From the NCBI RefSeq assembly GCF_028596125.1, contig NZ_CP117229.1, forward strand, positions 1,596,001 to 1,660,000: a stretch of 64,000 bases of DNA. The letters are read 5' to 3'. The notes beneath the pieces are model-generated. The model made no database searches. It was not told where the DNA came from and saw only the letters and a program-made list of their open reading frames with translations. This document shows, one piece after another, positions 1-64,000 of the stretch; within the stretch, counting starts at the first letter, position 1, and every line of letters begins with the position of its first letter. A program made the position numbers and the translations under genes. This DNA comes from Listeria innocua. Its GTDB lineage: Bacteria > Bacillota > Bacilli > Lactobacillales > Listeriaceae.

Positions 1-1860
1 TAATGTTTCAAGTGCGCCTTGAATATTTTCTTTTTGCGCCACGTTAGTTTGCAATTGATTTATTTGATCTGTTAGGTTTTTAGCTAATTGGCGGTTTTCT
101 GCTAATAACTTTTCTACTGCAACTAAGTCCACATCTGCTATATCCGCCCATTCAGCTAATTGCCATTCAAGTTGGCTGATTGATTTTTCAACCTCATTAA
201 TCGCTAATTGTTTTTCATGTAGTTTAGCTTTTGCCTCTTCTAGCGTTGTGAGGCTGGCTGATTCCCCGTATTCTGCCAATTGTGGATGTGACACAGATCC
301 GCAGACAGGACAAGCGTCACCCTCGTGCAAATGAGCTGCGAGTGTTGCAGCTTGTTCTTGTTGTAAATTTGATTCTTCTTGTTTAATCATTGTTTCTATA
401 GCTAATTTTTCTGTTAAAAGTTGTTTTAGCGTTTGTTCTTCTGTTTGTTTTTGTTTATTCCATAGATCCATTTTCATTCGTTTATTAACAAGTTCTTGAT
501 TTTTTTCAATGAGAGCTTCGGCAGTTGTTCGTTTATTAATAGCCTCTAAAATCGCTAGTTCTGCTTGGTTAATTTCTCCTAAACGAGTTTCCATTGACTG
601 TAGTTCTGCTGCGATTTCCTGCTCTGTTTTCATCACTTTTTCTAAACGATCCGCTGCTTCTTTCCAATTAATTTCTGCGCGTCTTTTTTGAATCGTTACT
701 GTTTCTAATTCAATGATTTTTGGTTCCATTTCTTCTAATTGAAAAAGTGTGCGTTTGTTAGCTTCTAGTACTGCTTCTTGTTCGGCGAGTGCTTCTTTTT
801 GTTTTTTTGCATTTGAAAATTGGTTTGTTATCAACTCTACTTCATGCGCTACTTGTTTTTCAGTATTTACTGCTGTTTCTAATTGTTCTTTTAAACGGAT
901 ACAAAGCGCATCCTGAGAACGCAGGTTACTGGCTCTTTTAGCTGCTTCAATTCGGTTTGCTATCACTTGATAAAAATCTTTTTCAGCTTCTAATTTAGCT
1001 ACTTCTTCTATATATAAATCTAAATTTTGCCAATCAAGCAGTTGTTCTTTCGCAAGAGTCACTTTTTCAACCGCTTCACTTGTTTCTTTACGAATGATGC
1101 TTAAAGCACTTTCTAACTCTGCTAAAATTGCTTGTTCTTGCTTGATAGCTTCTGTTTGCAGCAAACTAATTTCAGTTGTTGTCTTGCCGGTTATTTCTAT
1201 TCCTGGCAAGCTGAGTTCGGCAAGCTCGGCGACTTTTTTTCTCGCTTCGACAACTAAAATTTCTGCTTCTTTTTGTTTTTCCCACAGCAAATTTTCAACT
1301 TTTTCATAGTACACGGTATGCGCTAATCGTTGCAAAATCACTTCTTTTTCTTTACTATCCGATACGAGTAGTTCTCTAAATTCCCCTTGAGGAATCATTA
1401 AAATTTGTCTAAATTGATCCACATTAAGTTGAATTAATTCTTCCATTTTCGTATTAACATCACGAACGGAACTCGCAAGGAGCTTCATTTCATCACCTAT
1501 GAGTTCGTATAATTCAGCTTTTTGAGGAGAAGTTGTCGTTCCATTTCCTCGTTGTTTAGCAATTTCTTGTTGAGGAATACGACTGATCTGATAAATTTTG
1601 TCTTTCAATCTAAACACAAGCGTTACTTCCGTTATTTCTTTGTCCGTCGCAAAATGGCTGCGCATGGAAAAACTTTCCCGATCGAATGTGTTTGCTTTTC
1701 CAAAAATCGCAAAGCTAATTGCATCAAAAATAGTGGATTTCCCCGCCCCTGTTTTACCAGAAATCACGAAAATTTGTTCCGTTCCTAGTTTTTCAAAGTC
1801 AATTACTTCTTTTTTGGCATAAGCTCCAAAAGCTTGCATAGTTAATTTTATCGGTCTCAT
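1..1860 (-). CDS. sbcC: SbcC nuclease subunit, N-terminal 620 residues (cut by window start)
   Basis: ATPase subunit of the SbcCD (Rad50/Mre11-type) complex, which opens hairpins and processes double-strand DNA ends. The frame is open from the ATG at 1858-1860 to base 1. A Walker A motif GKTGAGKST sits at residues 35-43. A long, charged, probably coiled-coil stretch follows, and the zinc-hook CPVC lies at residues 517-520 (bases about 301-312). The C-terminal half of the coiled coil and the second ATPase lobe lie outside the window. The start codon overlaps the sbcD stop as ATGA, so the two genes are translationally coupled. Frame, motifs and neighbour leave little doubt. Confidence 0.96.
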   Translation of the reverse strand, partial: MRPIKLTMQAFGAYAKKEVIDFEKLGTEQIFVISGKTGAGKSTIFDAISFAIFGKANTFDRESFSMRSHFATDKEITEVTLVFRLKDKIYQISRIPQQEIAKQRGNGTTTSPQKAELYELIGDEMKLLASSVRDVNTKMEELIQLNVDQFRQILMIPQGEFRELLVSDSKEKEVILQRLAHTVYYEKVENLLWEKQKEAEILVVEARKKVAELAELSLPGIEITGKTTTEISLLQTEAIKQEQAILAELESALSIIRKETSEAVEKVTLAKEQLLDWQNLDLYIEEVAKLEAEKDFYQVIANRIEAAKRASNLRSQDALCIRLKEQLETAVNTEKQVAHEVELITNQFSNAKKQKEALAEQEAVLEANKRTLFQLEEMEPKIIELETVTIQKRRAEINWKEAADRLEKVMKTEQEIAAELQSMETRLGEINQAELAILEAINKRTTAEALIEKNQELVNKRMKMDLWNKQKQTEEQTLKQLLTEKLAIETMIKQEESNLQQEQAATLAAHLHEGDACPVCGSVSHPQLAEYGESASLTTLEEAKAKLHEKQLAINEVEKSISQLEWQLAEWADIADVDLVAVEKLLAENRQLAKNLTDQINQLQTNVAQKENIQGALETL

Positions 1861-2981
1861 TCAGTATCCTCCTTTCGCGCTTCTTCAAACACATCTGCTA
1901 ATTTTTGTCGTTGCGTCTCCGTTAATTTCGTACCATTTACATATTCAAAAAATTGCCCAAATAACTCTAAATCATCTTTTTTCATCATTTCTTCAAAGTT
2001 ATCTTGCGTTTCTTTTAAGGTTTGCTTTTTACGTTCTAAATGTAAAATATTGGGATAAAATTGGCGCAATTTCCCCATTGGATCAATTAAAGCACCTTCA
2101 TCCATTAAATTAACTTGAAAGAAATCATTTGGATTTTCCACTAAGTTTTCTGTAAGTTCCGCCAGTGTTCCAGAAATAATGCGCATATCATGTTTCGGCG
2201 TTAGAAATCGCTCTTTTACACTAATAAGTTCATTTCCCTCAATTTCTACAATGCGCACACTTTTATTATCCTTTGTTTCTGAAAAAGAATATTTTAACGG
2301 CGATCCGCTATAAAAAATAGCAGGATGATTAATCGCATGCGGGTGATGCAAATGACCAAGCGCGGTATAAGTAAATCCATCAAAACAGTTCGTTGAAACT
2401 CGGTCCACATTTCCTATCGCAAGTTGGCGTTCTGACTCGCTAGGAATCCCGCCAGAAACAAACGCATGTCCTACTAAAATTTGCGCCTTAGCTGGGTTCC
2501 ATTTTGTTCGAATTTGTTTCGTCACGGCTTGCATAGCGTCCTCAAAGCTACGAATAGAACTATCAGCCAAGACTTCACGAATAATTGCCGGCTCATGATA
2601 AGGCACAAGCCACACTTCCGCATCCATAAACGAAATTGGTTCAAACTGCGAAGTACATTTCCCTTTCATATATAGCTTGCTGCTTTCGTACCACTGACTG
2701 CCAAAAGCTAGTCGCTCTGCACTATCATGATTACCACTAATCGCAAATATCGGAATACCTAGTTCTACATTCCATTTCACTAAAATATCATTTAGCACTT
2801 TCACCGCATCCGCAGGCGGTACAGCACGGTCATATAAATCTCCAGCCAAAATAAGCGCATCAACTTGTTCTTCCTCGGCAATCTTCGTTATTTGTGCCAA
2901 AATATATTCTTGCTCAGCTAGCATCGATACGCCAGATACAATTTTCCCTAAATGCAAATCAGCTGTATGTAAAAATTTCAT
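1857..2981 (-). CDS. sbcD: SbcD exonuclease subunit
   Basis: Mre11-type metallophosphoesterase that supplies the nuclease active site of SbcCD. The 374-residue protein has the usual family length. Metal-binding motifs appear in order: DLHLGK (8-13), AGDLYD (46-51), GNHD (83-86), a GHAF motif near 168 and GHLHHP further on. It starts at an ATG preceded by AGAGGA with suitable spacing. It is the first gene of the pair and overlaps sbcC by four bases. No strong promoter was found in the 100 bases separating it from the divergent plsC, where its own promoter must lie. Confidence 0.96.
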   Translation of the reverse strand: MKFLHTADLHLGKIVSGVSMLAEQEYILAQITKIAEEEQVDALILAGDLYDRAVPPADAVKVLNDILVKWNVELGIPIFAISGNHDSAERLAFGSQWYESSKLYMKGKCTSQFEPISFMDAEVWLVPYHEPAIIREVLADSSIRSFEDAMQAVTKQIRTKWNPAKAQILVGHAFVSGGIPSESERQLAIGNVDRVSTNCFDGFTYTALGHLHHPHAINHPAIFYSGSPLKYSFSETKDNKSVRIVEIEGNELISVKERFLTPKHDMRIISGTLAELTENLVENPNDFFQVNLMDEGALIDPMGKLRQFYPNILHLERKKQTLKETQDNFEEMMKKDDLELFGQFFEYVNGTKLTETQRQKLADVFEEARKEDTE

Positions 2982-3031
2982 CGTTTTCCTCTTTTCTTTT
3001 TCTCAGAGATTATTTATTTTTAATGCAAAAC

Positions 3032-3060
3032 TCGTCATTTTTAAGTATACTAGATATAGT
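3032..3060 (+). promoter_or_regulatory. Candidate sigma-A promoter of plsC
   Basis: TCGTCA (3032-3037), 17-base spacer, TATAGT (3055-3060). Each box matches the consensus at four or five positions. An overlapping TATACT at 3046-3051 is an alternative -10. Confidence 0.45.
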
Positions 3061-3096
3061 TTAAAAAAATAACTAGCAATATTGGGAGTGAAGAAG

Positions 3097-3705
3097 TTGT
3101 TTTATCATTTCGCAAAAAACCTCGTTCATTTTATTTTAATTATTATTGGTGGACGATTTCAAGTACAAAACAAAGAGAAAATTATCGAAGCGCCTTATGT
3201 TGTAGTTTCCACTCATACGTCTTGGATTGAGATCTTATATCTTGGTTTCGCTTTGTCGCCAACACCAGTACATTATATGGCGAAACAAGAGCTTTTCAAA
3301 GGAAAATTCCTCAACTGGCTAATGACGCACCTTAACGCTTTCCCAGTCAATCGTGATAATCCTGGACCAAGTGCCATTAAAGCTCCCATTCGGATGCTTA
3401 AATCTGGTAAAGTAGTTGGTATTTTCCCTAGTGGTACAAGAAAAACAACCAACCTTCATTTAAAACGTGGTGCTGTAACTATCGCTCATAAAGCAAAAGT
3501 TCCAATGCTACCTGCTGTTTATGATGGACCCAAAACATTTGGAGAAATTTTAAAACGCAAAAAAATCATTATTCGTTTTGGCGATCCGGTATTATTCAAT
3601 GATACCGAACTTGACCAAAAAGAGCTACTAGAAGTTAAGTCTCAAGAATTAATGGCGACATTTGAACAACTTCAAAATGAAATTAACCAAACAAAAAACA
3701 AATAA
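3097..3705 (+). CDS. plsC: 1-acyl-sn-glycerol-3-phosphate acyltransferase (PlsC)
   Basis: Acylates lysophosphatidic acid to phosphatidic acid at the membrane in phospholipid synthesis. Near the N-terminus there is a hydrophobic stretch and then the acyltransferase block I HTSWIE (H-x4-D family; D is replaced by E here). Later blocks are FPVNRD and the FPSGTRKTT motif (F-P-E-G-T-R family, with S for E). I prefer the TTG at 3097 because GGGAG at 3084-3088 is a well-spaced ribosome site and the resulting N-terminus resembles B. subtilis PlsC. An in-frame TTG at 3082 would add five residues but has no site. The protein is 202 residues, the usual size. Confidence 0.92.
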   Translation: MFYHFAKNLVHFILIIIGGRFQVQNKEKIIEAPYVVVSTHTSWIEILYLGFALSPTPVHYMAKQELFKGKFLNWLMTHLNAFPVNRDNPGPSAIKAPIRMLKSGKVVGIFPSGTRKTTNLHLKRGAVTIAHKAKVPMLPAVYDGPKTFGEILKRKKIIIRFGDPVLFNDTELDQKELLEVKSQELMATFEQLQNEINQTKNK

Positions 3706-3706
3706 T

Positions 3707-3743
3707 AAAAAAGACAGCTTCCATTTGGAAACTGTCTTTTTTA
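3707..3743. terminator. Bidirectional terminator between plsC and the lipoprotein gene
   Basis: GACAG..TTCC / GGAA..CTGTC stem with an A-tract before it and a T-tract after it, so it can serve both convergent genes. The lipoprotein stop at 3747 is directly adjacent. Confidence 0.85.
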
Positions 3744-3746
3744 TTA

Positions 3747-4262
3747 TCAGGAAGCTGTATCAGTTGTAATGCTTGAAGGATTAAGTCCAGCATCTTTTAA
3801 TACGCCAGCAATTGCTTCGTCCGCTTTTGCCATCGCTTCGTCTGCTTTTGTTGTGTCACGACCACTAGCTTTAAGTGCATCTGCTTCTAATTTATAAGCA
3901 TCACTTAATTGTTTCACAGCTGCTTTGAAATCATCTGTGTATTTACCTAGGTCTGGTGTTTTTTCACTAGCAAGTGTTTCAGATACTTTAAGTGCTGATT
4001 CACTAGCTGGTTTTGCAAGAGCAGCAAGGTCTGCTTCAGATGGTTTAGGATCTGCGCCAACCGCTCCTACATAAGCGTTGTAATCGCCATTGTTTTCATT
4101 AATAACGTCTACTAAGTCCATGTAATAATTTAATACGTCGTCCTTAACGTTTGATGTTTCTTTTTTTGTGTCTTCTTTTTTGTCGGAACTATTAGAACCG
4201 GAACAAGCCGCAAGCGACAATCCTAGTGCTAAAGTTAAAACTACTAATAACCATTTTTTCAA
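3747..4262 (-). CDS. Secreted lipoprotein of unknown function
   Basis: A 171-residue protein with a lipoprotein signal peptide: MKKW, a hydrophobic core, then lipobox LAAC with the lipidated cysteine at residue 20. A Ser/Asp/Lys-rich linker (SGSNSSDKKEDTKK) leads to a mostly helical, Ala/Asp/Lys-rich domain. I recognise no enzyme motif. It starts at a TTG (4260-4262), with GGAGG eight bases upstream deciding the start. It has its own promoter and a leader of about 110 bases with folding potential. Function unknown. A membrane-anchored helical protein exposed outside the cell is all the sequence supports. Confidence 0.85.
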   Translation of the reverse strand: MKKWLLVVLTLALGLSLAACSGSNSSDKKEDTKKETSNVKDDVLNYYMDLVDVINENNGDYNAYVGAVGADPKPSEADLAALAKPASESALKVSETLASEKTPDLGKYTDDFKAAVKQLSDAYKLEADALKASGRDTTKADEAMAKADEAIAGVLKDAGLNPSSITTDTAS

Positions 4263-4374
4263 GATGATGTCCTCCTTTTTTTCAAGCCAAACTCGGAAGC
4301 CCTTTTGTAACTGGCCGCGTCAGTCTCGGATATGCTTCACCCATCCGGCAAGTAACATTACTCACGATGTAACA
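4263..4374 (-). promoter_or_regulatory. Long, possibly structured 5' leader of the lipoprotein gene
   Basis: About 110 untranslated bases lie between the promoter and the TTG start, visibly richer in G+C than their surroundings. Reading the RNA strand there is a GTTAC/GTAAT stem, then CGGAT/ATCCG closing a loop that contains GAAGC. That loop could pair with a downstream GCTTC, forming a pseudoknot. An ACTG/CAGT hairpin lies between. I match it to no known riboswitch class. No U-tract terminator is present, so any control would act on translation. Confidence 0.4.
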
Positions 4375-4380
4375 TTATTC

Positions 4381-4410
4381 ATTATAAGCTATTCATACTA
4401 GATAATTCAA
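4381..4410 (-). promoter_or_regulatory. Sigma-A promoter of the lipoprotein gene
   Basis: On the minus strand: TTGAAT (4405-4410), 18-base spacer, TATAAT (4381-4386). Placed about 120 bases before the TTG start. Confidence 0.7.
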
Positions 4411-4435
4411 GCTGTTTTGGAAAATGCTTTCACTA

Positions 4436-4924
4436 TTATTCGTACTCGCCACTAACTTCTACTTTACCTAGCTGTTTTTCCGTATTTTTATATTGGAAAT
4501 ACATAACGATTCGCCAAGGCACAATCATTGCAAACGCCATAATCCAGAACATACCAGATAATTCGCCTACTTCCAAACTGCCGCTAATCCAATATTTAAT
4601 GAAAATCCGAATAAGCAATAATCCCATCAAAATAACCGGAAAAGCTTTCGTGCGTTTAATAAATACGTATTTATGACGAACTTCGAATTTTGTAGTCCAA
4701 ATTAAAATAACAGAAAACACTAGCCCCATGGCAATTGCTTCTAAAATATCTACTACCGAAACACGGAAAAAAGGAATAACAAACATGAGTGCGCCTGTCG
4801 ACATCATAATTGGCGGTATGATAATCCCTTTCACACTTGCTGGACGCTTCGATGCTTTCATTCTTATCATGATAATTCCAGCCCCAAAAACAAGTGTAAT
4901 GATAATTGAAATGACTAATGACAC
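4436..4924 (-). CDS. CcdC-like membrane protein (DUF1453)
   Basis: Polytopic membrane protein of 162 residues with about five hydrophobic segments. It resembles B. subtilis CcdC along its length: RMKASKRP near the N-terminus, a PPIMMSTGALMF segment, KRTKAFPVIL in the middle and SGMFWIMAFAMIVPWR near the end. CcdC sits in the cytochrome c biogenesis locus of Bacillus, but no ccdA or cytochrome c genes are nearby here, so the role in this organism is open. It starts at a GTG (4922-4924) after a GGGGG ribosome site. It follows the ABC exporter pair and precedes the lipoprotein on the same strand. Confidence 0.8.
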   Translation of the reverse strand: MSLVISIIITLVFGAGIIMIRMKASKRPASVKGIIIPPIMMSTGALMFVIPFFRVSVVDILEAIAMGLVFSVILIWTTKFEVRHKYVFIKRTKAFPVILMGLLLIRIFIKYWISGSLEVGELSGMFWIMAFAMIVPWRIVMYFQYKNTEKQLGKVEVSGEYE

Positions 4925-4966
4925 GATTAATTCCCCCTACTTATCTGCTGTAACACTTCGCTCCTC

Positions 4967-4972
4967 ATTATA
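4967..4972 (-). promoter_or_regulatory. Candidate -10 box of the ccdC-like gene
   Basis: TATAAT on the minus strand, 43 bases before the GTG start. No convincing -35 box at 17-18 bases, so read-through from the ABC genes may contribute. Confidence 0.35.
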
Positions 4973-5004
4973 TTCCTTTTACCGCTTGAAATAAACTTCT
5001 CTGC

Positions 5005-6819
5005 TTAAAGCGCTTCGTCTAAATCCATTCCGCTATTTTGTAATTGATACATTGAGTGATATACACCTTGTTCTGCAATTAATGAATCATGTGTACCACG
5101 CTCAATAATTCGCCCTTTAGATAAAACTAAAATTAAATCGGCATCCTTAATTGTCGAAAGTCGATGCGCAATCGCAATCGTTGTACGTCCTTCTCTCATT
5201 CGTTTTAACCCAGTTTGAATTAAGCTTTCTGTTTCTGTATCAATATTTGCCGTCGCTTCATCTAACACAAGAATTTGTGGGTTCGTCACAACTGTTCTAG
5301 CAAAAGAAATCAACTGCCTTTGCCCACTTGAAAATGAAGCACCTCGCTCAATAACTTTATGTTGATATTGATCGGATAACGTTTGAATAAAACCATCTGC
5401 TTGAACAAATTTCGCGGCATCCACAATTTGCTCATCCGTAATGTTTTTATCATAAAGACGAATATTCGTGTTAATATCGCCATAAAACATAAAACTATCT
5501 TGTAAGACAAGTCCCGTCTTCTTACGCAATTCAGCAATTTCATGGGATTTAATCGACTTACCATCAATTAAAATATCGCCACGCTCGAATTCATAAAAGC
5601 GCATCATTAAATTGATAATCGAACTTTTACCACTCCCTGTATGACCAACTAAAGCCACCGTTTGACCAGGTTCTGCTGTAAAGCTAATATTTTTAAGTAC
5701 ATCACGTCCGCCTTCATACGCAAACGAAACATCTTTAAACTCAATTTTTGCACGAGTAATTTTTGCTTCTGGATCATTTAATTGAGCTGGGACTTCTTCT
5801 GTTTCATCCATAATACGAAATACTCTAGACGCTGCTGTGATGGCTTCTTGATACATAGCCAAACGTTCCATTACGTTATAAATCGCTTCTAAAAACCGAT
5901 CAAAATAACTAACAAACGCATAAATTGTCCCGATAGCTACAGGACCAGTTAAAGATTCAGCCCCGAAAAAGCTAAGAATAATCACAACTGCTAGCGCGTA
6001 AATCAAGTCAATGGCTGGCCCAAGTAATAGCGCATTAAATTTAATGTTTTTCATTCCAACATCATAATAGTCTTTGTTGATGTGCTCGAATTCTTTTACT
6101 AAACGGCGCTCTTGATTAAATTGTTGCACAATCGACATCCCTGAAATCGACTCAGCAATTTTCGCATTTAATTGGCTTAATTTTTCTCGTCTTGCCCGGT
6201 AAAACTGGGAACTATATTTCCGGTAAACAAAAATAATAAAGACAATAAGTGGGAATAACAGCAAGCTATAAAGCGCTAACTGAACATTGAGCGCAAACAT
6301 CGCCGCATAAATCCCTACGAGCATAAACAAACTTTGAATCGCAGTTGAAAGCACATTAATAAACATATCTTTCACAGCTTCCGTATCATTTGTCACACGC
6401 GAAACGATACTCCCAGCAGGCGTTTTATCAAAATAACGCATGCCGAGTGAATGAAGCTTCGTAAAAATGTCAATCCGCATTTGCTGCACAATTTCAAGCG
6501 CGATTTTTTGGAAATAAAGCAATTGGAAGTACCACACAATGGATTTCCCAATTGTCAGCCCTAAATACCCCGCTCCTAAAATTAACAAAGCTTGCATTTC
6601 TAAATTCATTGGCGTTAAATAATCATCCAAGAATATTTTAATTAAAATTGGCGCGAATACATCTGCAAGCGTTACAAGAAGAACAAGAATTCCAGTCCAA
6701 ATCAAACTTGGAATATGATATTTTGTGTAACTAAGCATTCGCTTTAATACTGCACGGTGTTCTTTACCGGACATCACTAACATTTCGTCTTGTTCATTCA
6801 TCACTTCCATCAGCCGCAC
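5005..6819 (-). CDS. ABC exporter half-transporter, subunit 2 of a heterodimer
   Basis: Type IV (multidrug/lipid) ABC exporter subunit of 604 residues: six membrane helices in the first 320 residues, then the ATPase domain. Walker A is GHTGSGKSS and Walker B is ILVLDEATANID with the catalytic Glu intact. The ABC signature is the altered FSSGQ, and the H-loop is AHRLST. Its start overlaps the upstream subunit by 17-26 bases. GTG at 6817-6819 and ATG at 6808-6810 are both possible starts, each with a G-rich site. Together with the next entry it would form one consensus and one degenerate ATP site, as in BmrCD-type exporters. Substrate is unknown; drugs or lipids are likely. Confidence 0.9.
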   Translation of the reverse strand: MRLMEVMNEQDEMLVMSGKEHRAVLKRMLSYTKYHIPSLIWTGILVLLVTLADVFAPILIKIFLDDYLTPMNLEMQALLILGAGYLGLTIGKSIVWYFQLLYFQKIALEIVQQMRIDIFTKLHSLGMRYFDKTPAGSIVSRVTNDTEAVKDMFINVLSTAIQSLFMLVGIYAAMFALNVQLALYSLLLFPLIVFIIFVYRKYSSQFYRARREKLSQLNAKIAESISGMSIVQQFNQERRLVKEFEHINKDYYDVGMKNIKFNALLLGPAIDLIYALAVVIILSFFGAESLTGPVAIGTIYAFVSYFDRFLEAIYNVMERLAMYQEAITAASRVFRIMDETEEVPAQLNDPEAKITRAKIEFKDVSFAYEGGRDVLKNISFTAEPGQTVALVGHTGSGKSSIINLMMRFYEFERGDILIDGKSIKSHEIAELRKKTGLVLQDSFMFYGDINTNIRLYDKNITDEQIVDAAKFVQADGFIQTLSDQYQHKVIERGASFSSGQRQLISFARTVVTNPQILVLDEATANIDTETESLIQTGLKRMREGRTTIAIAHRLSTIKDADLILVLSKGRIIERGTHDSLIAEQGVYHSMYQLQNSGMDLDEAL

Positions 6820-8563
6820 CCCCTTCTCCTAAAGCTTCCTCTAGTTGTTGCTCATGGAACATTTCTGCATACCAGCCATCTAGCGTCATTAGCTCACTAT
6901 GCGTTCCTCGTTCCACAATTCTCCCTTTATCAATAACAATAATCAAATTAGCATGTTCCACAGAGCTAAGTCGGTGTGCGCTAATGATGGTTGTCTTATC
7001 AGAACGATTCTCTTTTAAATTAGATAGAATCTGTTCTTCCGTTTTTGCATCTACCGCCGAAAGTGCATCATCCAAAATCAGCAATTCTGGATTCATAATT
7101 AAGGCACGTGCGATGGCAAGCCGCTGTTTTTGCCCACCAGAAAGTGAAACTCCGCGCTCGCCGACAATCGTATCATACCCATGTTCAAACCCAAGAATAT
7201 CTTCATCAACGGATACAAGTTGCGCGATTTTGCTCACTTCTTCTTGAGGTGCTTCTGGTTTCCCAAAACGAATATTATCACGCACGGTTGTTGAGAATAA
7301 AAACTGATCTTGTGGCACATAACCGATTGCTTCTCTCAAAGCTCGTACAGTGTAATCTTGAATTTTTACATCAGCAAAAGAAATTTCGCCATCGTACGTA
7401 TCATATTCTCGCATTAATAATTTTAATAACGATGTTTTCCCAGAACCAGTTCGCCCAACAATTCCAAGCGTTTCACCAGATTTTAAGTCAAAACCAATCT
7501 CTGACAATACGGGTTCACTTTCATCTGGATACGTAAATGCATTAATTTCCACATGTAAATTACCTTCTGGCGTAACATCTACTGCATCTGCGTGATCAAT
7601 TACATCTTCTTTTTCCGCAAGCAAATGCTGCACACGGTCGTAAGAAGCATTTCCGCGCTGAATGATATTGTATAAAAATCCAAATGCTAACATCGGCCAA
7701 ATGAGTAAGAATAAATAGTTTGAAAAAGCAATCACTTGTCCAATAGTCAATTCTCCGTCAACAACGAATTTAGCTCCAAACCCTAAGGAAAGCACAAAGG
7801 AAATCCCTACAATAATCGAAATCATTGGATCGAACATCGCATCCACTTTAGCAACCGAAATATTTTTTTGAACTACTTCTTTTGTTTGTTTGGCAAAATC
7901 TTGAATATCTTCTTTTTCTTGCCCAAATGTTCGTGTGACTTTAATTCCTGAAATACTTTCTTGTGTTTTATCATTTAACATCGAAAAAGCAGCTTGAGCC
8001 CCATGGAAACGATCATGTAATTTTTTACCTAAAATCGAACTTCCGAGTACCATAAACGGCATTGGAAGTAATGCAATCAAAGTAAGGCGCCAGTCAATCG
8101 TAATCGCCATGGTTGCAATAACCGTTCCTCCTGTTAACACAGAATCCGATAATGTCAAAACACCAATTCCCGCCACTTGTTGAATAGCGGTAATATCATT
8201 CGTCGCATGTGCCATTAAATCCCCAGTACGATAACGTTGGAAGAAAAATGGTGACATCTTCGTAAAATGTTCGAACAGTCGTAAGCGTAACGTCCGTTGT
8301 AATTTGTTATCAGAACCGAAAATCAACATCCGCCAAACGTAACGTCCAACGTAAGCAAGAACAGCTGCTACAACGAGAATAAGCATCCATTTAATCAATT
8401 TTTCTTTTGTCAGTGAGTCATTTGTGACTGCATCCACCGTGTAGCCAATTATTTGCGGCGGTACTAACTGCAAAAGCGCAATTGTAAATAAAATTGTTAC
8501 CCCAAACGCATAAGACTTCCAATTTTCTTTAAAAAACCAGCTTAATGCTTTAAAAATTTTCAA
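6794..8563 (-). CDS. ABC exporter half-transporter, subunit 1 of a heterodimer
   Basis: Membrane domain with six helices and an ATPase domain, 589 residues. Walker A is GRTGSGKTS and the signature LSGGQ is canonical. Walker B is LLILDDALSAVD, so the catalytic Glu is replaced by Asp. This is typical of the degenerate subunit in heterodimeric exporters. I place the start at the TTG (8561-8563) because GGGAGGG lies eight bases upstream. The longer reading frame to 8629 has no site and runs through a terminator hairpin. It is first in the operon with the second subunit. A leader ORF and hairpin precede it (8596-8783), suggesting induction by attenuation. Confidence 0.9.
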   Translation of the reverse strand: MKIFKALSWFFKENWKSYAFGVTILFTIALLQLVPPQIIGYTVDAVTNDSLTKEKLIKWMLILVVAAVLAYVGRYVWRMLIFGSDNKLQRTLRLRLFEHFTKMSPFFFQRYRTGDLMAHATNDITAIQQVAGIGVLTLSDSVLTGGTVIATMAITIDWRLTLIALLPMPFMVLGSSILGKKLHDRFHGAQAAFSMLNDKTQESISGIKVTRTFGQEKEDIQDFAKQTKEVVQKNISVAKVDAMFDPMISIIVGISFVLSLGFGAKFVVDGELTIGQVIAFSNYLFLLIWPMLAFGFLYNIIQRGNASYDRVQHLLAEKEDVIDHADAVDVTPEGNLHVEINAFTYPDESEPVLSEIGFDLKSGETLGIVGRTGSGKTSLLKLLMREYDTYDGEISFADVKIQDYTVRALREAIGYVPQDQFLFSTTVRDNIRFGKPEAPQEEVSKIAQLVSVDEDILGFEHGYDTIVGERGVSLSGGQKQRLAIARALIMNPELLILDDALSAVDAKTEEQILSNLKENRSDKTTIISAHRLSSVEHANLIIVIDKGRIVERGTHSELMTLDGWYAEMFHEQQLEEALGEGGAADGSDE

Positions 8564-8595
8564 ACAACTATCCCTCCCTTTTTTCCTTAAATTTG

Positions 8596-8658
8596 GACAA
8601 ATAAAAATAATGGACCTATTTCTGCCCATTATTACCCGAAAAAATATATTTATTTGTC
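8596..8658 (-). terminator. Attenuator-like terminator ahead of the ABC exporter operon
   Basis: On the RNA strand a 10-bp hairpin, AATAATGGGC / GTCCATTATT (8606-8633, loop of eight, one G-U pair), is followed by a U-rich TTTATTT. Perfect 9-base arms GACAAATAA/TTATTTGTC (8596-8604 and 8650-8658) enclose it. It lies between a leader ORF and the first exporter gene, 33 bases from its start codon. This is the position expected for transcription attenuation. Confidence 0.65.
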
Positions 8659-8684
8659 ACCACTTTGTATAAAATAAAACCAAC

Positions 8685-8783
8685 TTAAAGGAGAGTTCCC
8701 ATGCTCGCGAAATGGTCCGGTGAAATAAATTCTATTTTTAAGCGCAATAATGCCATGTTTGAAGTCGTAATATAATTATTCAT
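8685..8783 (-). CDS. 32-residue leader ORF upstream of the ABC exporter operon
   Basis: An ATG at 8781-8783 opens a 32-codon frame beginning MNNYITTSNM and ending in ASMGTLL. AAGGAGG lies eight bases upstream and a sigma-A-like promoter (8821-8849) stands right before it. The stop lies about 50 bases before an intrinsic-terminator-like hairpin. The peptide has no signal or membrane segment, so it is more plausibly a regulatory leader than a functional product. In B. subtilis the exporter bmrCD is induced through translation of the small upstream ORF bmrB; the arrangement here is analogous. Its ACCATTT segment could pair with the terminator's 5' arm. The function is inferred. Confidence 0.6.
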   Translation of the reverse strand: MNNYITTSNMALLRLKIEFISPDHFASMGTLL

Positions 8784-8820
8784 CGTCCATTCCTCCTTTG
8801 TTTTATTATGCAACGATATT

Positions 8821-8849
8821 AGTTTAACCGATTTCATTTGAAAGCGCAA
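8821..8849 (-). promoter_or_regulatory. Promoter of the leader ORF / ABC exporter operon
   Basis: Minus strand: TTGCGC (8844-8849), exactly 17 bases, TAAACT (8821-8826). An AT-rich inverted repeat AAATAATT/AATTATTT (8851-8858, 8873-8880) sits immediately upstream of the -35. Confidence 0.6.
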
Positions 8850-8924
8850 CAAATAATTGCAAATTGTTTAAAAATTATTTGTATTTCGGGATTACTTTTA
8901 AGAAAAAATACAGCTATATACAAT

Positions 8925-8964
8925 AAAAGCATAACGATACTTAGTAAGCACCGTTATGCTTTTT
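8925..8964 (-). terminator. Terminator of the protease/partner operon
   Basis: GCATAACG / CGTTATGC stem ending in TTTT on the minus strand, 13 bases after the stop at 8977. Confidence 0.85.
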
Positions 8965-8976
8965 GATCATTTCTAT

Positions 8977-9597
8977 TTAGTTTTCTTCTATTTTCACTTG
9001 GTTTTCTACGGCATTTTCATATGTTTCATATTCTTCTGTTTGCGTAACTTCTTTTGCTGTATCGATATTTTTTGTTTTTTCATCGAATGCTATTGTAGAG
9101 TTACCACCTGAAATAAGTAATGAACCATCATCTTGCGTATAAGCAGTAAAAATATAAATTTTTCCTACATCTGGCAGTATGTCATCTTCAAATATATCAT
9201 AGGCAGAACCGTCCTCTCGAATACCACCTTGTTTGGCTATCGCAAGTTCTTTATCCGTTGCCAGTTCATTTTTTAAATTAGAAATAACTTTGATTTTATA
9301 ATTTGTGTAGGCTTCTCCGATATATTTTACCGAACCATCTTCTTGTTCGATTGGCGTTTTATTTTTATAAATAGTTCCGCTCTCTCCTGTTACTTTTCCG
9401 ACAAACACATAATCCGCATCACCAACAACTTCATTTGGATTATCGATATTTAGTGTATAGTCTGAATGAATGGCATAAGTTGGAACATCTTTTTTCTTTG
9501 GTTCTGTTTTTTCTGCATATGTACTTACTGTTAGCAAGCAACCGATACCTAAAATTGTTACTGTTGAAGCAATTATTCCCATAGTTGTCTTTTTCAT
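8977..9597 (-). CDS. Secreted protein, possible TIMP/NTR-like partner of the adjacent protease
   Basis: 206 residues with a Sec signal peptide (MKKTTMG, hydrophobic core, cleavage near STYA-EKT) and no lipobox, so it is exported. I do not recognise a named family. The order of conserved-looking elements, ADYVFVGKVTG, then YTNYKIKVISNLKNE, then DVGKIYIFTAY and LLISGG, resembles the beta strands of the netrin/TIMP-like OB fold. The cysteines of animal TIMPs are absent. It lies 15 bases downstream of a secreted metzincin-like protease gene and shares its terminator, so the two are co-transcribed. An inhibitor, chaperone or substrate role for the protease is inference only. Confidence 0.8.
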   Translation of the reverse strand: MKKTTMGIIASTVTILGIGCLLTVSTYAEKTEPKKKDVPTYAIHSDYTLNIDNPNEVVGDADYVFVGKVTGESGTIYKNKTPIEQEDGSVKYIGEAYTNYKIKVISNLKNELATDKELAIAKQGGIREDGSAYDIFEDDILPDVGKIYIFTAYTQDDGSLLISGGNSTIAFDEKTKNIDTAKEVTQTEEYETYENAVENQVKIEEN

Positions 9598-9612
9598 CTT
9601 AAGTACCCCTTT

Positions 9613-10107
9613 TTAATATTTTTTATATGCTGCATCATAAGATCTTTTGTCGTTCGTAGATAAGCTCGTCTTGGAAGTACTATATTGGTACATCACATCA
9701 GAGGATGCATTATGAGCTAATCGCAAACCATGACCTAATTCGTGTGTTGCTACATTTTGCTTACCAGCATTATTTTTTTTATCCATATTTTTTTTGTTAA
9801 AAGTAATTTTTCCATTGCTATAAGTAGTAGCATTAACATTGTTATTGACGGAAACATCACTGCAATAAACATCAGATTTATTCTGCGCAGAAGCTGGTCT
9901 AATTACTCCCTTTTTATAGGCGTTCCAAGTATTGGCCCCTGATCTTATAAAAGACATATACTTCGAATTACCCGAGTAATCTAAATGCTTACTACTATCT
10001 ACTAAATCCCATGTAATAATTTTAGCTGCCGCACTCGCTTCCACACTTGGCATAACCATACTCCATACGCAAATAAATGCTACTAACAATGATAAAATTT
10101 TCTTCAT
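9613..10107 (-). CDS. Secreted matrixin-like zinc metalloprotease (metzincin)
   Basis: 164 residues with a Sec signal peptide cleaved near VEASA-AAK. The zinc-binding site is HELGHGLRLAHN (HExxHxxxxxH), followed by a Met-turn candidate SDVMYQY. This pairing defines metzincins, most like matrixin-family proteins. The mature part is only about 138 residues, with no cysteine-switch propeptide or C-terminal domain visible, so it is a minimal catalytic domain. It starts at an ATG with GAGGAG nine bases upstream. It is the first gene of a two-gene operon with the secreted protein at 8977. Substrate unknown. Confidence 0.88.
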   Translation of the reverse strand: MKKILSLLVAFICVWSMVMPSVEASAAAKIITWDLVDSSKHLDYSGNSKYMSFIRSGANTWNAYKKGVIRPASAQNKSDVYCSDVSVNNNVNATTYSNGKITFNKKNMDKKNNAGKQNVATHELGHGLRLAHNASSDVMYQYSTSKTSLSTNDKRSYDAAYKKY

Positions 10108-10284
10108 TCTGTGTCGCTCCTCTTTGTAAGTAATTTTTCAAGTGAAACAGTAAACATATTAGTTAATACGTATACCTTTTTTTCTTCCTAACGTGATGAA
10201 TACTCCCCCTTTTCTCTCAAACTATATCATAAAAATAGGAAATCCCTATTTAAATAATAACAAGCTTTCGTACGTACTAAATTT

Positions 10285-10938
10285 TTAAAATTGGCTCGAG
10301 TTTCTGGGCTTTTGTGCTCTAAATACCTTTTTTATACAACAGTAAACTCCGAATCCAACGAAAAATCCGATGATATATAATAGCAAATCGGTTACATCAA
10401 ACATCCCCACTTTTAATATAGATTGCAAGCTTTCGATTACTAAAATCAAAGTAAAAAAGGCAATAAAGCGCTTTAGAAAATCATCCAAAAATGGAACAAA
10501 GCTTAGCAGAAAATACATAGGAGTGAATAACACTAAATTAATTAAAAGTACGGACCACGAAGCTTCATTAACGCGTAAATCTTCCAAAATAAGCATCACA
10601 TTGACATTAAAATAGGACTCTAAAGATACACTATCATCAGGTCTTAATAAGCCGATAGTTAAAACGAATAAATACAATAAGAGTAATAAATATCCATCCC
10701 ATTTATTTTGAAGCTTAAAAACCATTTTGAGTAAAATGTATAGTGTGAATACCACAATCCCAAAAGCTAAAACATTTTTATTCAAGCTCTCCATATTGCC
10801 AAAGTACATGGGTAAGATATTATAAAATATACGGAAATATACAATAAAAGCTACTAGCAAACTAAGTAAAAATAAAAGTAATTTATAAATATTTCTTTTA
10901 ATGTTCGTCATCCCTTTTTCCAACCTTGAACGCCTCAT
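10285..10938 (-). CDS. VanZ-like membrane protein
   Basis: 217 residues with five or six hydrophobic segments. The C-terminal half has the VanZ pattern: NLVLFTPMYFLL, then ESLQSIL, then a D-x-x-D-L-L motif (FDVTDLLLYIIGF). VanZ proteins are tied to teicoplanin resistance in vanA clusters, but most chromosomal members have no known role. The start is uncertain. The ATG at 10936-10938 is 14 bases from a GGAGGG; a TTG at 10921-10923 or an ATG at 10909-10911 are alternatives. It is transcribed toward the protease gene but 177 bases away, so probably a separate unit. Confidence 0.75.
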   Translation of the reverse strand: MRRSRLEKGMTNIKRNIYKLLLFLLSLLVAFIVYFRIFYNILPMYFGNMESLNKNVLAFGIVVFTLYILLKMVFKLQNKWDGYLLLLLYLFVLTIGLLRPDDSVSLESYFNVNVMLILEDLRVNEASWSVLLINLVLFTPMYFLLSFVPFLDDFLKRFIAFFTLILVIESLQSILKVGMFDVTDLLLYIIGFFVGFGVYCCIKKVFRAQKPRNSSQF

Positions 10939-11272
10939 TTCTAAACTTTATACCCTCCAAAAAAATTGTAACATGGATAGCGAATGTATAACCAAAAATG
11001 TAATGAAATAGCCGATTCTTGTCATGAACGACTAAAATCAGGCTTAAATTAGAATTATTATTACACTTTTTGAAACGAATCGTCTATTTGGTCTATTATT
11101 TCACCTTATTTTGAGTGTATTTCACTATTTTATGCAACCAACGTTCCAAATATGACAAATTGTTCAAGGAACTGGATTTCGTGGTTAAGAACCAATACCA
11201 AAATCCCTTTATATATATAAATTCTTATATATAAAATGTATAAATATTCATCCGTAGTATATTAAAATTCTC
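10939..11272. other. AT-rich intergenic region without a recognisable gene
   Basis: About 330 bases with no open frame of useful length and no convincing promoter pair for the VanZ-like gene. Positions 11212-11265 are a near-uninterrupted A/T tract with alternating TATA runs. I see no repeat or RNA gene. It may be decayed sequence in a variable region. Confidence 0.5.
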
Positions 11273-11307
11273 AAAAAAAAGCCTCGATAATTAAATCGAG
11301 ACTTTTT
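11273..11307 (-). terminator. Terminator of the small membrane protein gene
   Basis: AGTCTCGAT / ATCGAGGCT stem followed by a run of eight T on the minus strand, right after the stop at 11310. Confidence 0.85.
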
Positions 11308-11309
11308 GT

Positions 11310-11549
11310 TTATAAAGTGATAATAATACTTGCTATCATAATCATAACTCCAAATAAAAATGCGATAAAAAAACCGAACCACTTTTCTTTATAGGCACCA
11401 ATTGCAGAAACTAGATAAGCTAATAAATAAACAATTTGTAGCCAAAGAGGTGAATCTAATCCGTCTTTTGTTTGAATCATTGTCCATAAACAATCTACTA
11501 AAAATAAAATAAATAAAGTAACAAAAATAAACTTGATGATTTTTTTCAT
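11310..11549 (-). CDS. Small membrane protein, unknown function
   Basis: 79 residues from the ATG at 11547-11549, which has GGGAG seven bases upstream. The longer frame to 11600 adds a segment without a ribosome site. It has an N-terminal hydrophobic helix after MKKIIKF, a second around residues 37-52 and a third at the C-terminus. A short polar turn (QTKDGLDSP) follows the first helix. I recognise no family. It is a monocistronic unit with its own -10 box and terminator, next to the tsf terminator. Confidence 0.65.
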   Translation of the reverse strand: MKKIIKFIFVTLFILFLVDCLWTMIQTKDGLDSPLWLQIVYLLAYLVSAIGAYKEKWFGFFIAFLFGVMIMIASIIITL

Positions 11550-11581
11550 GCTGTTCTCCCTTAGTTTTATTGTACCTTCTA

Positions 11582-11587
11582 AGTATA
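11582..11587 (-). promoter_or_regulatory. Candidate -10 box for the small membrane protein gene
   Basis: TATACT on the minus strand 33 bases before the ATG. No good -35 box. Confidence 0.4.
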
Positions 11588-11631
11588 GCAAAAAACACAC
11601 GCAGGATAAACTATCTAAATAAATTTAAAAT

Positions 11632-11670
11632 AAAAAAACTCCTGCATTCCATATAGGGTTGCAGGAGTTT
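11632..11670 (-). terminator. Terminator of the rpsB-tsf operon
   Basis: AAACTCCTGCA / TGCAGGAGTTT stem with a T-tract on the minus strand, 20 bases after the tsf stop. Confidence 0.9.
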
Positions 11671-11689
11671 GATATTCATAAAATATTAC

Positions 11690-12574
11690 TTATTTTTTCA
11701 CTTGGCTCATTACTTCTTCAACAAAGTTATCTTCTTTTTTCTCGATTCCTTCGCCTACTTCAAAACGTACGAATGATACAACTTTTCCGCCGCTTTGTTT
11801 TACGTATTCGCCAACAGTGATGTCTGGGTTTTTAACAAATGGTTGGTCTTCTAAAGAAATTTCGCTTAGATATTTTTTCAAACGACCTTCTACCATTTTT
11901 TCAACGATATTAGCTGGTTTGCCTTCGTTTAATGCTTGTTGAGTTAATACTTCTTTTTCGTGTTCAACTTCTTCAGTAGAAACGTCTTCACGAGAAATGT
12001 ATTTAGGATTGATTGCAGCGATGTGCATTGCAACATCTTTTGCAACTGTAGTGTCAGTAGTTCCTTCAAGAAGTGTAAGAACACCAATACGTCCGTTCAT
12101 GTGGATGTATTCGCCGAAAGCAGAGTTGTCCGCTTTTTCTTTAACTTCAAAACGACGAAGGGAAATGTTTTCACCGATTTTTGTAATTGCTTCAGTGATG
12201 TAGTCTTGAACAGTTTGACCATTAGGCATTTCTGTTTTAAGTGCATCTTCTAAGCTATCTGGACGTACTTCAAGAATTTGTTTAGCTAGTGCATCAACTA
12301 ATTGTTGGAAGTTGTCGTTTTTAGCAACGAAATCTGTTTCAGCATTTACTTCAAGTACTACAGCATGTTTTTCATTGCTGATTACATGAGTCATACCTTC
12401 AGAAGCAACACGATCAGATTTTTTCGCAGCTTTAGCGATTCCTTTTTCACGAAGATAGTCAATTGCTTTTTCCATATCTCCTTCAGTTTCTACAAGCGCT
12501 TTTTTACAATCCATCATACCAGCGCCAGTTTTTTCACGTAATTCTTTTACCATTTGAGCTGTAATATTAGCCAT
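11690..12574 (-). CDS. tsf: Elongation factor Ts
   Basis: Nucleotide exchange factor for EF-Tu in translation. 294 residues, the usual length for Bacilli. The N-terminal UBA-like region [21 protein letters not shown]... carries the [12 protein letters not shown] signature, followed by the core with AETDFVAKN. Start ATG with GGAGGG upstream. It follows rpsB after 79 bases; that gap contains a terminator-like hairpin which may lower expression relative to rpsB. Confidence 0.99.
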
Positions 12575-12600
12575 TTATTTTCCCTCCAATTTTTCTCTTT

Positions 12601-12634
12601 AAAAAAGGTGATAAGAATAGTGCCTTATCACCTT
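12601..12634 (-). terminator. Hairpin with U-tract between rpsB and tsf
   Basis: Perfect 11-bp stem AAGGTGATAAG / CTTATCACCTT with an 8-base loop, followed by TTTTTT on the minus strand. It has all marks of an intrinsic terminator but lies inside the operon, so probably acts as a partial terminator or RNA-end stabiliser. Confidence 0.75.
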
Positions 12635-12653
12635 GAAAGTTTCAAATAAAATC

Positions 12654-13403
12654 TTATGCTTCAGTAGTTTCTTCTGCAGCTTTTTCTTCTACAGGAGCAA
12701 CTTCCGCTTCAGTTAACTCTTCCCCTTGGTTCACTTCAATGATAGCGTCAGCCATTTTAGCAGTTAAAAGTTTAACCGCACGGATAGCGTCATCATTTGC
12801 AGGGATTACGTAGTCGATTTCATCCGGATCACAGTTTGTATCAACAATACCGATGATAGGAATATGAAGTTTACGAGCTTCTGCAACCGCAATACGTTCT
12901 TTGCGTGGGTCAACGATGAATAGAGCGTCAGGAAGACCTTTCATGTCTTTGATTCCGCCTAAGAAGCGTTCTAGTTTTTCTTGTTCTTTTTTAAGAAGGA
13001 CTACTTCTTTTTTAGGAAGGACTTCAAAAGTTCCGTCTGCTTCCATTTTTTCGATTTTTTTAAGGTGTTGAATACGTTTTTGAATAGTTTCAAAGTTAGT
13101 TAAAGTACCACCTAACCAACGATGATTCACGAAATATTGTCCAGAACGGATAGCTTCGTCGCGAACGGATTCTTGAGCTTGTTTTTTAGTTCCTACAAAC
13201 AGGATAGTTCCGTTGTCGCTAGCTACTTCACGCATGAAGTTGAAAGCTTCGTCTACTTTTTTCACTGTTTTTTGTAGGTCAATGATATAAATACCATTTC
13301 TTTCTGTGAAGATATATTTCTTCATTTTTGGGTTCCAACGGCGAGTTTGGTGGCCGAAGTGAACTCCTGCTTCGAGTAATTGTTTCATTGAAATAACAGG
13401 CAT
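12654..13403 (-). CDS. rpsB: 30S ribosomal protein S2
   Basis: Small-subunit protein S2, 249 residues. It carries the family signatures [18 protein letters not shown] near the N-terminus and the [13 protein letters not shown] segment, followed by [13 protein letters not shown]. The C-terminal tail is acidic, Ala/Glu-rich ([11 protein letters not shown]), as common in Bacilli. ATG start with AGGAGG upstream. First gene of the rpsB-tsf operon, with a 140-base leader. Confidence 0.99.
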
Positions 13404-13544
13404 GTGTTATTCCCTCCTATTGGTTTATTTTTTGCGGATTAACCGCCCTCCGCATGGATCAACCAGCTGAAAAACTTAAGCGAACAAGTCGTTAAGCACC
13501 TTCTCAGTCTGTCACCGTGCGTGTGTGATTTAACACCGTTTCCT
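13404..13544 (-). promoter_or_regulatory. rpsB 5' leader
   Basis: About 140 untranslated bases between promoter and start, with inverted segments such as GCGGA/TCCGC near the ribosome site. It could be a site for ribosomal-protein feedback, but I match no defined leader family. Confidence 0.4.
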
Positions 13545-13573
13545 AATATACCATAAAAACGAGAAATATGCAA
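13545..13573 (-). promoter_or_regulatory. rpsB-tsf promoter
   Basis: Minus strand: TTGCAT (13568-13573), 17 bases, TATATT (13545-13550). Confidence 0.8.
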
Positions 13574-13599
13574 CCTGTAATACAGATCTTCTTCCTAAA

Positions 13600-13977
13600 C
13601 TAGTTTTTTTCAACGATAATCTCAAGTTCTTCGGCTAAACTGAGAACGGCTTGTTTTTTTATTCTTTTAAATTGTGCTATTTCATAAGGTAATTCCATCA
13701 TTGTAGCGATGTCTTTTTGTTTATCAATATAACATTTAATTAGAATGAAACGATGCAGAGGTTTCATGGTATTTAATATCTCTGTATATAATTGAACTAA
13801 TTTTCCTATTGCAGTTATATCGCTACTGTCATCTGTTATTAACTTTTTTTCTACTATACCCTCAGAATTAAGTTGTATCTTGTTCCTAGGTCCTAAAAGG
13901 AAAACCAAATACTGAAACTCCTCAAAAAAACGTTTTACATTTTGGACAGTTTTAATGTAGTCTATACTGTTTTTCAT
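13600..13977 (-). CDS. ArpU-like small protein, possible sigma-type DNA-binding regulator
   Basis: 125 residues from the ATG at 13975-13977, which has GGGGTG six bases upstream; an in-frame GTG at 13986 would add three residues. The C-terminal part, LHRFILIKCYIDKQKDIATM, then YEIAQFKRIKKQAVLSLAEE, has the layout of a sigma-70 region 4-like helix-turn-helix. This is seen in ArpU/RinA-type phage late regulators. The N-terminal half is not recognised. No phage genes surround it, so it is either an orphan or a domesticated copy. Family assignment is tentative. Confidence 0.65.
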   Translation of the reverse strand: MKNSIDYIKTVQNVKRFFEEFQYLVFLLGPRNKIQLNSEGIVEKKLITDDSSDITAIGKLVQLYTEILNTMKPLHRFILIKCYIDKQKDIATMMELPYEIAQFKRIKKQAVLSLAEELEIIVEKN

Positions 13978-14054
13978 TGCTGACACCCCGTTTTACATTA
14001 ATACTAGCAAAATATTAGCTATATTTGTTATGCATGTTGCTTAAAATTTTCCAA

Positions 14055-14103
14055 AGAAAAAACGCTTCAAAATTAGCAACAAAGCTCAATTTCGAAGCGT
14101 TTC
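14055..14103 (-). terminator. leuS terminator
   Basis: A 15-bp stem (AAACGCTTC..AAATT with its complement, one G-U pair) followed by TTTTTT on the minus strand, just after the leuS stop. Confidence 0.9.
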
Positions 14104-14108
14104 TCTAA

Positions 14109-16529
14109 TCAATTCGCAACAATATTTACAAGTTTTCCTGGAACGACGATTACTTTACGGATGGTTTTTCCGTCTATGTTTTCTTTGATTTTATCGTCTT
14201 CATGTGCGAGTTTCTCTAGTTCTTCTTTTCCGAGTGACTTTGCAACGGTGATTTTACTTTTTACTTTGCCATTTACTTGAAGTACGATTTCTACTTCATC
14301 TTCTACTAGTTTTGTTTCATCGTAGGCTGGCCAAGCTACATAGCTAATTGTTTCTGTATGACCAAGGATTTCCCACAATTCTTCTGCAAGGTGTGGTGCA
14401 ATTGGTGACAAGAGTTGAACGAAACCTTCAACATATTGTTTTGGAATCGTATCTTGTTTGTATGCTTCATTGATGAAAATCATTAGTTGCGAAATCCCGG
14501 TATTGAAACGCAGATTTTCGTAATGATTAGTAACTGTTTTCACCATATGATGATACGCTTTTTCTAAATTAGCATTCGCATCGGTTGTAACTTTTTCAGC
14601 AAGAGTGCCTTCTTCAGTTACTAGCAAGCGCCAAATACGGTCTAAGAATTTACGCGCACCTTCTAGTCCATTTTCATTCCAAGCAATAGAAGCTTCCAGT
14701 GGTCCCATGAACATTTCGTACAAGCGAAGTGTGTCTGCACCGTATTTTTCTACTACTTCATCAGGGTTAACGACATTGCCTCTTGATTTGGACATTTTTT
14801 CGTTATTTTCGCCAAGAATCATGCCTTGGTTAAATAGTTTTTGGAAAGGTTCTTTTGTTGGAACTACACCGATATCGTACAAGAATTTATGCCAGAAACG
14901 TGCATAAAGAAGGTGAAGTACTGCATGTTCTGCCCCGCCGATATAAACATCTACAGGAAGCCATTCTGCTAATTTTTCTTTATCAGCAATTGCTTCAGTA
15001 TTGTTTGGATCGATATAGCGCAGGAAATACCAGCTTGACCCAGCCCATTGTGGCATAGTATTTGTTTCACGACGACCTTTACGACCATTTTCGTCTGTAA
15101 CGTTTACCCAGTCGTGCAAGTTAGCAAGAGGAGATTCGCCAGTTCCTGAAGGTTTGATTTCCGTTGCTTTTGGCAAGAGTAGTGGCAGTTCTTCTTCTGG
15201 TACAAGCGTTGTTTCACCGTCTTCCCAATGAATAACTGGAATTGGTTCGCCCCAGTAACGTTGTCTACTAAACAACCAGTCGCGCAAACGATACGTGATT
15301 TTACGGCTACCGATGCCTTCTTTTTCTAGCCAATCAATTGCAGCGGTAATCGCTTCGGCTTTAGCTAGTCCGTTCAAGAAATCAGAGTTAATATGTGGTC
15401 CATCGCCAGTGAATGCTTCTTTTGTCACGTCGCCGCCTTCAAGAACAGGACGAATATTCAAACCAAATTGTTGCGCAAATTCAAAGTCGCGTTCATCGTG
15501 GGCTGGTACGGCCATAATTGCACCCGTTCCATATTGAATTAACACGTAGTCAGCAATCCAAATCGGCACTTCTTCGCCGTTGATTGGATTAATCGCGTAA
15601 GCTCCTGTGAATACGCCTGTTTTGTCTTTTGCAAGGTCGGTTCTTTCTAGCTCGCTTTTTAGTTCTACTTGTTTTTTATAAGCTTCAACTGCTTCTTTTT
15701 GCTCAGGTGTTGTGATTTTTTCGATAAGTTCGTGTTCTGGTGCAAAAACCGTATATGTTGCGCCAAAAAGTGTATCTGGGCGTGTTGTAAAGACATTAAA
15801 CGTTTCATCGCTATCTTTAATTTTAAAAGTAACTTCTGCGCCTTCTGAACGACCAATCCAGTTACGTTGCATATCTTTAATATTTTCAGGCCAGTCTACA
15901 AGTTCAAGGTCATCTAGCAAACGATCTGCATAGGCGGTAATTTTAAGCATCCATTGACGCATTGGTTTACGGAAAACTGGGAAGCCACCGCGTTCACTTT
16001 TGCCATCAATTACTTCTTCATTGGCTAATACGGTTCCAAGTGCCGGACACCAATTTACAGCGATTTCGGCTTCATAAGCTAGGCCTTTTTCATATAGTTT
16101 TTCAAAAATCCATTGTGTCCATTTATAATATTCTGGATCTGTTGTATTAATTTCACGGTCCCAATCATAGGAAAAACCAAGAGATTTAATTTGGCGAGTA
16201 AAGTTGGCAATATTCAGTGCGGTGAATTCTTCTGGATCGTTACCAGTATCAATCGCATATTGCTCTGCAGGAAGTCCAAATGCATCCCAACCGATTGGAT
16301 GAAGGACGTTCTTCCCTTGCATGCGTTTCATTCTAGACAAAATATCTGTTGCAGTATAGCCTTCTGGATGTCCTACGTGAAGACCTGCTCCAGATGGATA
16401 AGGAAACATATCAAGTGCATAGAAGTTTTCTTTATCTTTATCTTCTGTTGTTTTAAAAGTGTTATGTTCACTCCAATATTGTTGCCATTTCGGTTCCATT
16501 TTTTTATGATTAAATGTCACTTTACTCAT
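14109..16529 (-). CDS. leuS: Leucyl-tRNA synthetase
   Basis: Class I synthetase of 806 residues, normal for Bacilli. The HIGH-type motif is in [20 protein letters not shown], the editing (CP1) domain includes [12 protein letters not shown] and [15 protein letters not shown], and the KMSKS motif is [12 protein letters not shown]. The ATG at 16527-16529 follows AAGAGG. The upstream extension of the frame runs through the T-box terminator and is not coding. It is controlled by a leucine T-box leader. Confidence 0.99.
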
Positions 16530-16560
16530 CCTCTTTTCCTTAAAATATCGAATTTTGGCT

Positions 16561-16807
16561 ACAAAAAAATCCCTACATCCCAACGGCTTATCGCCATGGG
16601 ACGAGAGATGCTTCTCCCGCGGTACCACCCACATTAGTGTTTAACCACTCAACTTAACAATTCCTTAACGCGGAAAACGGGGATACACCCAAGCTCCATG
16701 GTAAGTTCATCCGGATTTTGTGACTGACTTGCACCAACCGTCAGCTCTCTTCACATCAAAATATGCAGATTACTACTCCAATTCATCGCTATTTCGCAAA
16801 ATTCATT
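16561..16807 (-). promoter_or_regulatory. T-box leader (leucine) of leuS
   Basis: The T-box core GGGTGGTACCGCG is on the minus strand at 16618-16630. A terminator follows at 16561-16603, with a CATCCCA..GGC / GCC..TGGGA stem and seven T. Stem I contains a GAACTTACC loop, giving CTT (Leu; 16703-16705 in plus coordinates) as the specifier codon. Uncharged tRNA-Leu should stabilise the antiterminator and switch on leuS. Confidence 0.93.
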
Positions 16808-16813
16808 AGTCTT

Positions 16814-16842
16814 ATTGTAGCTGAATTTAGGTTTTTTAGCAA
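16814..16842 (-). promoter_or_regulatory. leuS promoter
   Basis: Minus strand: TTGCTA (16837-16842), 17 bases, TACAAT (16814-16819). Confidence 0.75.
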
Positions 16843-16879
16843 GCGGTCTGAAGATTTATCTAACTTTTGTAGTAAAATG

Positions 16880-16888
16880 TGCTAAAAT
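16880..16888 (+). promoter_or_regulatory. Extended -10 promoter of mnmL-mnmM
   Basis: TGCTAAAAT, an extended -10, lies 36 bases before the GTG start. The -35 is weak. Confidence 0.5.
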
Positions 16889-16923
16889 GAATGGAGAATT
16901 TCATTTGAAGGAGTCTAAAACTA

Positions 16924-17889
16924 GTGAAACAAACGAATCCATTTGTATATAGTAATGATAATAAAAGATACCATACATGGAACTACTGTTTACGAGAAGA
17001 ATTTGGGCAAAAGACATATAAAGTTGCGCTCGATGGTGGTTTTGATTGTCCAAATCGTGATGGCACAGTAGCGCATGGCGGTTGTACATTTTGTAGTGCG
17101 GCAGGTTCTGGAGATTTTGCCGGGAATCGAGCGCTTGATTTAAAAGTACAATTCCAACAAGTGCGCGACAAAATGCAAACGAAATGGAAAGACGGGAAAT
17201 GTATTGCTTACTTCCAGGCTTTTACTAACACTCATGCCCCTGTTGCTGAACTGCGTGAGAAATTTGAAACAGTTTTGAATGAGCCTGGCGTGGTTGGGCT
17301 TTCGATTGCGACACGACCTGACTGTTTGCCGGATGATGTCGTTGAATACTTGGCTGAATTAAATGAACGGACTTATTTATGGTTAGAGCTTGGTTTACAA
17401 TCTGCTCACGATGAAACTGGGCGCTTAATTAACCGCGCGCATGACTATGATTGTTATTTAGAAGGCGTGCGCAAACTGCAAAAACATAATATCCGCATTT
17501 GTACCCACATTATTAATGGTCTTCCGAAAGAAACGCCGGAAATGATGATGGAAACCGCACAAAAAGTAGTTGAAAGTGGCGTTGATGGTATTAAAATCCA
17601 TTTACTCCATTTATTAAAAGGAACGCCAATGGTAGAAGATTATAAAAAAGGTGACTTAGAATTTTTAACCCGTGATGGTTATGTGAACTTAGTAGCTGAC
17701 CAACTTGAAATTCTGCCTCCTGAAATGGTTATTCACCGAATTACAGGTGATGGTGGCGTGGATGACTTAATTGGCCCAGTTTGGAGTTTAAATAAATTTG
17801 AAGTACTGAATGCCATTGATGCGGAACTCGTTCGAAGAGATAGTTGGCAAGGGAAATTATATCAACCTGTGGAAGTGAGTTCCAAATGA
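16924..17889 (+). CDS. mnmL: Radical SAM protein MnmL (YtqA), tRNA wobble-uridine modification
   Basis: 321-residue radical SAM protein of the YtqA (TIGR01212) type. The cluster-binding cysteines appear as DCPNRDGTVAHGGCTFC, with the unusual spacing of this family. In Gram-positive bacteria YtqA has been reported to act after MnmEG in making mnm5(s2)U at tRNA position 34, followed by the methyltransferase YtqB. The start is a GTG preceded by AAGGAG. The gene overlaps the methyltransferase gene by four bases (ATGA), consistent with sequential steps on one pathway. Family is certain; the reaction rests on knowledge of the B. subtilis homologue. Confidence 0.9.
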   Translation: MKQTNPFVYSNDNKRYHTWNYCLREEFGQKTYKVALDGGFDCPNRDGTVAHGGCTFCSAAGSGDFAGNRALDLKVQFQQVRDKMQTKWKDGKCIAYFQAFTNTHAPVAELREKFETVLNEPGVVGLSIATRPDCLPDDVVEYLAELNERTYLWLELGLQSAHDETGRLINRAHDYDCYLEGVRKLQKHNIRICTHIINGLPKETPEMMMETAQKVVESGVDGIKIHLLHLLKGTPMVEDYKKGDLEFLTRDGYVNLVADQLEILPPEMVIHRITGDGGVDDLIGPVWSLNKFEVLNAIDAELVRRDSWQGKLYQPVEVSSK

Positions 17890-18461
17890 ATTTACGTGGT
17901 ATTCTCCCCTTCGCTCATGATACACTTCGAAAAGTAGTTCGCTCTGGAGATTATGTAATTGACGCAACGTGTGGTAACGGGCATGATACGCTTTTACTAG
18001 CTGAACTTGTTGGTGTAAATGGTCATGTGATTGGATTCGATATTCAACAAATGGCAATTGATGCAACGAAAACTCGTTTAGAAAATGCGAGTGTCGCATC
18101 ACAAGTAGAGCTCGTATGTGCTAGCCATGCGCTTATTCCAGAATATGCAACAAAACCTGTTCGCGCTGCTATTTTCAATCTCGGCTACTTGCCAGGTGGC
18201 GACAAAGAAATTACGACAACCGCTGATTCTACGTTAGAAAGCATTGGCCATTTAATGCAGCTACTTGAAGTTGGTGGCGTCATTATTCTTGTAATTTATC
18301 ACGGTCATCCAGCTGGAAAAGTCGAAAAAGATGCTGTCTTGACTTTTTGTGAAGCGATTCCGCAACAAGATTTCCACGTTTTATCTTATAACTTTATTAA
18401 TCAAAAAAATGATGCCCCATTCGTCATTATCATCGAAAAAAGAAAACCTAGACAAAGCTAG
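17886..18461 (+). CDS. mnmM: SAM-dependent tRNA methyltransferase MnmM (YtqB)
   Basis: 191-residue class I methyltransferase. The SAM-binding motif I is VIDATCGNGHDT, followed by GFDIQ (motif II acidic residue), and the catalytic-region NLGYLPGGDK is typical of the YtqB family. The B. subtilis homologue methylates nm5U34 to mnm5U34 in tRNA. The ATG at 17886 overlaps the mnmL stop; the longer upstream frame is not needed. A strong terminator follows. Confidence 0.9.
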   Translation: MNLRGILPFAHDTLRKVVRSGDYVIDATCGNGHDTLLLAELVGVNGHVIGFDIQQMAIDATKTRLENASVASQVELVCASHALIPEYATKPVRAAIFNLGYLPGGDKEITTTADSTLESIGHLMQLLEVGGVIILVIYHGHPAGKVEKDAVLTFCEAIPQQDFHVLSYNFINQKNDAPFVIIIEKRKPRQS

Positions 18462-18488
18462 TAATTAGCCTGTCTAGGTTTTCTTTTT
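18443..18488. terminator. Bidirectional terminator between mnmM and asnB
   Basis: AAAACCTAGACA / TGTCTAGGTTTT 12-bp stem with T-runs on both strands. It overlaps the end of mnmM and the asnB stop. Confidence 0.9.
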
Positions 18489-20352
18489 ATTTTCCAAAGT
18501 CGTATTTATCTGCTACGTATACATCGTACCAAATCATGAAAATAACAACTGTCCAGATTTTACGACTGTAGTCGAATTTACCGGCACAGTGATCGTCTAG
18601 TAAGCCTAGAACGTATTGTTTGTTAATTAAATGATCGGTTGGTGATTCTTTAATGATATTTTTAACCCAAGCGTTCATTTCGTCTTTTAGCCAGTGACGA
18701 ATTGGTACTGGGAATCCTAGTTTACGGCGATTAAGTACGTGTTCTGGTACAAAAGTGGCTGCCGCTTTACGTAAGATGTATTTGGTTGTTCCATTGGTTG
18801 TTTTCATTGTATCTGGAATATTTCTTGCTACATTGTACACTTCTTTATCAAGGAAAGGTACACGAACTTCCAGTGAATTAGCCATCGTCATCCGGTCAGC
18901 TTTTAGGAGAATATCTCCACGTAGCCACGTATGAATATCAATATACTGCATTCTTTCTACAGGATGATAATTCTTAGTTTCTGCATAAAATGGATCCGTA
19001 ATGTTCGTATAATCATGACCAGATTGGTATTTCGGAAGTAAAATTTGTTTTTCTTTTTCTGTGAACATTTTGGCGTTTCCGATGTAACGTTCTTCCATCG
19101 GTGTTGTTCCGCGTTCTAAGAAACTTTTACCACGCATTCCTTCTGGCATAATACGCGCCACGCTATTTAACATTGATTTAAATACGCCTGGCATTTTGTT
19201 AAACATCGCAAGGGAATTTGGTTCGTTATAAATGTTATAACCGCCAAAAAGTTCATCTGCGCCCTCACCTGATAATGCTACTGTTACTTGTTTACGCGCT
19301 TCTCTTGATAAGAAATAAAGCGGAATAGCAGCCGGATCAGCAAGTGGGTCATCCATATGCCAAACAATTTTTGGTAATTCTTTCATATATTCTTCCGGTG
19401 AGATAACATAACTAATATTTTCTACACCAAGCTTATCTGCTGTTTCTTTAGCTACATCGATTTCACTGAAACCATCGCGTTCAAAACCAACAGAAAATGT
19501 TTTAATTGCAGGATGGTATTCTTTGGCAATCGCCGCAATAATCGATGAATCAATACCGCCAGATAGGAATGAACCAACTGGTACATCGGAGCGCATATGC
19601 ATTTTTACAGAATCATACATTACGTCACGCACTTCTTTAATCCATGCGTCTTCTGATTTAGTTACTGGTGCAAAAGATGCTTTCCAATAAGTAGTAATTT
19701 CCATTGGTTGACCAATTTTCTTCGTGAACTGATGTCCTGGTTCTAAGCGTTTTACATTTTTAGTTAAGGAATCTGGTTCTGGAACGAATTGATAAGTCAT
19801 GTAGTTTTGTAATGAAACTTCATCTAGTTCTTTTTCTTTTAAAGCATGTAAAATGGATTTCTTTTCAGAACCCATAAATAGCTTACCGTCTTCTTCTGCA
19901 TAGAAAAATGGTTTAATGCCGAATGGGTCGCGTGCGCCGTAAACAAGTTCTTCTTGTTTATCCCAAATAACAAAACCAAACATCCCACGAAGACGTTCTG
20001 CTGTTTTTTCTTTGTATTTCGCATATGTAGCGATAATTACTTCTGTATCACTTTCGGTTTCAAATGTCATTCCTTCAGCAACTAATTGCTCGCGGAGTTC
20101 CACATAGTTATAAACTTCTCCATTAAAAATAATCCAGTAACGCTCATTTTCATACGTTAACGGTTGATGACCGTTTTCTACATCAATAATACTTAAACGG
20201 CGGAAACCAAACTGCACGTGATCATCTGTGAAGTATCCTTCATCATCTGGCCCACGGTGCGTAATCATACTGTTCATTTGTCTAAAGGTTTCTTTATCAG
20301 CGCCAGTAATTTCTGTAATGCGGTCATGTACGCATCCTACAAATCCACACAT
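18487..20352 (-). CDS. asnB: Asparagine synthetase, glutamine-hydrolysing
   Basis: Makes asparagine from aspartate, glutamine and ATP. 621 residues. The class II glutaminase domain has the nucleophile Cys2 (MCGFVGCV), RRLSIID and GEVYNY. The synthetase domain carries the ATP pyrophosphatase loop FLSGGIDSS and the SGEGADELFGGY motif. ATG start with GAGGAG upstream. Single-gene unit closed by the terminator shared with mnmM. In related bacteria AsnB paralogues can amidate peptidoglycan precursors, but canonical motifs favour asparagine synthesis. Confidence 0.95.
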   Translation of the reverse strand: MCGFVGCVHDRITEITGADKETFRQMNSMITHRGPDDEGYFTDDHVQFGFRRLSIIDVENGHQPLTYENERYWIIFNGEVYNYVELREQLVAEGMTFETESDTEVIIATYAKYKEKTAERLRGMFGFVIWDKQEELVYGARDPFGIKPFFYAEEDGKLFMGSEKKSILHALKEKELDEVSLQNYMTYQFVPEPDSLTKNVKRLEPGHQFTKKIGQPMEITTYWKASFAPVTKSEDAWIKEVRDVMYDSVKMHMRSDVPVGSFLSGGIDSSIIAAIAKEYHPAIKTFSVGFERDGFSEIDVAKETADKLGVENISYVISPEEYMKELPKIVWHMDDPLADPAAIPLYFLSREARKQVTVALSGEGADELFGGYNIYNEPNSLAMFNKMPGVFKSMLNSVARIMPEGMRGKSFLERGTTPMEERYIGNAKMFTEKEKQILLPKYQSGHDYTNITDPFYAETKNYHPVERMQYIDIHTWLRGDILLKADRMTMANSLEVRVPFLDKEVYNVARNIPDTMKTTNGTTKYILRKAAATFVPEHVLNRRKLGFPVPIRHWLKDEMNAWVKNIIKESPTDHLINKQYVLGLLDDHCAGKFDYSRKIWTVVIFMIWYDVYVADKYDFGK

Positions 20353-20447
20353 GGTAACATTTCTCCTCTATATAGATAATCATTTTATCTTTTTTTCACA
20401 ACGTCTATCATATCATAACTAGGCTTTCTTTGCACTGTTTAGGAAAG

Positions 20448-20485
20448 AAAAAAACCGAACATTCCTCACAAGAAATGTTCGGTTA
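20448..20485 (-). terminator. metK terminator
   Basis: AACCGAACATT / AATGTTCGGTT stem followed by TTTTTT on the minus strand, next to the metK stop. Confidence 0.9.
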
Positions 20486-20488
20486 AGC

Positions 20489-21688
20489 TTATTTTACGAT
20501 TAATTTTTTTAAGGCTTCTGCTTTATCCGTTCTTTCCCAAGGTAAATCAAGGTCGCTACGGCCAAAATGACCAAATGCAGCTGTTTGACGATAAATTGGA
20601 CGACGTAGATCAAGCATATGGATTATCCCAGCTGGGCGTAAGTCAAATAGCTCATTAACACCATCAATTAGTTCTTGTTCTGAATAGTCACTTGTTCCAT
20701 ATGTGTCAATCGAAATGGAAACTGGACGCGCAACTCCGATGGCATATGCAACTTGTACTTCTACTTTTTTAGCAAGTCCAGCAGCAACGATATTTTTAGC
20801 GACATATCTTGCTGCATAAGCACCCGAACGGTCTACTTTGGTTGGATCTTTACCAGAAAATGCTCCCCCGCCGTGACGCGCATAACCACCGTATGTATCC
20901 ACGATAATTTTACGGCCAGTAAGTCCAGCATCGCCAAGTGGTCCACCAATAACAAAGCGGCCAGTTGGATTAATAAAGTATTTCGTATTTTCATCTAAGA
21001 AAGAAGCATCAATTACTTCTGGGAATAGATGTGTGTGTAAGTCTTTCGCGATTTGTTCTTGTGTGATGTCAGGATGATGTTGCGTTGAAACAACAATTGT
21101 ATCAATGCGAACAGGTTGATTAAATTCATCATATTCTACGGTTACTTGCGTTTTTGCATCTGGTCGTAAATAATCTAATTTATTCGTTTTACGTAATTCT
21201 GTTAACTTGCGTGCCAAGCCATGTGCCAAAAAGATTGGTAGTGGCATTAACTCTTCTGTTTCATCTGTAGCAAAACCAAACATCAAACCTTGATCTCCTG
21301 CTCCAATTGCTTCAATAGCAGCATCAATTTCGCTGCCACTTCTTGATTCTAGTGCCTCGTCCACACCTTGCGCAATATCTGGTGATTGTTCGTCAATAGC
21401 CGTTAAAACAGCACATGTCTCTGCATCAAAACCATATTTTGCTCGAGTATAGCCGATCTCTTTAATAGTATCACGAACGATTTTAGGAATATCTACATAT
21501 ACAGAAGTAGTAATCTCACCTGCTACTAAAACTAAACCAGTCGTCACAGTAGTCTCACAAGCGACACGTGCGTCTGGATCTTTTGAAATAATTGCATCTA
21601 AAATTGCATCAGATATTTGATCTGCAATTTTATCTGGATGTCCATCAGAAACCGATTCCGATGTAAATAGATGACGGTTTTTAGCCAA
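20489..21688 (-). CDS. metK: S-adenosylmethionine synthetase
   Basis: Forms SAM from methionine and ATP. 399 residues, full length. Signatures: [14 protein letters not shown] near the N-terminus, [15 protein letters not shown] (adenine-binding hexapeptide region) and [16 protein letters not shown] (phosphate-binding loop). ATG start with a GGAGG-type site. It is controlled by the SAM riboswitch directly upstream, giving product feedback. Confidence 0.99.
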
Positions 21689-21730
21689 TTTTATTTTCCT
21701 CCTTTAGTTCTCTCCAAATACGTCTCATAT

Positions 21731-21904
21731 AAAAAGCCTCTCTCTATTTTGCACGAAACGCGCACGAATAGAGAAAGGCTATAATTATACCTTTGCTCTC
21801 ATCGTTCAGGAGATATTACTCCTGCAACAGATTAGCACCTTTCACTTATATGTGTAGGTTGCTGGGCTTCAAAGGGTCAGTCCCTCTACCGCTCTGGATA
21901 AGAG
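21731..21904 (-). promoter_or_regulatory. SAM-I (S-box) riboswitch of metK
   Basis: Aptamer at 21796-21904 on the minus strand, with CTTATCCAGAG, GGGACTGACCC and GAAGCCCAGCAACC in the S-box order and a closing GATGAGAG. The terminator at 21731-21780 has a long stem (GCCTTTCTCTATT with its partner) and a TTTTTA tail. High SAM should favour termination. Confidence 0.96.
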
Positions 21905-21924
21905 ATAAATTTTAATTCTAAGAT

Positions 21925-21953
21925 AGAATACCATAAACTGAGGCTATATGCAA
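21925..21953 (-). promoter_or_regulatory. metK promoter
   Basis: Minus strand: TTGCAT (21948-21953), 17 bases, TATTCT (21925-21930). Confidence 0.75.
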
Positions 21954-22023
21954 TAAAAATTCGGTTTTGTCTTGATTTCCATTTGCAAAAAACAGTAAAA
22001 AAATGCCTTCCTTTATTTTTCGC

Positions 22024-22052
22024 TTATCATTATTTCCATCCTGTGGTATGAT
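22024..22052 (+). promoter_or_regulatory. Promoter of the small membrane protein gene at 22099
   Basis: TTATCA (22024-22029), 17 bases, TATGAT (22047-22052). Confidence 0.65.
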
Positions 22053-22098
22053 AGATGGATAAAAAAGATGTTTTACTTATCTAAAGGAGATTGTATCT

Positions 22099-22401
22099 AT
22101 GAGTTTAATTACGTTATCCTTGATTATTTTTCTTGGGTTTTTAGCCGTTGTATGTTTATTTGATTTTGTTTTTCGTTGGTATTGGTTTAAATATTTCTTA
22201 GCAACAATGGGATTAATTGCAAGTGGTGTGGTATTTTTCATCAGTTTTTACGGTGGTGGGATGTCACAAACAGAAATCGCTATTGCTATTTTTATTGGTT
22301 CATTTGGTGAATATGTCGTATCACTTATTATTAGCCTAGTTCGCTTTATTTCCAAAAAATCAAAAAAACCTAAACAAAAGAAAAAAGTCAAAACAGCTTA
22401 A
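22099..22401 (+). CDS. Small membrane protein, unknown function
   Basis: 100 residues with three hydrophobic segments (residues about 3-22, 29-50 and 59-82) and a strongly basic tail rich in lysine (KKSKKPKQKKK). AAGGAG precedes the ATG; it has its own promoter and terminator. I recognise no family; by position it corresponds to lmo1665 of L. monocytogenes. In that species the adhesin gene lapB follows, but here a terminator and the ldh-like gene come next. Confidence 0.8.
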   Translation: MSLITLSLIIFLGFLAVVCLFDFVFRWYWFKYFLATMGLIASGVVFFISFYGGGMSQTEIAIAIFIGSFGEYVVSLIISLVRFISKKSKKPKQKKKVKTA

Positions 22402-22451
22402 AAAACTAGCTACGTTAAAAGATGAGAATCTTTAATGTAGCTAGTTTTTTT
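22401..22451. terminator. Bidirectional terminator between the membrane protein and ldh-like genes
   Basis: ACTAGCTAC..TTAAA / TTTAA..GTAGCTAGT stem, A-run before it and T-run after it. Confidence 0.9.
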
Positions 22452-22467
22452 ATCGATAATTTTAAAT

Positions 22468-23376
22468 CTAAAGCAAGTCGAAAGCTTTACGGATAACTTC
22501 CGCCGAATGTTCAAAATTAGTTTGTTCTTCTTTAGTTAGTGGTGGTTTTATCGTATCTAGAACCCCATTTGCTCCAATAAGTGCTGGTTGTCCGATATAT
22601 GTATTTGTTTGTTCTGAAAAAACAGCTAACGGAAGTACTTGTTTCGCATCTGTTAAAAGAGCATCAACAATTCCCGCTGTGGCAGTAGCAATTCCAAAAC
22701 TCGTCCAACCTTTACCCGTTAAAATATTCCAGCCACCGCCGCGTACTGCATCTTTTAAAGCAGGTAAATCAAGCGGTGTCTTCGTTTTATAATCAGTGAT
22801 ATTGACGCCACCGATTTTCACAGTCGACCACGCAACAAATTGTGATTCACCATGCTCGCCAAGAACGTAACCTTCGATGCTTTTTGGATTAATATGTAAA
22901 GCTTCTCCAACTACTCTTCTCATTCTAGCAGTATCAAGCGATGTCCCTGTTCCAAATACACGGGAATGATCAAAACCAGATATTTTTTGAATAAGCATGG
23001 TAATAACATCACACGGATTAGTAATATTCACAAAAATTCCTTTAAAACCTGTCGCTAAAATTTTCGGCACAATCTCCGTTACCGAACGACTTGTTTCAAC
23101 GAGTTCTTCCATACGATCTTCTCGTAGTAGTGTTTCCGGACCAACAGCCATCACAATAATATCTGCATCTGAAAGAGCTTCCCAGTTATTCGCTGTAATG
23201 GTTGTATAGGAACGAGTCATCGATGCCATATCGCGTAACTCAAGCGCTTCACTCTCTGCTTTTGCTTCTATATTATCAATTATAACGATTTCATCACAAA
23301 TCCCTTGCGTAACAAGAGAAAAAGCCACGTCGCTTCCAACATGACCAGCACCAATTATACCAACTTTGCGTTTCAA
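22468..23376 (-). CDS. L-lactate / 2-hydroxyacid dehydrogenase family protein
   Basis: 302-residue NAD-dependent LDH/MDH-family enzyme. The dinucleotide loop is GIIGAGHVGSDVA. NITNPCDV, the GTGTSLDTARMRR segment with the substrate-binding Arg, and the catalytic His in LGEHGESQF are present. The specificity loop reads VGPETLLREDRMEEL and lacks the GAPQKPGE pattern of true lactate dehydrogenases. A 2-hydroxyisocaproate-like substrate is therefore possible. It lies 16 bases after the small DUF gene and shares its promoter. Confidence 0.88.
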   Translation of the reverse strand: MKRKVGIIGAGHVGSDVAFSLVTQGICDEIVIIDNIEAKAESEALELRDMASMTRSYTTITANNWEALSDADIIVMAVGPETLLREDRMEELVETSRSVTEIVPKILATGFKGIFVNITNPCDVITMLIQKISGFDHSRVFGTGTSLDTARMRRVVGEALHINPKSIEGYVLGEHGESQFVAWSTVKIGGVNITDYKTKTPLDLPALKDAVRGGGWNILTGKGWTSFGIATATAGIVDALLTDAKQVLPLAVFSEQTNTYIGQPALIGANGVLDTIKPPLTKEEQTNFEHSAEVIRKAFDLL

Positions 23377-23392
23377 AAAATCCCCTCCACAA

Positions 23393-23629
23393 TTAGTTAC
23401 TTGAATTTAAAGCGATTAATTCATATTTAATGATGGTTTTATTATTTTCCCATACAAGTTTGCGCGGAATTGCTTCTCCAAGTGTTTCGCCTTCTTTTGT
23501 TTTACGAACAGCAATTGGAACATCAATTGGATAAATCCGGTAACCTACTTTTTCCAGTTCAAAGAAATTATCTGAAATTCTTTTTTCATTTCCCTTTGTT
23601 ACGATCATTGTGTTTACCTCAAGTGGCAT
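23393..23629 (-). CDS. Small conserved protein (DUF2584-like)
   Basis: 78 residues from the ATG at 23627-23629. GGAGGTGA at about 23642-23649 precedes both this ATG and an in-frame TTG at 23635, so the start is uncertain by two codons. It is a soluble protein rich in beta-type sequence (MPLEVNTMIV, RIYPIDVPIAV, KTIIKYELIAL). I believe it belongs to DUF2584, found beside ytkD-type Nudix genes in Bacilli, but the match is from memory. No function known. Confidence 0.7.
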   Translation of the reverse strand: MPLEVNTMIVTKGNEKRISDNFFELEKVGYRIYPIDVPIAVRKTKEGETLGEAIPRKLVWENNKTIIKYELIALNSSN

Positions 23630-23658
23630 ACCCAATTTTCTCACCTCCAGTTTCTTTT

Positions 23659-23667
23659 ATCATAGCA
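23659..23667 (-). promoter_or_regulatory. Extended -10 promoter for the DUF2584-like and ldh-like genes
   Basis: TGCTATGAT on the minus strand, in the 56-base gap after the Nudix gene and just before GGAGGTGA. Confidence 0.45.
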
Positions 23668-23685
23668 GAGATTACCCTGGTTTGA

Positions 23686-24159
23686 CTAGTTTTTATCGTT
23701 TAAAATCCGCTCAGCCTGCTTAACAATTTGTACCATTCCAGCGTCACGCATAAAAAAACTAAATGCCGGTTGCAAAATAAACTTACTAAGTGTTCCTTTC
23801 ACAACAACTGGACCTTTTGTTTCTAAGTAGTTTTGTTGCCTTGTTATTGAAACAATCTTTGCTGTATAAACCCGTTTAGTAAAAGTTCGTTCCTTAGATT
23901 CAACTAAATAATCCGCAACAAAATGAAATCCTTCAGCCACTGCACCAGTTTCTTCCATTAGTTCTCGGCGGGCTGCCACAAGACTAGTCTCGCCCGGCTC
24001 TCCTTTACCACCGGGGAATTCGAGACCGCGAATTTTATGTTCCGTAAAAAGCCAACCATCGTCAATTTTAGGAATAATGAGTACGTCATCTGGATTTTCC
24101 CCCTGTTCTTCAAAATAAATGGTTACTTTATTTCCTAAAGTATCTTTATAAATAAACAA
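23686..24159 (-). CDS. Nudix hydrolase, YtkD/MutTA-like
   Basis: 157 residues with a complete Nudix box GKGEPGETSLVAARRELMEE followed by TGA. The layout (EFPGGKGE, then VADYLVESKERT) matches B. subtilis YtkD, an 8-oxo-dGTP diphosphatase that also acts on RNA 5' triphosphates. Substrate here is inferred. The TTG start (24157-24159) is chosen because GGAAGTGAG lies right upstream. Divergent from yidD; followed by the DUF2584-like gene. Confidence 0.88.
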   Translation of the reverse strand: MFIYKDTLGNKVTIYFEEQGENPDDVLIIPKIDDGWLFTEHKIRGLEFPGGKGEPGETSLVAARRELMEETGAVAEGFHFVADYLVESKERTFTKRVYTAKIVSITRQQNYLETKGPVVVKGTLSKFILQPAFSFFMRDAGMVQIVKQAERILNDKN

Positions 24160-24232
24160 AAACTCACTTCCTTTTCTTTTTTCAAAAATATGGTAAGCTG
24201 TTAGTAAGATGAATTTTAGAGGATGAATATTA

Positions 24233-24499
24233 ATGAAAAAAATGCTTATCGGAGGAATCCGACTTTATCAAAAATATATCTCTCGTTTCACTCCGGCTAC
24301 CTGTCGTTTTTATCCGACCTGTTCTGCTTACGGAATTGAAGCGATAGAAACACATGGCGCCCTAAAAGGAAGTTATCTAGCAATTAGACGTATTTCCAAA
24401 TGCCACCCTTTTCATAAAGGCGGACTTGATTTCGTACCACCTAAAAAAGATAAAAATGATGATTCTGGCCATACTTGTAAAGCCCATCATCACCATTAA
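24233..24499 (+). CDS. yidD: Membrane protein insertion efficiency factor YidD
   Basis: 88-residue YidD (UPF0161): [11 protein letters not shown] near the N-terminus, then [10 protein letters not shown] and [15 protein letters not shown], all family hallmarks. It assists YidC-dependent insertion at the inner face of the membrane. The C-terminus is a Cys/His tail (CKAHHHH), unusual for the family and potentially metal-binding. ATG with GAGG upstream. Confidence 0.95.
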
Positions 24500-24579
24500 T
24501 AATAGCATGAATCGGTTTATACCGGTTCATTTTTTCTTGCTTTTTCTGAAATAATAAGGTATTATCAAATTCGGACTAT

Positions 24580-24599
24580 AAATCGTAATTGCTACGATT
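24580..24599 (+). promoter_or_regulatory. Zur-box-like palindrome
   Basis: AAATCGTAATTGCTACGATT, close to the Zur consensus 7-1-7 palindrome TCGTAAT-n-ATTACGA with two mismatches in one arm. It overlaps the -35 region; TATACT at 24602-24607 is the probable -10. Fits zinc repression of the downstream zinc-binding lipoprotein. Confidence 0.7.
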
Positions 24600-24647
24600 A
24601 GTATACTATTTAAACAAGAACAATTTCGATTTAGAGGAGTGAATGGA

Positions 24648-25601
24648 TTGAAAAAAAGTTATCTTCTTGCTTTAACAGCATTATTATCCGTTTTTTTAAT
24701 ACTTACGGGCTGTTCGGACAGTAGTAATACAAAAGCAACAAAAAGCGGTAAATTGAACGTTTATACTACCGTTTATCCTTTGCAGTATTTAACAGAACAA
24801 ATTGGTGGCAAATATGTAGACGTTAAAAGCATTTACCCGCCTGGTTCTGATGCCCACAGTTTTGAACCGACACAGAAAGATATGATGAAAATTGCCGATA
24901 GCGATTTATTTTTCTATATCGGGCTTGGTATGGAAGGTTTTGTCGACAAGGCCGAAAAAACATTAACGAATGAACATGTTACTTTTGTCCCTACCGCAGA
25001 AAAACTCGACTTGCCAAAAGATCCTGATGCGGCCGAAGAACATGACCACGAAAGCGAAGAGGAACACGATCACGGCGATATAAATCCGCACGTTTGGTTA
25101 AACCCTGTGTATATGGAACAAATGGCTACTATCGTAAAAGATAAGTTAATTAAAGAAATGCCCGATCAAAAAGAAACATTCGAGCAAAATTATCAAGCTG
25201 TAGAAGAAAAATTAAAAAAACTAGACGCAGATTTCCGCTCCGTTACAAGTGAAGCAAAACAAGAAGATTTTGTTACAGCGCATGCCGCTTACAGTTACTG
25301 GGAAATAGAATATCACTTACACCAAATCCCTATAGCCGGCGTATCCACTAGCGACGAACCTTCTCAGAAGAAATTAAAAGCTATCGTGGAAAAAATCGAA
25401 GCAGCAAAAATCCCTTACATTATGCTTGAACAAAACACTAATTCGAAAATAGCAGATGTCATCAAACAAGAAACAAATACAAAAACGCTGACACTTCATA
25501 ATCTCGAAACACTGACACAAAAAGATATAGACCAAGGTCGCGATTATCTTTCCATCATGAACGATAATTTAAAAGCTTTAAAACAAGGACTTGATTATTA
25601 A
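24648..25601 (+). CDS. znuA: Zinc ABC transporter substrate-binding lipoprotein
   Basis: 317-residue cluster A-I solute-binding protein. The lipobox is LTGC with the cysteine near residue 22. The zinc-binding domain includes YPLQYL, PGSDAHSFEPT (first His) and a His/Glu-rich loop EEHDHESEEEHDHG. It continues with NPHVWLNP (second His) and AHAAYSYWE (third His). The TTG at 24648 has GAGGAG eight bases upstream; the GTG nine bases earlier has none. Zinc uptake is the likely role, supported by a Zur-like box. No permease or ATPase gene adjoins it, so it must use a transporter encoded elsewhere. AdcA is the streptococcal counterpart. Confidence 0.92.
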   Translation: MKKSYLLALTALLSVFLILTGCSDSSNTKATKSGKLNVYTTVYPLQYLTEQIGGKYVDVKSIYPPGSDAHSFEPTQKDMMKIADSDLFFYIGLGMEGFVDKAEKTLTNEHVTFVPTAEKLDLPKDPDAAEEHDHESEEEHDHGDINPHVWLNPVYMEQMATIVKDKLIKEMPDQKETFEQNYQAVEEKLKKLDADFRSVTSEAKQEDFVTAHAAYSYWEIEYHLHQIPIAGVSTSDEPSQKKLKAIVEKIEAAKIPYIMLEQNTNSKIADVIKQETNTKTLTLHNLETLTQKDIDQGRDYLSIMNDNLKALKQGLDY

Positions 25602-25602
25602 A

Positions 25603-25645
25603 AAAAAGAAAGGCGCTCTAATTAATTAGAGTGTCTTTCTTTTAA
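25603..25645. terminator. Bidirectional terminator between znuA and menE
   Basis: A 16-bp stem (AAGAAAGGCGCTCTAA with its partner, two G-U pairs), T-rich on both strands. The menE stop lies inside it. Confidence 0.88.
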
Positions 25646-27031
25646 TTTATTTCGCTGAATTTTGCCTGAAGCTGTTTTCGGTAGATGTTCCACAATCGTT
25701 ATTTGCTTAGGAATTTTAAAACTAGCCAAGTTCGTTTGACAAATATCTTTTAATACCCCTTCATCAAATCCTTCATTTACAACGATAAAGGCAACAGGAA
25801 CACTGCCCCATTTAGCATCTGACTTACCTACAACCGCAACTTCTTCCACAGCCTCATAAGCGCCAATCACATGTTCTATTTCAGTCGGATAAATATTTTC
25901 GCCACCAGAAATAATTAAATCAGAACGCCGCTCTAAAACAAATAAAAAGCCTTCTTCATCCAAATAACCAATATCACCCGTTTTAAACCAGCCATCTATA
26001 AAAGCTTTTGCCGTTGCTTTTTCATTGTGTAAATATCCAGGTGTAATTGAAGGTCCTTTTAGTAAAATTTCGCCATCGTCAGCAATTTTTACTTCTGCAG
26101 GAAATAATGCTTTACCTGAGGAGCCAATTTTGTTTAAGGCATCTTTTGGTGGCAATGTCACAATTTGTGAAGCCGTTTCAGTCATTCCAAACGACTGTAC
26201 TAATGGAATATCGCGTTGTTTACAAATTTCCAAAACAGCTTTATTAGCTGGTCCCCCACCTAACAAAACAGTTCGCACATTCGGATGGTAGCTTCCGCCT
26301 TGAATTTTTAACAATCGTTCTAACATCGAAGTCACTACAGAGATGGTAGAAATTTTACCACTTTCAAGCAATTGCGTAATTTTTTCTTCATCGAAATGCT
26401 CTTCTAAATACACGGGAATTCCATAAATAACGGAACGCATCATAATTGATAAACCGCTGATATGAAAAATAGGTACAGCGCAAAGCCAACTATCTTTCTC
26501 CGTTAAACCTAAATTTAAAACTGAAGAAACAGCGCTCCACCAATGATTTTCATATGTTTGCATTACACCTTTTGGTTTTCCAGTTGTTCCTGAAGTATAC
26601 ATAACCGAAGCTGTGCGTGATAAATCCCATGTTTTGCATAAATCGGGTTCCACGTATGTCGTTTGCTGTAACTCTTCGTAGCTAATTCCAGAAGTCACTT
26701 TATCCACAAACGCATCTGCTACAATCACTTGTTTTACCTCAGCATTTGCCAATTGAAAAGTAATCTCTTTTTTCGTTAAACGATTGTTAAGGAATAAAGT
26801 GATAGCTCCAAGTTGTTGCAAAGCATGAATAAGTAAAAAAGTCATTCGGTCGTTTTTTCCAAGTAAAGCAACCATCTCGTCTTTTCTAATACCGCGCGCG
26901 AATAATTTACCCGCAAGTTTCTCTACGGCTTCATATATTTCTTCAAACGTTTCTTGTTTTCCTTCAAAAACAAGCGCGGTTTCTCCAGGAGAAAGCCGCA
27001 CTCGTTTTTGAAGCCAGTTTGTCATGTCCAT
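25622..27031 (-). CDS. menE: o-Succinylbenzoate-CoA ligase
   Basis: Activates o-succinylbenzoate to its CoA thioester in menaquinone synthesis. 469-residue ANL-family enzyme with MYTSGTTGKPKGVM (P-loop), FGMTETAS, GWFKTGDIGYLDEEG and the C-terminal KTASGKIQRNKL lysine motif. ATG start. Last gene of menFDHBE, 15 bases after menB. In B. subtilis menC follows, but here a terminator does. Confidence 0.96.
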   Translation of the reverse strand: MDMTNWLQKRVRLSPGETALVFEGKQETFEEIYEAVEKLAGKLFARGIRKDEMVALLGKNDRMTFLLIHALQQLGAITLFLNNRLTKKEITFQLANAEVKQVIVADAFVDKVTSGISYEELQQTTYVEPDLCKTWDLSRTASVMYTSGTTGKPKGVMQTYENHWWSAVSSVLNLGLTEKDSWLCAVPIFHISGLSIMMRSVIYGIPVYLEEHFDEEKITQLLESGKISTISVVTSMLERLLKIQGGSYHPNVRTVLLGGGPANKAVLEICKQRDIPLVQSFGMTETASQIVTLPPKDALNKIGSSGKALFPAEVKIADDGEILLKGPSITPGYLHNEKATAKAFIDGWFKTGDIGYLDEEGFLFVLERRSDLIISGGENIYPTEIEHVIGAYEAVEEVAVVGKSDAKWGSVPVAFIVVNEGFDEGVLKDICQTNLASFKIPKQITIVEHLPKTASGKIQRNKLKERHSN

Positions 27032-27046
27032 TTTTACACCTTCAAA

Positions 27047-27865
27047 TCAAGGGAATTTTGGAAATTGGTCAAAGTCAGGATCGCGTTTTTCTTTAAAGGC
27101 ATCGCGACCTTCTTTGGCTTCATCTGTTGTATAGTATAGAAGTGTTGCGTCACCAGCTAATTGCTGAATACCTGCTAAACCGTCAGTATCTGCATTGAAA
27201 GCTGCTTTGATGAAACGCAAGGCAGTTGGACTTTTTTGTAGCATTTCTTTCGCCCAAGCTACCGTTTCTTTTTCTAAATCTGCTACTGGAACGACTGTGT
27301 TAATCCAGCCCATTTCAAGTGCTTCGTCCGCTGTATATTGACGGCACATGAACCAAACTTCTTTCGCTTTCTTATGGCCGATAACACGTGCTAAATAGCC
27401 AGAACCATATCCAGCATCGAAGCTACCAACATTCGGCCCAGTTTGTCCGAATTTCGCATTGTCTGCTGCAATTGTTAAGTCACATACTAATTGAAGAACA
27501 TTTCCCCCACCAATGGACCAGCCTGCAACCATCGCGATAACTGGTTTAGGAATAACGCGAATTAAACGTTGTAAATCAAGTACGTTTAAGCGTGGAATTT
27601 GGTCATCGCCAACATAACCGCCGTGACCGCGCACTTTTTGGTCTCCGCCAGAACAGAATGCTTTTTCGCCTTCCCCAGTTAAAATAATAACGCCAAGATC
27701 CGAATTATCGCGTGCCAAGTTAAATGCATCAATCATTTCTGTTACCGTTTTTGGTGTAAATGCATTATGTACTTCTGGACGATTAATCGTAATTTTTGCG
27801 ATTCCTTCATAACTTTCATATTTGATTTCCTCGTATACTTTTTCTGTTTGCCAATTAAAACTCAT
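27047..27865 (-). CDS. menB: 1,4-dihydroxy-2-naphthoyl-CoA synthase
   Basis: Crotonase-fold enzyme that closes the naphthoate ring from o-succinylbenzoyl-CoA. 272 residues. Key segments are [11 protein letters not shown], the [20 protein letters not shown] oxyanion region and [13 protein letters not shown], with the family's Asp/Tyr residues. It starts with MSFNWQTEK and overlaps the menH stop by four bases. The C-terminal [11 protein letters not shown] is characteristic of MenB. Confidence 0.98.
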
Positions 27866-28689
27866 TTTTCTTCCTCCTTTAAAATACCTTCCAGCCAGTA
27901 TATGAGCTGACTTGAAAAAATGTTTGGTTGTTCTAAATAAACAGCATGCCCCGCTTCTTGTACCGTGACATGAGTGCTATTTGGTAAAAGTTGCTTCATT
28001 TCTCGGGCGATTTTTTCGAATTTCTCATCTAAATTGCCCGTAATCAGTAGCACAGGAAAAGTAAAGTCCGCTAAATTTTCCCAATAAGAAGGTTGCTTCC
28101 CGGTGCCCATTCCGCGTAAACTCTTTGCTAAACCATGTGGATTTTGAGCTAATCGCTCTAATCTTATTCGCTTTTTTAACGCAAACGGTAAATTCTTCTG
28201 TGATGCAAAAAGGGCTAAATTTTCCCAGTAAGCTACAAAAGGTTCAATACCATCCGCATCAAGCGTGTCTGCTAACCGATTATCTGCACTAATTCGACTT
28301 GCGCGTGCTTTTTCATCTCGCAGTCCTGGTGAACTACTAACTAGAACAAGCCCGCGCACAAGCTCCTTATATTTTGCAGCAAAAGCAGTCGCTACTCTCC
28401 CGCCCATTGAGTACCCTAAAACAAAACAGCTATCGATTTTTAATTGATGTAAAATACTGGCCAAATCATCGCAAATATTTTCAATCGAATAACGCGCAAC
28501 TTCCTTGGGACAAGAAGTTTTTCCATGCCCAAGTAAATCAGGCGCGATGATACTAAAATGCTCTTTTAAAAGCGATATGCTATCTTGAAAAGTCTCGCTG
28601 GAACCAGTAAAACCATGTAACATTAATAAAACTGGTTTTTCCCCGCTTATATCATTTATTAAATGATAATGTTGACCGTTTACTAGCAT
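27862..28689 (-). CDS. menH: SHCHC synthase, alpha/beta hydrolase
   Basis: 275-residue alpha/beta hydrolase. It has [11 protein letters not shown] (oxyanion HGFTG), the nucleophile elbow GYSMGGRVA and the catalytic His in [12 protein letters not shown]. In the pathway it eliminates pyruvate from SEPHCHC to give SHCHC. It is one base after menD and overlaps menB by four bases, which supports the assignment. Confidence 0.93.
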
Positions 28690-28690
28690 A

Positions 28691-30433
28691 TTAATCTAAC
28701 GCCTTTAAAGCAGTCGCAATTTTTTCCCAAAGCGCTTGGTGGTTTGCTTTATTTTCATGACGATTGGTTTTTACTTCAATAATATCTAAACCTTTATGGT
28801 AGCTTGCTTTATCAATAGCTTCTTCAAGTGAGTCCACAGATTTTGCTTCATGATAATCAGCATCATAAAATGCCGCAGCAAAGCGGAAATCAAGTTCAGT
28901 TGAAGTACCAAACAGTGACTCAAAATACTTCGGTTCATTTGCTTGAGGTAAAAATGAGAAGATCCCACCGCCGTCATTGTTGACGATAATAATAGTAAGG
29001 TTCATCTTATATTTTTTCGCCATAAGCAAGCCATTCATATCATGATAAAACGATAAATCACCAATCAGTAAAAACATTGGTTGGAATACAACACTAGCAC
29101 CTAGCGCCGAGGAAACAACCCCATCAATACCATTAGCGCCACGGTTTGCGAGCATTTTTATTTTCTTATCAATTTGCGAAAAATAGGTATCTACATCGCG
29201 AATTGGCATACTATTACCAATAAATAAACCAGCTTTATCTGGTAACAAACGGCGCAATTCCGAAACAATTTTGCCCTCTTCTAAAGTAGTTGTATTCGCC
29301 ATTTCTTCCAGAACGATTTCGCGCGCTTTTTGATTGTAAGAAGTCCATCTATTTAACCATGAAGCGTCTTTCGTATCGTCCGGCATATTTTGTTGCATAA
29401 TATCAAGTAAAAATCGCTCGTCGCAGTGAATCATATCCGTTACAGCTTTAATTGGATCCTTCCAAGCAGCACCAGGATCTACTACGTAAAATCTGATGCC
29501 AAAAAGATGTTCCAACCAGTTTTTTAGTGGTTTAGAAACTGGCATACTTCCAAAGCGAATCACTACTTCTGGTGTTAATTTATCCAAAATATCCGCTTCT
29601 TTTAAAAATGCATCATATTGGTCAATTACCACTTCATCCATTGCCCCGTAAGAACGTAAGCCAGAAAGAGGATCCGCTAAAATTGGCCACCCTAGTTTTT
29701 TCGCCAAATCTACCATGGGCTGTTCCAATTCTTTTTTATCAATCGGTCCAACAACGAATACGCCTTTTTTGCCCGTGCATTCGGTGACCATTTTTTGAAT
29801 GGAACTATCGTCTAAAACTTCATGCGTATAGTAAATATGTACATGATGATGTTTTTTCCCAGTAGCAGTAAATGGAGAAGGTTCTAAAATAGGCACAAGT
29901 GGTTCACGAAGCGGAAAATTAAGATGCACTGGTCCCCTAGGTGTTTTCATAGCAATATCCACCGCGCGACTACTATGCCATTTAGCATAGCGAAGCATTT
30001 CATCACTGTTTTCAGGAAGCGCCATATCAGTGAAATCTTTTACGTGCGAACCGTATAAATGCAGTTGATCCATTGCTTGTGGTGCTCCAACATTTCTAAG
30101 TTCATGCGGACGGTCAGCAGTTAGGACAATTAATGGAATTTGTGATAAATTTGCTTCCACCACAGCAGGAAAATAGTTTGCCGCTGCAGTTCCGGAAGTA
30201 CAGAGCAGAACAACTGGACGTTTGGATGCTTTCGCTAGCCCAAGCGCAAAAAAACCAGCTGATCGTTCATCAACATCTACATAAATCTTCAATGTTGGAT
30301 GTTCTGCCATCATCAGTGCCAGCGGAGTTGAACGAGAACCCGGGCTAATAATTGCTTCTTTTACACCGGCTTGCACAAGCTCCTCAATAAATGCAGCTAA
30401 ATAATCTGTCAGCACTTGTTCGTGGTTTGTCAT
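28691..30433 (-). CDS. menD: SEPHCHC synthase (MenD)
   Basis: Thiamine-diphosphate enzyme joining isochorismate and 2-oxoglutarate. 580 residues. The N-terminal domain has EAIISPGSRSTPLALM, the middle domain VVLLCTSGTAAANYFPAVVE, and the ThDP/Mg site is LTIIIVNNDGGGIFSFLPQ. Start ATG overlaps the menF stop as ATGA. Confidence 0.98.
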   Translation of the reverse strand: MTNHEQVLTDYLAAFIEELVQAGVKEAIISPGSRSTPLALMMAEHPTLKIYVDVDERSAGFFALGLAKASKRPVVLLCTSGTAAANYFPAVVEANLSQIPLIVLTADRPHELRNVGAPQAMDQLHLYGSHVKDFTDMALPENSDEMLRYAKWHSSRAVDIAMKTPRGPVHLNFPLREPLVPILEPSPFTATGKKHHHVHIYYTHEVLDDSSIQKMVTECTGKKGVFVVGPIDKKELEQPMVDLAKKLGWPILADPLSGLRSYGAMDEVVIDQYDAFLKEADILDKLTPEVVIRFGSMPVSKPLKNWLEHLFGIRFYVVDPGAAWKDPIKAVTDMIHCDERFLLDIMQQNMPDDTKDASWLNRWTSYNQKAREIVLEEMANTTTLEEGKIVSELRRLLPDKAGLFIGNSMPIRDVDTYFSQIDKKIKMLANRGANGIDGVVSSALGASVVFQPMFLLIGDLSFYHDMNGLLMAKKYKMNLTIIIVNNDGGGIFSFLPQANEPKYFESLFGTSTELDFRFAAAFYDADYHEAKSVDSLEEAIDKASYHKGLDIIEVKTNRHENKANHQALWEKIATALKALD

Positions 30434-31818
30434 TTCTTTATGCCTCCTAATACGCGTAACATCGGTTGGAATTTAACCTCAGTTTCTTTTAATTCTTCTT
30501 TTGGAACAGAATCACCAACAATCCCGCAACCAGCATAGATCAAACCTTGCGAATCAACAATTAAACCAGAACGAATCGCAACAGCAAACTCACCAGAGCC
30601 TTTTAAATCAACCCAGCCAATTGGTGCGCCGTAAAATCCCCGGTCCATTTCTTCCTTCATTCGAATAATCGCCAGCCCCATTTTTTGCGGTAATCCGCCA
30701 AGTGCCGGTGTCGGATGAAGAGCTTTCACCATTTCAAGCATTGTCACATCAGGCTTTTTCTTCGCTGTAATATTCATATATAAATGTTGAATATCGCGAT
30801 TTTTTAGCAGAACGGGTTGGCTAGATAACGAAAGACCTGTCGTAAATGGTTTTAATGTTTCTTCCATCATTTGTACAACATAGGAATGCTCTCGTAAATT
30901 TTTTGCATCTTGCAGTAAAGCATTTCCTAGGGCTTCATCTGCATCATCCGTAGCACCACGTTCGGTTGAACCTGCTACACAAGAGGACTGGATTGTATCC
31001 CCATTTACAGCGAGCAATCTTTCTGGAGTTGCGCCAAAAAAGACTCCTGTTCCCTTTTCTATAAGAAAGAAATAACTATTTTCTTGTGTTGCTAGCATAT
31101 TTTCCAAAATAATTGCGCTATCTACTTGTCGCTGGAAACGTAACCCCATCCGTCTAGCTAAAACTACTTTTTTCACGTCTTCTGAATGATTAATCATATC
31201 GATAATTTCACTTGCAGTCTCTAGGAAATGCTCTTTACCAATTTCCTTAAAATCTGTTAGCAATGCCATTTCAGCTTCATTAACCTCTTGATGAATGATT
31301 TTTTGCCACTGATTAAAAACAGCTTCTAATTTGCTCTCCGTATCATCTGAGTAGATGGACAAATTGACCGTTAAGTAGCTTTTCCCATCCTTATTAGTCA
31401 ACATAAATAGCGGTAAGTAGAACAAACCATCTTTAAAACTTTGCCATTCTTTCTCTGTATCCCGCTCAGGATCAAAAGCAAAACCGCCAAAGTAAATTGG
31501 CCCAGTTGCATCTACTGTTGCATTTGTTACACAAGTGCGCAGTCTTTTTTCAATTTTCTCTTGCAGTCCAAGAAAAGCATCTTTTTTCTTCTCCGCCAAA
31601 AATTGTTTCGTTACACCAAAACCGGTCATCGTCAGTGTCATTTCTGGATTTTGCCAGAAAAAACGTTCACCTTTAAAAGCCGTACCAGCTTTTTTAAACA
31701 ATTTGACTGGAGACACTAATTCATCTAACTCAGTTACCCAGCTAAATAGAGCCGGTTGATCTTGGCTTGCGCTACGTTTCGCTTGATTAAATAAATCAAG
31801 AGGCAATTTAGTATTCAT
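30430..31818 (-). CDS. menF: Isochorismate synthase
   Basis: Chorismate-utilising enzyme of 462 residues. The C-terminal domain has SSCVAGSTERGATDDAD, LHPTPALGGLPQ, and MDRGFYGAPIGWVDLKGSGE, then CGIVGDSVPKEELKETEVK, as in isochorismate synthases. First gene of menFDHBE, directing chorismate into menaquinone. ATG start with a GGAGAG site. Confidence 0.96.
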   Translation of the reverse strand: MNTKLPLDLFNQAKRSASQDQPALFSWVTELDELVSPVKLFKKAGTAFKGERFFWQNPEMTLTMTGFGVTKQFLAEKKKDAFLGLQEKIEKRLRTCVTNATVDATGPIYFGGFAFDPERDTEKEWQSFKDGLFYLPLFMLTNKDGKSYLTVNLSIYSDDTESKLEAVFNQWQKIIHQEVNEAEMALLTDFKEIGKEHFLETASEIIDMINHSEDVKKVVLARRMGLRFQRQVDSAIILENMLATQENSYFFLIEKGTGVFFGATPERLLAVNGDTIQSSCVAGSTERGATDDADEALGNALLQDAKNLREHSYVVQMMEETLKPFTTGLSLSSQPVLLKNRDIQHLYMNITAKKKPDVTMLEMVKALHPTPALGGLPQKMGLAIIRMKEEMDRGFYGAPIGWVDLKGSGEFAVAIRSGLIVDSQGLIYAGCGIVGDSVPKEELKETEVKFQPMLRVLGGIKK

Positions 31819-31851
31819 ATGCTTATCTCTCCTTTTACATTCACATCTTCT

Positions 31852-31860
31852 ATTATACCA
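31852..31860 (-). promoter_or_regulatory. Extended -10 promoter of menFDHBE
   Basis: TGGTATAAT on the minus strand, 34 bases before the menF ATG. The -35 is poor, compensated by the TGn extension. Confidence 0.6.
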
Positions 31861-31915
31861 AAAATAGAGCTAAACTGCTTGGTTTGCGTTTTTTCTTTCA
31901 TTTCGTTATTAATTA

Positions 31916-31944
31916 TTGACGTCGTTCAATTAATTCCCTAAAAT
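31916..31944 (+). promoter_or_regulatory. menA promoter
   Basis: TTGACG (31916-31921), 17 bases, TAAAAT (31939-31944). Confidence 0.8.
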
Positions 31945-31992
31945 GAAGGGTAGACATCTGAAACATATGGAAGTGAAAAAGGAGAGAAAAAC

Positions 31993-32931
31993 ATGGCTAA
32001 TGCCTCAAAATCTGCACTTACAAAACAAACTGGATTTCAAAAATGGTGGTCGTTACTTCGCCCTCATACGCTTGTAGCTTCTTTTGTTCCGGTATTTTTA
32101 GGAACCTCCGTCGCAATGAGCTATACCAGTTTTCATTTTACACGTTTTATCGTCATGCTAATTGCTTGTTTCTTCATTCAAACATCAGCCAATCTATTCA
32201 ATGAATATTTTGATTATAAAAAAGGACAAGACGATGAACATTCGGTTGGAAATGGTGGTGCTATCGTTCGTAATGGTATGCGCCCAGGTTTTATATTGTT
32301 CCTAGCAATCTTTTTATACATTTTATCGATCCTCGGTGGCGTTTATCTATCCATTGAATTAAATTGGTACGTCGGTTTACTTGGCGCAATTTGTATGCTT
32401 GTTGGCTTTCTTTATACAGGCGGACCTTACCCAATTGCTTATACGCCGTTTGGTGAAATTATGGCAGGGTTCTTTATGGGAGGAATTATTACTTTTATTT
32501 CTTTCTACATCCAAGCGGAATTTATTAGTTCGTTTATCGTCTACGTTTCCATTCCAATAATGGTACTTGTTGGAAACTTGTTACTAGCCAATAGTATTCG
32601 TGATTTAGTTCCTGATAAGAAAAATGGTCGTTTAACTTTAGCTATTTTACTTGGTCGTAAATGGGCAACCGTTCTTTTCGCAGCTGCTTTTCTGTTCAGT
32701 TATGTATTTGAAATCGCCCTTATCTTTACCCAAGATGCTCCGTGGTGGACACTATTAATTCTACTTAGTTTGCCAGAAGCCATTCGTGCGGTTCGTCGAT
32801 TCATTGGAAAAACTTCACCTATCACAATGGTTCCAGCAATGAAATCTACTTCTAAAGCTTTAACTATCTTTGGAATTACACTAGCATTCGCTTATCTTTT
32901 AAGCCTATTATCTAGAAACTTATTCATGTAA
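31993..32931 (+). CDS. menA: 1,4-dihydroxy-2-naphthoate prenyltransferase
   Basis: UbiA-family integral membrane enzyme adding the isoprenoid tail to DHNA. 312 residues with about eight or nine hydrophobic segments. The two Asp-rich motifs are NEYFDYKKGQDD and NSIRDLVPDKKNGR. AAGGAG precedes the ATG. Divergent from menFDHBE with its own promoter and terminator. The final methylation (MenG) is not in this window. Confidence 0.96.
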   Translation: MANASKSALTKQTGFQKWWSLLRPHTLVASFVPVFLGTSVAMSYTSFHFTRFIVMLIACFFIQTSANLFNEYFDYKKGQDDEHSVGNGGAIVRNGMRPGFILFLAIFLYILSILGGVYLSIELNWYVGLLGAICMLVGFLYTGGPYPIAYTPFGEIMAGFFMGGIITFISFYIQAEFISSFIVYVSIPIMVLVGNLLLANSIRDLVPDKKNGRLTLAILLGRKWATVLFAAAFLFSYVFEIALIFTQDAPWWTLLILLSLPEAIRAVRRFIGKTSPITMVPAMKSTSKALTIFGITLAFAYLLSLLSRNLFM

Positions 32932-32967
32932 AAAACTGGTTGTCATTAGGACAACCAGTTTTTTTAT
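32931..32967. terminator. Bidirectional terminator between menA and yitJ
   Basis: AACTGGTTGTC / GACAACCAGTT stem, A-run before it and seven T after it. It also carries the yitJ stop at 32964. Confidence 0.9.
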
Positions 32968-34817
32968 TTGGAAGCAATTTGTAATTGTTGTTTATTTTGA
33001 ACATATTTCGCAAGTTCAATCGACAAATCATATCGTAAAAATGGCGTAATAATATAAATCCCCTGAAAATGCTCACAAATAGCATCAACTAATTCACGCG
33101 CAATCGCCATGCCTTCTTCATTTGCGTGACCGTGTTCTTCCGCTTCTCTCATCCGTTCCCGAACCCCATCAGTCAAGCGAATGCCCGGAACTTCATTATG
33201 AAGAAATTCTGCATTTCGACTTGAAAGTAATGGCATAACCCCGATAAAAAGCGGCACATCAATATTTGCCTTTTGCAAAGCTTCTTTAAGTAAAACAGCT
33301 TTATTTACATCATAAATGGGCTGCGTAATAATATAATCCGCGCCGTATTCTACTTTTCGTTCAATTAATCGAACCGCCTTTTCTAAGTTAAGCACATTGG
33401 GGTTAAACGCTGCGCCAACATGAAACCGCGCTTTTTCCTTCAACGATTTTCCTGTATATGAAATACCGTCATTAAACTTTTTAATCAGTTGAACGAGCTC
33501 CACCGATCTTAAATCAAACACCGAGGATGCTCCTGGGAAATCACCTACTTTAGTCGGATCACCAGTAATCGCAAGCACATCATGGAGACCTAGCTTATGA
33601 AATCCCATCACATGCGAATGCATCCCAACTAAATTATGGTCCCGCGTCGTCAAATGAATCAACGGCTTAATGCCATACTCATGTTTCAAAATGGAAGCCA
33701 GCGCCATATTACTAATTCTCGGAGTCGCTAGTGAATTATCCGAAATCGTAATCGCGTCAACTCCAGCCTCATCCAGCGCCTTAGCTCCTTCAAAAAATTT
33801 CGATGTATCAAAAGTCCGAGGTGGATCAAGTTCTACTAAAATCGTCAACCGTTCCTTCACCTTATCAAGTAAACGCTCACCAGACTCCTCGTCCTCCACT
33901 TCTTCAGGAACAAGCTCCAAAATCGGTCGAACTTCTTTTTCCAAAACGGGCTTAGTGCTCTCTAATCCTTTACGTAAAGCCCGAATATGATCTGGAGTCG
34001 TTCCGCAACAGCCACCAATAATTCGTGCACCTTCTTGTCGAAAAACTTCCCCGTAATGCTCAAAATAATCTGTATCTGACTGATAAATGACTTTCCCTTC
34101 TTGCACTTCTGGCAGGCTCGCATTGGGATAAACAGCTAAGTATGCCTTATCATAAAGTGGTACTGTTTCAAGAGCACGCGCCATATGATATGGTCCAAGT
34201 CGGCAATTGATACCAACCACATCTGCACCGAGCGCAATAAGTTCTTCCAGCGCATCTGGTAATTTTTTCCCGTTTTGCAGGATACCTGGTTCATGCATCG
34301 ATACATTTGCCACGACAGGTAAATCAGTCGTCTCACGGAGAATTTTCAGCACCGTTTTAAGTTCATCTAAATCATAATATGTCTCAAGCAAAATTGCATC
34401 CACACCATCTAACAAAAAACAGTATAACTGCTCCCGAAAACTACGCTTAATTTCTTCTAGAGGAGCCGCCGGAAGTCTTGCATCCACAGCACCATTTATC
34501 CCGCCAATCGTGCCAAAGATATACGTCCCAGTCCCTCTCGCCGCTTCCTTTGCTAACCGAATGGCGGCTTGGTTAATTCGCTTCACTTCATCCTCAAGAC
34601 CATATCGAGCGAGTTTAATATAATTAGCTCCGTAAGTATTAGTTTGAATAATATCCGCACCAGCACCAATATAAGCCTTATGAATCGCTACAATATCTTC
34701 CGGATGAGATAAATTCAGTTCTTCAAACGAACGGTCCACCCCGTAGGAATAAAGCAAAGTGCCCATCGCACCATCTGCAATTAATACTTTTTCGCTTAAA
34801 TCTTTTCTTAAATTCAT
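32964..34817 (-). CDS. yitJ: Bifunctional homocysteine S-methyltransferase / methylenetetrahydrofolate reductase
   Basis: 617 residues in two domains. The N-terminal domain (about 1-290) is a zinc homocysteine methyltransferase: IADGAMGTLLYSYG, a middle Cys in GINCRLGP and the paired Cys of IIGGCCGTTPDH. The C-terminal domain (about 310-600) is an MTHFR-like TIM barrel with VELDPPRTFD, HLTTRDHNLVGMHSH and GDPTKVGDFPGAS. It resembles B. subtilis YitJ, which reduces methylene-THF and may methylate homocysteine. Last gene of the metE-metI-metC-yitJ operon, so it probably supplies methyl-THF to MetE. It overlaps metC by four bases. Confidence 0.93.
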   Translation of the reverse strand: MNLRKDLSEKVLIADGAMGTLLYSYGVDRSFEELNLSHPEDIVAIHKAYIGAGADIIQTNTYGANYIKLARYGLEDEVKRINQAAIRLAKEAARGTGTYIFGTIGGINGAVDARLPAAPLEEIKRSFREQLYCFLLDGVDAILLETYYDLDELKTVLKILRETTDLPVVANVSMHEPGILQNGKKLPDALEELIALGADVVGINCRLGPYHMARALETVPLYDKAYLAVYPNASLPEVQEGKVIYQSDTDYFEHYGEVFRQEGARIIGGCCGTTPDHIRALRKGLESTKPVLEKEVRPILELVPEEVEDEESGERLLDKVKERLTILVELDPPRTFDTSKFFEGAKALDEAGVDAITISDNSLATPRISNMALASILKHEYGIKPLIHLTTRDHNLVGMHSHVMGFHKLGLHDVLAITGDPTKVGDFPGASSVFDLRSVELVQLIKKFNDGISYTGKSLKEKARFHVGAAFNPNVLNLEKAVRLIERKVEYGADYIITQPIYDVNKAVLLKEALQKANIDVPLFIGVMPLLSSRNAEFLHNEVPGIRLTDGVRERMREAEEHGHANEEGMAIARELVDAICEHFQGIYIITPFLRYDLSIELAKYVQNKQQLQIASK

Positions 34818-35986
34818 TTCGCGACACTTCCTTTCTTAATGAACGAAAGTGCTTGTTTTAAATCAGCAATCAAATCATCTGCATCCTCAAGCCCCGCTGA
34901 AAAACGTAATAATCCTGGTGTAATTCCTTGCGCCAAACGCTCCTTTTCTGGAACAGCAGCATGAGACATTTTAGCAGGATAAGATAAAATACTCTCAACC
35001 GCACCTAAACTCACGGAAAATACCGGTAACTCCAAATGATTTACGAGCTCGCGCACAGCTTCTTCGCTACCAAGATCAAAAGACAAAACAGCTCCACCAC
35101 TCGTGGCTTGTTCCACTTGAATTTCATAGCCTGCATGGGATGGTAACCCAGGATAATGCACCGCGACTACATCTGGTTCCGCATTTAAAAACAAAGCAAT
35201 TTTTTCCGCAGTTTCCGTCCCAGCTTTCATCCGAACAGATAGCGTTTTAAGTCCACGAAGCAACAGCCAAGAATCTTGCACCCCAAGAACCCCACCAGTT
35301 GAATTTTGCAAAAAGTAAATAGCTTCAGCCAAATCCGGGTTATTAGTAACAATAAGTCCTGCCAAAATATCACTATGACCGCCAAGAAATTTCGTCGCAC
35401 TGTGGATAACTAAATCTGCTCCAAGCTCTAACGGTTTTTGAATAAGAGGTGTTAAAAAAGTATTATCAACAAACGTATAGCAACCATTCGCTTTCGCAAG
35501 TTTAGAAACAGTCCGAATGTCCGTCACATGTAGTAGCGGATTAGATGGCGTTTCCAAGTAAACTAACTTAGTATTCGCTTGAAATGCCTTCGCAACTTCA
35601 TCAATATTTGTCGTATCAACAAAAGTATGCGTAATCCCAAACCTCGGCAACACTTGCTCAACCAAACGAAAAGTTCCACCATACACATCTTTTGAAATAA
35701 TAAAATGATCCCCTTTAGATAGTGTGAAAAGTGCCGCAGAAACAGCAGCCATACCACTTGCAAAAGCAAAACCGTTCGTGCCACCTTCTAATTCTGCAAT
35801 CGCTTGCTCCACTTTTTCCCGCGTTGGATTGCCACTTCTTGCATAATCATAAGTATGGTAATTATCAAAATCATGTTGATGAAATGTAGACGATAAATGA
35901 ATGGGTGTATTAAGTGCACCTGTTTCTTTATCGATTCCTAAACTAGCTTTAATTACAGCTGTATCTTGCCCATAATCCTTAGCCAC
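34814..35986 (-). CDS. metC: Cystathionine beta-lyase
   Basis: PLP-dependent Cys/Met-metabolism enzyme of 390 residues. It has HQHDFDNYHTYDYARSGNPT at the N-terminus, FVDNTFLTP and the PLP lysine in VIHSATKFLGGHSD. It cleaves cystathionine to homocysteine. Assignment as lyase rather than synthase rests on its place after metI and resemblance to B. subtilis MetC; the two paralogues are hard to separate by motif alone. Overlaps metI by eight bases. Confidence 0.9.
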   Translation of the reverse strand: MAKDYGQDTAVIKASLGIDKETGALNTPIHLSSTFHQHDFDNYHTYDYARSGNPTREKVEQAIAELEGGTNGFAFASGMAAVSAALFTLSKGDHFIISKDVYGGTFRLVEQVLPRFGITHTFVDTTNIDEVAKAFQANTKLVYLETPSNPLLHVTDIRTVSKLAKANGCYTFVDNTFLTPLIQKPLELGADLVIHSATKFLGGHSDILAGLIVTNNPDLAEAIYFLQNSTGGVLGVQDSWLLLRGLKTLSVRMKAGTETAEKIALFLNAEPDVVAVHYPGLPSHAGYEIQVEQATSGGAVLSFDLGSEEAVRELVNHLELPVFSVSLGAVESILSYPAKMSHAAVPEKERLAQGITPGLLRFSAGLEDADDLIADLKQALSFIKKGSVAK

Positions 35987-37103
35987 GAGCGGTCACCCCT
36001 TTCAAAACCGCATCAAGCGCTTTAGATAAATCAGCAATTAAATCTTCACTAGCTTCAATTCCAACCGAAATTCGTAATAATTTATCTGTGAGCCCATAAG
36101 AATTTCTAAGTTCCACTGGAATATCGGCATGAGTTTGCGTTGTTGGATAAGTAATCAAACTCTCTACCCCACCTAAACTTTCCGCAAAAGTAAACAACTC
36201 AAGCTCTTTTAAAAGTGGAGATACGAGCGCTGCATCCTTAATAAAGAAACTAATCATTCCCCCGCGGCCCGGATAGCGCACTTCCTCCACTAACTCATGC
36301 TCCTCCAAAAACGCAGCGATTTTCTCCGCATTTGCCTGATGCTGTCTCACTCGTAAAACAAGCGTCTTCAGACCACGAATCAAAAGCCAACTATCAAATG
36401 GCGATAACACAGTACCCGTTGCATTTAGCTGATCAAAAAAGAATTTTCCAAGCCATTCCTCTTTAACAATAACCGCGCCTGCCAGCACATCGTTATGTCC
36501 ACCAAGATACTTCGTCGCACTATGAATAACAATATCTGCGCCTAAAGTTAATGGTTGCTGCAAAACAGGTGTATAAAATGTATTATCTACAATAACAAGT
36601 AAATCATTCGCATGTGCCCACCGAGACACACTAGCAATGTCTGTTTCTTGCATCAATGGATTAGTCGGCGTTTCGATGAAAATTGCTTTTGTTTCCGGGC
36701 GAACCAATTTTTCCAAATCATTCACATTCGCCCCGTCCCAATAAGAAAAACCAATCTGATATTGCGCTCCAAACTGTTCAAAATATCTAAAAGTCCCTCC
36801 GTACAAATCCTGCGAACTTATAATATGTTCACCCGTTTTAAATAGCTGAAAGACTAATTGAATCGCACTCATCCCAGAACTCGTCGCAAATGCATGCGTG
36901 CCATTCTCTAGTTCCGCAAGTGCTTCTTGTAAAGCATCTCGCGTTGGATTTCCCGTTCTAGTATAATCATATCCCGTTGATACCCCAAGATCGGCATGCT
37001 GGTAAGCTGTAGAGAAGTAGACTGGCATATTGACAGCACCCGTTCTTTCACACTTTCTATTTCCAATTTGCGCTGCTATCGTCTCTTGTTTCAGCTTTGC
37101 CAT
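35979..37103 (-). CDS. metI: Cystathionine gamma-synthase / O-acylhomoserine lyase
   Basis: 374-residue PLP enzyme. It has YFSTAYQHADLG, a YDYTRTGNPTRDALQ motif, IVDNTFYTP and the PLP lysine in VIHSATKYLGGHND. It condenses an O-acylhomoserine with cysteine (MetI of B. subtilis can also use sulfide). Follows metE by 21 bases and overlaps metC, in an S-box-controlled operon. Adjacent paralogue of metC, evidently from a duplication. Confidence 0.9.
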   Translation of the reverse strand: MAKLKQETIAAQIGNRKCERTGAVNMPVYFSTAYQHADLGVSTGYDYTRTGNPTRDALQEALAELENGTHAFATSSGMSAIQLVFQLFKTGEHIISSQDLYGGTFRYFEQFGAQYQIGFSYWDGANVNDLEKLVRPETKAIFIETPTNPLMQETDIASVSRWAHANDLLVIVDNTFYTPVLQQPLTLGADIVIHSATKYLGGHNDVLAGAVIVKEEWLGKFFFDQLNATGTVLSPFDSWLLIRGLKTLVLRVRQHQANAEKIAAFLEEHELVEEVRYPGRGGMISFFIKDAALVSPLLKELELFTFAESLGGVESLITYPTTQTHADIPVELRNSYGLTDKLLRISVGIEASEDLIADLSKALDAVLKGVTARG

Positions 37104-37124
37104 AATTACCTCTCCTCCATTCCT

Positions 37125-39422
37125 TTATTTCTCTAATACTTGATATTCCGCACGAACTTCTTTAGTCGCTTTAATCATATCTTGAAGTGCTGCAATTGTT
37201 TCAGGCTCTTTCCGCGTTTTCAAACCACAATCCGGGTTAATCCAAAATTGTTTTGCATCAATTGCACGTAACGCACGGCGGATATTATCTTGAATTTCTG
37301 AAACAGTTGGAACTCGCGGGCTATGAATATCATAAACACCCAGTCCAATTTCTTTATCATAAGTCACTTCTTCAAATGTCGAAATAATTTCCCCATGACT
37401 TCTTGAGGTTTCAATCGAAATCACATCGGCATCCAAAGCACTGATTGTATCAATAATGTCATCAAAGTCCGAGTAACACATATGAGTATGAATTTGCGTA
37501 TCATTTTGAACCGAAGCAGTTGTTAATTTAAATGAATATACCGCATCATCTAAATATTTTTGCCATCTCGCTTGTTTCAATGGTAAACCTTCACGTAAAG
37601 CTGGCTCGTCCACTTGGATAACCTTAATGCCATTACGTTCTAGTGCTTCTACTTCTTTACGAAGCGCGAGACCAACTTGATTCGCAACAACACTTTCCGG
37701 CACATCATCACGGACAAAACTCCAATTGATGATTGTTACTGGCGCCGTTAGCATCCCCTTCACTGGGCGCTTCGTTAACGACTGGGCATAGACGCTTTCT
37801 TTCACTGTAATTTCCTCTGTAAAAGCAACATCCCCGTAGATAAGTGGTGGACGAACCGCTCTCGAACCATAAGACTGCACCCACCCAAATTTAGTTGCTT
37901 GGAAGCCAGCTAATTTTTGTCCAAAATATTCTACCATGTCAGTTCGTTCAAATTCACCGTGAACTAACACATCGATATCTAAATCCTCTTGAATTTTAAT
38001 CCAGCGAGCAGTTTCTTTTTCAATAAATGCATTATATTCTGCATCGGTGATATTTCCTTTTAACCAATCTGCACGTGTTTTCCGAACTTCTGGTGACTGT
38101 GGAAAACTTCCGATAGTCGTTGTTGGAAACAGTGGTAATTTGAGCCATTCATGTTGTAATTTGATTCGTTCTGCAAATGGTAATTCTCGGTCAACCCGAA
38201 CATTTTCTAAATTAGCAATCGCCGCTTGAACTTCTAAATTATTTCGATGGCTTGATTCATTAAGCGCTTTTACAGCCTCACGAGCTTCATTTAGCTCAGC
38301 AGCCACACTTTCCTCACCTTCTGTTAAAGCTTTCGTTAAAATAGCAATTTCATCTAATTTTTGATCAGCAAATGATAAGCCGCCTAGAATCACTTCATCT
38401 AAATCCGGTTCGCTTAGTTTTGTTACTGGTACATGTAATAATGAATTCGATGGTTGGACAATCAATTTATCCTCCGCCACATAATGAGCGATGTCAGTAA
38501 GGAGTGCCAATTTCGCATCCAAATCACTGCGCCAAACATTTCGACCATCAATCACCCCAGCCGCTAAATATTTATTTTGCGGAAATCCGTGAGCTTTCAA
38601 CGCTTTAATCGAATCGCCGTGATCATGAACAAAATCAATTCCAACCGCCGCAACTGGCAAATTAACAACCTCTTCATAATAATCCAAACTTTCAAAATAA
38701 GTTTGTAACTCTATTTTCAAGTTTGGTACAGCATCATGAAACGCTTTGTATACTTTTTCAAATAAAGCAATTTCTTTTTTATCAAAACTAGTTGCAAGAT
38801 AAGGTTCGTCAATTTGAACCCACGTAGCACCAGCAGTTTCAAGCTCTTTCAAAATTTCAATATACGCTGGAATAAATTTATCTAATAATATTTCAAAGCT
38901 TTCTGCATCGCTACCTTTTCCAAGTTTTAAATAAGTAACTGGACCAACTAGTACTGGCTTCCCTTCAATCCCAAGCTCGTTTTTCGCTTCTTCGTAGTAG
39001 TAAAGCGCCCGGTTATCTAATACTTTAGGATCAGCTTCAGCAAGTTCTGGCACGATGTAGTGATAGTTAGTATTGAACCATTTAGTCATTTCAGAAGCAA
39101 CCGCGTCACTCTTACCACGCGCAATATCAAAATATGTATTTAGCGAAACCTTCCCACCATCATGTTGAAAACGTTTTGGAATAATCCCAAATGTAACGCT
39201 CGTATCTAGCACTTGATCATAAAAACTAAAGTCACCAACTGGAATCAAATCAATTCCTTTATCTTGTTGTTTCTTTAGCGCATGTAATCTTAGAGCTTTT
39301 GTTTCCGCCAATAATTCCTCTTCTGAAATCGCACCATTCCAAAACTTTTCTAGCGCACGTTTCCATTCACGTTTCTCCCCAAGTCTCGGATACCCCAAGT
39401 TTGAACTAATCGCCTTTACCAT
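37125..39422 (-). CDS. metE: Cobalamin-independent methionine synthase
   Basis: 765-residue MetE, methylating homocysteine with 5-methyl-THF polyglutamate. The N-terminal barrel starts [17 protein letters not shown]. The C-terminal barrel carries the zinc ligands in [13 protein letters not shown] (His, Cys) and [11 protein letters not shown] (Cys), plus [14 protein letters not shown] and [15 protein letters not shown]. The ATG at 39420-39422 with AAGGTG six bases upstream is preferred over the GTG at 39431. First gene of the met operon; regulated by the SAM riboswitch. Confidence 0.97.
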
Positions 39423-39456
39423 ACCTATCACCTTATCCTCTCAATTTTTTGCCAAT

Positions 39457-39636
39457 AAAAAACCTCCCTAGAGAACTAGAGAGGTTTGGAAGTTTCGATA
39501 CACAAATACAGTGAAACTTTTTAAGTCTCTCTTATCTCTCGAAGCATCACACTTCGCAGGATTTAGCACCTTTTCAACGAATTGAAAGGTTGCTGGGTTT
39601 CAACGGGCCAGTCCCTCTACCACTCATAATAAGAGT
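39457..39636 (-). promoter_or_regulatory. SAM-I (S-box) riboswitch of the met operon
   Basis: Aptamer at 39527-39636 (minus strand) with GAGGGACTGGCCC, GAAACCCAGCAACC, AAAGGTGCTAAATCC and closing ATAAGAG. Terminator at 39457-39486, AACCTCCCTAG / CTAGAGAGGTT followed by TTTTT. Controls metE-metI-metC-yitJ. Confidence 0.96.
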
Positions 39637-39678
39637 AATTTATTTGGTTTTTTTAATCACTTAAATTGGATTGAAATC

Positions 39679-39708
39679 ATCATACCACTTGCAACTAAAA
39701 ACTGTCAA
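39679..39708 (-). promoter_or_regulatory. met operon promoter
   Basis: Minus strand: perfect TTGACA (39703-39708), 18 bases, TATGAT (39679-39684). Confidence 0.85.
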
Positions 39709-39729
39709 TCATTAAATTTTTATTTTCTT

Positions 39730-40887
39730 TCAATGTGCTTCCTTCCGTCCTCCCAAAGCTAATAATAAACAGCCTAGCAAAAGGATTCCAGCGACCACAA
39801 AATAAAATATTTGATTTCCAAAAATCCCTATCATCATCCCCGTTGCACTCGGACCAATAATACTCCCTAAACTAAAGAACATTCCTACCAAAATATTTCC
39901 AGCCGGAAGTAGTTCAAGCGGCGTCAAATCAGTCATATAAGATAACCCTAGTGAATAAAGCGAGCCTAGCAATATCCCCAAAATAAAGAAAAATATCACA
40001 AAGAAAATAGGTATCTTAACAAACGCTGTTAATACAAAAACCACAGCCCCTGCTCCAGTCAAAAGCGGTAACATTTTACCCCGACCAAATTTATCACTAA
40101 TAATCCCAATCGGCACTTGAAAAATAATCGTCCCAACTGAAAAAGAAGAAATAATCATCGCAATCATCATTGTATCAAGCCCGTCTCGCAACCCTACAAC
40201 TGGAAATGTCGCATTAAGTCCGGTTTCAAGAATCCCATACAAAAACGGTGGAATCATCGCAACCCAAGCCATCTTAAATACGCCCGAAAAGCGTTTTATA
40301 CTTCCCCAAAAAGAAATTTTCCGAATAACAGCCTTTTCTCCCACGAAATCATTTCGAATAAACCAAACAAGGCTCCAAGCAATCAATACTAAAATACCTG
40401 ACAAAAAGAAAGGCAAGTTTGCATTTACTTTTGCCAAATTCACCAACTGTGGCCCAATCGCAAATCCTACAGAGAAAAACAAACCATAAATAGCCATATT
40501 CCGACCACGCTTACTAGGATCACTCATTGCTCCAATCCATGTCTGCGAAGAAAAATGCAACATATGATCCCCAATACCAATAAGCAATCGCAATATAAAC
40601 CAAAAATATAAATTAAACCAAATAGGAAAAGCAAATATTGCAATCGCAACAAGCCCTCCGCCAACTAATATTATAGGCTTGTAACCATATTTATGTAAAG
40701 GTGCCTCAATAAATGGAGAAACCAGTAAAACACCTAAGTAAATTCCTGTTGCATGAAACCCATTTATTCCAGCACTTACCCCTTTTTCTTCTAAAATTAT
40801 CGCAATAAGTGGCAGTAAAACACCTTGAGATAATCCAGATATAGCTACAACCATCGTTAAAATCCAAAACTTCCCTTTTGCCCCCAT
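39730..40887 (-). CDS. Major facilitator superfamily transporter
   Basis: 385 residues, 12 likely membrane helices. The MFS motif between helices 2 and 3 is degenerate, and SDPSKRGRNMAIYGLFFSVG lies in the middle. GIISDKFGRGKMLPLL, a clear motif A copy, sits at the second-half equivalent. It begins with an ATG after GGAGGTG. This drug-efflux-like layout gives no substrate. It lies between the met operon promoter and the tRNA operon end, as a single gene. Confidence 0.88.
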   Translation of the reverse strand: MGAKGKFWILTMVVAISGLSQGVLLPLIAIILEEKGVSAGINGFHATGIYLGVLLVSPFIEAPLHKYGYKPIILVGGGLVAIAIFAFPIWFNLYFWFILRLLIGIGDHMLHFSSQTWIGAMSDPSKRGRNMAIYGLFFSVGFAIGPQLVNLAKVNANLPFFLSGILVLIAWSLVWFIRNDFVGEKAVIRKISFWGSIKRFSGVFKMAWVAMIPPFLYGILETGLNATFPVVGLRDGLDTMMIAMIISSFSVGTIIFQVPIGIISDKFGRGKMLPLLTGAGAVVFVLTAFVKIPIFFVIFFFILGILLGSLYSLGLSYMTDLTPLELLPAGNILVGMFFSLGSIIGPSATGMMIGIFGNQIFYFVVAGILLLGCLLLALGGRKEAH

Positions 40888-40914
40888 AACACACCTCCGA
40901 AAAACTTACTAAAA

Positions 40915-40946
40915 AAAAACAATGTCGATGTTCGACATTGTTTTTT
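40915..40946 (-). terminator. Terminator of the rRNA/tRNA operon
   Basis: AACAATGTCGA / TCGACATTGTT stem followed by nine T on the minus strand, directly after tRNA-Glu. Confidence 0.9.
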
Positions 40947-40949
40947 AGA

Positions 40950-41021
40950 TGACCCGTACGGGAATCGAACCCGTGTTACCGCCGTGAAAGGGCGGTGTCT
41001 TAACCGCTTGACCAACGGGCC
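40950..41021 (-). tRNA. tRNA-Glu (UUC)
   Basis: Cloverleaf with acceptor GGCCCGT/ACGGGTC and anticodon loop CTTTCAC. CCA not encoded. Last tRNA of the array. Confidence 0.97.
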
Positions 41022-41026
41022 ATATC

Positions 41027-41117
41027 TGGCGGAGAAGGAGGGATTTGAACCCTCGCGCCGCGCGAGCGACCTACACCCTTAGCAGGGGCGCCTCTTCAGC
41101 CACTTGAGTACTTCCCC
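41027..41117 (-). tRNA. tRNA-Ser (GCU)
   Basis: Long variable arm, anticodon loop CTGCTAA, CCA encoded. Confidence 0.97.
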
Positions 41118-41153
41118 AGATATAAAAAATCTATTCTCTTTTTGAAAGAATAA

Positions 41154-41226
41154 CTCCACAGGCAGGACTCGAACCTGCGACCGATCGGTTAACAGCCGAT
41201 TGCTCTACCAACTGAGCTACTGTGGA
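41154..41226 (-). tRNA. tRNA-Asn (GUU)
   Basis: Acceptor TCCACAG/CTGTGGA, discriminator G, anticodon loop CTGTTAA. CCA not encoded. Confidence 0.97.
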
Positions 41227-41232
41227 ATAAAA

Positions 41233-41306
<74 letters not shown>

Positions 41307-41332
41307 CTAGTAAATCTAATTTTATGGTAAAA

Positions 41333-41403
41333 AGCGGGTGATGGGAATCGAACCCACGACAACAGCTTGGAAGGCTGTAGTTTTACCACTAAACTACACC
41401 CGC
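41333..41403 (-). tRNA. tRNA-Gly (UCC)
   Basis: Acceptor GCGGGTG/CACCCGC, discriminator U, anticodon loop CTTCCAA. Confidence 0.97.
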
Positions 41404-41425
41404 ATAATAAAATTTAAAAACAAAG

Positions 41426-41499
41426 GGCGGATAATGGGAATCGAACCCACGAATGCCTGAACCACAATCAGGTGCGTTAACCACTTCGCCATATCCGCC
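41426..41499 (-). tRNA. tRNA-His (GUG)
   Basis: Anticodon loop ATTGTGG. An extra 5' G faces C73, the His identity G-1. Confidence 0.97.
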
Positions 41500-41524
41500 A
41501 TAAGGCAAAAATGTTTAAAAAGAA

Positions 41525-41597
41525 TGGCTTGGGACAGAATCGAACTGCCGACACCTTGAGCTTCAATCAAGTGCTCTACCAACTGAGCTACCAAGCC
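41525..41597 (-). tRNA. tRNA-Phe (GAA)
   Basis: Acceptor GGCTTGG/CCAAGCC, anticodon loop ATTGAAG. Confidence 0.97.
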
Positions 41598-41601
41598 ATA
41601 A

Positions 41602-41677
41602 TGGCGGTCCCGACGGGATTTGAACCCGCGATCTCCTGCGTGACAGGCAGGCATGTTAACCCCTACACCACGGAACC
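41602..41677 (-). tRNA. tRNA-Asp (GUC)
   Basis: Anticodon loop CTGTCAC, discriminator G, CCA encoded. Confidence 0.97.
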
Positions 41678-41681
41678 ACTA

Positions 41682-41755
<74 letters not shown>

Positions 41756-41797
41756 ACAATAATATTTAATTTAGTCCACATATCACAAGTGAAAAAA

Positions 41798-41887
41798 CGG
41801 AGGAAGAGGGATTCGAACCCCCGCGCGGTATTACCCGCCTGTCGGTTTTCAAGACCGATCCCTTCAGCCAGACTTGGGTATTCCTCC
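41798..41887 (-). tRNA. tRNA-Ser (UGA)
   Basis: Long variable arm, acceptor GGAGGAA/TTCCTCC, anticodon loop CTTGAAA. Confidence 0.97.
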
Positions 41888-41909
41888 ATGATAATAATAA
41901 AGTGACAAG

Positions 41910-41983
41910 TGGACCTTGCAGGACTCGAACCTGCGACCGGACGGTTATGAGCCGTCTGCTCTAACCAACTGAGCTAAAGGTCC
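41910..41983 (-). tRNA. tRNA-Ile2 (CAU, probably lysidine-modified)
   Basis: Anticodon loop CTCATAA reads as Met, but the acceptor GGACCTT with C4 and C5, and the position between Met and Ser as in B. subtilis trnB, point to the AUA-reading tRNA-Ile modified by TilS. Confidence 0.85.
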
Positions 41984-41994
41984 AAGATTGAAAA

Positions 41995-42068
41995 TAGCGG
42001 CGGAGGGAATCGAACCCACGACCTCTCGGGTATGAACCGAACGCTCTAGCCAGCTGAGCTACGCCGCC
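41995..42068 (-). tRNA. Elongator tRNA-Met (CAU)
   Basis: Acceptor GGCGGCG, anticodon loop TTCATAC. The T stem has a U-U mismatch at positions 50-64. Confidence 0.93.
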
Positions 42069-42122
42069 ATAATAATAAGGCTACCATTTTCTTTCTAATT
42101 ATGTGATTAAATGTGAAGTAAG

Positions 42123-42195
42123 TGGAGCCTAGCGGGATCGAACCGCTGACCTCCTGCGTGCAAAGCAGGCGCTCTCCCAGCTGAGCTAAGGCCCC
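42123..42195 (-). tRNA. tRNA-Ala (UGC)
   Basis: Acceptor GGGGCCT/AGGCTCC, anticodon loop TTTGCAC. Confidence 0.97.
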
Positions 42196-42214
42196 ATTAT
42201 AAAAGATGAAACAA

Positions 42215-42288
42215 TCGGGAAGACAGGATTCGAACCTGCGACCCCTTGGTCCCAAACCAAGTGCTCTACCAAGCTGAGCTACTTCCCG
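42215..42288 (-). tRNA. tRNA-Pro (UGG)
   Basis: Acceptor CGGGAAG/CTTCCCG, anticodon loop TTTGGGA. Confidence 0.97.
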
Positions 42289-42298
42289 TTTAATAAAG

Positions 42299-42372
42299 TG
42301 CGCCCAAGAGGAGTCGAACCTCTAACCGCTTGATTCGTAGTCAAGTACTCTATCCAGTTGAGCTATGGGCGC
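42299..42372 (-). tRNA. tRNA-Arg (ACG)
   Basis: Acceptor GCGCCCA/TGGGCGC, anticodon loop CTACGAA; the A34 is normally deaminated to inosine. Confidence 0.97.
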
Positions 42373-42381
42373 AAATATAAG

Positions 42382-42467
42382 TGCCGAGGACCGGAATCGA
42401 ACCGGTACGGATATCACTATCCGCAGGATTTTAAGTCCTGTGCGTCTGCCAGTTCCGCCACCCCGGC
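42382..42467 (-). tRNA. tRNA-Leu (UAA)
   Basis: Long variable arm, anticodon loop CTTAAAA. Confidence 0.97.
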
Positions 42468-42481
42468 GTTGCTATAAAATA

Positions 42482-42556
42482 TGGAGCGGAAGACGGGGTT
42501 CGAACCCGCGACCCCCACCTTGGCAAGGTGATGTTCTACCACTGAACTACTTCCGC
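42482..42556 (-). tRNA. tRNA-Gly (GCC)
   Basis: Acceptor GCGGAAG/CTTCCGC, anticodon loop TTGCCAA, CCA encoded. Confidence 0.97.
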
Positions 42557-42571
42557 ATATTTTATAATAAG

Positions 42572-42653
42572 TGCGGGTGAAGGGACTTGAACCCCCACGC
42601 CTCGCGGCGCCAGATCCTAAATCTGGTGCGTCTGCCAATTCCGCCACACCCGC
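42572..42653 (-). tRNA. tRNA-Leu (UAG)
   Basis: Long variable arm, acceptor GCGGGTG/CACCCGC, anticodon loop TTTAGGA. Confidence 0.97.
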
Positions 42654-42658
42654 AAAAG

Positions 42659-42731
42659 TGAGCCGTGCTGGGTTCGAACCAGCGACCCTCTGATTAAAAG
42701 TCAGATGCTCTACCAACTGAGCTAACGGCTC
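42659..42731 (-). tRNA. tRNA-Lys (UUU)
   Basis: Acceptor GAGCCGT/ACGGCTC, anticodon loop CTTTTAA. A substrate for the mnm5 wobble modification. Confidence 0.97.
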
Positions 42732-42774
42732 TCTACAATAAAAATATGTATTATTATAAAGATAATATTAATGG

Positions 42775-42847
42775 TGCCGGCTGCAAGAGTCGAACTCGCG
42801 ACCTACTGATTACAAATCAGTTGCTCTACCAACTGAGCTAAGCCGGC
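42775..42847 (-). tRNA. tRNA-Thr (UGU)
   Basis: Acceptor GCCGGCT/AGCCGGC region, anticodon loop TTTGTAA. Confidence 0.97.
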
Positions 42848-42855
42848 ATAAAAAA

Positions 42856-42928
42856 TGGAGGTTAACGGGATCGAACCGCTGACCCTCTGCTTGTAAGGCA
42901 GATGCTCTCCCAGCTGAGCTAAACCTCC
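42856..42928 (-). tRNA. tRNA-Val (UAC)
   Basis: Acceptor GGAGGTT/AACCTCC, anticodon loop CTTACAA. First tRNA after 5S rRNA. Confidence 0.97.
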
Positions 42929-42940
42929 AGAAATAATATT

Positions 42941-43057
42941 GCCCGGCAGCGACCTACTCTCGCAGGGGGAAGCCCCCAACTACCATTGGCGCAGAGAAGC
43001 TTAACTACCGTGTTCGGGATGGGAACGGGTGTGACCTTCTCGCCATAACTACCAGAC
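42941..43057 (-). rRNA. rrf: 5S ribosomal RNA
   Basis: 117 bases. Conserved core ACACCCGTTCCCATCCCGAA and GTAGTTAAGC; helix I pairs GTCTGGTAG with CTGCCGGGC. Ends set by that helix. Confidence 0.95.
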
Positions 43058-43135
43058 AATATGCAGTTGTTGAAAGATTGCTCTCTCAAAACTAGAGAAG
43101 AAAGGGTTCAGTTAGGTAACTTCGTTTCATTTTTT

Positions 43136-47861
<4,726 letters not shown>

Positions 47862-48111
47862 AATATAAATTGAATTTGAATACTTATTCAACACCGTGAA
47901 TAAGATTCCTTGCGTCAAATTGACTTCGCTAGCAATTAAATTACTAGTTTGTTTTTGTTGAAAACAGCTTTCTGTTTTCTGCCCTGCGATTACCAGTGAG
48001 ACTTTACGTCTCATTGCTTTTCGTCTTCTTCTTTGTTCAGTTTTCAAAGGTCAGTTAGTCGCTTTCATCCTTGATGTGCGAATGTTTTCGTTTGTTTTTT
48101 GCGACTTTTAA
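47862..48111 (-). other. rRNA operon leader
   Basis: About 250 bases between P2 and 16S. It contains a box A-like CTTTGAAAACTGAACAAAG copy (48030-48050 region) repeated in the 16S-23S spacer, and sequence able to form the 16S processing stem. No protein-coding potential seen. Confidence 0.7.
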
Positions 48112-48140
48112 ATCATATCATTTAAGCAACTATCTGTCAA
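48112..48140 (-). promoter_or_regulatory. rRNA operon promoter P2
   Basis: Minus strand: TTGACA (48135-48140), 17 bases, TATGAT (48112-48117). Confidence 0.9.
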
Positions 48141-48206
48141 CAACTTTTTAAATTTATTTTATGAATAAAATTCTTTTAAATCACTGCTATTGTAGCGCCG
48201 AAAACT

Positions 48207-48235
48207 AATATATCAAGTTTTGAGATATATGTCAA
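48207..48235 (-). promoter_or_regulatory. rRNA operon promoter P1
   Basis: Minus strand: TTGACA (48230-48235), 17 bases, TATATT (48207-48212). Tandem with P2, 95 bases upstream. Confidence 0.9.
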
Positions 48236-48284
48236 CCGAATTATGCATAAAATTAAATAAAAATGAAAAAAAGTACTAAAAACA

Positions 48285-48315
48285 TAAAAAACACCTAGCT
48301 AGGCTAAGTGTTTTT
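48285..48315 (-). terminator. perR terminator
   Basis: AAAACACTTAGC / GCTAGGTGTTTT stem (one G-U) with T-tract on the minus strand. Confidence 0.88.
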
Positions 48316-48317
48316 GT

Positions 48318-48764
48318 TTAATTATTTGATTGTTTTTCTTTACATTCTGGACATGTTCCATATACTTCCAGCCTGTGATTATCAATTTCATAGCCAGTTA
48401 CGTGGGCTGCGAAATGTTCTACTTCATCTAAGCCTGGATAATGAAAGTCTACTATTTTTCCACATACGTTACAAATTGCGTGGTAGTGGTTAGAAGTTGA
48501 GAAATCGAATCGACTAGATGCATCGCCATAGGATAATTCTTTAATTAGACCGGCATCTCGAAAAACGCGCAAATTATTATATACCGTTGCTACACTCATG
48601 TTTGGGAAGTTTCCTTCTAAAGACCGATAAATATCATCTGCGGTTGGGTGTGTATGTGAGTTAATTAAGAATTCAAGTATAGCATGACGCTGAGGAGTGA
48701 TTCTTACTCCTGTTTTCTTTAAGACATCTACTGCCTCTTTTAGAGTTGCATTAGACACCGCCAT
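48318..48764 (-). CDS. perR: Peroxide-responsive repressor PerR (Fur family)
   Basis: 148-residue Fur-family regulator. The winged helix contains [13 protein letters not shown] and [15 protein letters not shown]. Metal-site residues lie in [18 protein letters not shown] and CPEC, the latter Cys pairs forming the structural zinc site. The Asp in DNHRLEVYG is PerR-like rather than Fur-like. I choose the ATG at 48762-48764 because GGAAGGGAG lies just upstream; the frame to 48797 has no site. A Per-box-like sequence in its 5' region suggests autoregulation. Located beside gsaB as in B. subtilis. Confidence 0.93.
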
Positions 48765-48778
48765 GCACTCCCTTCCAA

Positions 48779-48793
48779 AAATAATTATTATAT
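48779..48793 (-). promoter_or_regulatory. Per-box-like operator
   Basis: AAATAATTATTATAT matches the Per box TTATAATTATTATAA at 12 of 15 positions. It sits between the -10 box and the ribosome site of perR. Confidence 0.6.
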
Positions 48794-48795
48794 TC

Positions 48796-48825
48796 ATAAT
48801 ACCGGAAATAACGCTTAACTGTCAA
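48796..48825 (-). promoter_or_regulatory. perR promoter
   Basis: Minus strand: TTGACA (48820-48825), 18 bases, TATTAT (48796-48801). Confidence 0.8.
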
Positions 48826-48846
48826 TAGAATGGCATAATTTGTAGC

Positions 48847-49788
48847 TTAATAGCCTTTATTTAAATCAATTTCATTACGTAATTTTGTATTTTCTTTCAA
48901 ATGATTTATATTTTCAAACCAAATCTCAAAACTACGATCCAAATATTTATCAGAATGACCAGATACATGCGGGGTAATTGTTACATTGCTCGCTTGCCAT
49001 AGATAGCTTTCTGCAGGCAGTGGCTCTTCTGGTAAAACATCTAGATAAAAATGAGCGATTTGTTCTTCTTTTGAAGCTCGTTCTAAAGTTTCTAATTCTA
49101 CTGCGCTTCCTCTTCCAATATTAATAAATACGGCGTTAGTTTTCATTTTCTCAAAAAAGGATAACTGATAAATGCCTGAGGTTTCTTCTGTTTGTGGCAA
49201 AACACTTACGAAAAAATCGGCTAAGGGAGCTACTTTTTCCAAGTCAGTCATGGCATATGTTTTACTAAATGGTTTTACTGGATGGCCAGTAGTATTAATC
49301 CCTATAACTTCCATATCAAAAGCTTGAGCGAATTCTGCTACTTTTGCTCCGATTGCTCCAGTACCTGCCACCACTAATGTTTTTCCTGCTAATTCAGTTA
49401 TAGGTTCTTCGCTTGCCCATTTTTCTTCTTTTTGCATTTTATAGAAGAAAGCTGCTTTTTTTACGTGAGATAACATAAATGATAAGGCATATTCTCCCAT
49501 TGGTATTGCATGAATCCCTCTTACATTAGCAACTTTTATTTTTTGTTCTTGGATAATTTTTGTTGGTAGGCTATCTACTCCGGCAGAAAATACCATTATT
49601 AGTTTCAAATTAGTAGCTTTTTTTATTTTTTCTTCAGTAATGTTAGATCCGTATGTGATGATGACATCCACTTCGCCTAAATTGGTAAAATGATCAATAC
49701 TTTCAAAATAGAAGGTATCGTCCGGAAATTTTTCCGCTTGTAAATTTTTAAGGCGTTCGGGTACATCTAGTGTAAACAAAACTTTCAT
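48847..49788 (-). CDS. D-2-hydroxyacid dehydrogenase family protein
   Basis: 313-residue NAD(P)-dependent oxidoreductase. The Rossmann motif is VAGTGAIGAKVA. The substrate-side Arg is in NIGRGSAVE, the Glu in LDVLPEEPLP, and the catalytic His in ITPHVSGHS. The N-terminal FSAGVDSLP is also typical. Substrate cannot be read from the sequence. It lies between perR and gsaB, where B. subtilis has ygaF (bcp), and is divergent from gsaB. Confidence 0.88.
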   Translation of the reverse strand: MKVLFTLDVPERLKNLQAEKFPDDTFYFESIDHFTNLGEVDVIITYGSNITEEKIKKATNLKLIMVFSAGVDSLPTKIIQEQKIKVANVRGIHAIPMGEYALSFMLSHVKKAAFFYKMQKEEKWASEEPITELAGKTLVVAGTGAIGAKVAEFAQAFDMEVIGINTTGHPVKPFSKTYAMTDLEKVAPLADFFVSVLPQTEETSGIYQLSFFEKMKTNAVFINIGRGSAVELETLERASKEEQIAHFYLDVLPEEPLPAESYLWQASNVTITPHVSGHSDKYLDRSFEIWFENINHLKENTKLRNEIDLNKGY

Positions 49789-49867
49789 TCTGCCTCACTT
49801 CCTCTCTTTAGCTATACTTTAATTTTATGCTTTTTTTCATTTATCAGCAATAATATTGTTTTTTCGA

Positions 49868-49896
49868 TTGCGGCATCTCACTTTTTCGCATAGAAT
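49868..49896 (+). promoter_or_regulatory. gsaB promoter
   Basis: TTGCGG (49868-49873), 17 bases, TAGAAT (49891-49896). Confidence 0.65.
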
Positions 49897-49930
49897 ATAG
49901 AAGGTATTAAAATTTTGAGGAGATGACGAA

Positions 49931-51229
49931 ATGGATCATTCAATGTCAAAAATACTGCATGATGAAGCACTTTTACATATAGTTGGCGGGGTTAATAGCC
50001 CATCTAGGTCAAATAAAGGAGTTGGCGGTGGTATTCCTGTAACAATGGAACGGGCTAATGGAGCTTATTTTTATGATGTAGATGGTAATAAGTATATTGA
50101 TTACTTAGCTGCATTTGGACCAATTATTACTGGGCATGCGCATCCTCATATTACAGAAGCGATTACAAAAGCGGCGCAAAATGGCGTTTTGTACGGTACT
50201 CCTACGAAACACGAGATAACTTTTGCAAAAATGTTAAAAGAGGCCATTCCTTCTCTTGAAAAAGTTCGGTTTACAAACTCTGGAACGGAAGCGGTTATGA
50301 CTACTATTCGTGTGGCTCGTGCTTATACTGGACGAGATAAAATTATTAAATTCGCCGGTTGTTATCACGGGCATTTTGATTTAGTGCTAGTGGAAGCTGG
50401 TTCTGGCCCTTCTACTCTCGGTATTCCAGATTCAGCTGGAGTAACAAGATCAACAGCGGAGGAAGTTATTACAGTTCCATTTAACGATCTTACATCTTTC
50501 AAAGAAGCATTAGCTGTTTGGGGAGATCAAGTTGCTGCTGTTTTAGTAGAACCAATCGTTGGGAATTTTGGAATGGTTGCTCCCGCGGAAGGTTTTTTAG
50601 AGGCCGTGAATGAACTTGCACATGAAAATGGCTCTTTAGTTATTTATGATGAAGTTATTACGGCGTTCCGTTTTATGTATGGTGGTGCTCAAAATTATTT
50701 AGGTGTTATTCCAGATTTGACTGCGATGGGTAAAATTATTGGTGGCGGTCTTCCGATTGGCGCTTACGGTGGTCGAGTAGATATTATGGAAAAAGTCGCT
50801 CCACTTGGTCCGGCATATCAAGCTGGAACTCATGCAGGTAATCCGGCCTCTATTCTTTCTGGTATTGCTTGTTTAGAAGTTTTACAAGAAGAAGGCCTTT
50901 ATGATCGTTTTGAAAAATATGGTTCGATGTTAAAAGAAGGCATTGAAAAAGCAGCTATTAAACATGGTATCGCAGTTACAGTCAACCAAATTGTCGGAGC
51001 ACTTACTGTTTACTTTACAGATGAGCCTGTGACTAATTATGCTGAAGCTGGGGCTACAAATGGAGATTTATTCGGTCGCTTCTTTAAGGGTATGCTAGAA
51101 GAAGGGATTAACTTGGCACCGTCAAAATATGAAGCTTGGTTCATTACTTCCGCGCATTCCGAGGCAGATATTTTAGAAACGATTCAAGCAGTTGATACTG
51201 TTTTTGGCAAATTGGTTCAAGGTAAATAG
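49931..51229 (+). CDS. gsaB: Glutamate-1-semialdehyde 2,1-aminomutase (GsaB type)
   Basis: PLP-dependent aminomutase of 432 residues making 5-aminolevulinate for haem. It has [48 protein letters not shown] and the PLP lysine in [17 protein letters not shown]. It is the second type of GSA aminotransferase, not part of a hem operon, as in B. subtilis gsaB next to perR. ATG start with GAGGAG upstream. Confidence 0.94.
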
Positions 51230-51261
51230 GTAATATTACTGTATAAACTTGAGAGAAACGT

Positions 51262-51267
51262 TATAAT
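51262..51267 (+). promoter_or_regulatory. Candidate -10 box of the FUSC-family gene
   Basis: Perfect TATAAT 68 bases before the ATG; no good -35 at 17 bases. A GAGCGGG/CCCGCTC hairpin follows at 51279-51306. Confidence 0.45.
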
Positions 51268-51334
51268 AGAAGAAGAATGAGCGGGAAAACTTAAAAATCC
51301 CGCTCAAATAGTCTATAGAAAGGAATAACCTTCC

Positions 51335-52423
51335 ATGAAATTCGGAGCTAGAATTTTGAAAACAGGTATTGCAATCACATTGGCGCTTTTTATTGCCCAG
51401 CTTTGCAATTCACCATCTCCATCTCTGGCAGGCATTTCCGCCGTTTTTGCTATCCAGCCTTCTATTTATAGATCATATCGAACTATTTTAGAACGGGCAC
51501 AAGGGAACGTTATTGGAGCCATCATTGCAATTATTTTCGGACTTTATATTGGTAATGATTTTATTTTAATTGGTGTTGCTTCGATAATCTGTGTGGCTTT
51601 ATTAATGCAATTTCGTTTGGAGAATACGATTGGACTTGCTGTAGTTACCTTAATCATTGTCATGGACTCTCCTGGTAATGACTTTTTAGAAATTGCCCTC
51701 ATTCGTTTTGGGACAATTATGTTAGGTTTACTTGCTGCATTTATCGTTAATCTGTTCTTTTTACCACCGAAATATGAAGTTTCTCTTTTCCAGTTGATTT
51801 ACAATACTAATAGCGAGATTGTACGCTGGATTAAACTAAATCTTCGCCACGCCGCAGACTTCCCTCTTCTAAAAAAAGATATGGAATGGATGCAAAAACA
51901 GTTAAATCAAACGCGTAACTTATACGGATTATACCGAGAAGAGCGTACTTTCCTGAAGAAAAATGCTATTTCAAAAGGTCGGAAAATTGCTGTTTATAGG
52001 CAGATGTTGCTTTGCTCTCAAAAAGGTTTTGAACTGTTAAAAATCCAACACCGTTATGAAAATGATTATTTGCAACTACCGCCAGATAAACAAGAATTAA
52101 TTAGACAACATATTGATTACTTAACAGATAAACATGAACAACTTTTACTAACCTATATTGACAAAGTTTCTATCGACCTTGAATATGTAGAGTCACATTT
52201 AGCACAAGATCCACAAGATTTAATGCAACTTTTCCTGCGTGAGATGGAAGAAACAGAAAAAGATGAATATGAAGACATGATGGATAAATATCATCTAATG
52301 CGTATTATCGCTTCTGTTTTTGCTTATCAAGAAACAATCGATTATTTAGAAAAACTAATTCACAGTTTTAAACTTCGGCATACAGAAGAAAATCAAATCG
52401 ATATTAACGTTAATGAAGAATAA
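51335..52423 (+). CDS. Aromatic acid exporter-like membrane protein (DUF939/FUSC, YgaE-like)
   Basis: 362 residues: four to six hydrophobic segments in the first 140 residues (ITLALFIAQLC, VIGAIIAIIFGLYIG, ICVALLMQF), then a long, charged, helical cytoplasmic domain to the end. This is the layout of the ArAE_1/DUF939 family. SPSLAGISAVFAIQPSIYRS is typical. B. subtilis YgaE occupies the same position next to gsaB. Transport substrate unknown. ATG with AAGGA upstream. Confidence 0.85.
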   Translation: MKFGARILKTGIAITLALFIAQLCNSPSPSLAGISAVFAIQPSIYRSYRTILERAQGNVIGAIIAIIFGLYIGNDFILIGVASIICVALLMQFRLENTIGLAVVTLIIVMDSPGNDFLEIALIRFGTIMLGLLAAFIVNLFFLPPKYEVSLFQLIYNTNSEIVRWIKLNLRHAADFPLLKKDMEWMQKQLNQTRNLYGLYREERTFLKKNAISKGRKIAVYRQMLLCSQKGFELLKIQHRYENDYLQLPPDKQELIRQHIDYLTDKHEQLLLTYIDKVSIDLEYVESHLAQDPQDLMQLFLREMEETEKDEYEDMMDKYHLMRIIASVFAYQETIDYLEKLIHSFKLRHTEENQIDINVNEE

Positions 52424-52424
52424 A

Positions 52425-52467
52425 CAAAAAACGAGCTTGGAGATAAACTCCAAGCTCGTTTTTTTAA
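52425..52467. terminator. Bidirectional terminator
   Basis: AAAAACGAGCTTGGAG / CTCCAAGCTCGTTTTT 16-bp stem, A-run before it and T-run after it, between convergent genes. Confidence 0.95.
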
Positions 52468-52991
52468 CGATATTCTTTATACTTTTCATACCAAATGTCA
52501 ATGTAATCAGGAGAAAATGGACCTTTTTTGTCCAAAATCCAGTGGCTTAGCACATCTACATTAGTTTTTAGTATCCGGTCAATTGAGTCTGGATACTTCA
52601 TTTGGCGACGGTGTTGTTCATATTCGCCCTCATCAAGCAAATGAAACCTTCCATCTGGGAAAACCTTAATATCGAGGTCATAGTCAATGTACTTCAGCGC
52701 TTGTTCATCTACCGCAAAAGGTGTACCTAAATTACAGTAATGATAAATGCCATCTTCTCTAATCATCGAAATTACATTAAACCAGTAATCACTATGAAAA
52801 TAACAAATTGATGGTTCGCGCGTTACCCATTTACGTCCGTCTGCTTCCACAACTAATGTGTGGTCGTTTCCACCGATAATAATATTCTCCGTAGATTTAA
52901 GCACCACTGTCTTTTTCCAAGTACGATGAAGTTTACCGTTATGTTTGTAGCTCTTGATCTGTATTATTTCTTTCTCTTTGGGTAAGTACAT
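52464..52991 (-). CDS. ntdP: Nucleoside tri-/diphosphate phosphatase (DUF402, YgaC-like)
   Basis: 175-residue DUF402/UPF0374 protein. The beta-barrel core has [34 protein letters not shown] and the acidic cluster in [14 protein letters not shown], whose Asp residues bind metal in the S. aureus homologue. [14 protein letters not shown] follows. The family hydrolyses nucleoside tri- and diphosphates. ATG start with GGATAAAGG upstream. Same neighbourhood as B. subtilis ygaC. Confidence 0.88.
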
Positions 52992-53032
52992 CCTTTATCC
53001 TACTTTCCTCATGTACTATCAAAATCATTATT

Positions 53033-53038
53033 ATTATA
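53033..53038 (-). promoter_or_regulatory. Candidate -10 box of the DUF402 gene
   Basis: TATAAT on the minus strand, 42 bases before the ATG; -35 unconvincing. Confidence 0.35.
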
Positions 53039-53145
53039 ACATAAGGCAAGACTGCAAAAAAACAATATTGTGCTGAAACGGAATAATTTCCTCAAAAAAG
53101 AACAATTTTTACGAAAAATAGCTAATTTTTATCCTTTTTACTTTA

Positions 53146-53892
<747 letters not shown>

Positions 53893-53895
53893 TTA

Positions 53896-54993
53896 TTACT
53901 CCCCCTTAAATTCTTTCCAAGCTTGCCACATTTTTTGATATGGTACTGGAAAAGCAAGCCGTTTCATTTCTTCTTCTGTTGCGAAATGCCAGTTTTCATT
54001 TGGAACTGCTGACCGAAGTCTCGCCACACGAATGTCCATTTTCCAAACTAAATGAGAAAAGATGTGTTTGATATGCGCAATTGGTTCCTCTTCTAGCGAT
54101 ACTTCTAAGCCATAATTATGTAAAAATTGTAGTTTTGCTACCTCATCATTTTCTTTTTTGGCGATTTCAATGGTTGGAAATTGCCACATATTCGCTAGTA
54201 AGCCATTTTCTGGTCGTTTCTCTATCGCTATTTTTCCATCGTCTGAAATTACAATAATACTTAGTAATTCTTTGGTTTTCGTTTTTGTTTTTTTGATTTT
54301 CACTGGGTAATTGGTTTCGACACCATTTTTATGCGCCTCGCAAAAAGGTTGCAAGGGGCAAAGCAGACACATTGGTTTTGTAGGTGTACAAACGAGCGCG
54401 CCAATTTCCATTAATCCTTGGTTAAAGGCTGCCGGATTTTCTTGGTCGATTAGTTGATACAATACTTCTTCAAAAATTTTCCGTGTGGATGCTTTCATAA
54501 TATCTTCGCTAATTTCCAAAACTCGTGCAATAACACGCATCACATTTCCATCGACAGCTGGTTCTGCTTGATTATATGCAATACTTAGAATAGCTCCTGC
54601 CGTATATGGTCCGACACCTTTAAGTGATAAAATAGTGGTTAAATCACTTGGTACTTCTCCAGAAAAATCAGTCATTACTTGTTTCATCGCGGTTTGAAGA
54701 TTTCTAACACGCGAGTAATAACCTAATCCTTCCCATGCTTTTAATATGTCTGCCTCATCTGCATTAACAAAACTTTCCATTGTCGGAAATTGAGTCATAA
54801 AGCGATTAAAATAAGGAATCACAGTATCGACTTTTGTTTGTTGAAGCATGATTTCTGAGACCCAAATTCTATAAGGTTCAGTATTTTCGCGCCAAGGTAA
54901 AATGCGTTTATTCGCTTCATACCAGGAAACGAGTGCTTCTTGAAAAGCAGTTATTTTTGTTTCATCCCATGTTAGTCTCTTCATTTTTCTCAT
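53896..54993 (-). CDS. mutY: A/G-specific adenine glycosylase
   Basis: Removes A mispaired with 8-oxoG. 365 residues: PWRENTEPYRIWVSEIMLQQ with the catalytic Glu, the HhH motif LKGVGPYTAGAI, and catalytic Asp in AVDGNVMRV. The [4Fe-4S] site is CTPTKPMCLLCPLQPFC, and the C-terminal MutT-like recognition domain follows. Two ATGs, at 54993 and 54984, share one GAGGGG; the first is three and the second about twelve bases from it, so the start is unsettled. Confidence 0.95.
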   Translation of the reverse strand: MRKMKRLTWDETKITAFQEALVSWYEANKRILPWRENTEPYRIWVSEIMLQQTKVDTVIPYFNRFMTQFPTMESFVNADEADILKAWEGLGYYSRVRNLQTAMKQVMTDFSGEVPSDLTTILSLKGVGPYTAGAILSIAYNQAEPAVDGNVMRVIARVLEISEDIMKASTRKIFEEVLYQLIDQENPAAFNQGLMEIGALVCTPTKPMCLLCPLQPFCEAHKNGVETNYPVKIKKTKTKTKELLSIIVISDDGKIAIEKRPENGLLANMWQFPTIEIAKKENDEVAKLQFLHNYGLEVSLEEEPIAHIKHIFSHLVWKMDIRVARLRSAVPNENWHFATEEEMKRLAFPVPYQKMWQAWKEFKGE

Positions 54994-55192
54994 TTTCCCC
55001 TCGTAATTCTAATAGATTTCTAATGTGTGATACTCCGGATGTGTAGTATAATGTAAACAGGGAATAAAATAGTATACCCATTCTTAAGCCGTTTTCTATT
55101 ATACCGAAAGCTGGCTTAATTGAATAGTGTTGTGCTTTCTCAGGCAGCACCACTTGTATTTTTAAAGACCGATTTTAGAGGAGGCAAAGTCA

Positions 55193-56173
55193 TTGGATAC
55201 TGGCACACATGTAGTAATGGGAATTGCACTCGGAGCGTTAGCAACCGTAGACCCGGTAGTTGCCGGAAGTTCTCAAGCTGCCATTGGTATTATGACAGCA
55301 ACAATTATTGGTTCACAGATTCCTGACATTGACACAGTATTAAAACTTAAAAATAACGCTGATTATATTAGAAATCATCGAGGAATCACGCATTCCTTGC
55401 CGATGCTTGCCATTTGGCCATTACTTATTTCATCCATTTTGTATTTAATTTTCCCAGCAGCCACGTTTATTCATTTATTATTATGGACGTTTATAGCGGT
55501 TGGGTTACACATTTTTGTTGATATTTTCAACGCATACGGGACGCAAGCTATTAGACCGTTTAAAGAGACATGGGTTGCTTTTGGATTTATCAATACTTTT
55601 GATTGGTTCATTTTCGGCTCTCATGTCGTTGCTATTGCGGTTTGGCTATTAGGTTCACCAGCAGTTCCTACGTTTGTCACGCTCTACATTATTTTGGCAC
55701 TTTATTACGTGGCAAGATTTGTGACGCAGCGGATGATCAAACATGCGGTTCAAAACTTAATTCCCGATTCAGAAGAAATCATTATCGCGTCCACTATCCA
55801 TTTCTTTCAGTGGCGTGTGGCGGTTACAACCAAAGATCATTACTACGTAGGTCGAGCTTTCAAACGAAATATCTCCATTTATGAAAAATTTGATCGGCTA
55901 CCTGTTCCTGATAATGAAATCATTCGTTCTGCGAAAAAAGATAAAAACCTAGCTGCTTTCATCTCATTCTCCAAAGTGTACAATTGGCGCATTGAAGAAA
56001 AACTAGATGGCACCTATGTTACTTTTACTGATTTGCGTTATCGAAGTAATGGGCATTACCCATTCGTAGCAGTAGTTAAATTAGATGATGACTTGAAGAT
56101 CATTTCATCTTACACTGGTTGGATTTTTTCAACTGAAAAATTATACAAAAAACTAGCACCTGTTAGTATTTAA
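55193..56173 (+). CDS. Membrane-bound metal-dependent hydrolase (DUF457, YfhP-like)
   Basis: 326 residues: MDTGTHVVMGIALGAL and NHRGITHSLPMLA hold the conserved Asp/His residues of the YdjM/DUF457 family. Four or more membrane segments lie between about 65 and 175, and a soluble C-terminal domain follows. The TTG at 55193 has AGAGGAGG eight bases upstream. B. subtilis yfhP adjoins mutY (yfhQ) in the same way, where it acts as a regulator of other yfh genes; here its role is unknown. Confidence 0.87.
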   Translation: MDTGTHVVMGIALGALATVDPVVAGSSQAAIGIMTATIIGSQIPDIDTVLKLKNNADYIRNHRGITHSLPMLAIWPLLISSILYLIFPAATFIHLLLWTFIAVGLHIFVDIFNAYGTQAIRPFKETWVAFGFINTFDWFIFGSHVVAIAVWLLGSPAVPTFVTLYIILALYYVARFVTQRMIKHAVQNLIPDSEEIIIASTIHFFQWRVAVTTKDHYYVGRAFKRNISIYEKFDRLPVPDNEIIRSAKKDKNLAAFISFSKVYNWRIEEKLDGTYVTFTDLRYRSNGHYPFVAVVKLDDDLKIISSYTGWIFSTEKLYKKLAPVSI

Positions 56174-56205
56174 AAAAAGACCCGGGATTCCGGGTCTTTT
56201 TTATT
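56172..56205. terminator. Bidirectional terminator
   Basis: AAAAAGACCCGG / CCGGGTCTTTTT stem with a 4-base loop, shared by yfhP and the dUTPase gene. Confidence 0.95.
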
Positions 56206-56675
56206 TATCTACCAGTACTTCCTACCCCACCAACGCGTGATTCGTTTGCAACGATGTCAGTATCTGCTACTAAGTATTTTTGGAAAACGCCTTGTGCAAC
56301 ACGTTCACCGGATTCAATTTCTACTGGGTCTGAAGAGAAATTTTTAATTGCAATTCCGATATTCCCGTCATTACCTGGGTTACTATAATAAGAAGAATCG
56401 ATTATGCCAGTACCGTTACACAGCAATAAACCTTTTTTAATGCCGATAGAAGAACGCACGTGGATATTTAAAACTTCATCTTCTTGCATATAACTTTTAA
56501 TGTCTGTCCAAAAAATATGTTTTTCTCCTGGTGCAATAGTTTTTGTTTCATTGGAGAAGAAATCATAGCCAGCTGAACCTTTGTCGCCGCGTATTGGTAG
56601 CGATATGGTTTGTTCTGGAAATTTTCTACTTGCTTCATTAACTACTTCAAATCCTCTTACTTTCACTTTGTTCAC
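56205..56675 (-). CDS. dut: dUTP diphosphatase
   Basis: 156-residue trimeric dUTPase with all five motifs: GSAGYDFFS (1), VRSSIGI (2), GTGIIDSSYYSNP (3, with the catalytic Asp and Tyr), GERVAQGVF (4) and RVGGVGSTGR (5). Motif 3 DSSYYSNPGNDG is like phage-type/YncF enzymes of Bacilli. It hydrolyses dUTP to dUMP. Two bases separate it from the upstream yfhJ-like gene, so it belongs to the recX transcript. Confidence 0.93.
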   Translation of the reverse strand: MNKVKVRGFEVVNEASRKFPEQTISLPIRGDKGSAGYDFFSNETKTIAPGEKHIFWTDIKSYMQEDEVLNIHVRSSIGIKKGLLLCNGTGIIDSSYYSNPGNDGNIGIAIKNFSSDPVEIESGERVAQGVFQKYLVADTDIVANESRVGGVGSTGR

Positions 56676-56677
56676 TC

Positions 56678-56911
56678 CTATTTGTTTGGGTCTTTTCGTT
56701 CTACTTGATGTAAAAAGCTACCGTGACGCTCGATTTGTTGGCGAACATAATCCGCTGCGTACTCAGGGCCACGGTATGGGTAACCTGCTTTTGCATAGGA
56801 ACTTTCGAAATCTGACCAAAGCATTTCAATCCACCACAAGGCTTGCTCTTTATCTAAATGCGGATTTTTAGCCATCAATTCCGCCGTTAGTTCATCTAAA
56901 TACGTATACAA
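56678..56911 (-). CDS. WVELL-family small protein (YfhJ-like)
   Basis: 77-residue soluble protein. The segment ALWWIEMLWSDFESSYAKAG resembles the WVELL motif of B. subtilis YfhJ. The start I prefer is the TTG at 56909-56911, one base after the recX stop; its AGGAGG ribosome site is the end of recX. The ATG at 56941 would overlap recX and has no site. Function unknown. Sits between recX and dut. Confidence 0.78.
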   Translation of the reverse strand: MYTYLDELTAELMAKNPHLDKEQALWWIEMLWSDFESSYAKAGYPYRGPEYAADYVRQQIERHGSFLHQVERKDPNK

Positions 56912-56912
56912 T

Positions 56913-57722
56913 TCACTCTTCCTCCTCGAAACTGATTTCATTTTCAGTTAGGTATGATTGAATTGTATCATAAGAAAAACCTTTCTGCATTAGCGATGTG
57001 ATCGTTTTTTGCTTGGCGATGCTTGGTTTATAGCGTTTATTTTTACGAATTGTTTTTTCAACTTGTTTTTGTAAAATGTCTGCTTCATCCGCCACATCTA
57101 ACTCACTTGTAGCTTCAATTGCAGCCATTTTCGCTACTTCGCTAGAATAGCCTTTCTGAATTAAATCAGTGATAATTTTTTGTTGTAGCATTTTCTTTGC
57201 ACTTTTGTTGTTTCGTTTCATGATTTTCATCGCTTGTTTGGTGGCATTTTCGAGCTGAATATCACTTGCATATTCTTCCATTACTTGACTAATAATTTCT
57301 CTTGTTAAACCTTTTTCAACTAACTCACGCTCAATTGTTCGCGGTCCTTTTAGTGTTGTTTTGATTTGTGTTTTTGTGTATAGTTCGGCAAATTCGACAT
57401 CGTTAATATAATCCATATCAGCTAATTTTTTTAAAATCTCATCTACTGCGAAAGGTTCCATTTCTTGCTTTCTTAAATAATCGCGAATTTCTTTTTCCGA
57501 ACGGACGCGATGTGATAAGAAATTGATTGCTTTATTAAGACCTTTCCGGACCATATCTGCTTGTTTTATTTCTTCTATATCAGCCTCAGTTAACGTTTTT
57601 CCTTTCATTAGTTGGTAGCGGGCTAAAACTTCTTCATCCACACTAAAATTATATTTTTCATCAATAAAAATGTTATAGCGTTCTTTGTTTTTTTGTTGGA
57701 CACTTATGGACGTGATTTTCAT
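56913..57722 (-). CDS. recX: Regulatory protein RecX
   Basis: 269-residue RecX, inhibitor of RecA filaments. It is a helical three-repeat protein: RSEKEIRDYLRKQE (repeat 1), VEFAELYTKTQIKTTLKGPR (repeat 2) and KMLQQKIITDLIQKGY (repeat 3), plus further repeats as in Bacilli. The ATG at 57720-57722 has GGAGG seven bases upstream; the frame to 57749 is an extension without a site. B. subtilis counterpart is yfhG, with the same neighbours yfhF and yfhJ. Confidence 0.93.
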   Translation of the reverse strand: MKITSISVQQKNKERYNIFIDEKYNFSVDEEVLARYQLMKGKTLTEADIEEIKQADMVRKGLNKAINFLSHRVRSEKEIRDYLRKQEMEPFAVDEILKKLADMDYINDVEFAELYTKTQIKTTLKGPRTIERELVEKGLTREIISQVMEEYASDIQLENATKQAMKIMKRNNKSAKKMLQQKIITDLIQKGYSSEVAKMAAIEATSELDVADEADILQKQVEKTIRKNKRYKPSIAKQKTITSLMQKGFSYDTIQSYLTENEISFEEEE

Positions 57723-57819
57723 AATCCGCCTCCTTCTCTTATCTATCATACCGCAAAAATTGGTTTTAATACTACTAAAAAGGGAATAAATTAGTTAGGA
57801 CTATAAAGAGGTGATAAAA

Positions 57820-58722
57820 TTGCATATCTTACTTACAGGCGCAACAGGTTTTATTGGTGATCATTTAGTACATGAATTAGAAAAATCAGATCACGAGCTT
57901 TTCATCTTAACAAGACAAAAGCTAAAAAACCGCGCAAATGTACATTATATTGAATGGTTAAATGATGATAAGTTACCTAATTTAGAAGATTTACCAGTAG
58001 ATGTTTGTATTAATTTGGCAGGTGCTGGTTTGATGGATGAAAAATGGACATATGATAGGAAGAAAGTGATTGTAAATAGCCGCATCGAAGCTACTTCAGC
58101 ACTCTTATCGATTGTTTCAAAAATGAAATCCAAACCTAAATCGTGGATTAATGCAAGTGCAATTGGAGCTTATACTTCCTCCAAATCAACTATTTATCTA
58201 GACACGGAAGAAAATGCTTATGCAGATAACTTCTTAGGAAAAACAGTTTATGAATGGGAAAAGACAGCTAGTGCAGCAAGTGATTTAGGTATTCGAGTAG
58301 TTTACGCTCGTTTTGGGCTTGTACTTGGGACTGGCGGCGGTTCATTTCCTGTTTTTGAAAAGTTATTCCAAACATATACGGGCGGGAAATTCGGCAGTGG
58401 TCGACAATGGTATTCTTGGATTCATGTCGATGATGTTGTAGCGGCAATGTTGTTTATTTTTAATCATGAACAGATTAATGGGGTAGTTAATTTTACCGCG
58501 CCTCACCCTGTTCAAGAAAAGAAATTTGCCGAGCGACTCGGTAAAGCAATGCATAAACCTTATAAAACTCCAGTACCGAAGAAAATCATTAAATTCATTC
58601 TCGGTGAACGAGCAATGACCATTTTGGATAGTCAGAGGGCTTATCCAGAAAAATTAATGAGTAATCATTTTGAATTTCGATTCGAAACGTTGCAAGAAGC
58701 TTTAGATGACTTAATTGATTAG
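57820..58722 (+). CDS. NAD-dependent epimerase family protein (TIGR01777, YfhF-like)
   Basis: 300-residue extended short-chain dehydrogenase-like protein. MHILLTGATGFIGDHL binds the nucleotide. NLAGAGLMDEKWTYDRKK, the ASAIGAY segment and YARFGLVLGTGGGSFPVF are typical of the SulA-like TIGR01777 family, and the C-terminal DUF1731 part carries LGERAMTILDSQRAYPEKL. The TTG at 57820 has AGAGG eight bases upstream; the GTG at 57811 overlaps that site. Substrate unknown. Confidence 0.87.
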   Translation: MHILLTGATGFIGDHLVHELEKSDHELFILTRQKLKNRANVHYIEWLNDDKLPNLEDLPVDVCINLAGAGLMDEKWTYDRKKVIVNSRIEATSALLSIVSKMKSKPKSWINASAIGAYTSSKSTIYLDTEENAYADNFLGKTVYEWEKTASAASDLGIRVVYARFGLVLGTGGGSFPVFEKLFQTYTGGKFGSGRQWYSWIHVDDVVAAMLFIFNHEQINGVVNFTAPHPVQEKKFAERLGKAMHKPYKTPVPKKIIKFILGERAMTILDSQRAYPEKLMSNHFEFRFETLQEALDDLID

Positions 58723-58761
58723 AAAAACCAGATTCTGATTTACTCAGAATCTGGTTTTTCT
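58723..58761. terminator. Bidirectional terminator between yfhF and mprF
   Basis: AAAAACCAGATTCTGA / TCAGAATCTGGTTTTT 16-bp stem with a 5-base loop. The last codons of mprF lie in its right arm. Confidence 0.95.
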
Positions 58762-61337
58762 ATTTCTTCATTTAGCGGGAAGTCGAGCACTACTTGATTA
58801 TTTGCAAGTGGTCGTTTTTTCCCTACGAGAATCATTAGCTGTAACATTGTAAACGCAATGGAGCTTCGTTTTCTAAAAGCTACAAATTTTTGTTCCCATT
58901 CTGTTACATATTTAGATTTGAAATTTCGTAAACCTTTAAATCCATAGAAACCTTGACTATAACGGTACACAAGCCCTGCCAATCGTTCACCTAGAAACGC
59001 ATACTTACTTTCACCAACGTTTGCTAGTGGTGCCATGCCTGCATTGAATGTTTGGAATCCGTCTTCTTTCGCTTTTTCAAATAAATTGATGAAGAGAAAA
59101 TCCATAATGCCTGATGGAGCTTCTTTTGAGTATCGCATTAAATCAATCGAAGTCATTTCATCAGTATACGACGGCATCATAGAAGCAAAACCAACTACGG
59201 TTCCGTCTGCATTTTTGGCAAGAGCTATATCTGCTTGTTCTAAATAATACGTATCAAAGAAGCCAAGAGAAAAGCCTTTTTCTTCCCTGCCATCAAGCCA
59301 TTCATCTGAAACAGCTCGCAAGGTCTTCCACATCTCATTGTTAAAAGGCGGCTGAATGATTTCAAACGTGTAACCTTCGCGATCTAATTTGTTCATTAGC
59401 GCTCGTTCGCCTTTTTTCTTCTTACCGCTCATAGTAAAGTTTTGAACATCTACAAAACCTTCCTCGCCAAGCTTAATGAAGTCAAAGCCGTGATCATGCA
59501 GATAAGGGATCATTGTGCCGCGGACTTCATAGAACACAGGACGATAACCAAATCGGTCTGCATTTGTCATGACTTCTTCAATAGCGTCTTCCATTTTTTC
59601 CATATTTCCAGTTGGTTCTCCCATAATTACCATCTTGTCAGCAATAATTCGGTAAGAGAAAAGTACTTCACCGTTTGCCGCCCAAAATAGTAGTTTATCG
59701 CGTAAGAACATGGTATGGCTGACTTCATTTCCGCCCCATTTCGCTAAATGTTCACGTACTTTGACCGCTTCAAATGGCGAGCCGAGTTTTTCTTTAGTAG
59801 TAGATAGGTAGATATAAATAATAACTAAACTAACAACCGCAATAAAGACACCGACAAATCCGACTAACCATAAATGTTCAGATGCAATGCGTAGATAGTC
59901 AGGAATTTCTTTGGAATGCTTGATGTTTGGTGAATTATAAATACCGATAACAATATAACCAGCTAAACATACGATAAAAATGATACTATCAATGATTACT
60001 TTACTCCAAGTATACACTAGTTTTTCCCGGTAAAATTCATTTCTAGCAAGGAATAAACATAGTAAAACGATTCCTAGGAAAATCGCTTGTTTCATCGAAA
60101 ATACGCGAGCAAGCGTGTTGAAAATAGCGCAACCTAGTACGATGACTGTTATAATGTAAGCTTTCTTTGTCTTACATTCAATCCCCCTTGCAAGTCCGAG
60201 TAGTAAGAATCCAAAAGCAACAATTGTAATTTGCGATGTAAACAAGAAGTTAAACGGCATGATTTTGTATAAGAATGGTACATGGTAAATCGCATTTGGA
60301 ACTGCGGAAGATAAAATCAGTAATAGCCCCGATCCATATACGAAAAACACTAAAAATCGATGTGCCACTTTTTGTAAAAATAGTAGTGGTAATCCTTCTA
60401 AAAAATCGTTTAGTCGTTTTCCTGCTTTTTGAACAAAGAAAAGTAGACCGACAATGAACGGGATAATATAGTAGAAAATCCGATAAAATAGCATCCAAGC
60501 AAGTGCCAATTCCTGAGAAACACCGAGTTGGCTAAGTCCAAGAATCATTACTACATCAAAAGTTCCTACGCCCCCTGGAACCATCGAAGCAATACCGATG
60601 ACAGAAGCGATAACAAACAATGGAAATACCTTGAAAATATCAACTGGTTCTCCCATTAAAACACCAATAATTGCAAAACAGCCAAATGCAAAGCCCCACT
60701 CTAAAAGGGAAGCAACAATTAACGTTAATTCTCTCTTAATTGGCAAGTCCACGAATAACGATTTACTTTTCCATTTTGTAATCGTGAATAAAATCGGAAA
60801 GTAAAGACCGCCAGCTAGAAGCCATGGCCAGTAATTAACGAAATGATCAGCAAAACCTGGAATAAGTAATGTTGTTAATGATACTAAACAGTAAATCGAT
60901 AATCCCGATACTAGGAATAAAGCAATTTTTGAGATTGCTAGTAAAATTTCTTTATGGGAGGCATTTTTTCCGTAGAAACTTGCTCTTAAACTTGCGCCTA
61001 ATACCCCGCCAAATCCACCAATATTGGTGAATGTATTCGTAATCCAACCAGATGCAACCACATGAATTGGCGAAAACTTTCCTGGTAAAAGTTTTACAAT
61101 AACATAATCATACAAAAGCATTGGTGTCACAGCAATTAAGCCGACAATGAACATAATAAATATCTGTTCTGGGCTTTGAGAAGTGATATTTGCCTTTAAT
61201 GATGGGTAATCAATCCCTGTCGCAATATTGACAATCTCAAATATGACGAACCCCATTACAAAGGTAATAAAAACTATTTTTACGATCATACTATTTCTTT
61301 GGAACCAAGCATAGGCTTGCATTAACTTTTCTTTCAT
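58740..61337 (-). CDS. mprF: Phosphatidylglycerol lysyltransferase/flippase MprF
   Basis: 865-residue membrane protein. About 14 hydrophobic segments fill residues 15-515 (flippase half, with MVPGGVGTFDVVMILGL). The cytoplasmic GNAT-like synthase half follows: GNEVSHTMFLRDKLLFWA, MVIMGEPTGN, SDEWLDGREEKGFSLGFFD and AGMAPLANVGESKYAFLGER. It uses lysyl-tRNA to lysinylate phosphatidylglycerol and exposes the product outside, giving resistance to cationic peptides. It follows a VanZ-like gene by 25 bases. In L. monocytogenes this pair is under VirR control; I could not identify the VirR site. Confidence 0.96.
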   Translation of the reverse strand: MKEKLMQAYAWFQRNSMIVKIVFITFVMGFVIFEIVNIATGIDYPSLKANITSQSPEQIFIMFIVGLIAVTPMLLYDYVIVKLLPGKFSPIHVVASGWITNTFTNIGGFGGVLGASLRASFYGKNASHKEILLAISKIALFLVSGLSIYCLVSLTTLLIPGFADHFVNYWPWLLAGGLYFPILFTITKWKSKSLFVDLPIKRELTLIVASLLEWGFAFGCFAIIGVLMGEPVDIFKVFPLFVIASVIGIASMVPGGVGTFDVVMILGLSQLGVSQELALAWMLFYRIFYYIIPFIVGLLFFVQKAGKRLNDFLEGLPLLFLQKVAHRFLVFFVYGSGLLLILSSAVPNAIYHVPFLYKIMPFNFLFTSQITIVAFGFLLLGLARGIECKTKKAYIITVIVLGCAIFNTLARVFSMKQAIFLGIVLLCLFLARNEFYREKLVYTWSKVIIDSIIFIVCLAGYIVIGIYNSPNIKHSKEIPDYLRIASEHLWLVGFVGVFIAVVSLVIIYIYLSTTKEKLGSPFEAVKVREHLAKWGGNEVSHTMFLRDKLLFWAANGEVLFSYRIIADKMVIMGEPTGNMEKMEDAIEEVMTNADRFGYRPVFYEVRGTMIPYLHDHGFDFIKLGEEGFVDVQNFTMSGKKKKGERALMNKLDREGYTFEIIQPPFNNEMWKTLRAVSDEWLDGREEKGFSLGFFDTYYLEQADIALAKNADGTVVGFASMMPSYTDEMTSIDLMRYSKEAPSGIMDFLFINLFEKAKEDGFQTFNAGMAPLANVGESKYAFLGERLAGLVYRYSQGFYGFKGLRNFKSKYVTEWEQKFVAFRKRSSIAFTMLQLMILVGKKRPLANNQVVLDFPLNEEIEKPDSE

Positions 61338-61362
61338 AACTAAGTCTCCTTAACGATTACAT

Positions 61363-62037
61363 TCATCTTCTTTTATTTATACGTTTTCTAACTGGTGGGA
61401 TTGCATATGCAAGTAAGACACCAATTAAACCGCTTAACGTATTTAAAATAATATCATCTACATCTGTAGAGCGGTTTGGTGGAAGTGAGATACTTTCAAA
61501 TCCTGTAATCATCGTTGTTTGAGCAAATTGTAGCAATTCAATACCACAAGAAGTAAGGAAAATAACAAGTATAGTTTTTCCTGCTGTACTAGTGATTTTA
61601 AAGTAAAGTAGAAAGAAAGACAGCGGACATAATAATAAAACATTCCCGATTATTTGAATAATTGTTGGCATCGTTGGTAATGTTTGTTGGAATGTGTTTT
61701 CTATTGTTGTAAAAGGTATTAAATTAATCATTTCTTTTTGAATGTGGAAATTCCCTGTATACGTGCTGTTTACAAAGTCACCAATCGAAATATAGGCTAC
61801 TAGATGTAAGAGCACAAATATATATAAAATAAATACACAAAACCAGATGAAATCAATCCAGTTTTTTAATTTAGCCAGTTTTGTTAAAATTAATGTTGTT
61901 AATAAAAGTATACAACTATTAGTAATCGTATTAATTAAATCAGCGTTATTCCCAAATTGTAGTGCAAGTGAAACCCCATATAAGAGATATAATACTGGCA
62001 GTAACAATACAAAAAAACGGCATTTTTGGACTTGCAT
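61363..62037 (-). CDS. VanZ-like membrane protein upstream of mprF
   Basis: 224 residues, about five or six hydrophobic segments. VanZ pattern: NLIPFTTIENTFQ, NVLLLCPLSFFLLYF, GIELLQFAQTTM and the RSTDVDDIILNTLSGLIGVL ending. It starts at an ATG with a weak ribosome site. It shares a transcript with mprF, which suggests an envelope or antimicrobial-resistance role. This is the second VanZ-like protein in the window (see 10285). Confidence 0.83.
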   Translation of the reverse strand: MQVQKCRFFVLLLPVLYLLYGVSLALQFGNNADLINTITNSCILLLTTLILTKLAKLKNWIDFIWFCVFILYIFVLLHLVAYISIGDFVNSTYTGNFHIQKEMINLIPFTTIENTFQQTLPTMPTIIQIIGNVLLLCPLSFFLLYFKITSTAGKTILVIFLTSCGIELLQFAQTTMITGFESISLPPNRSTDVDDIILNTLSGLIGVLLAYAIPPVRKRINKRR

Positions 62038-62128
62038 TCTCGTATCCCAACGCCTTCCGTTTCAAAATCAGCTTTCAGACTCTCTGAATAAGCACCTAGT
62101 ACCAGTTTAGCAGATATAAATTTGAAAA

Positions 62129-62174
62129 GAAAGCTTGTTTATACTTACATTTTTGCAAGCTTCTAGAAAGCTTC
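62129..62174. repeat. Inverted-repeat cluster in the VanZ/cation-efflux divergent region
   Basis: AGAAAGCTTG at about 62128, then GCAAGCTTCTAGAAAGCTTC at 62155-62174, itself a near-palindrome. Three AAGCTT cores occur in 47 bases. May be an operator or a hairpin. Confidence 0.5.
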
Positions 62175-62205
62175 TTAGTTCCTATTTTCTTTTTGAGTGA
62201 AAAAA

Positions 62206-62214
62206 TGCTACAAT
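62206..62214 (+). promoter_or_regulatory. Extended -10 promoter of the cation efflux gene
   Basis: TGCTACAAT, 30 bases before the ATG; -35 weak. Confidence 0.5.
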
Positions 62215-62244
62215 TTCTTAATGATATTCGTGGAGGAGACTAGG

Positions 62245-63210
62245 ATGAAAGAATTATTAGGGTTATTAAAAGAAGGCAATAAATCAGCTTTAACAGCAGC
62301 TCTTGTTAATACGATTGTTTCAATTATAAAAGGTGTCACTTATTTTTTCACAGGGAACATTGCGATGTTTGCTGAAACGCTACATAGCCTTGGTGACGCA
62401 GCTAACCAGTTTTTCGTATTTATAGGTTCTGCTTTAAGTAAGAAACGGCCGACGAAACGTTTTCCGCATGGTTTTGGCCGGATGGTTAACTTAGTACTTC
62501 TTGGCGCGGTAATTGTTGTTGGTATTATGGCATTTGAGACAATTCGAGAAGGTTTCGCGCACATCATCGATCCGACAAGTTCAACCGGTTTTCTTATTAA
62601 TCTCGTGGTACTTTTACTTTGTACTATTTTAGAGTTTTCCGTTCTTGTAAAAGCGATGCACGAAATTGCTCATGATGTTGGTTTAGAATCAAAAGGTCTT
62701 AGCTTATTTAAAGATAGTATTTTAAATCTTGGTAAGGCAAAAGCAGCGACTAAACTAGTATTCTTGGAAGATTCGGTGGCAACTGGTGGCGGCTTGCTTG
62801 CAATGATTGCGGTCATTATTTCCCACTACACTCCTTTTCATCAAGCGGAAGGTATTGCATCGATGTTAATTGGAGTTATGATGTTTATTGTTGTCGGAAA
62901 AGTATTTTTAGATAATGCTGCTGGGGTGATTGGAGAATCGGATCAAAGCATGCATTTAACTGTTGGTCAATTAGTAATGAGTGATCCAGATGTGCGTGAT
63001 ATACAAGTGCTTACCGTGTTAAAAGAAGGCGATGTGTTTCACGTTGATGTCGAGGTCGAACTTGATCCGATGCTTACACTTGCGGAAGTAGATGATATTA
63101 AAGACCGTTTAGAAGAAAATATTGGTAAACTTCGCGGAGTTGCTGATGTGTTAATTTCTTTTGATGAAGACGATGCTATTCGTAACTGGGAATACGGCGA
63201 CGGACGTTAA
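62245..63210 (+). CDS. Cation diffusion facilitator family transporter
   Basis: 321 residues. Membrane segments occupy residues 12-230, with the metal site AETLHSLGDAANQ on helix 2 (canonical pattern HxxxD or DxxxD). A second acidic/His set is in LEDSVATGGG, and a C-terminal cytoplasmic ferredoxin-like domain has VFHVDVEVELDP. It exports a divalent metal, species not deducible. The ATG at 62245 with GGAGGAGA upstream is preferred; the frame to 62197 is an extension without a site. Confidence 0.9.
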   Translation: MKELLGLLKEGNKSALTAALVNTIVSIIKGVTYFFTGNIAMFAETLHSLGDAANQFFVFIGSALSKKRPTKRFPHGFGRMVNLVLLGAVIVVGIMAFETIREGFAHIIDPTSSTGFLINLVVLLLCTILEFSVLVKAMHEIAHDVGLESKGLSLFKDSILNLGKAKAATKLVFLEDSVATGGGLLAMIAVIISHYTPFHQAEGIASMLIGVMMFIVVGKVFLDNAAGVIGESDQSMHLTVGQLVMSDPDVRDIQVLTVLKEGDVFHVDVEVELDPMLTLAEVDDIKDRLEENIGKLRGVADVLISFDEDDAIRNWEYGDGR

Positions 63211-63216
63211 AAGAAG

Positions 63217-63257
63217 AAAAAGCCAAGTGCGCAAATTGCGCCACTTGGCTTTTTTTA
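63217..63257. terminator. Bidirectional terminator
   Basis: AAAAAGCCAAGTG / CACTTGGCTTTTT stem, T-run after it and A-run before it, between convergent genes. Confidence 0.93.
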
Positions 63258-63797
63258 GTCTCCAGGATTTATAATGGCTAGTACTTGATGATCTTCCCAC
63301 GTTCCATTAATGCGCACATTTTGAACCGCTAGCCCTTCTAAATGAAATCCAGCATTTAAAAGAACTTGCTTAGATCGCTCGTTTTTTGGCATAACACCCG
63401 CTTCAATACGATGAAGTCCAAGAATATCAAATCCAAAATCTACTATTAACTGTACTGCTTCGGTAGCATATCCATTTCCGTTATGAGTCTTATCCAAAAA
63501 ATAACCGATAAATGCGGATTGTAACGATTCACGCAAAATACTAAATAAATTAATTGTACCAATAAGTTCATCAGTATCTTTCAAGAAAATTCCATAATAA
63601 TACTCTACATCACTTGCAGCAAAATCTTCTAATCGTAAAATAAGCGCTTGTTGCTCTTCTATCGTATAAAAGCGCTCATCTCGCTCCATCGAATAGCTCG
63701 CAAAAAAAGACTTATTCGCCAAATGAAAAGCTAGTTTTTGATTCGCATCGGTTATTTGAAAAGGTCTTAAGTAAATCCGTTCCCCCGTAATTCGCAT
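63255..63797 (-). CDS. GNAT acetyltransferase, RimJ/RimL type
   Basis: 180 residues. MRITGERIYLRPFQITDA at the N-terminus, GTINLFSI and the acetyl-CoA loop DKTHNGNGYATEA, then GLHRIEAGVMPKNERSKQVL and NAGFHLEG, in the order of RimJ/RimL N-acetyltransferases. The target may be a ribosomal protein N-terminus or a small molecule. ATG start with GGGAGGG upstream. Confidence 0.9.
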   Translation of the reverse strand: MRITGERIYLRPFQITDANQKLAFHLANKSFFASYSMERDERFYTIEEQQALILRLEDFAASDVEYYYGIFLKDTDELIGTINLFSILRESLQSAFIGYFLDKTHNGNGYATEAVQLIVDFGFDILGLHRIEAGVMPKNERSKQVLLNAGFHLEGLAVQNVRINGTWEDHQVLAIINPGD

Positions 63798-63887
63798 CCC
63801 TATCCCTCCCGTATTTTTCTAAATTATAAGATTGTTCTAACAGGATTGCAAGTAACTCTACTAAGCTAAATTTTTTTATTATACCCA

Positions 63888-63900
63888 TTTTATAAAAAAA
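63888..63900. promoter_or_regulatory. MogR-type site 1
   Basis: TTTTATAAAAAAA fits the TTTT-N5-AAAA operator of the Listeria motility repressor MogR. Upstream of the gene starting at 63988. Confidence 0.5.
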
Positions 63901-63960
63901 TAAACCTTCTAATACGAATATAAGTGTGTTATTATGTTGATGTTGGTTATTTTCATATTA

Positions 63961-63973
63961 TTTTTCTAAAAAA
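63961..63973. promoter_or_regulatory. MogR-type site 2
   Basis: TTTTTCTAAAAAA, a second TTTT-N5-AAAA, directly before the ribosome site TGGAGG. Confidence 0.5.
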
Positions 63974-63987
63974 TGGAGGTTTTTTTA

Positions 63988-64000
63988 ATGAATGTTAATG
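63988..64000 (+). CDS. Start of a gene cut by the window end (probably a chemotaxis receptor)
   Basis: ATG with TGGAGG eight bases upstream; only four codons (MNVN) are visible. By synteny with L. monocytogenes the next gene is a methyl-accepting chemotaxis protein (lmo1699). Two MogR-type sites upstream agree with a motility gene. The protein itself cannot be judged. Confidence 0.6.

What the first reader, a model, noticed from the sequence alone, without database searches (positions are those of the whole stretch)
8596..8849. Leader-peptide attenuator controlling the ABC exporter operon
On the minus strand a promoter (TTGCGC-17-TAAACT), a strong ribosome site, a 32-codon ORF and a hairpin with U-tract precede the exporter start in that order. 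A CCATT segment inside the ORF can pair with the terminator's 5' arm. In B. subtilis, bmrCD is induced by ribosome stalling on the bmrB leader ORF. This would be a Listeria analogue, induced by ribosome-targeting drugs.
Basis: partly seen in the sequence, partly recalled or inferred. Interest (0 to 1): 0.75.

Follow-up and report, generated by a model that had tools for sequence, protein, structure and literature searches.

The report
Known antibiotic-sensing leader before Listeria exporter
This stretch is the already described Listeria leader RNA rli59, in which ribosomes reading a short coding sequence appear to decide whether the genes of a membrane exporter behind it are switched on, so that slowed protein synthesis turns them on.

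Summary
In detail: on the minus strand promoter (8849-8821), Shine-Dalgarno (8799-8792), 32-codon ORF (8783-8685), terminator (8633-8606) and exporter start (8563) lie in that order. The element is not new. It is Rfam RF01484, rli59 (223.8 bits, cut-off 100). Reviews of Dar et al. 2016 say that rli59 terminates before lmo1652 unless lincomycin, erythromycin or chloramphenicol is present, by a postulated ribosome-mediated attenuation whose details are missing. I add anatomy. It can pair over at least 9 bases with the terminator's 5' arm in 33 of 33 leaders from two genera. The ORF persists in all 33, but its amino acids do not (pN/pS 1.10), and the pairing word is read in all three frames in different lineages. 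A one-ribosome folding model switches at codon 1 or 3 in 30 of 32 leaders; at codon 3 in 21 of 32, against 2 of 640 codon-shuffled controls. Covariation within Listeria is not significant. Best reading: a sensor of leader translation without a conserved arrest peptide; the mechanism is sharpened, not proven.

The parts
8821..8849 (-). promoter of the leader, TTGCGC-17-TAAACT
   Evidence: TTGNNN-17-TANNNT ending 34-39 nt before the leader start in 33 of 33 leaders; weak match to consensus, not listed by the scan
8644..8824 (-). match to Rfam RF01484 (rli59), full length of the model; stops before the terminator
8792..8799 (-). Shine-Dalgarno of the leader ORF (AAAGGAGG)
   Evidence: GGAGG before the leader ORF in 33 of 33
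8685..8783 (-). leader ORF, 32 codons plus stop
   Evidence: SD-led ORF of 30-51 codons in 33 of 33 leaders; translation itself not tested
8744..8752 (-). antiterminator 5' strand, outer helix (CATTATTGC, codons 11-14)
   Evidence: predicted
8719..8739 (-). antiterminator 5' strand, inner helices (AAAAATA, ATTTATTTCACC)
   Evidence: predicted; cognate strands pair better on average than strands of other lineages
8639..8661 (-). antiterminator 3' strand, inner helices (GGTGACAAATAAAT, TATTTTTT)
   Evidence: predicted
8627..8635 (-). antiterminator 3' strand, outer helix, overlapping the terminator 5' arm (GTAATAATG)
   Evidence: predicted
8606..8633 (-). intrinsic terminator hairpin; U-rich tail to 8598
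   Evidence: 10 pairs; same hairpin form found in 33 of 33
8572..8578 (-). Shine-Dalgarno of the exporter (GGGAGGG)
6794..8563 (-). first exporter half, 589 aa (ABC_membrane plus ABC_tran; best match SmdA, below its curated cut-off)
   Evidence: orthologue in 24 of 25 genus genomes, own included
5005..6819 (-). second exporter half, ORF of 604 aa from a mechanically chosen GTG (best match SmdB, below its curated cut-off)
8925..8963 (-). terminator-like hairpin behind the upstream gene, so the leader is likely its own transcription unit

Best explanation
This is the rli59 leader of the lmo1652-type exporter operon, a ribosome-mediated transcription attenuator. A strand inside the leader ORF (8752-8719) can pair with 8661-8627 into a long antiterminator hairpin that takes the terminator's 5' arm. 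When ribosomes move freely through the ORF they cover that strand as polymerase reaches the terminator, the hairpin at 8633-8606 forms, and transcription stops near 8600. When a 50S inhibitor holds ribosomes on the first codons, or translation of the leader is poor, the strand is free, the antiterminator forms and the exporter genes are transcribed. The peptide sequence is not what is read; occupancy of the RNA strand is. Shown here: parts, conservation and folding potential. Reported by others: termination relieved by lincomycin, erythromycin and chloramphenicol. Inferred: the ribosome-position step and the stall codons.
For: RF01484 match. Reviews report antibiotic-relieved termination at rli59. 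SD-led ORF, terminator and promoter in 33 of 33 leaders. ORF word pairs with at least 9 contiguous bases of the terminator arm in 33 of 33; 117 of 117 cells paired over 13 distinct versions, reached by 1 of 2000 whole-strand shuffles (the register was the longest pairing of each leader, which favours pairing). Own ORF and downstream strands pair at mean -27.7 kcal/mol (32 leaders) against -17.8 for 728 cross-lineage pairings; 25 of 32 leaders have no non-kin partner as good as their own. Modelled terminator probability over 32 leaders averages 0.37 with a ribosome at codon 3 and 0.98 mid-ORF, against 0.96 and 0.92 in 640 codon shuffles; 0 of 20 shuffles reach the real difference in 30 leaders, 2 of 20 in G016 and G032. 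Codon 1 or 3 below 0.5 with mid-ORF above 0.9 holds in 30 of 32, and in 29 and 27 of 32 with a smaller and a larger footprint.
Against: The model is an equilibrium one with one ribosome: at the stop codon it predicts readthrough in all 14 sensu stricto leaders folded, so termination needs later ribosomes or a lag behind polymerase. It predicts readthrough without translation in most leaders (terminator probability below 0.2 in 27 of 32), whereas bmrB without its start codon gave low expression. At codon 3 alone 11 of 32 leaders do not switch; G032 and G033 do not at codon 1 either. In G004 and G010 the untranslated fold is no different from shuffles (10 of 20 as low), and the free fold of G009 is the terminator. 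Within Listeria alone (16 distinct rows) the outer helix shows no significant covariation: pairing reached by 291 of 500 shuffles, double changes by 27 of 500. In one search seven leaders have 1-5 non-kin partners at least as good as their own. The fold of the whole leader is not unusually stable (z -0.82). I could not read Dar et al. 2016.
Confidence: 0.85

Rival explanations
1. Arrest-peptide attenuator as in the ermC or TnaC types (recalled): a specific nascent peptide plus drug stalls the ribosome, and the peptide is what is selected.
For: The ORF is kept in 33 of 33 leaders and all 15 sensu stricto ones are exactly 32 codons; the drugs named in the reviews act on the 50S subunit. In codons 10-24 of sensu stricto (pN 0.042, pS 0.076) and codons 1-9 of the sister genus (0.138, 0.288) pN is below pS.
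Against: Over the whole ORF pN/pS is 1.10 in 14 distinct sensu stricto ORFs and 0.78 in 7 of the sister genus; variable sites spread evenly over codon positions. Lineages have unlike peptides and the shared word is read in three frames. Codons 10-24 hold the antiterminator strand.
Confidence: 0.08
2. rli59 is mainly a small RNA acting elsewhere, the short terminated transcript being the product.
For: Rfam describes it as a Listeria sRNA.
Against: In 15 of 15 genus genomes over the cut-off the listed RF01484 match, one per genome, lies directly before the exporter; strong SD and ORF; Rfam's type is Cis-reg; reviews describe readthrough into lmo1652.
Confidence: 0.03
3. Ligand-binding riboswitch that senses the drug or a metabolite without translation.
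For: Alternative hairpins before a terminator.
Against: Between Listeria and the sister genus the inner helices have different sequences while pairing stays, which by inference leaves little room for a conserved pocket; the SD is conserved in 33 of 33.
Confidence: 0.02
4. Added translational layer: CTCTCCTTT (8695-8687), at the leader stop, masks the exporter or leader Shine-Dalgarno.
For: Against the exporter SD, 8 of 14 sensu stricto leaders reach a shuffle fraction of 0.05 or less; against the leader SD, 6 of 9 other Listeria do.
Against: Against the leader SD 0 of 14 sensu stricto; against the exporter SD 1 of 9 other Listeria; neither pairing in any of 9 sister-genus leaders.
Confidence: 0.15

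Closest known systems
rli59 / RF01484, leader of lmo1652 in Listeria monocytogenes
   Same: Same element: model matched over its full length at 223.8 bits, in front of an exporter of the same kind; a review describes termination relieved by lincomycin, erythromycin and chloramphenicol and a small ORF.
   Different: No difference of kind. The Rfam model stops at 8644, so it omits the terminator and the outer antiterminator helix, and its drawn structure does not show the inner pairing.
bmrB leader of bmrCD, Bacillus subtilis
   Same: Leader ORF, terminator, alternative hairpins, before an ABC exporter gene pair; response to chloramphenicol, erythromycin, lincomycin; a review calls Lmo1651/Lmo1652 homologues of BmrCD (passages).
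   Different: bmrB encodes 54 amino acids and its terminator is inside it; here 32 codons, terminator 51 nt beyond the stop. No sequence comparison with B. subtilis itself was made.
rli53 leader of lmo0919, Listeria
   Same: Term-seq attenuator before an ABC protein gene, ORF-linked terminator and antiterminator (passages).
   Different: Three-codon ORF and lincomycin specificity there; 32 codons and a broader reported response here.

Membership tests
RF01484 rli59 | score above the gathering cut-off over the model | tested here: met
   223.8 bits against 100, model positions 1-181 of 181
RF01484 rli59 | placed directly before the exporter of the lmo1652 type | tested here: met
   only match in the own genome, before the exporter; that the gene is lmo1652 rests on the reviews' naming of rli59's target, as no L. 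monocytogenes annotation was fetched
RF01484 rli59 | transcript ends at the terminator and extends with ribosome-targeting drugs | not testable with these tools
   reported in reviews only; no RNA data here
ribosome-mediated transcription attenuators | translated leader ORF | tested here: inconclusive
   SD and ORF in 33 of 33; pN/pS gives no support for a conserved peptide; no profiling data
ribosome-mediated transcription attenuators | mutually exclusive antiterminator whose strand lies in the ORF | tested here: met
   by sequence and folding only; column-wise covariation within Listeria not significant
ribosome-mediated transcription attenuators | ribosome position decides the fold | tested here: inconclusive
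   met in a folding model in 30 of 32 leaders, with controls for the codon 3 form; no experiment
bmrB-type leader | terminator inside the coding region of the leader ORF | tested here: not met
   ORF ends 8685, terminator 5' arm starts 51 nt later
SmdA/SmdB exporter families (NF008055, NF008056) | score above curated cut-off | tested here: not met
   687.3 against 845 and 491.3 against 746; best hits all the same
rli53-type leader | three-codon ORF | tested here: not met
   32 codons

The most novel reading that the evidence does not exclude
rli59 is a sensor of ribosome traffic in which the leader peptide is irrelevant: selection keeps an ORF, a Shine-Dalgarno and one RNA word that is read in three different frames in different lineages, while the inner antiterminator helices are rewritten on both strands. 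Any block of early elongation, or loss of leader initiation, would then open the exporter operon, which would explain its reported permissive drug response.
Probability: 0.6. Interest if true: 0.45.

Novelty: already known. Interest (0 to 1): 0.3.

Why it matters
A review says that details of rli59 regulation are missing. The comparison names the likely antiterminator strands, shows that they are kept across two genera while the peptide is not, and gives a simple reason why one leader could answer several 50S inhibitors. It also shows that the Rfam model leaves out the decision element: it is below its cut-off in 10 of 25 genus genomes, 9 of which carry the leader.

Tried and rejected
Synonymous bias as proof of a conserved peptide: absent over the whole ORF (the 51-codon ORF of G033 was left out, 7 distinct of the other 8 sister-genus ORFs used). 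Anti-Shine-Dalgarno near the leader stop as a general part: not beyond chance in the sister genus. Formal covariation of the outer helix within Listeria: not significant; 17 of the 23 Listeria leaders without an assembly gap were given to that alignment, close sensu stricto ones dropped, and 16 rows were distinct. The inner helices could not be tested by columns because the DNA alignment does not keep their register. Global stability of the leader: not unusual. Two genomes of a third GTDB genus, which I take for Brochothrix (recalled, no call names them), have an exporter orthologue at 57-58%, but I see no such leader by eye. The leader of G015 has a run of N inside and was left out (32 of 33 used). 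Dar et al. 2016 is not held. Lineage labels inside the script are partly guesses and are not used as names here. The mid-ORF codon was chosen.

Full report
What is there. Read on the minus strand, the window holds TTGCGC-17-TAAACT at 8849-8821, AAAGGAGG at 8799-8792, an ORF from ATG 8783 to TAA 8685 (32 codons), a hairpin at 8633-8606 with a U-rich tail, GGGAGGG at 8578-8572 and the exporter's TTG at 8563. A terminator-like hairpin at 8963-8925 separates the leader from the gene upstream. Two ABC exporter halves follow, with membrane and ATPase domains, best matched by SmdA and SmdB models below their curated cut-offs.

It is known. The stretch 8824-8644 matches Rfam RF01484, rli59, over the whole model at 223.8 bits against a cut-off of 100. 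I saw passages of three reviews. PMC8079631 says that rli59 has a small ORF, that its termination before lmo1652 is hampered by lincomycin, erythromycin and chloramphenicol, that details are missing and that ribosome-mediated attenuation is postulated after Dar et al. 2016. PMC7154746 and PMC5295033 agree in short. The original paper is not held. Searches for rli59 and for lmo1652 with Listeria gave 3 and 5 papers, for lmo1651 one. Passages of PMC12153296 name lmo1652 among genes hit in a transposon screen on activation of the virulence programme.

Relatives. In 25 genomes of the genus, own included, 24 have an orthologue of the first exporter half at 70% identity or more; G021 has none. RF01484 is above its cut-off in 15 of 25, in each directly before the exporter; these 15, with exporters 92% or more identical, I call sensu stricto (label recalled). 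In 36 genomes of the family, 9 of a second GTDB genus (sister genus below) and 2 of a third also have orthologues. By eye, 6 of the 9 share their leader with the named records Listeria riparia, booriae, rustica, cornellensis, rocourtiae and newyorkensis. Of the 24 plus 9, 33 of 33 leaders have an SD-led ORF of 30-51 codons before a terminator of the form TAATGG...CC(A/G)TTATT plus T run, and a TTG-17-TA promoter. The two of the third genus, which I take for Brochothrix (recalled), show no such leader by eye. RF01484 at its cut-off finds none of the four leaders of this kind that were (L038, L053, L055, L131).

The switch. In 33 of 33, a word in the ORF (CATTATT or a variant such as CATTGTT or CCGTTATT) pairs over 9 or more contiguous positions with the terminator's 5' arm. 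With the start region held unpaired and the RNA cut before the terminator's 3' arm, it is the base of a long hairpin in the 13 leaders that I printed; of three free full-length folds printed, G000 and G034 show the antiterminator and G009 the terminator. Inner helices differ between lineages: ATTTATTTCACC with GGTGACAAATAAAT here, TATATCGA with TCGATATA in the sister genus. As separate strands, own pairs reach a mean of -27.7 kcal/mol and cross-lineage pairs -17.8 (n 32 and 728); for 25 of 32 leaders no partner from another lineage is as good as its own, the other 7 have 1 to 5. Column-wise support is thin: within Listeria the outer helix has no significant covariation; across all groups 13 distinct versions are paired in 117 of 117 cells, a total that 1 of 2000 whole-strand shuffles reached. 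There the register was the longest pairing of each leader, and related sequences are not independent.

The peptide. Within 14 distinct sensu stricto ORFs pN/pS is 1.10, within 7 of the sister genus 0.78; variable sites at codon positions 1, 2 and 3 number 6, 10 and 9 in the first group and 12, 12 and 13 in the second. What is kept is RNA plus the fact of an ORF, not amino acids.

Ribosome position. I computed, for 32 leaders, the probability of the terminator with a ribosome footprint placed on each codon. In the 14 sensu stricto leaders folded it is 0.03-0.56 at codons 1-6, 0.92 or more at codons 7-18, and 0.02 or less at the stop. Over 32 leaders the mean is 0.37 at codon 3 and 0.98 mid-ORF; in 640 codon-shuffled ORFs 0.96 and 0.92. 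Codon 3 below 0.5 with mid-ORF above 0.9 holds in 21 of 32 real leaders and 2 of 640 shuffles. If codon 1 or 3 may serve, 30 of 32, and 29 or 27 with smaller or larger footprints; that looser form was not run on shuffles. G004, G010 and G013 switch at codon 1 but not at codon 3; G032 and G033 at neither. The mid-ORF codon was 12, or 17 in six leaders with longer N-termini, chosen by me after and used alike for shuffles. The model is an equilibrium one with one ribosome. It predicts readthrough in 27 of 32 leaders when nothing is translated (probability below 0.2), which differs from the bmrB result and is a clear test.

Comparison. bmrB encodes 54 amino acids and has its terminator inside the ORF (passages); rli59 would work like it but is built otherwise. 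RF01484 ends at 8644, before the terminator, and its drawn structure has no antiterminator.

Verdict.

Noticed in passing
L080-L129, about 90-200 nt before the exporter start: Of 50 exporter homologues outside Listeria (45-61% identity, mostly Bacillaceae and relatives), 41 have a 16-20 codon SD-led ORF ending in acidic-Gly/Ser-Gly or close to it; the last three codons occur in 21 spellings, and the stop is TAG in 40 of 41, against 33 of 197 long ORFs of the same loci. In many, by eye, a further ORF of 21-30 codons and terminator-like hairpins lie upstream. No Rfam match in the 9 such loci among the 16 searched. It looks like a peptide read at termination, the opposite of rli59.
   Followed up: partly
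L068, L070-L074, L081: Enterococcus homologues have a 12-codon SD-led ORF 62-64 nt before the exporter start, such as MGQQQMKDVSAQ, behind a terminator-like hairpin.
   Followed up: no
window 8644-8606: The Rfam model RF01484 stops before the terminator of the element that it describes.
   Followed up: yes
L134: One sister-genus leader (G033) has an ORF of 51 codons, not 32, that runs into the terminator's 5' arm, which recalls bmrB.
   Followed up: no
window 8687-8695: CTCTCCTTT at the leader stop can pair with both Shine-Dalgarno sequences; it is kept in sensu stricto leaders, but pairing is not beyond chance in the sister genus.
   Followed up: partly
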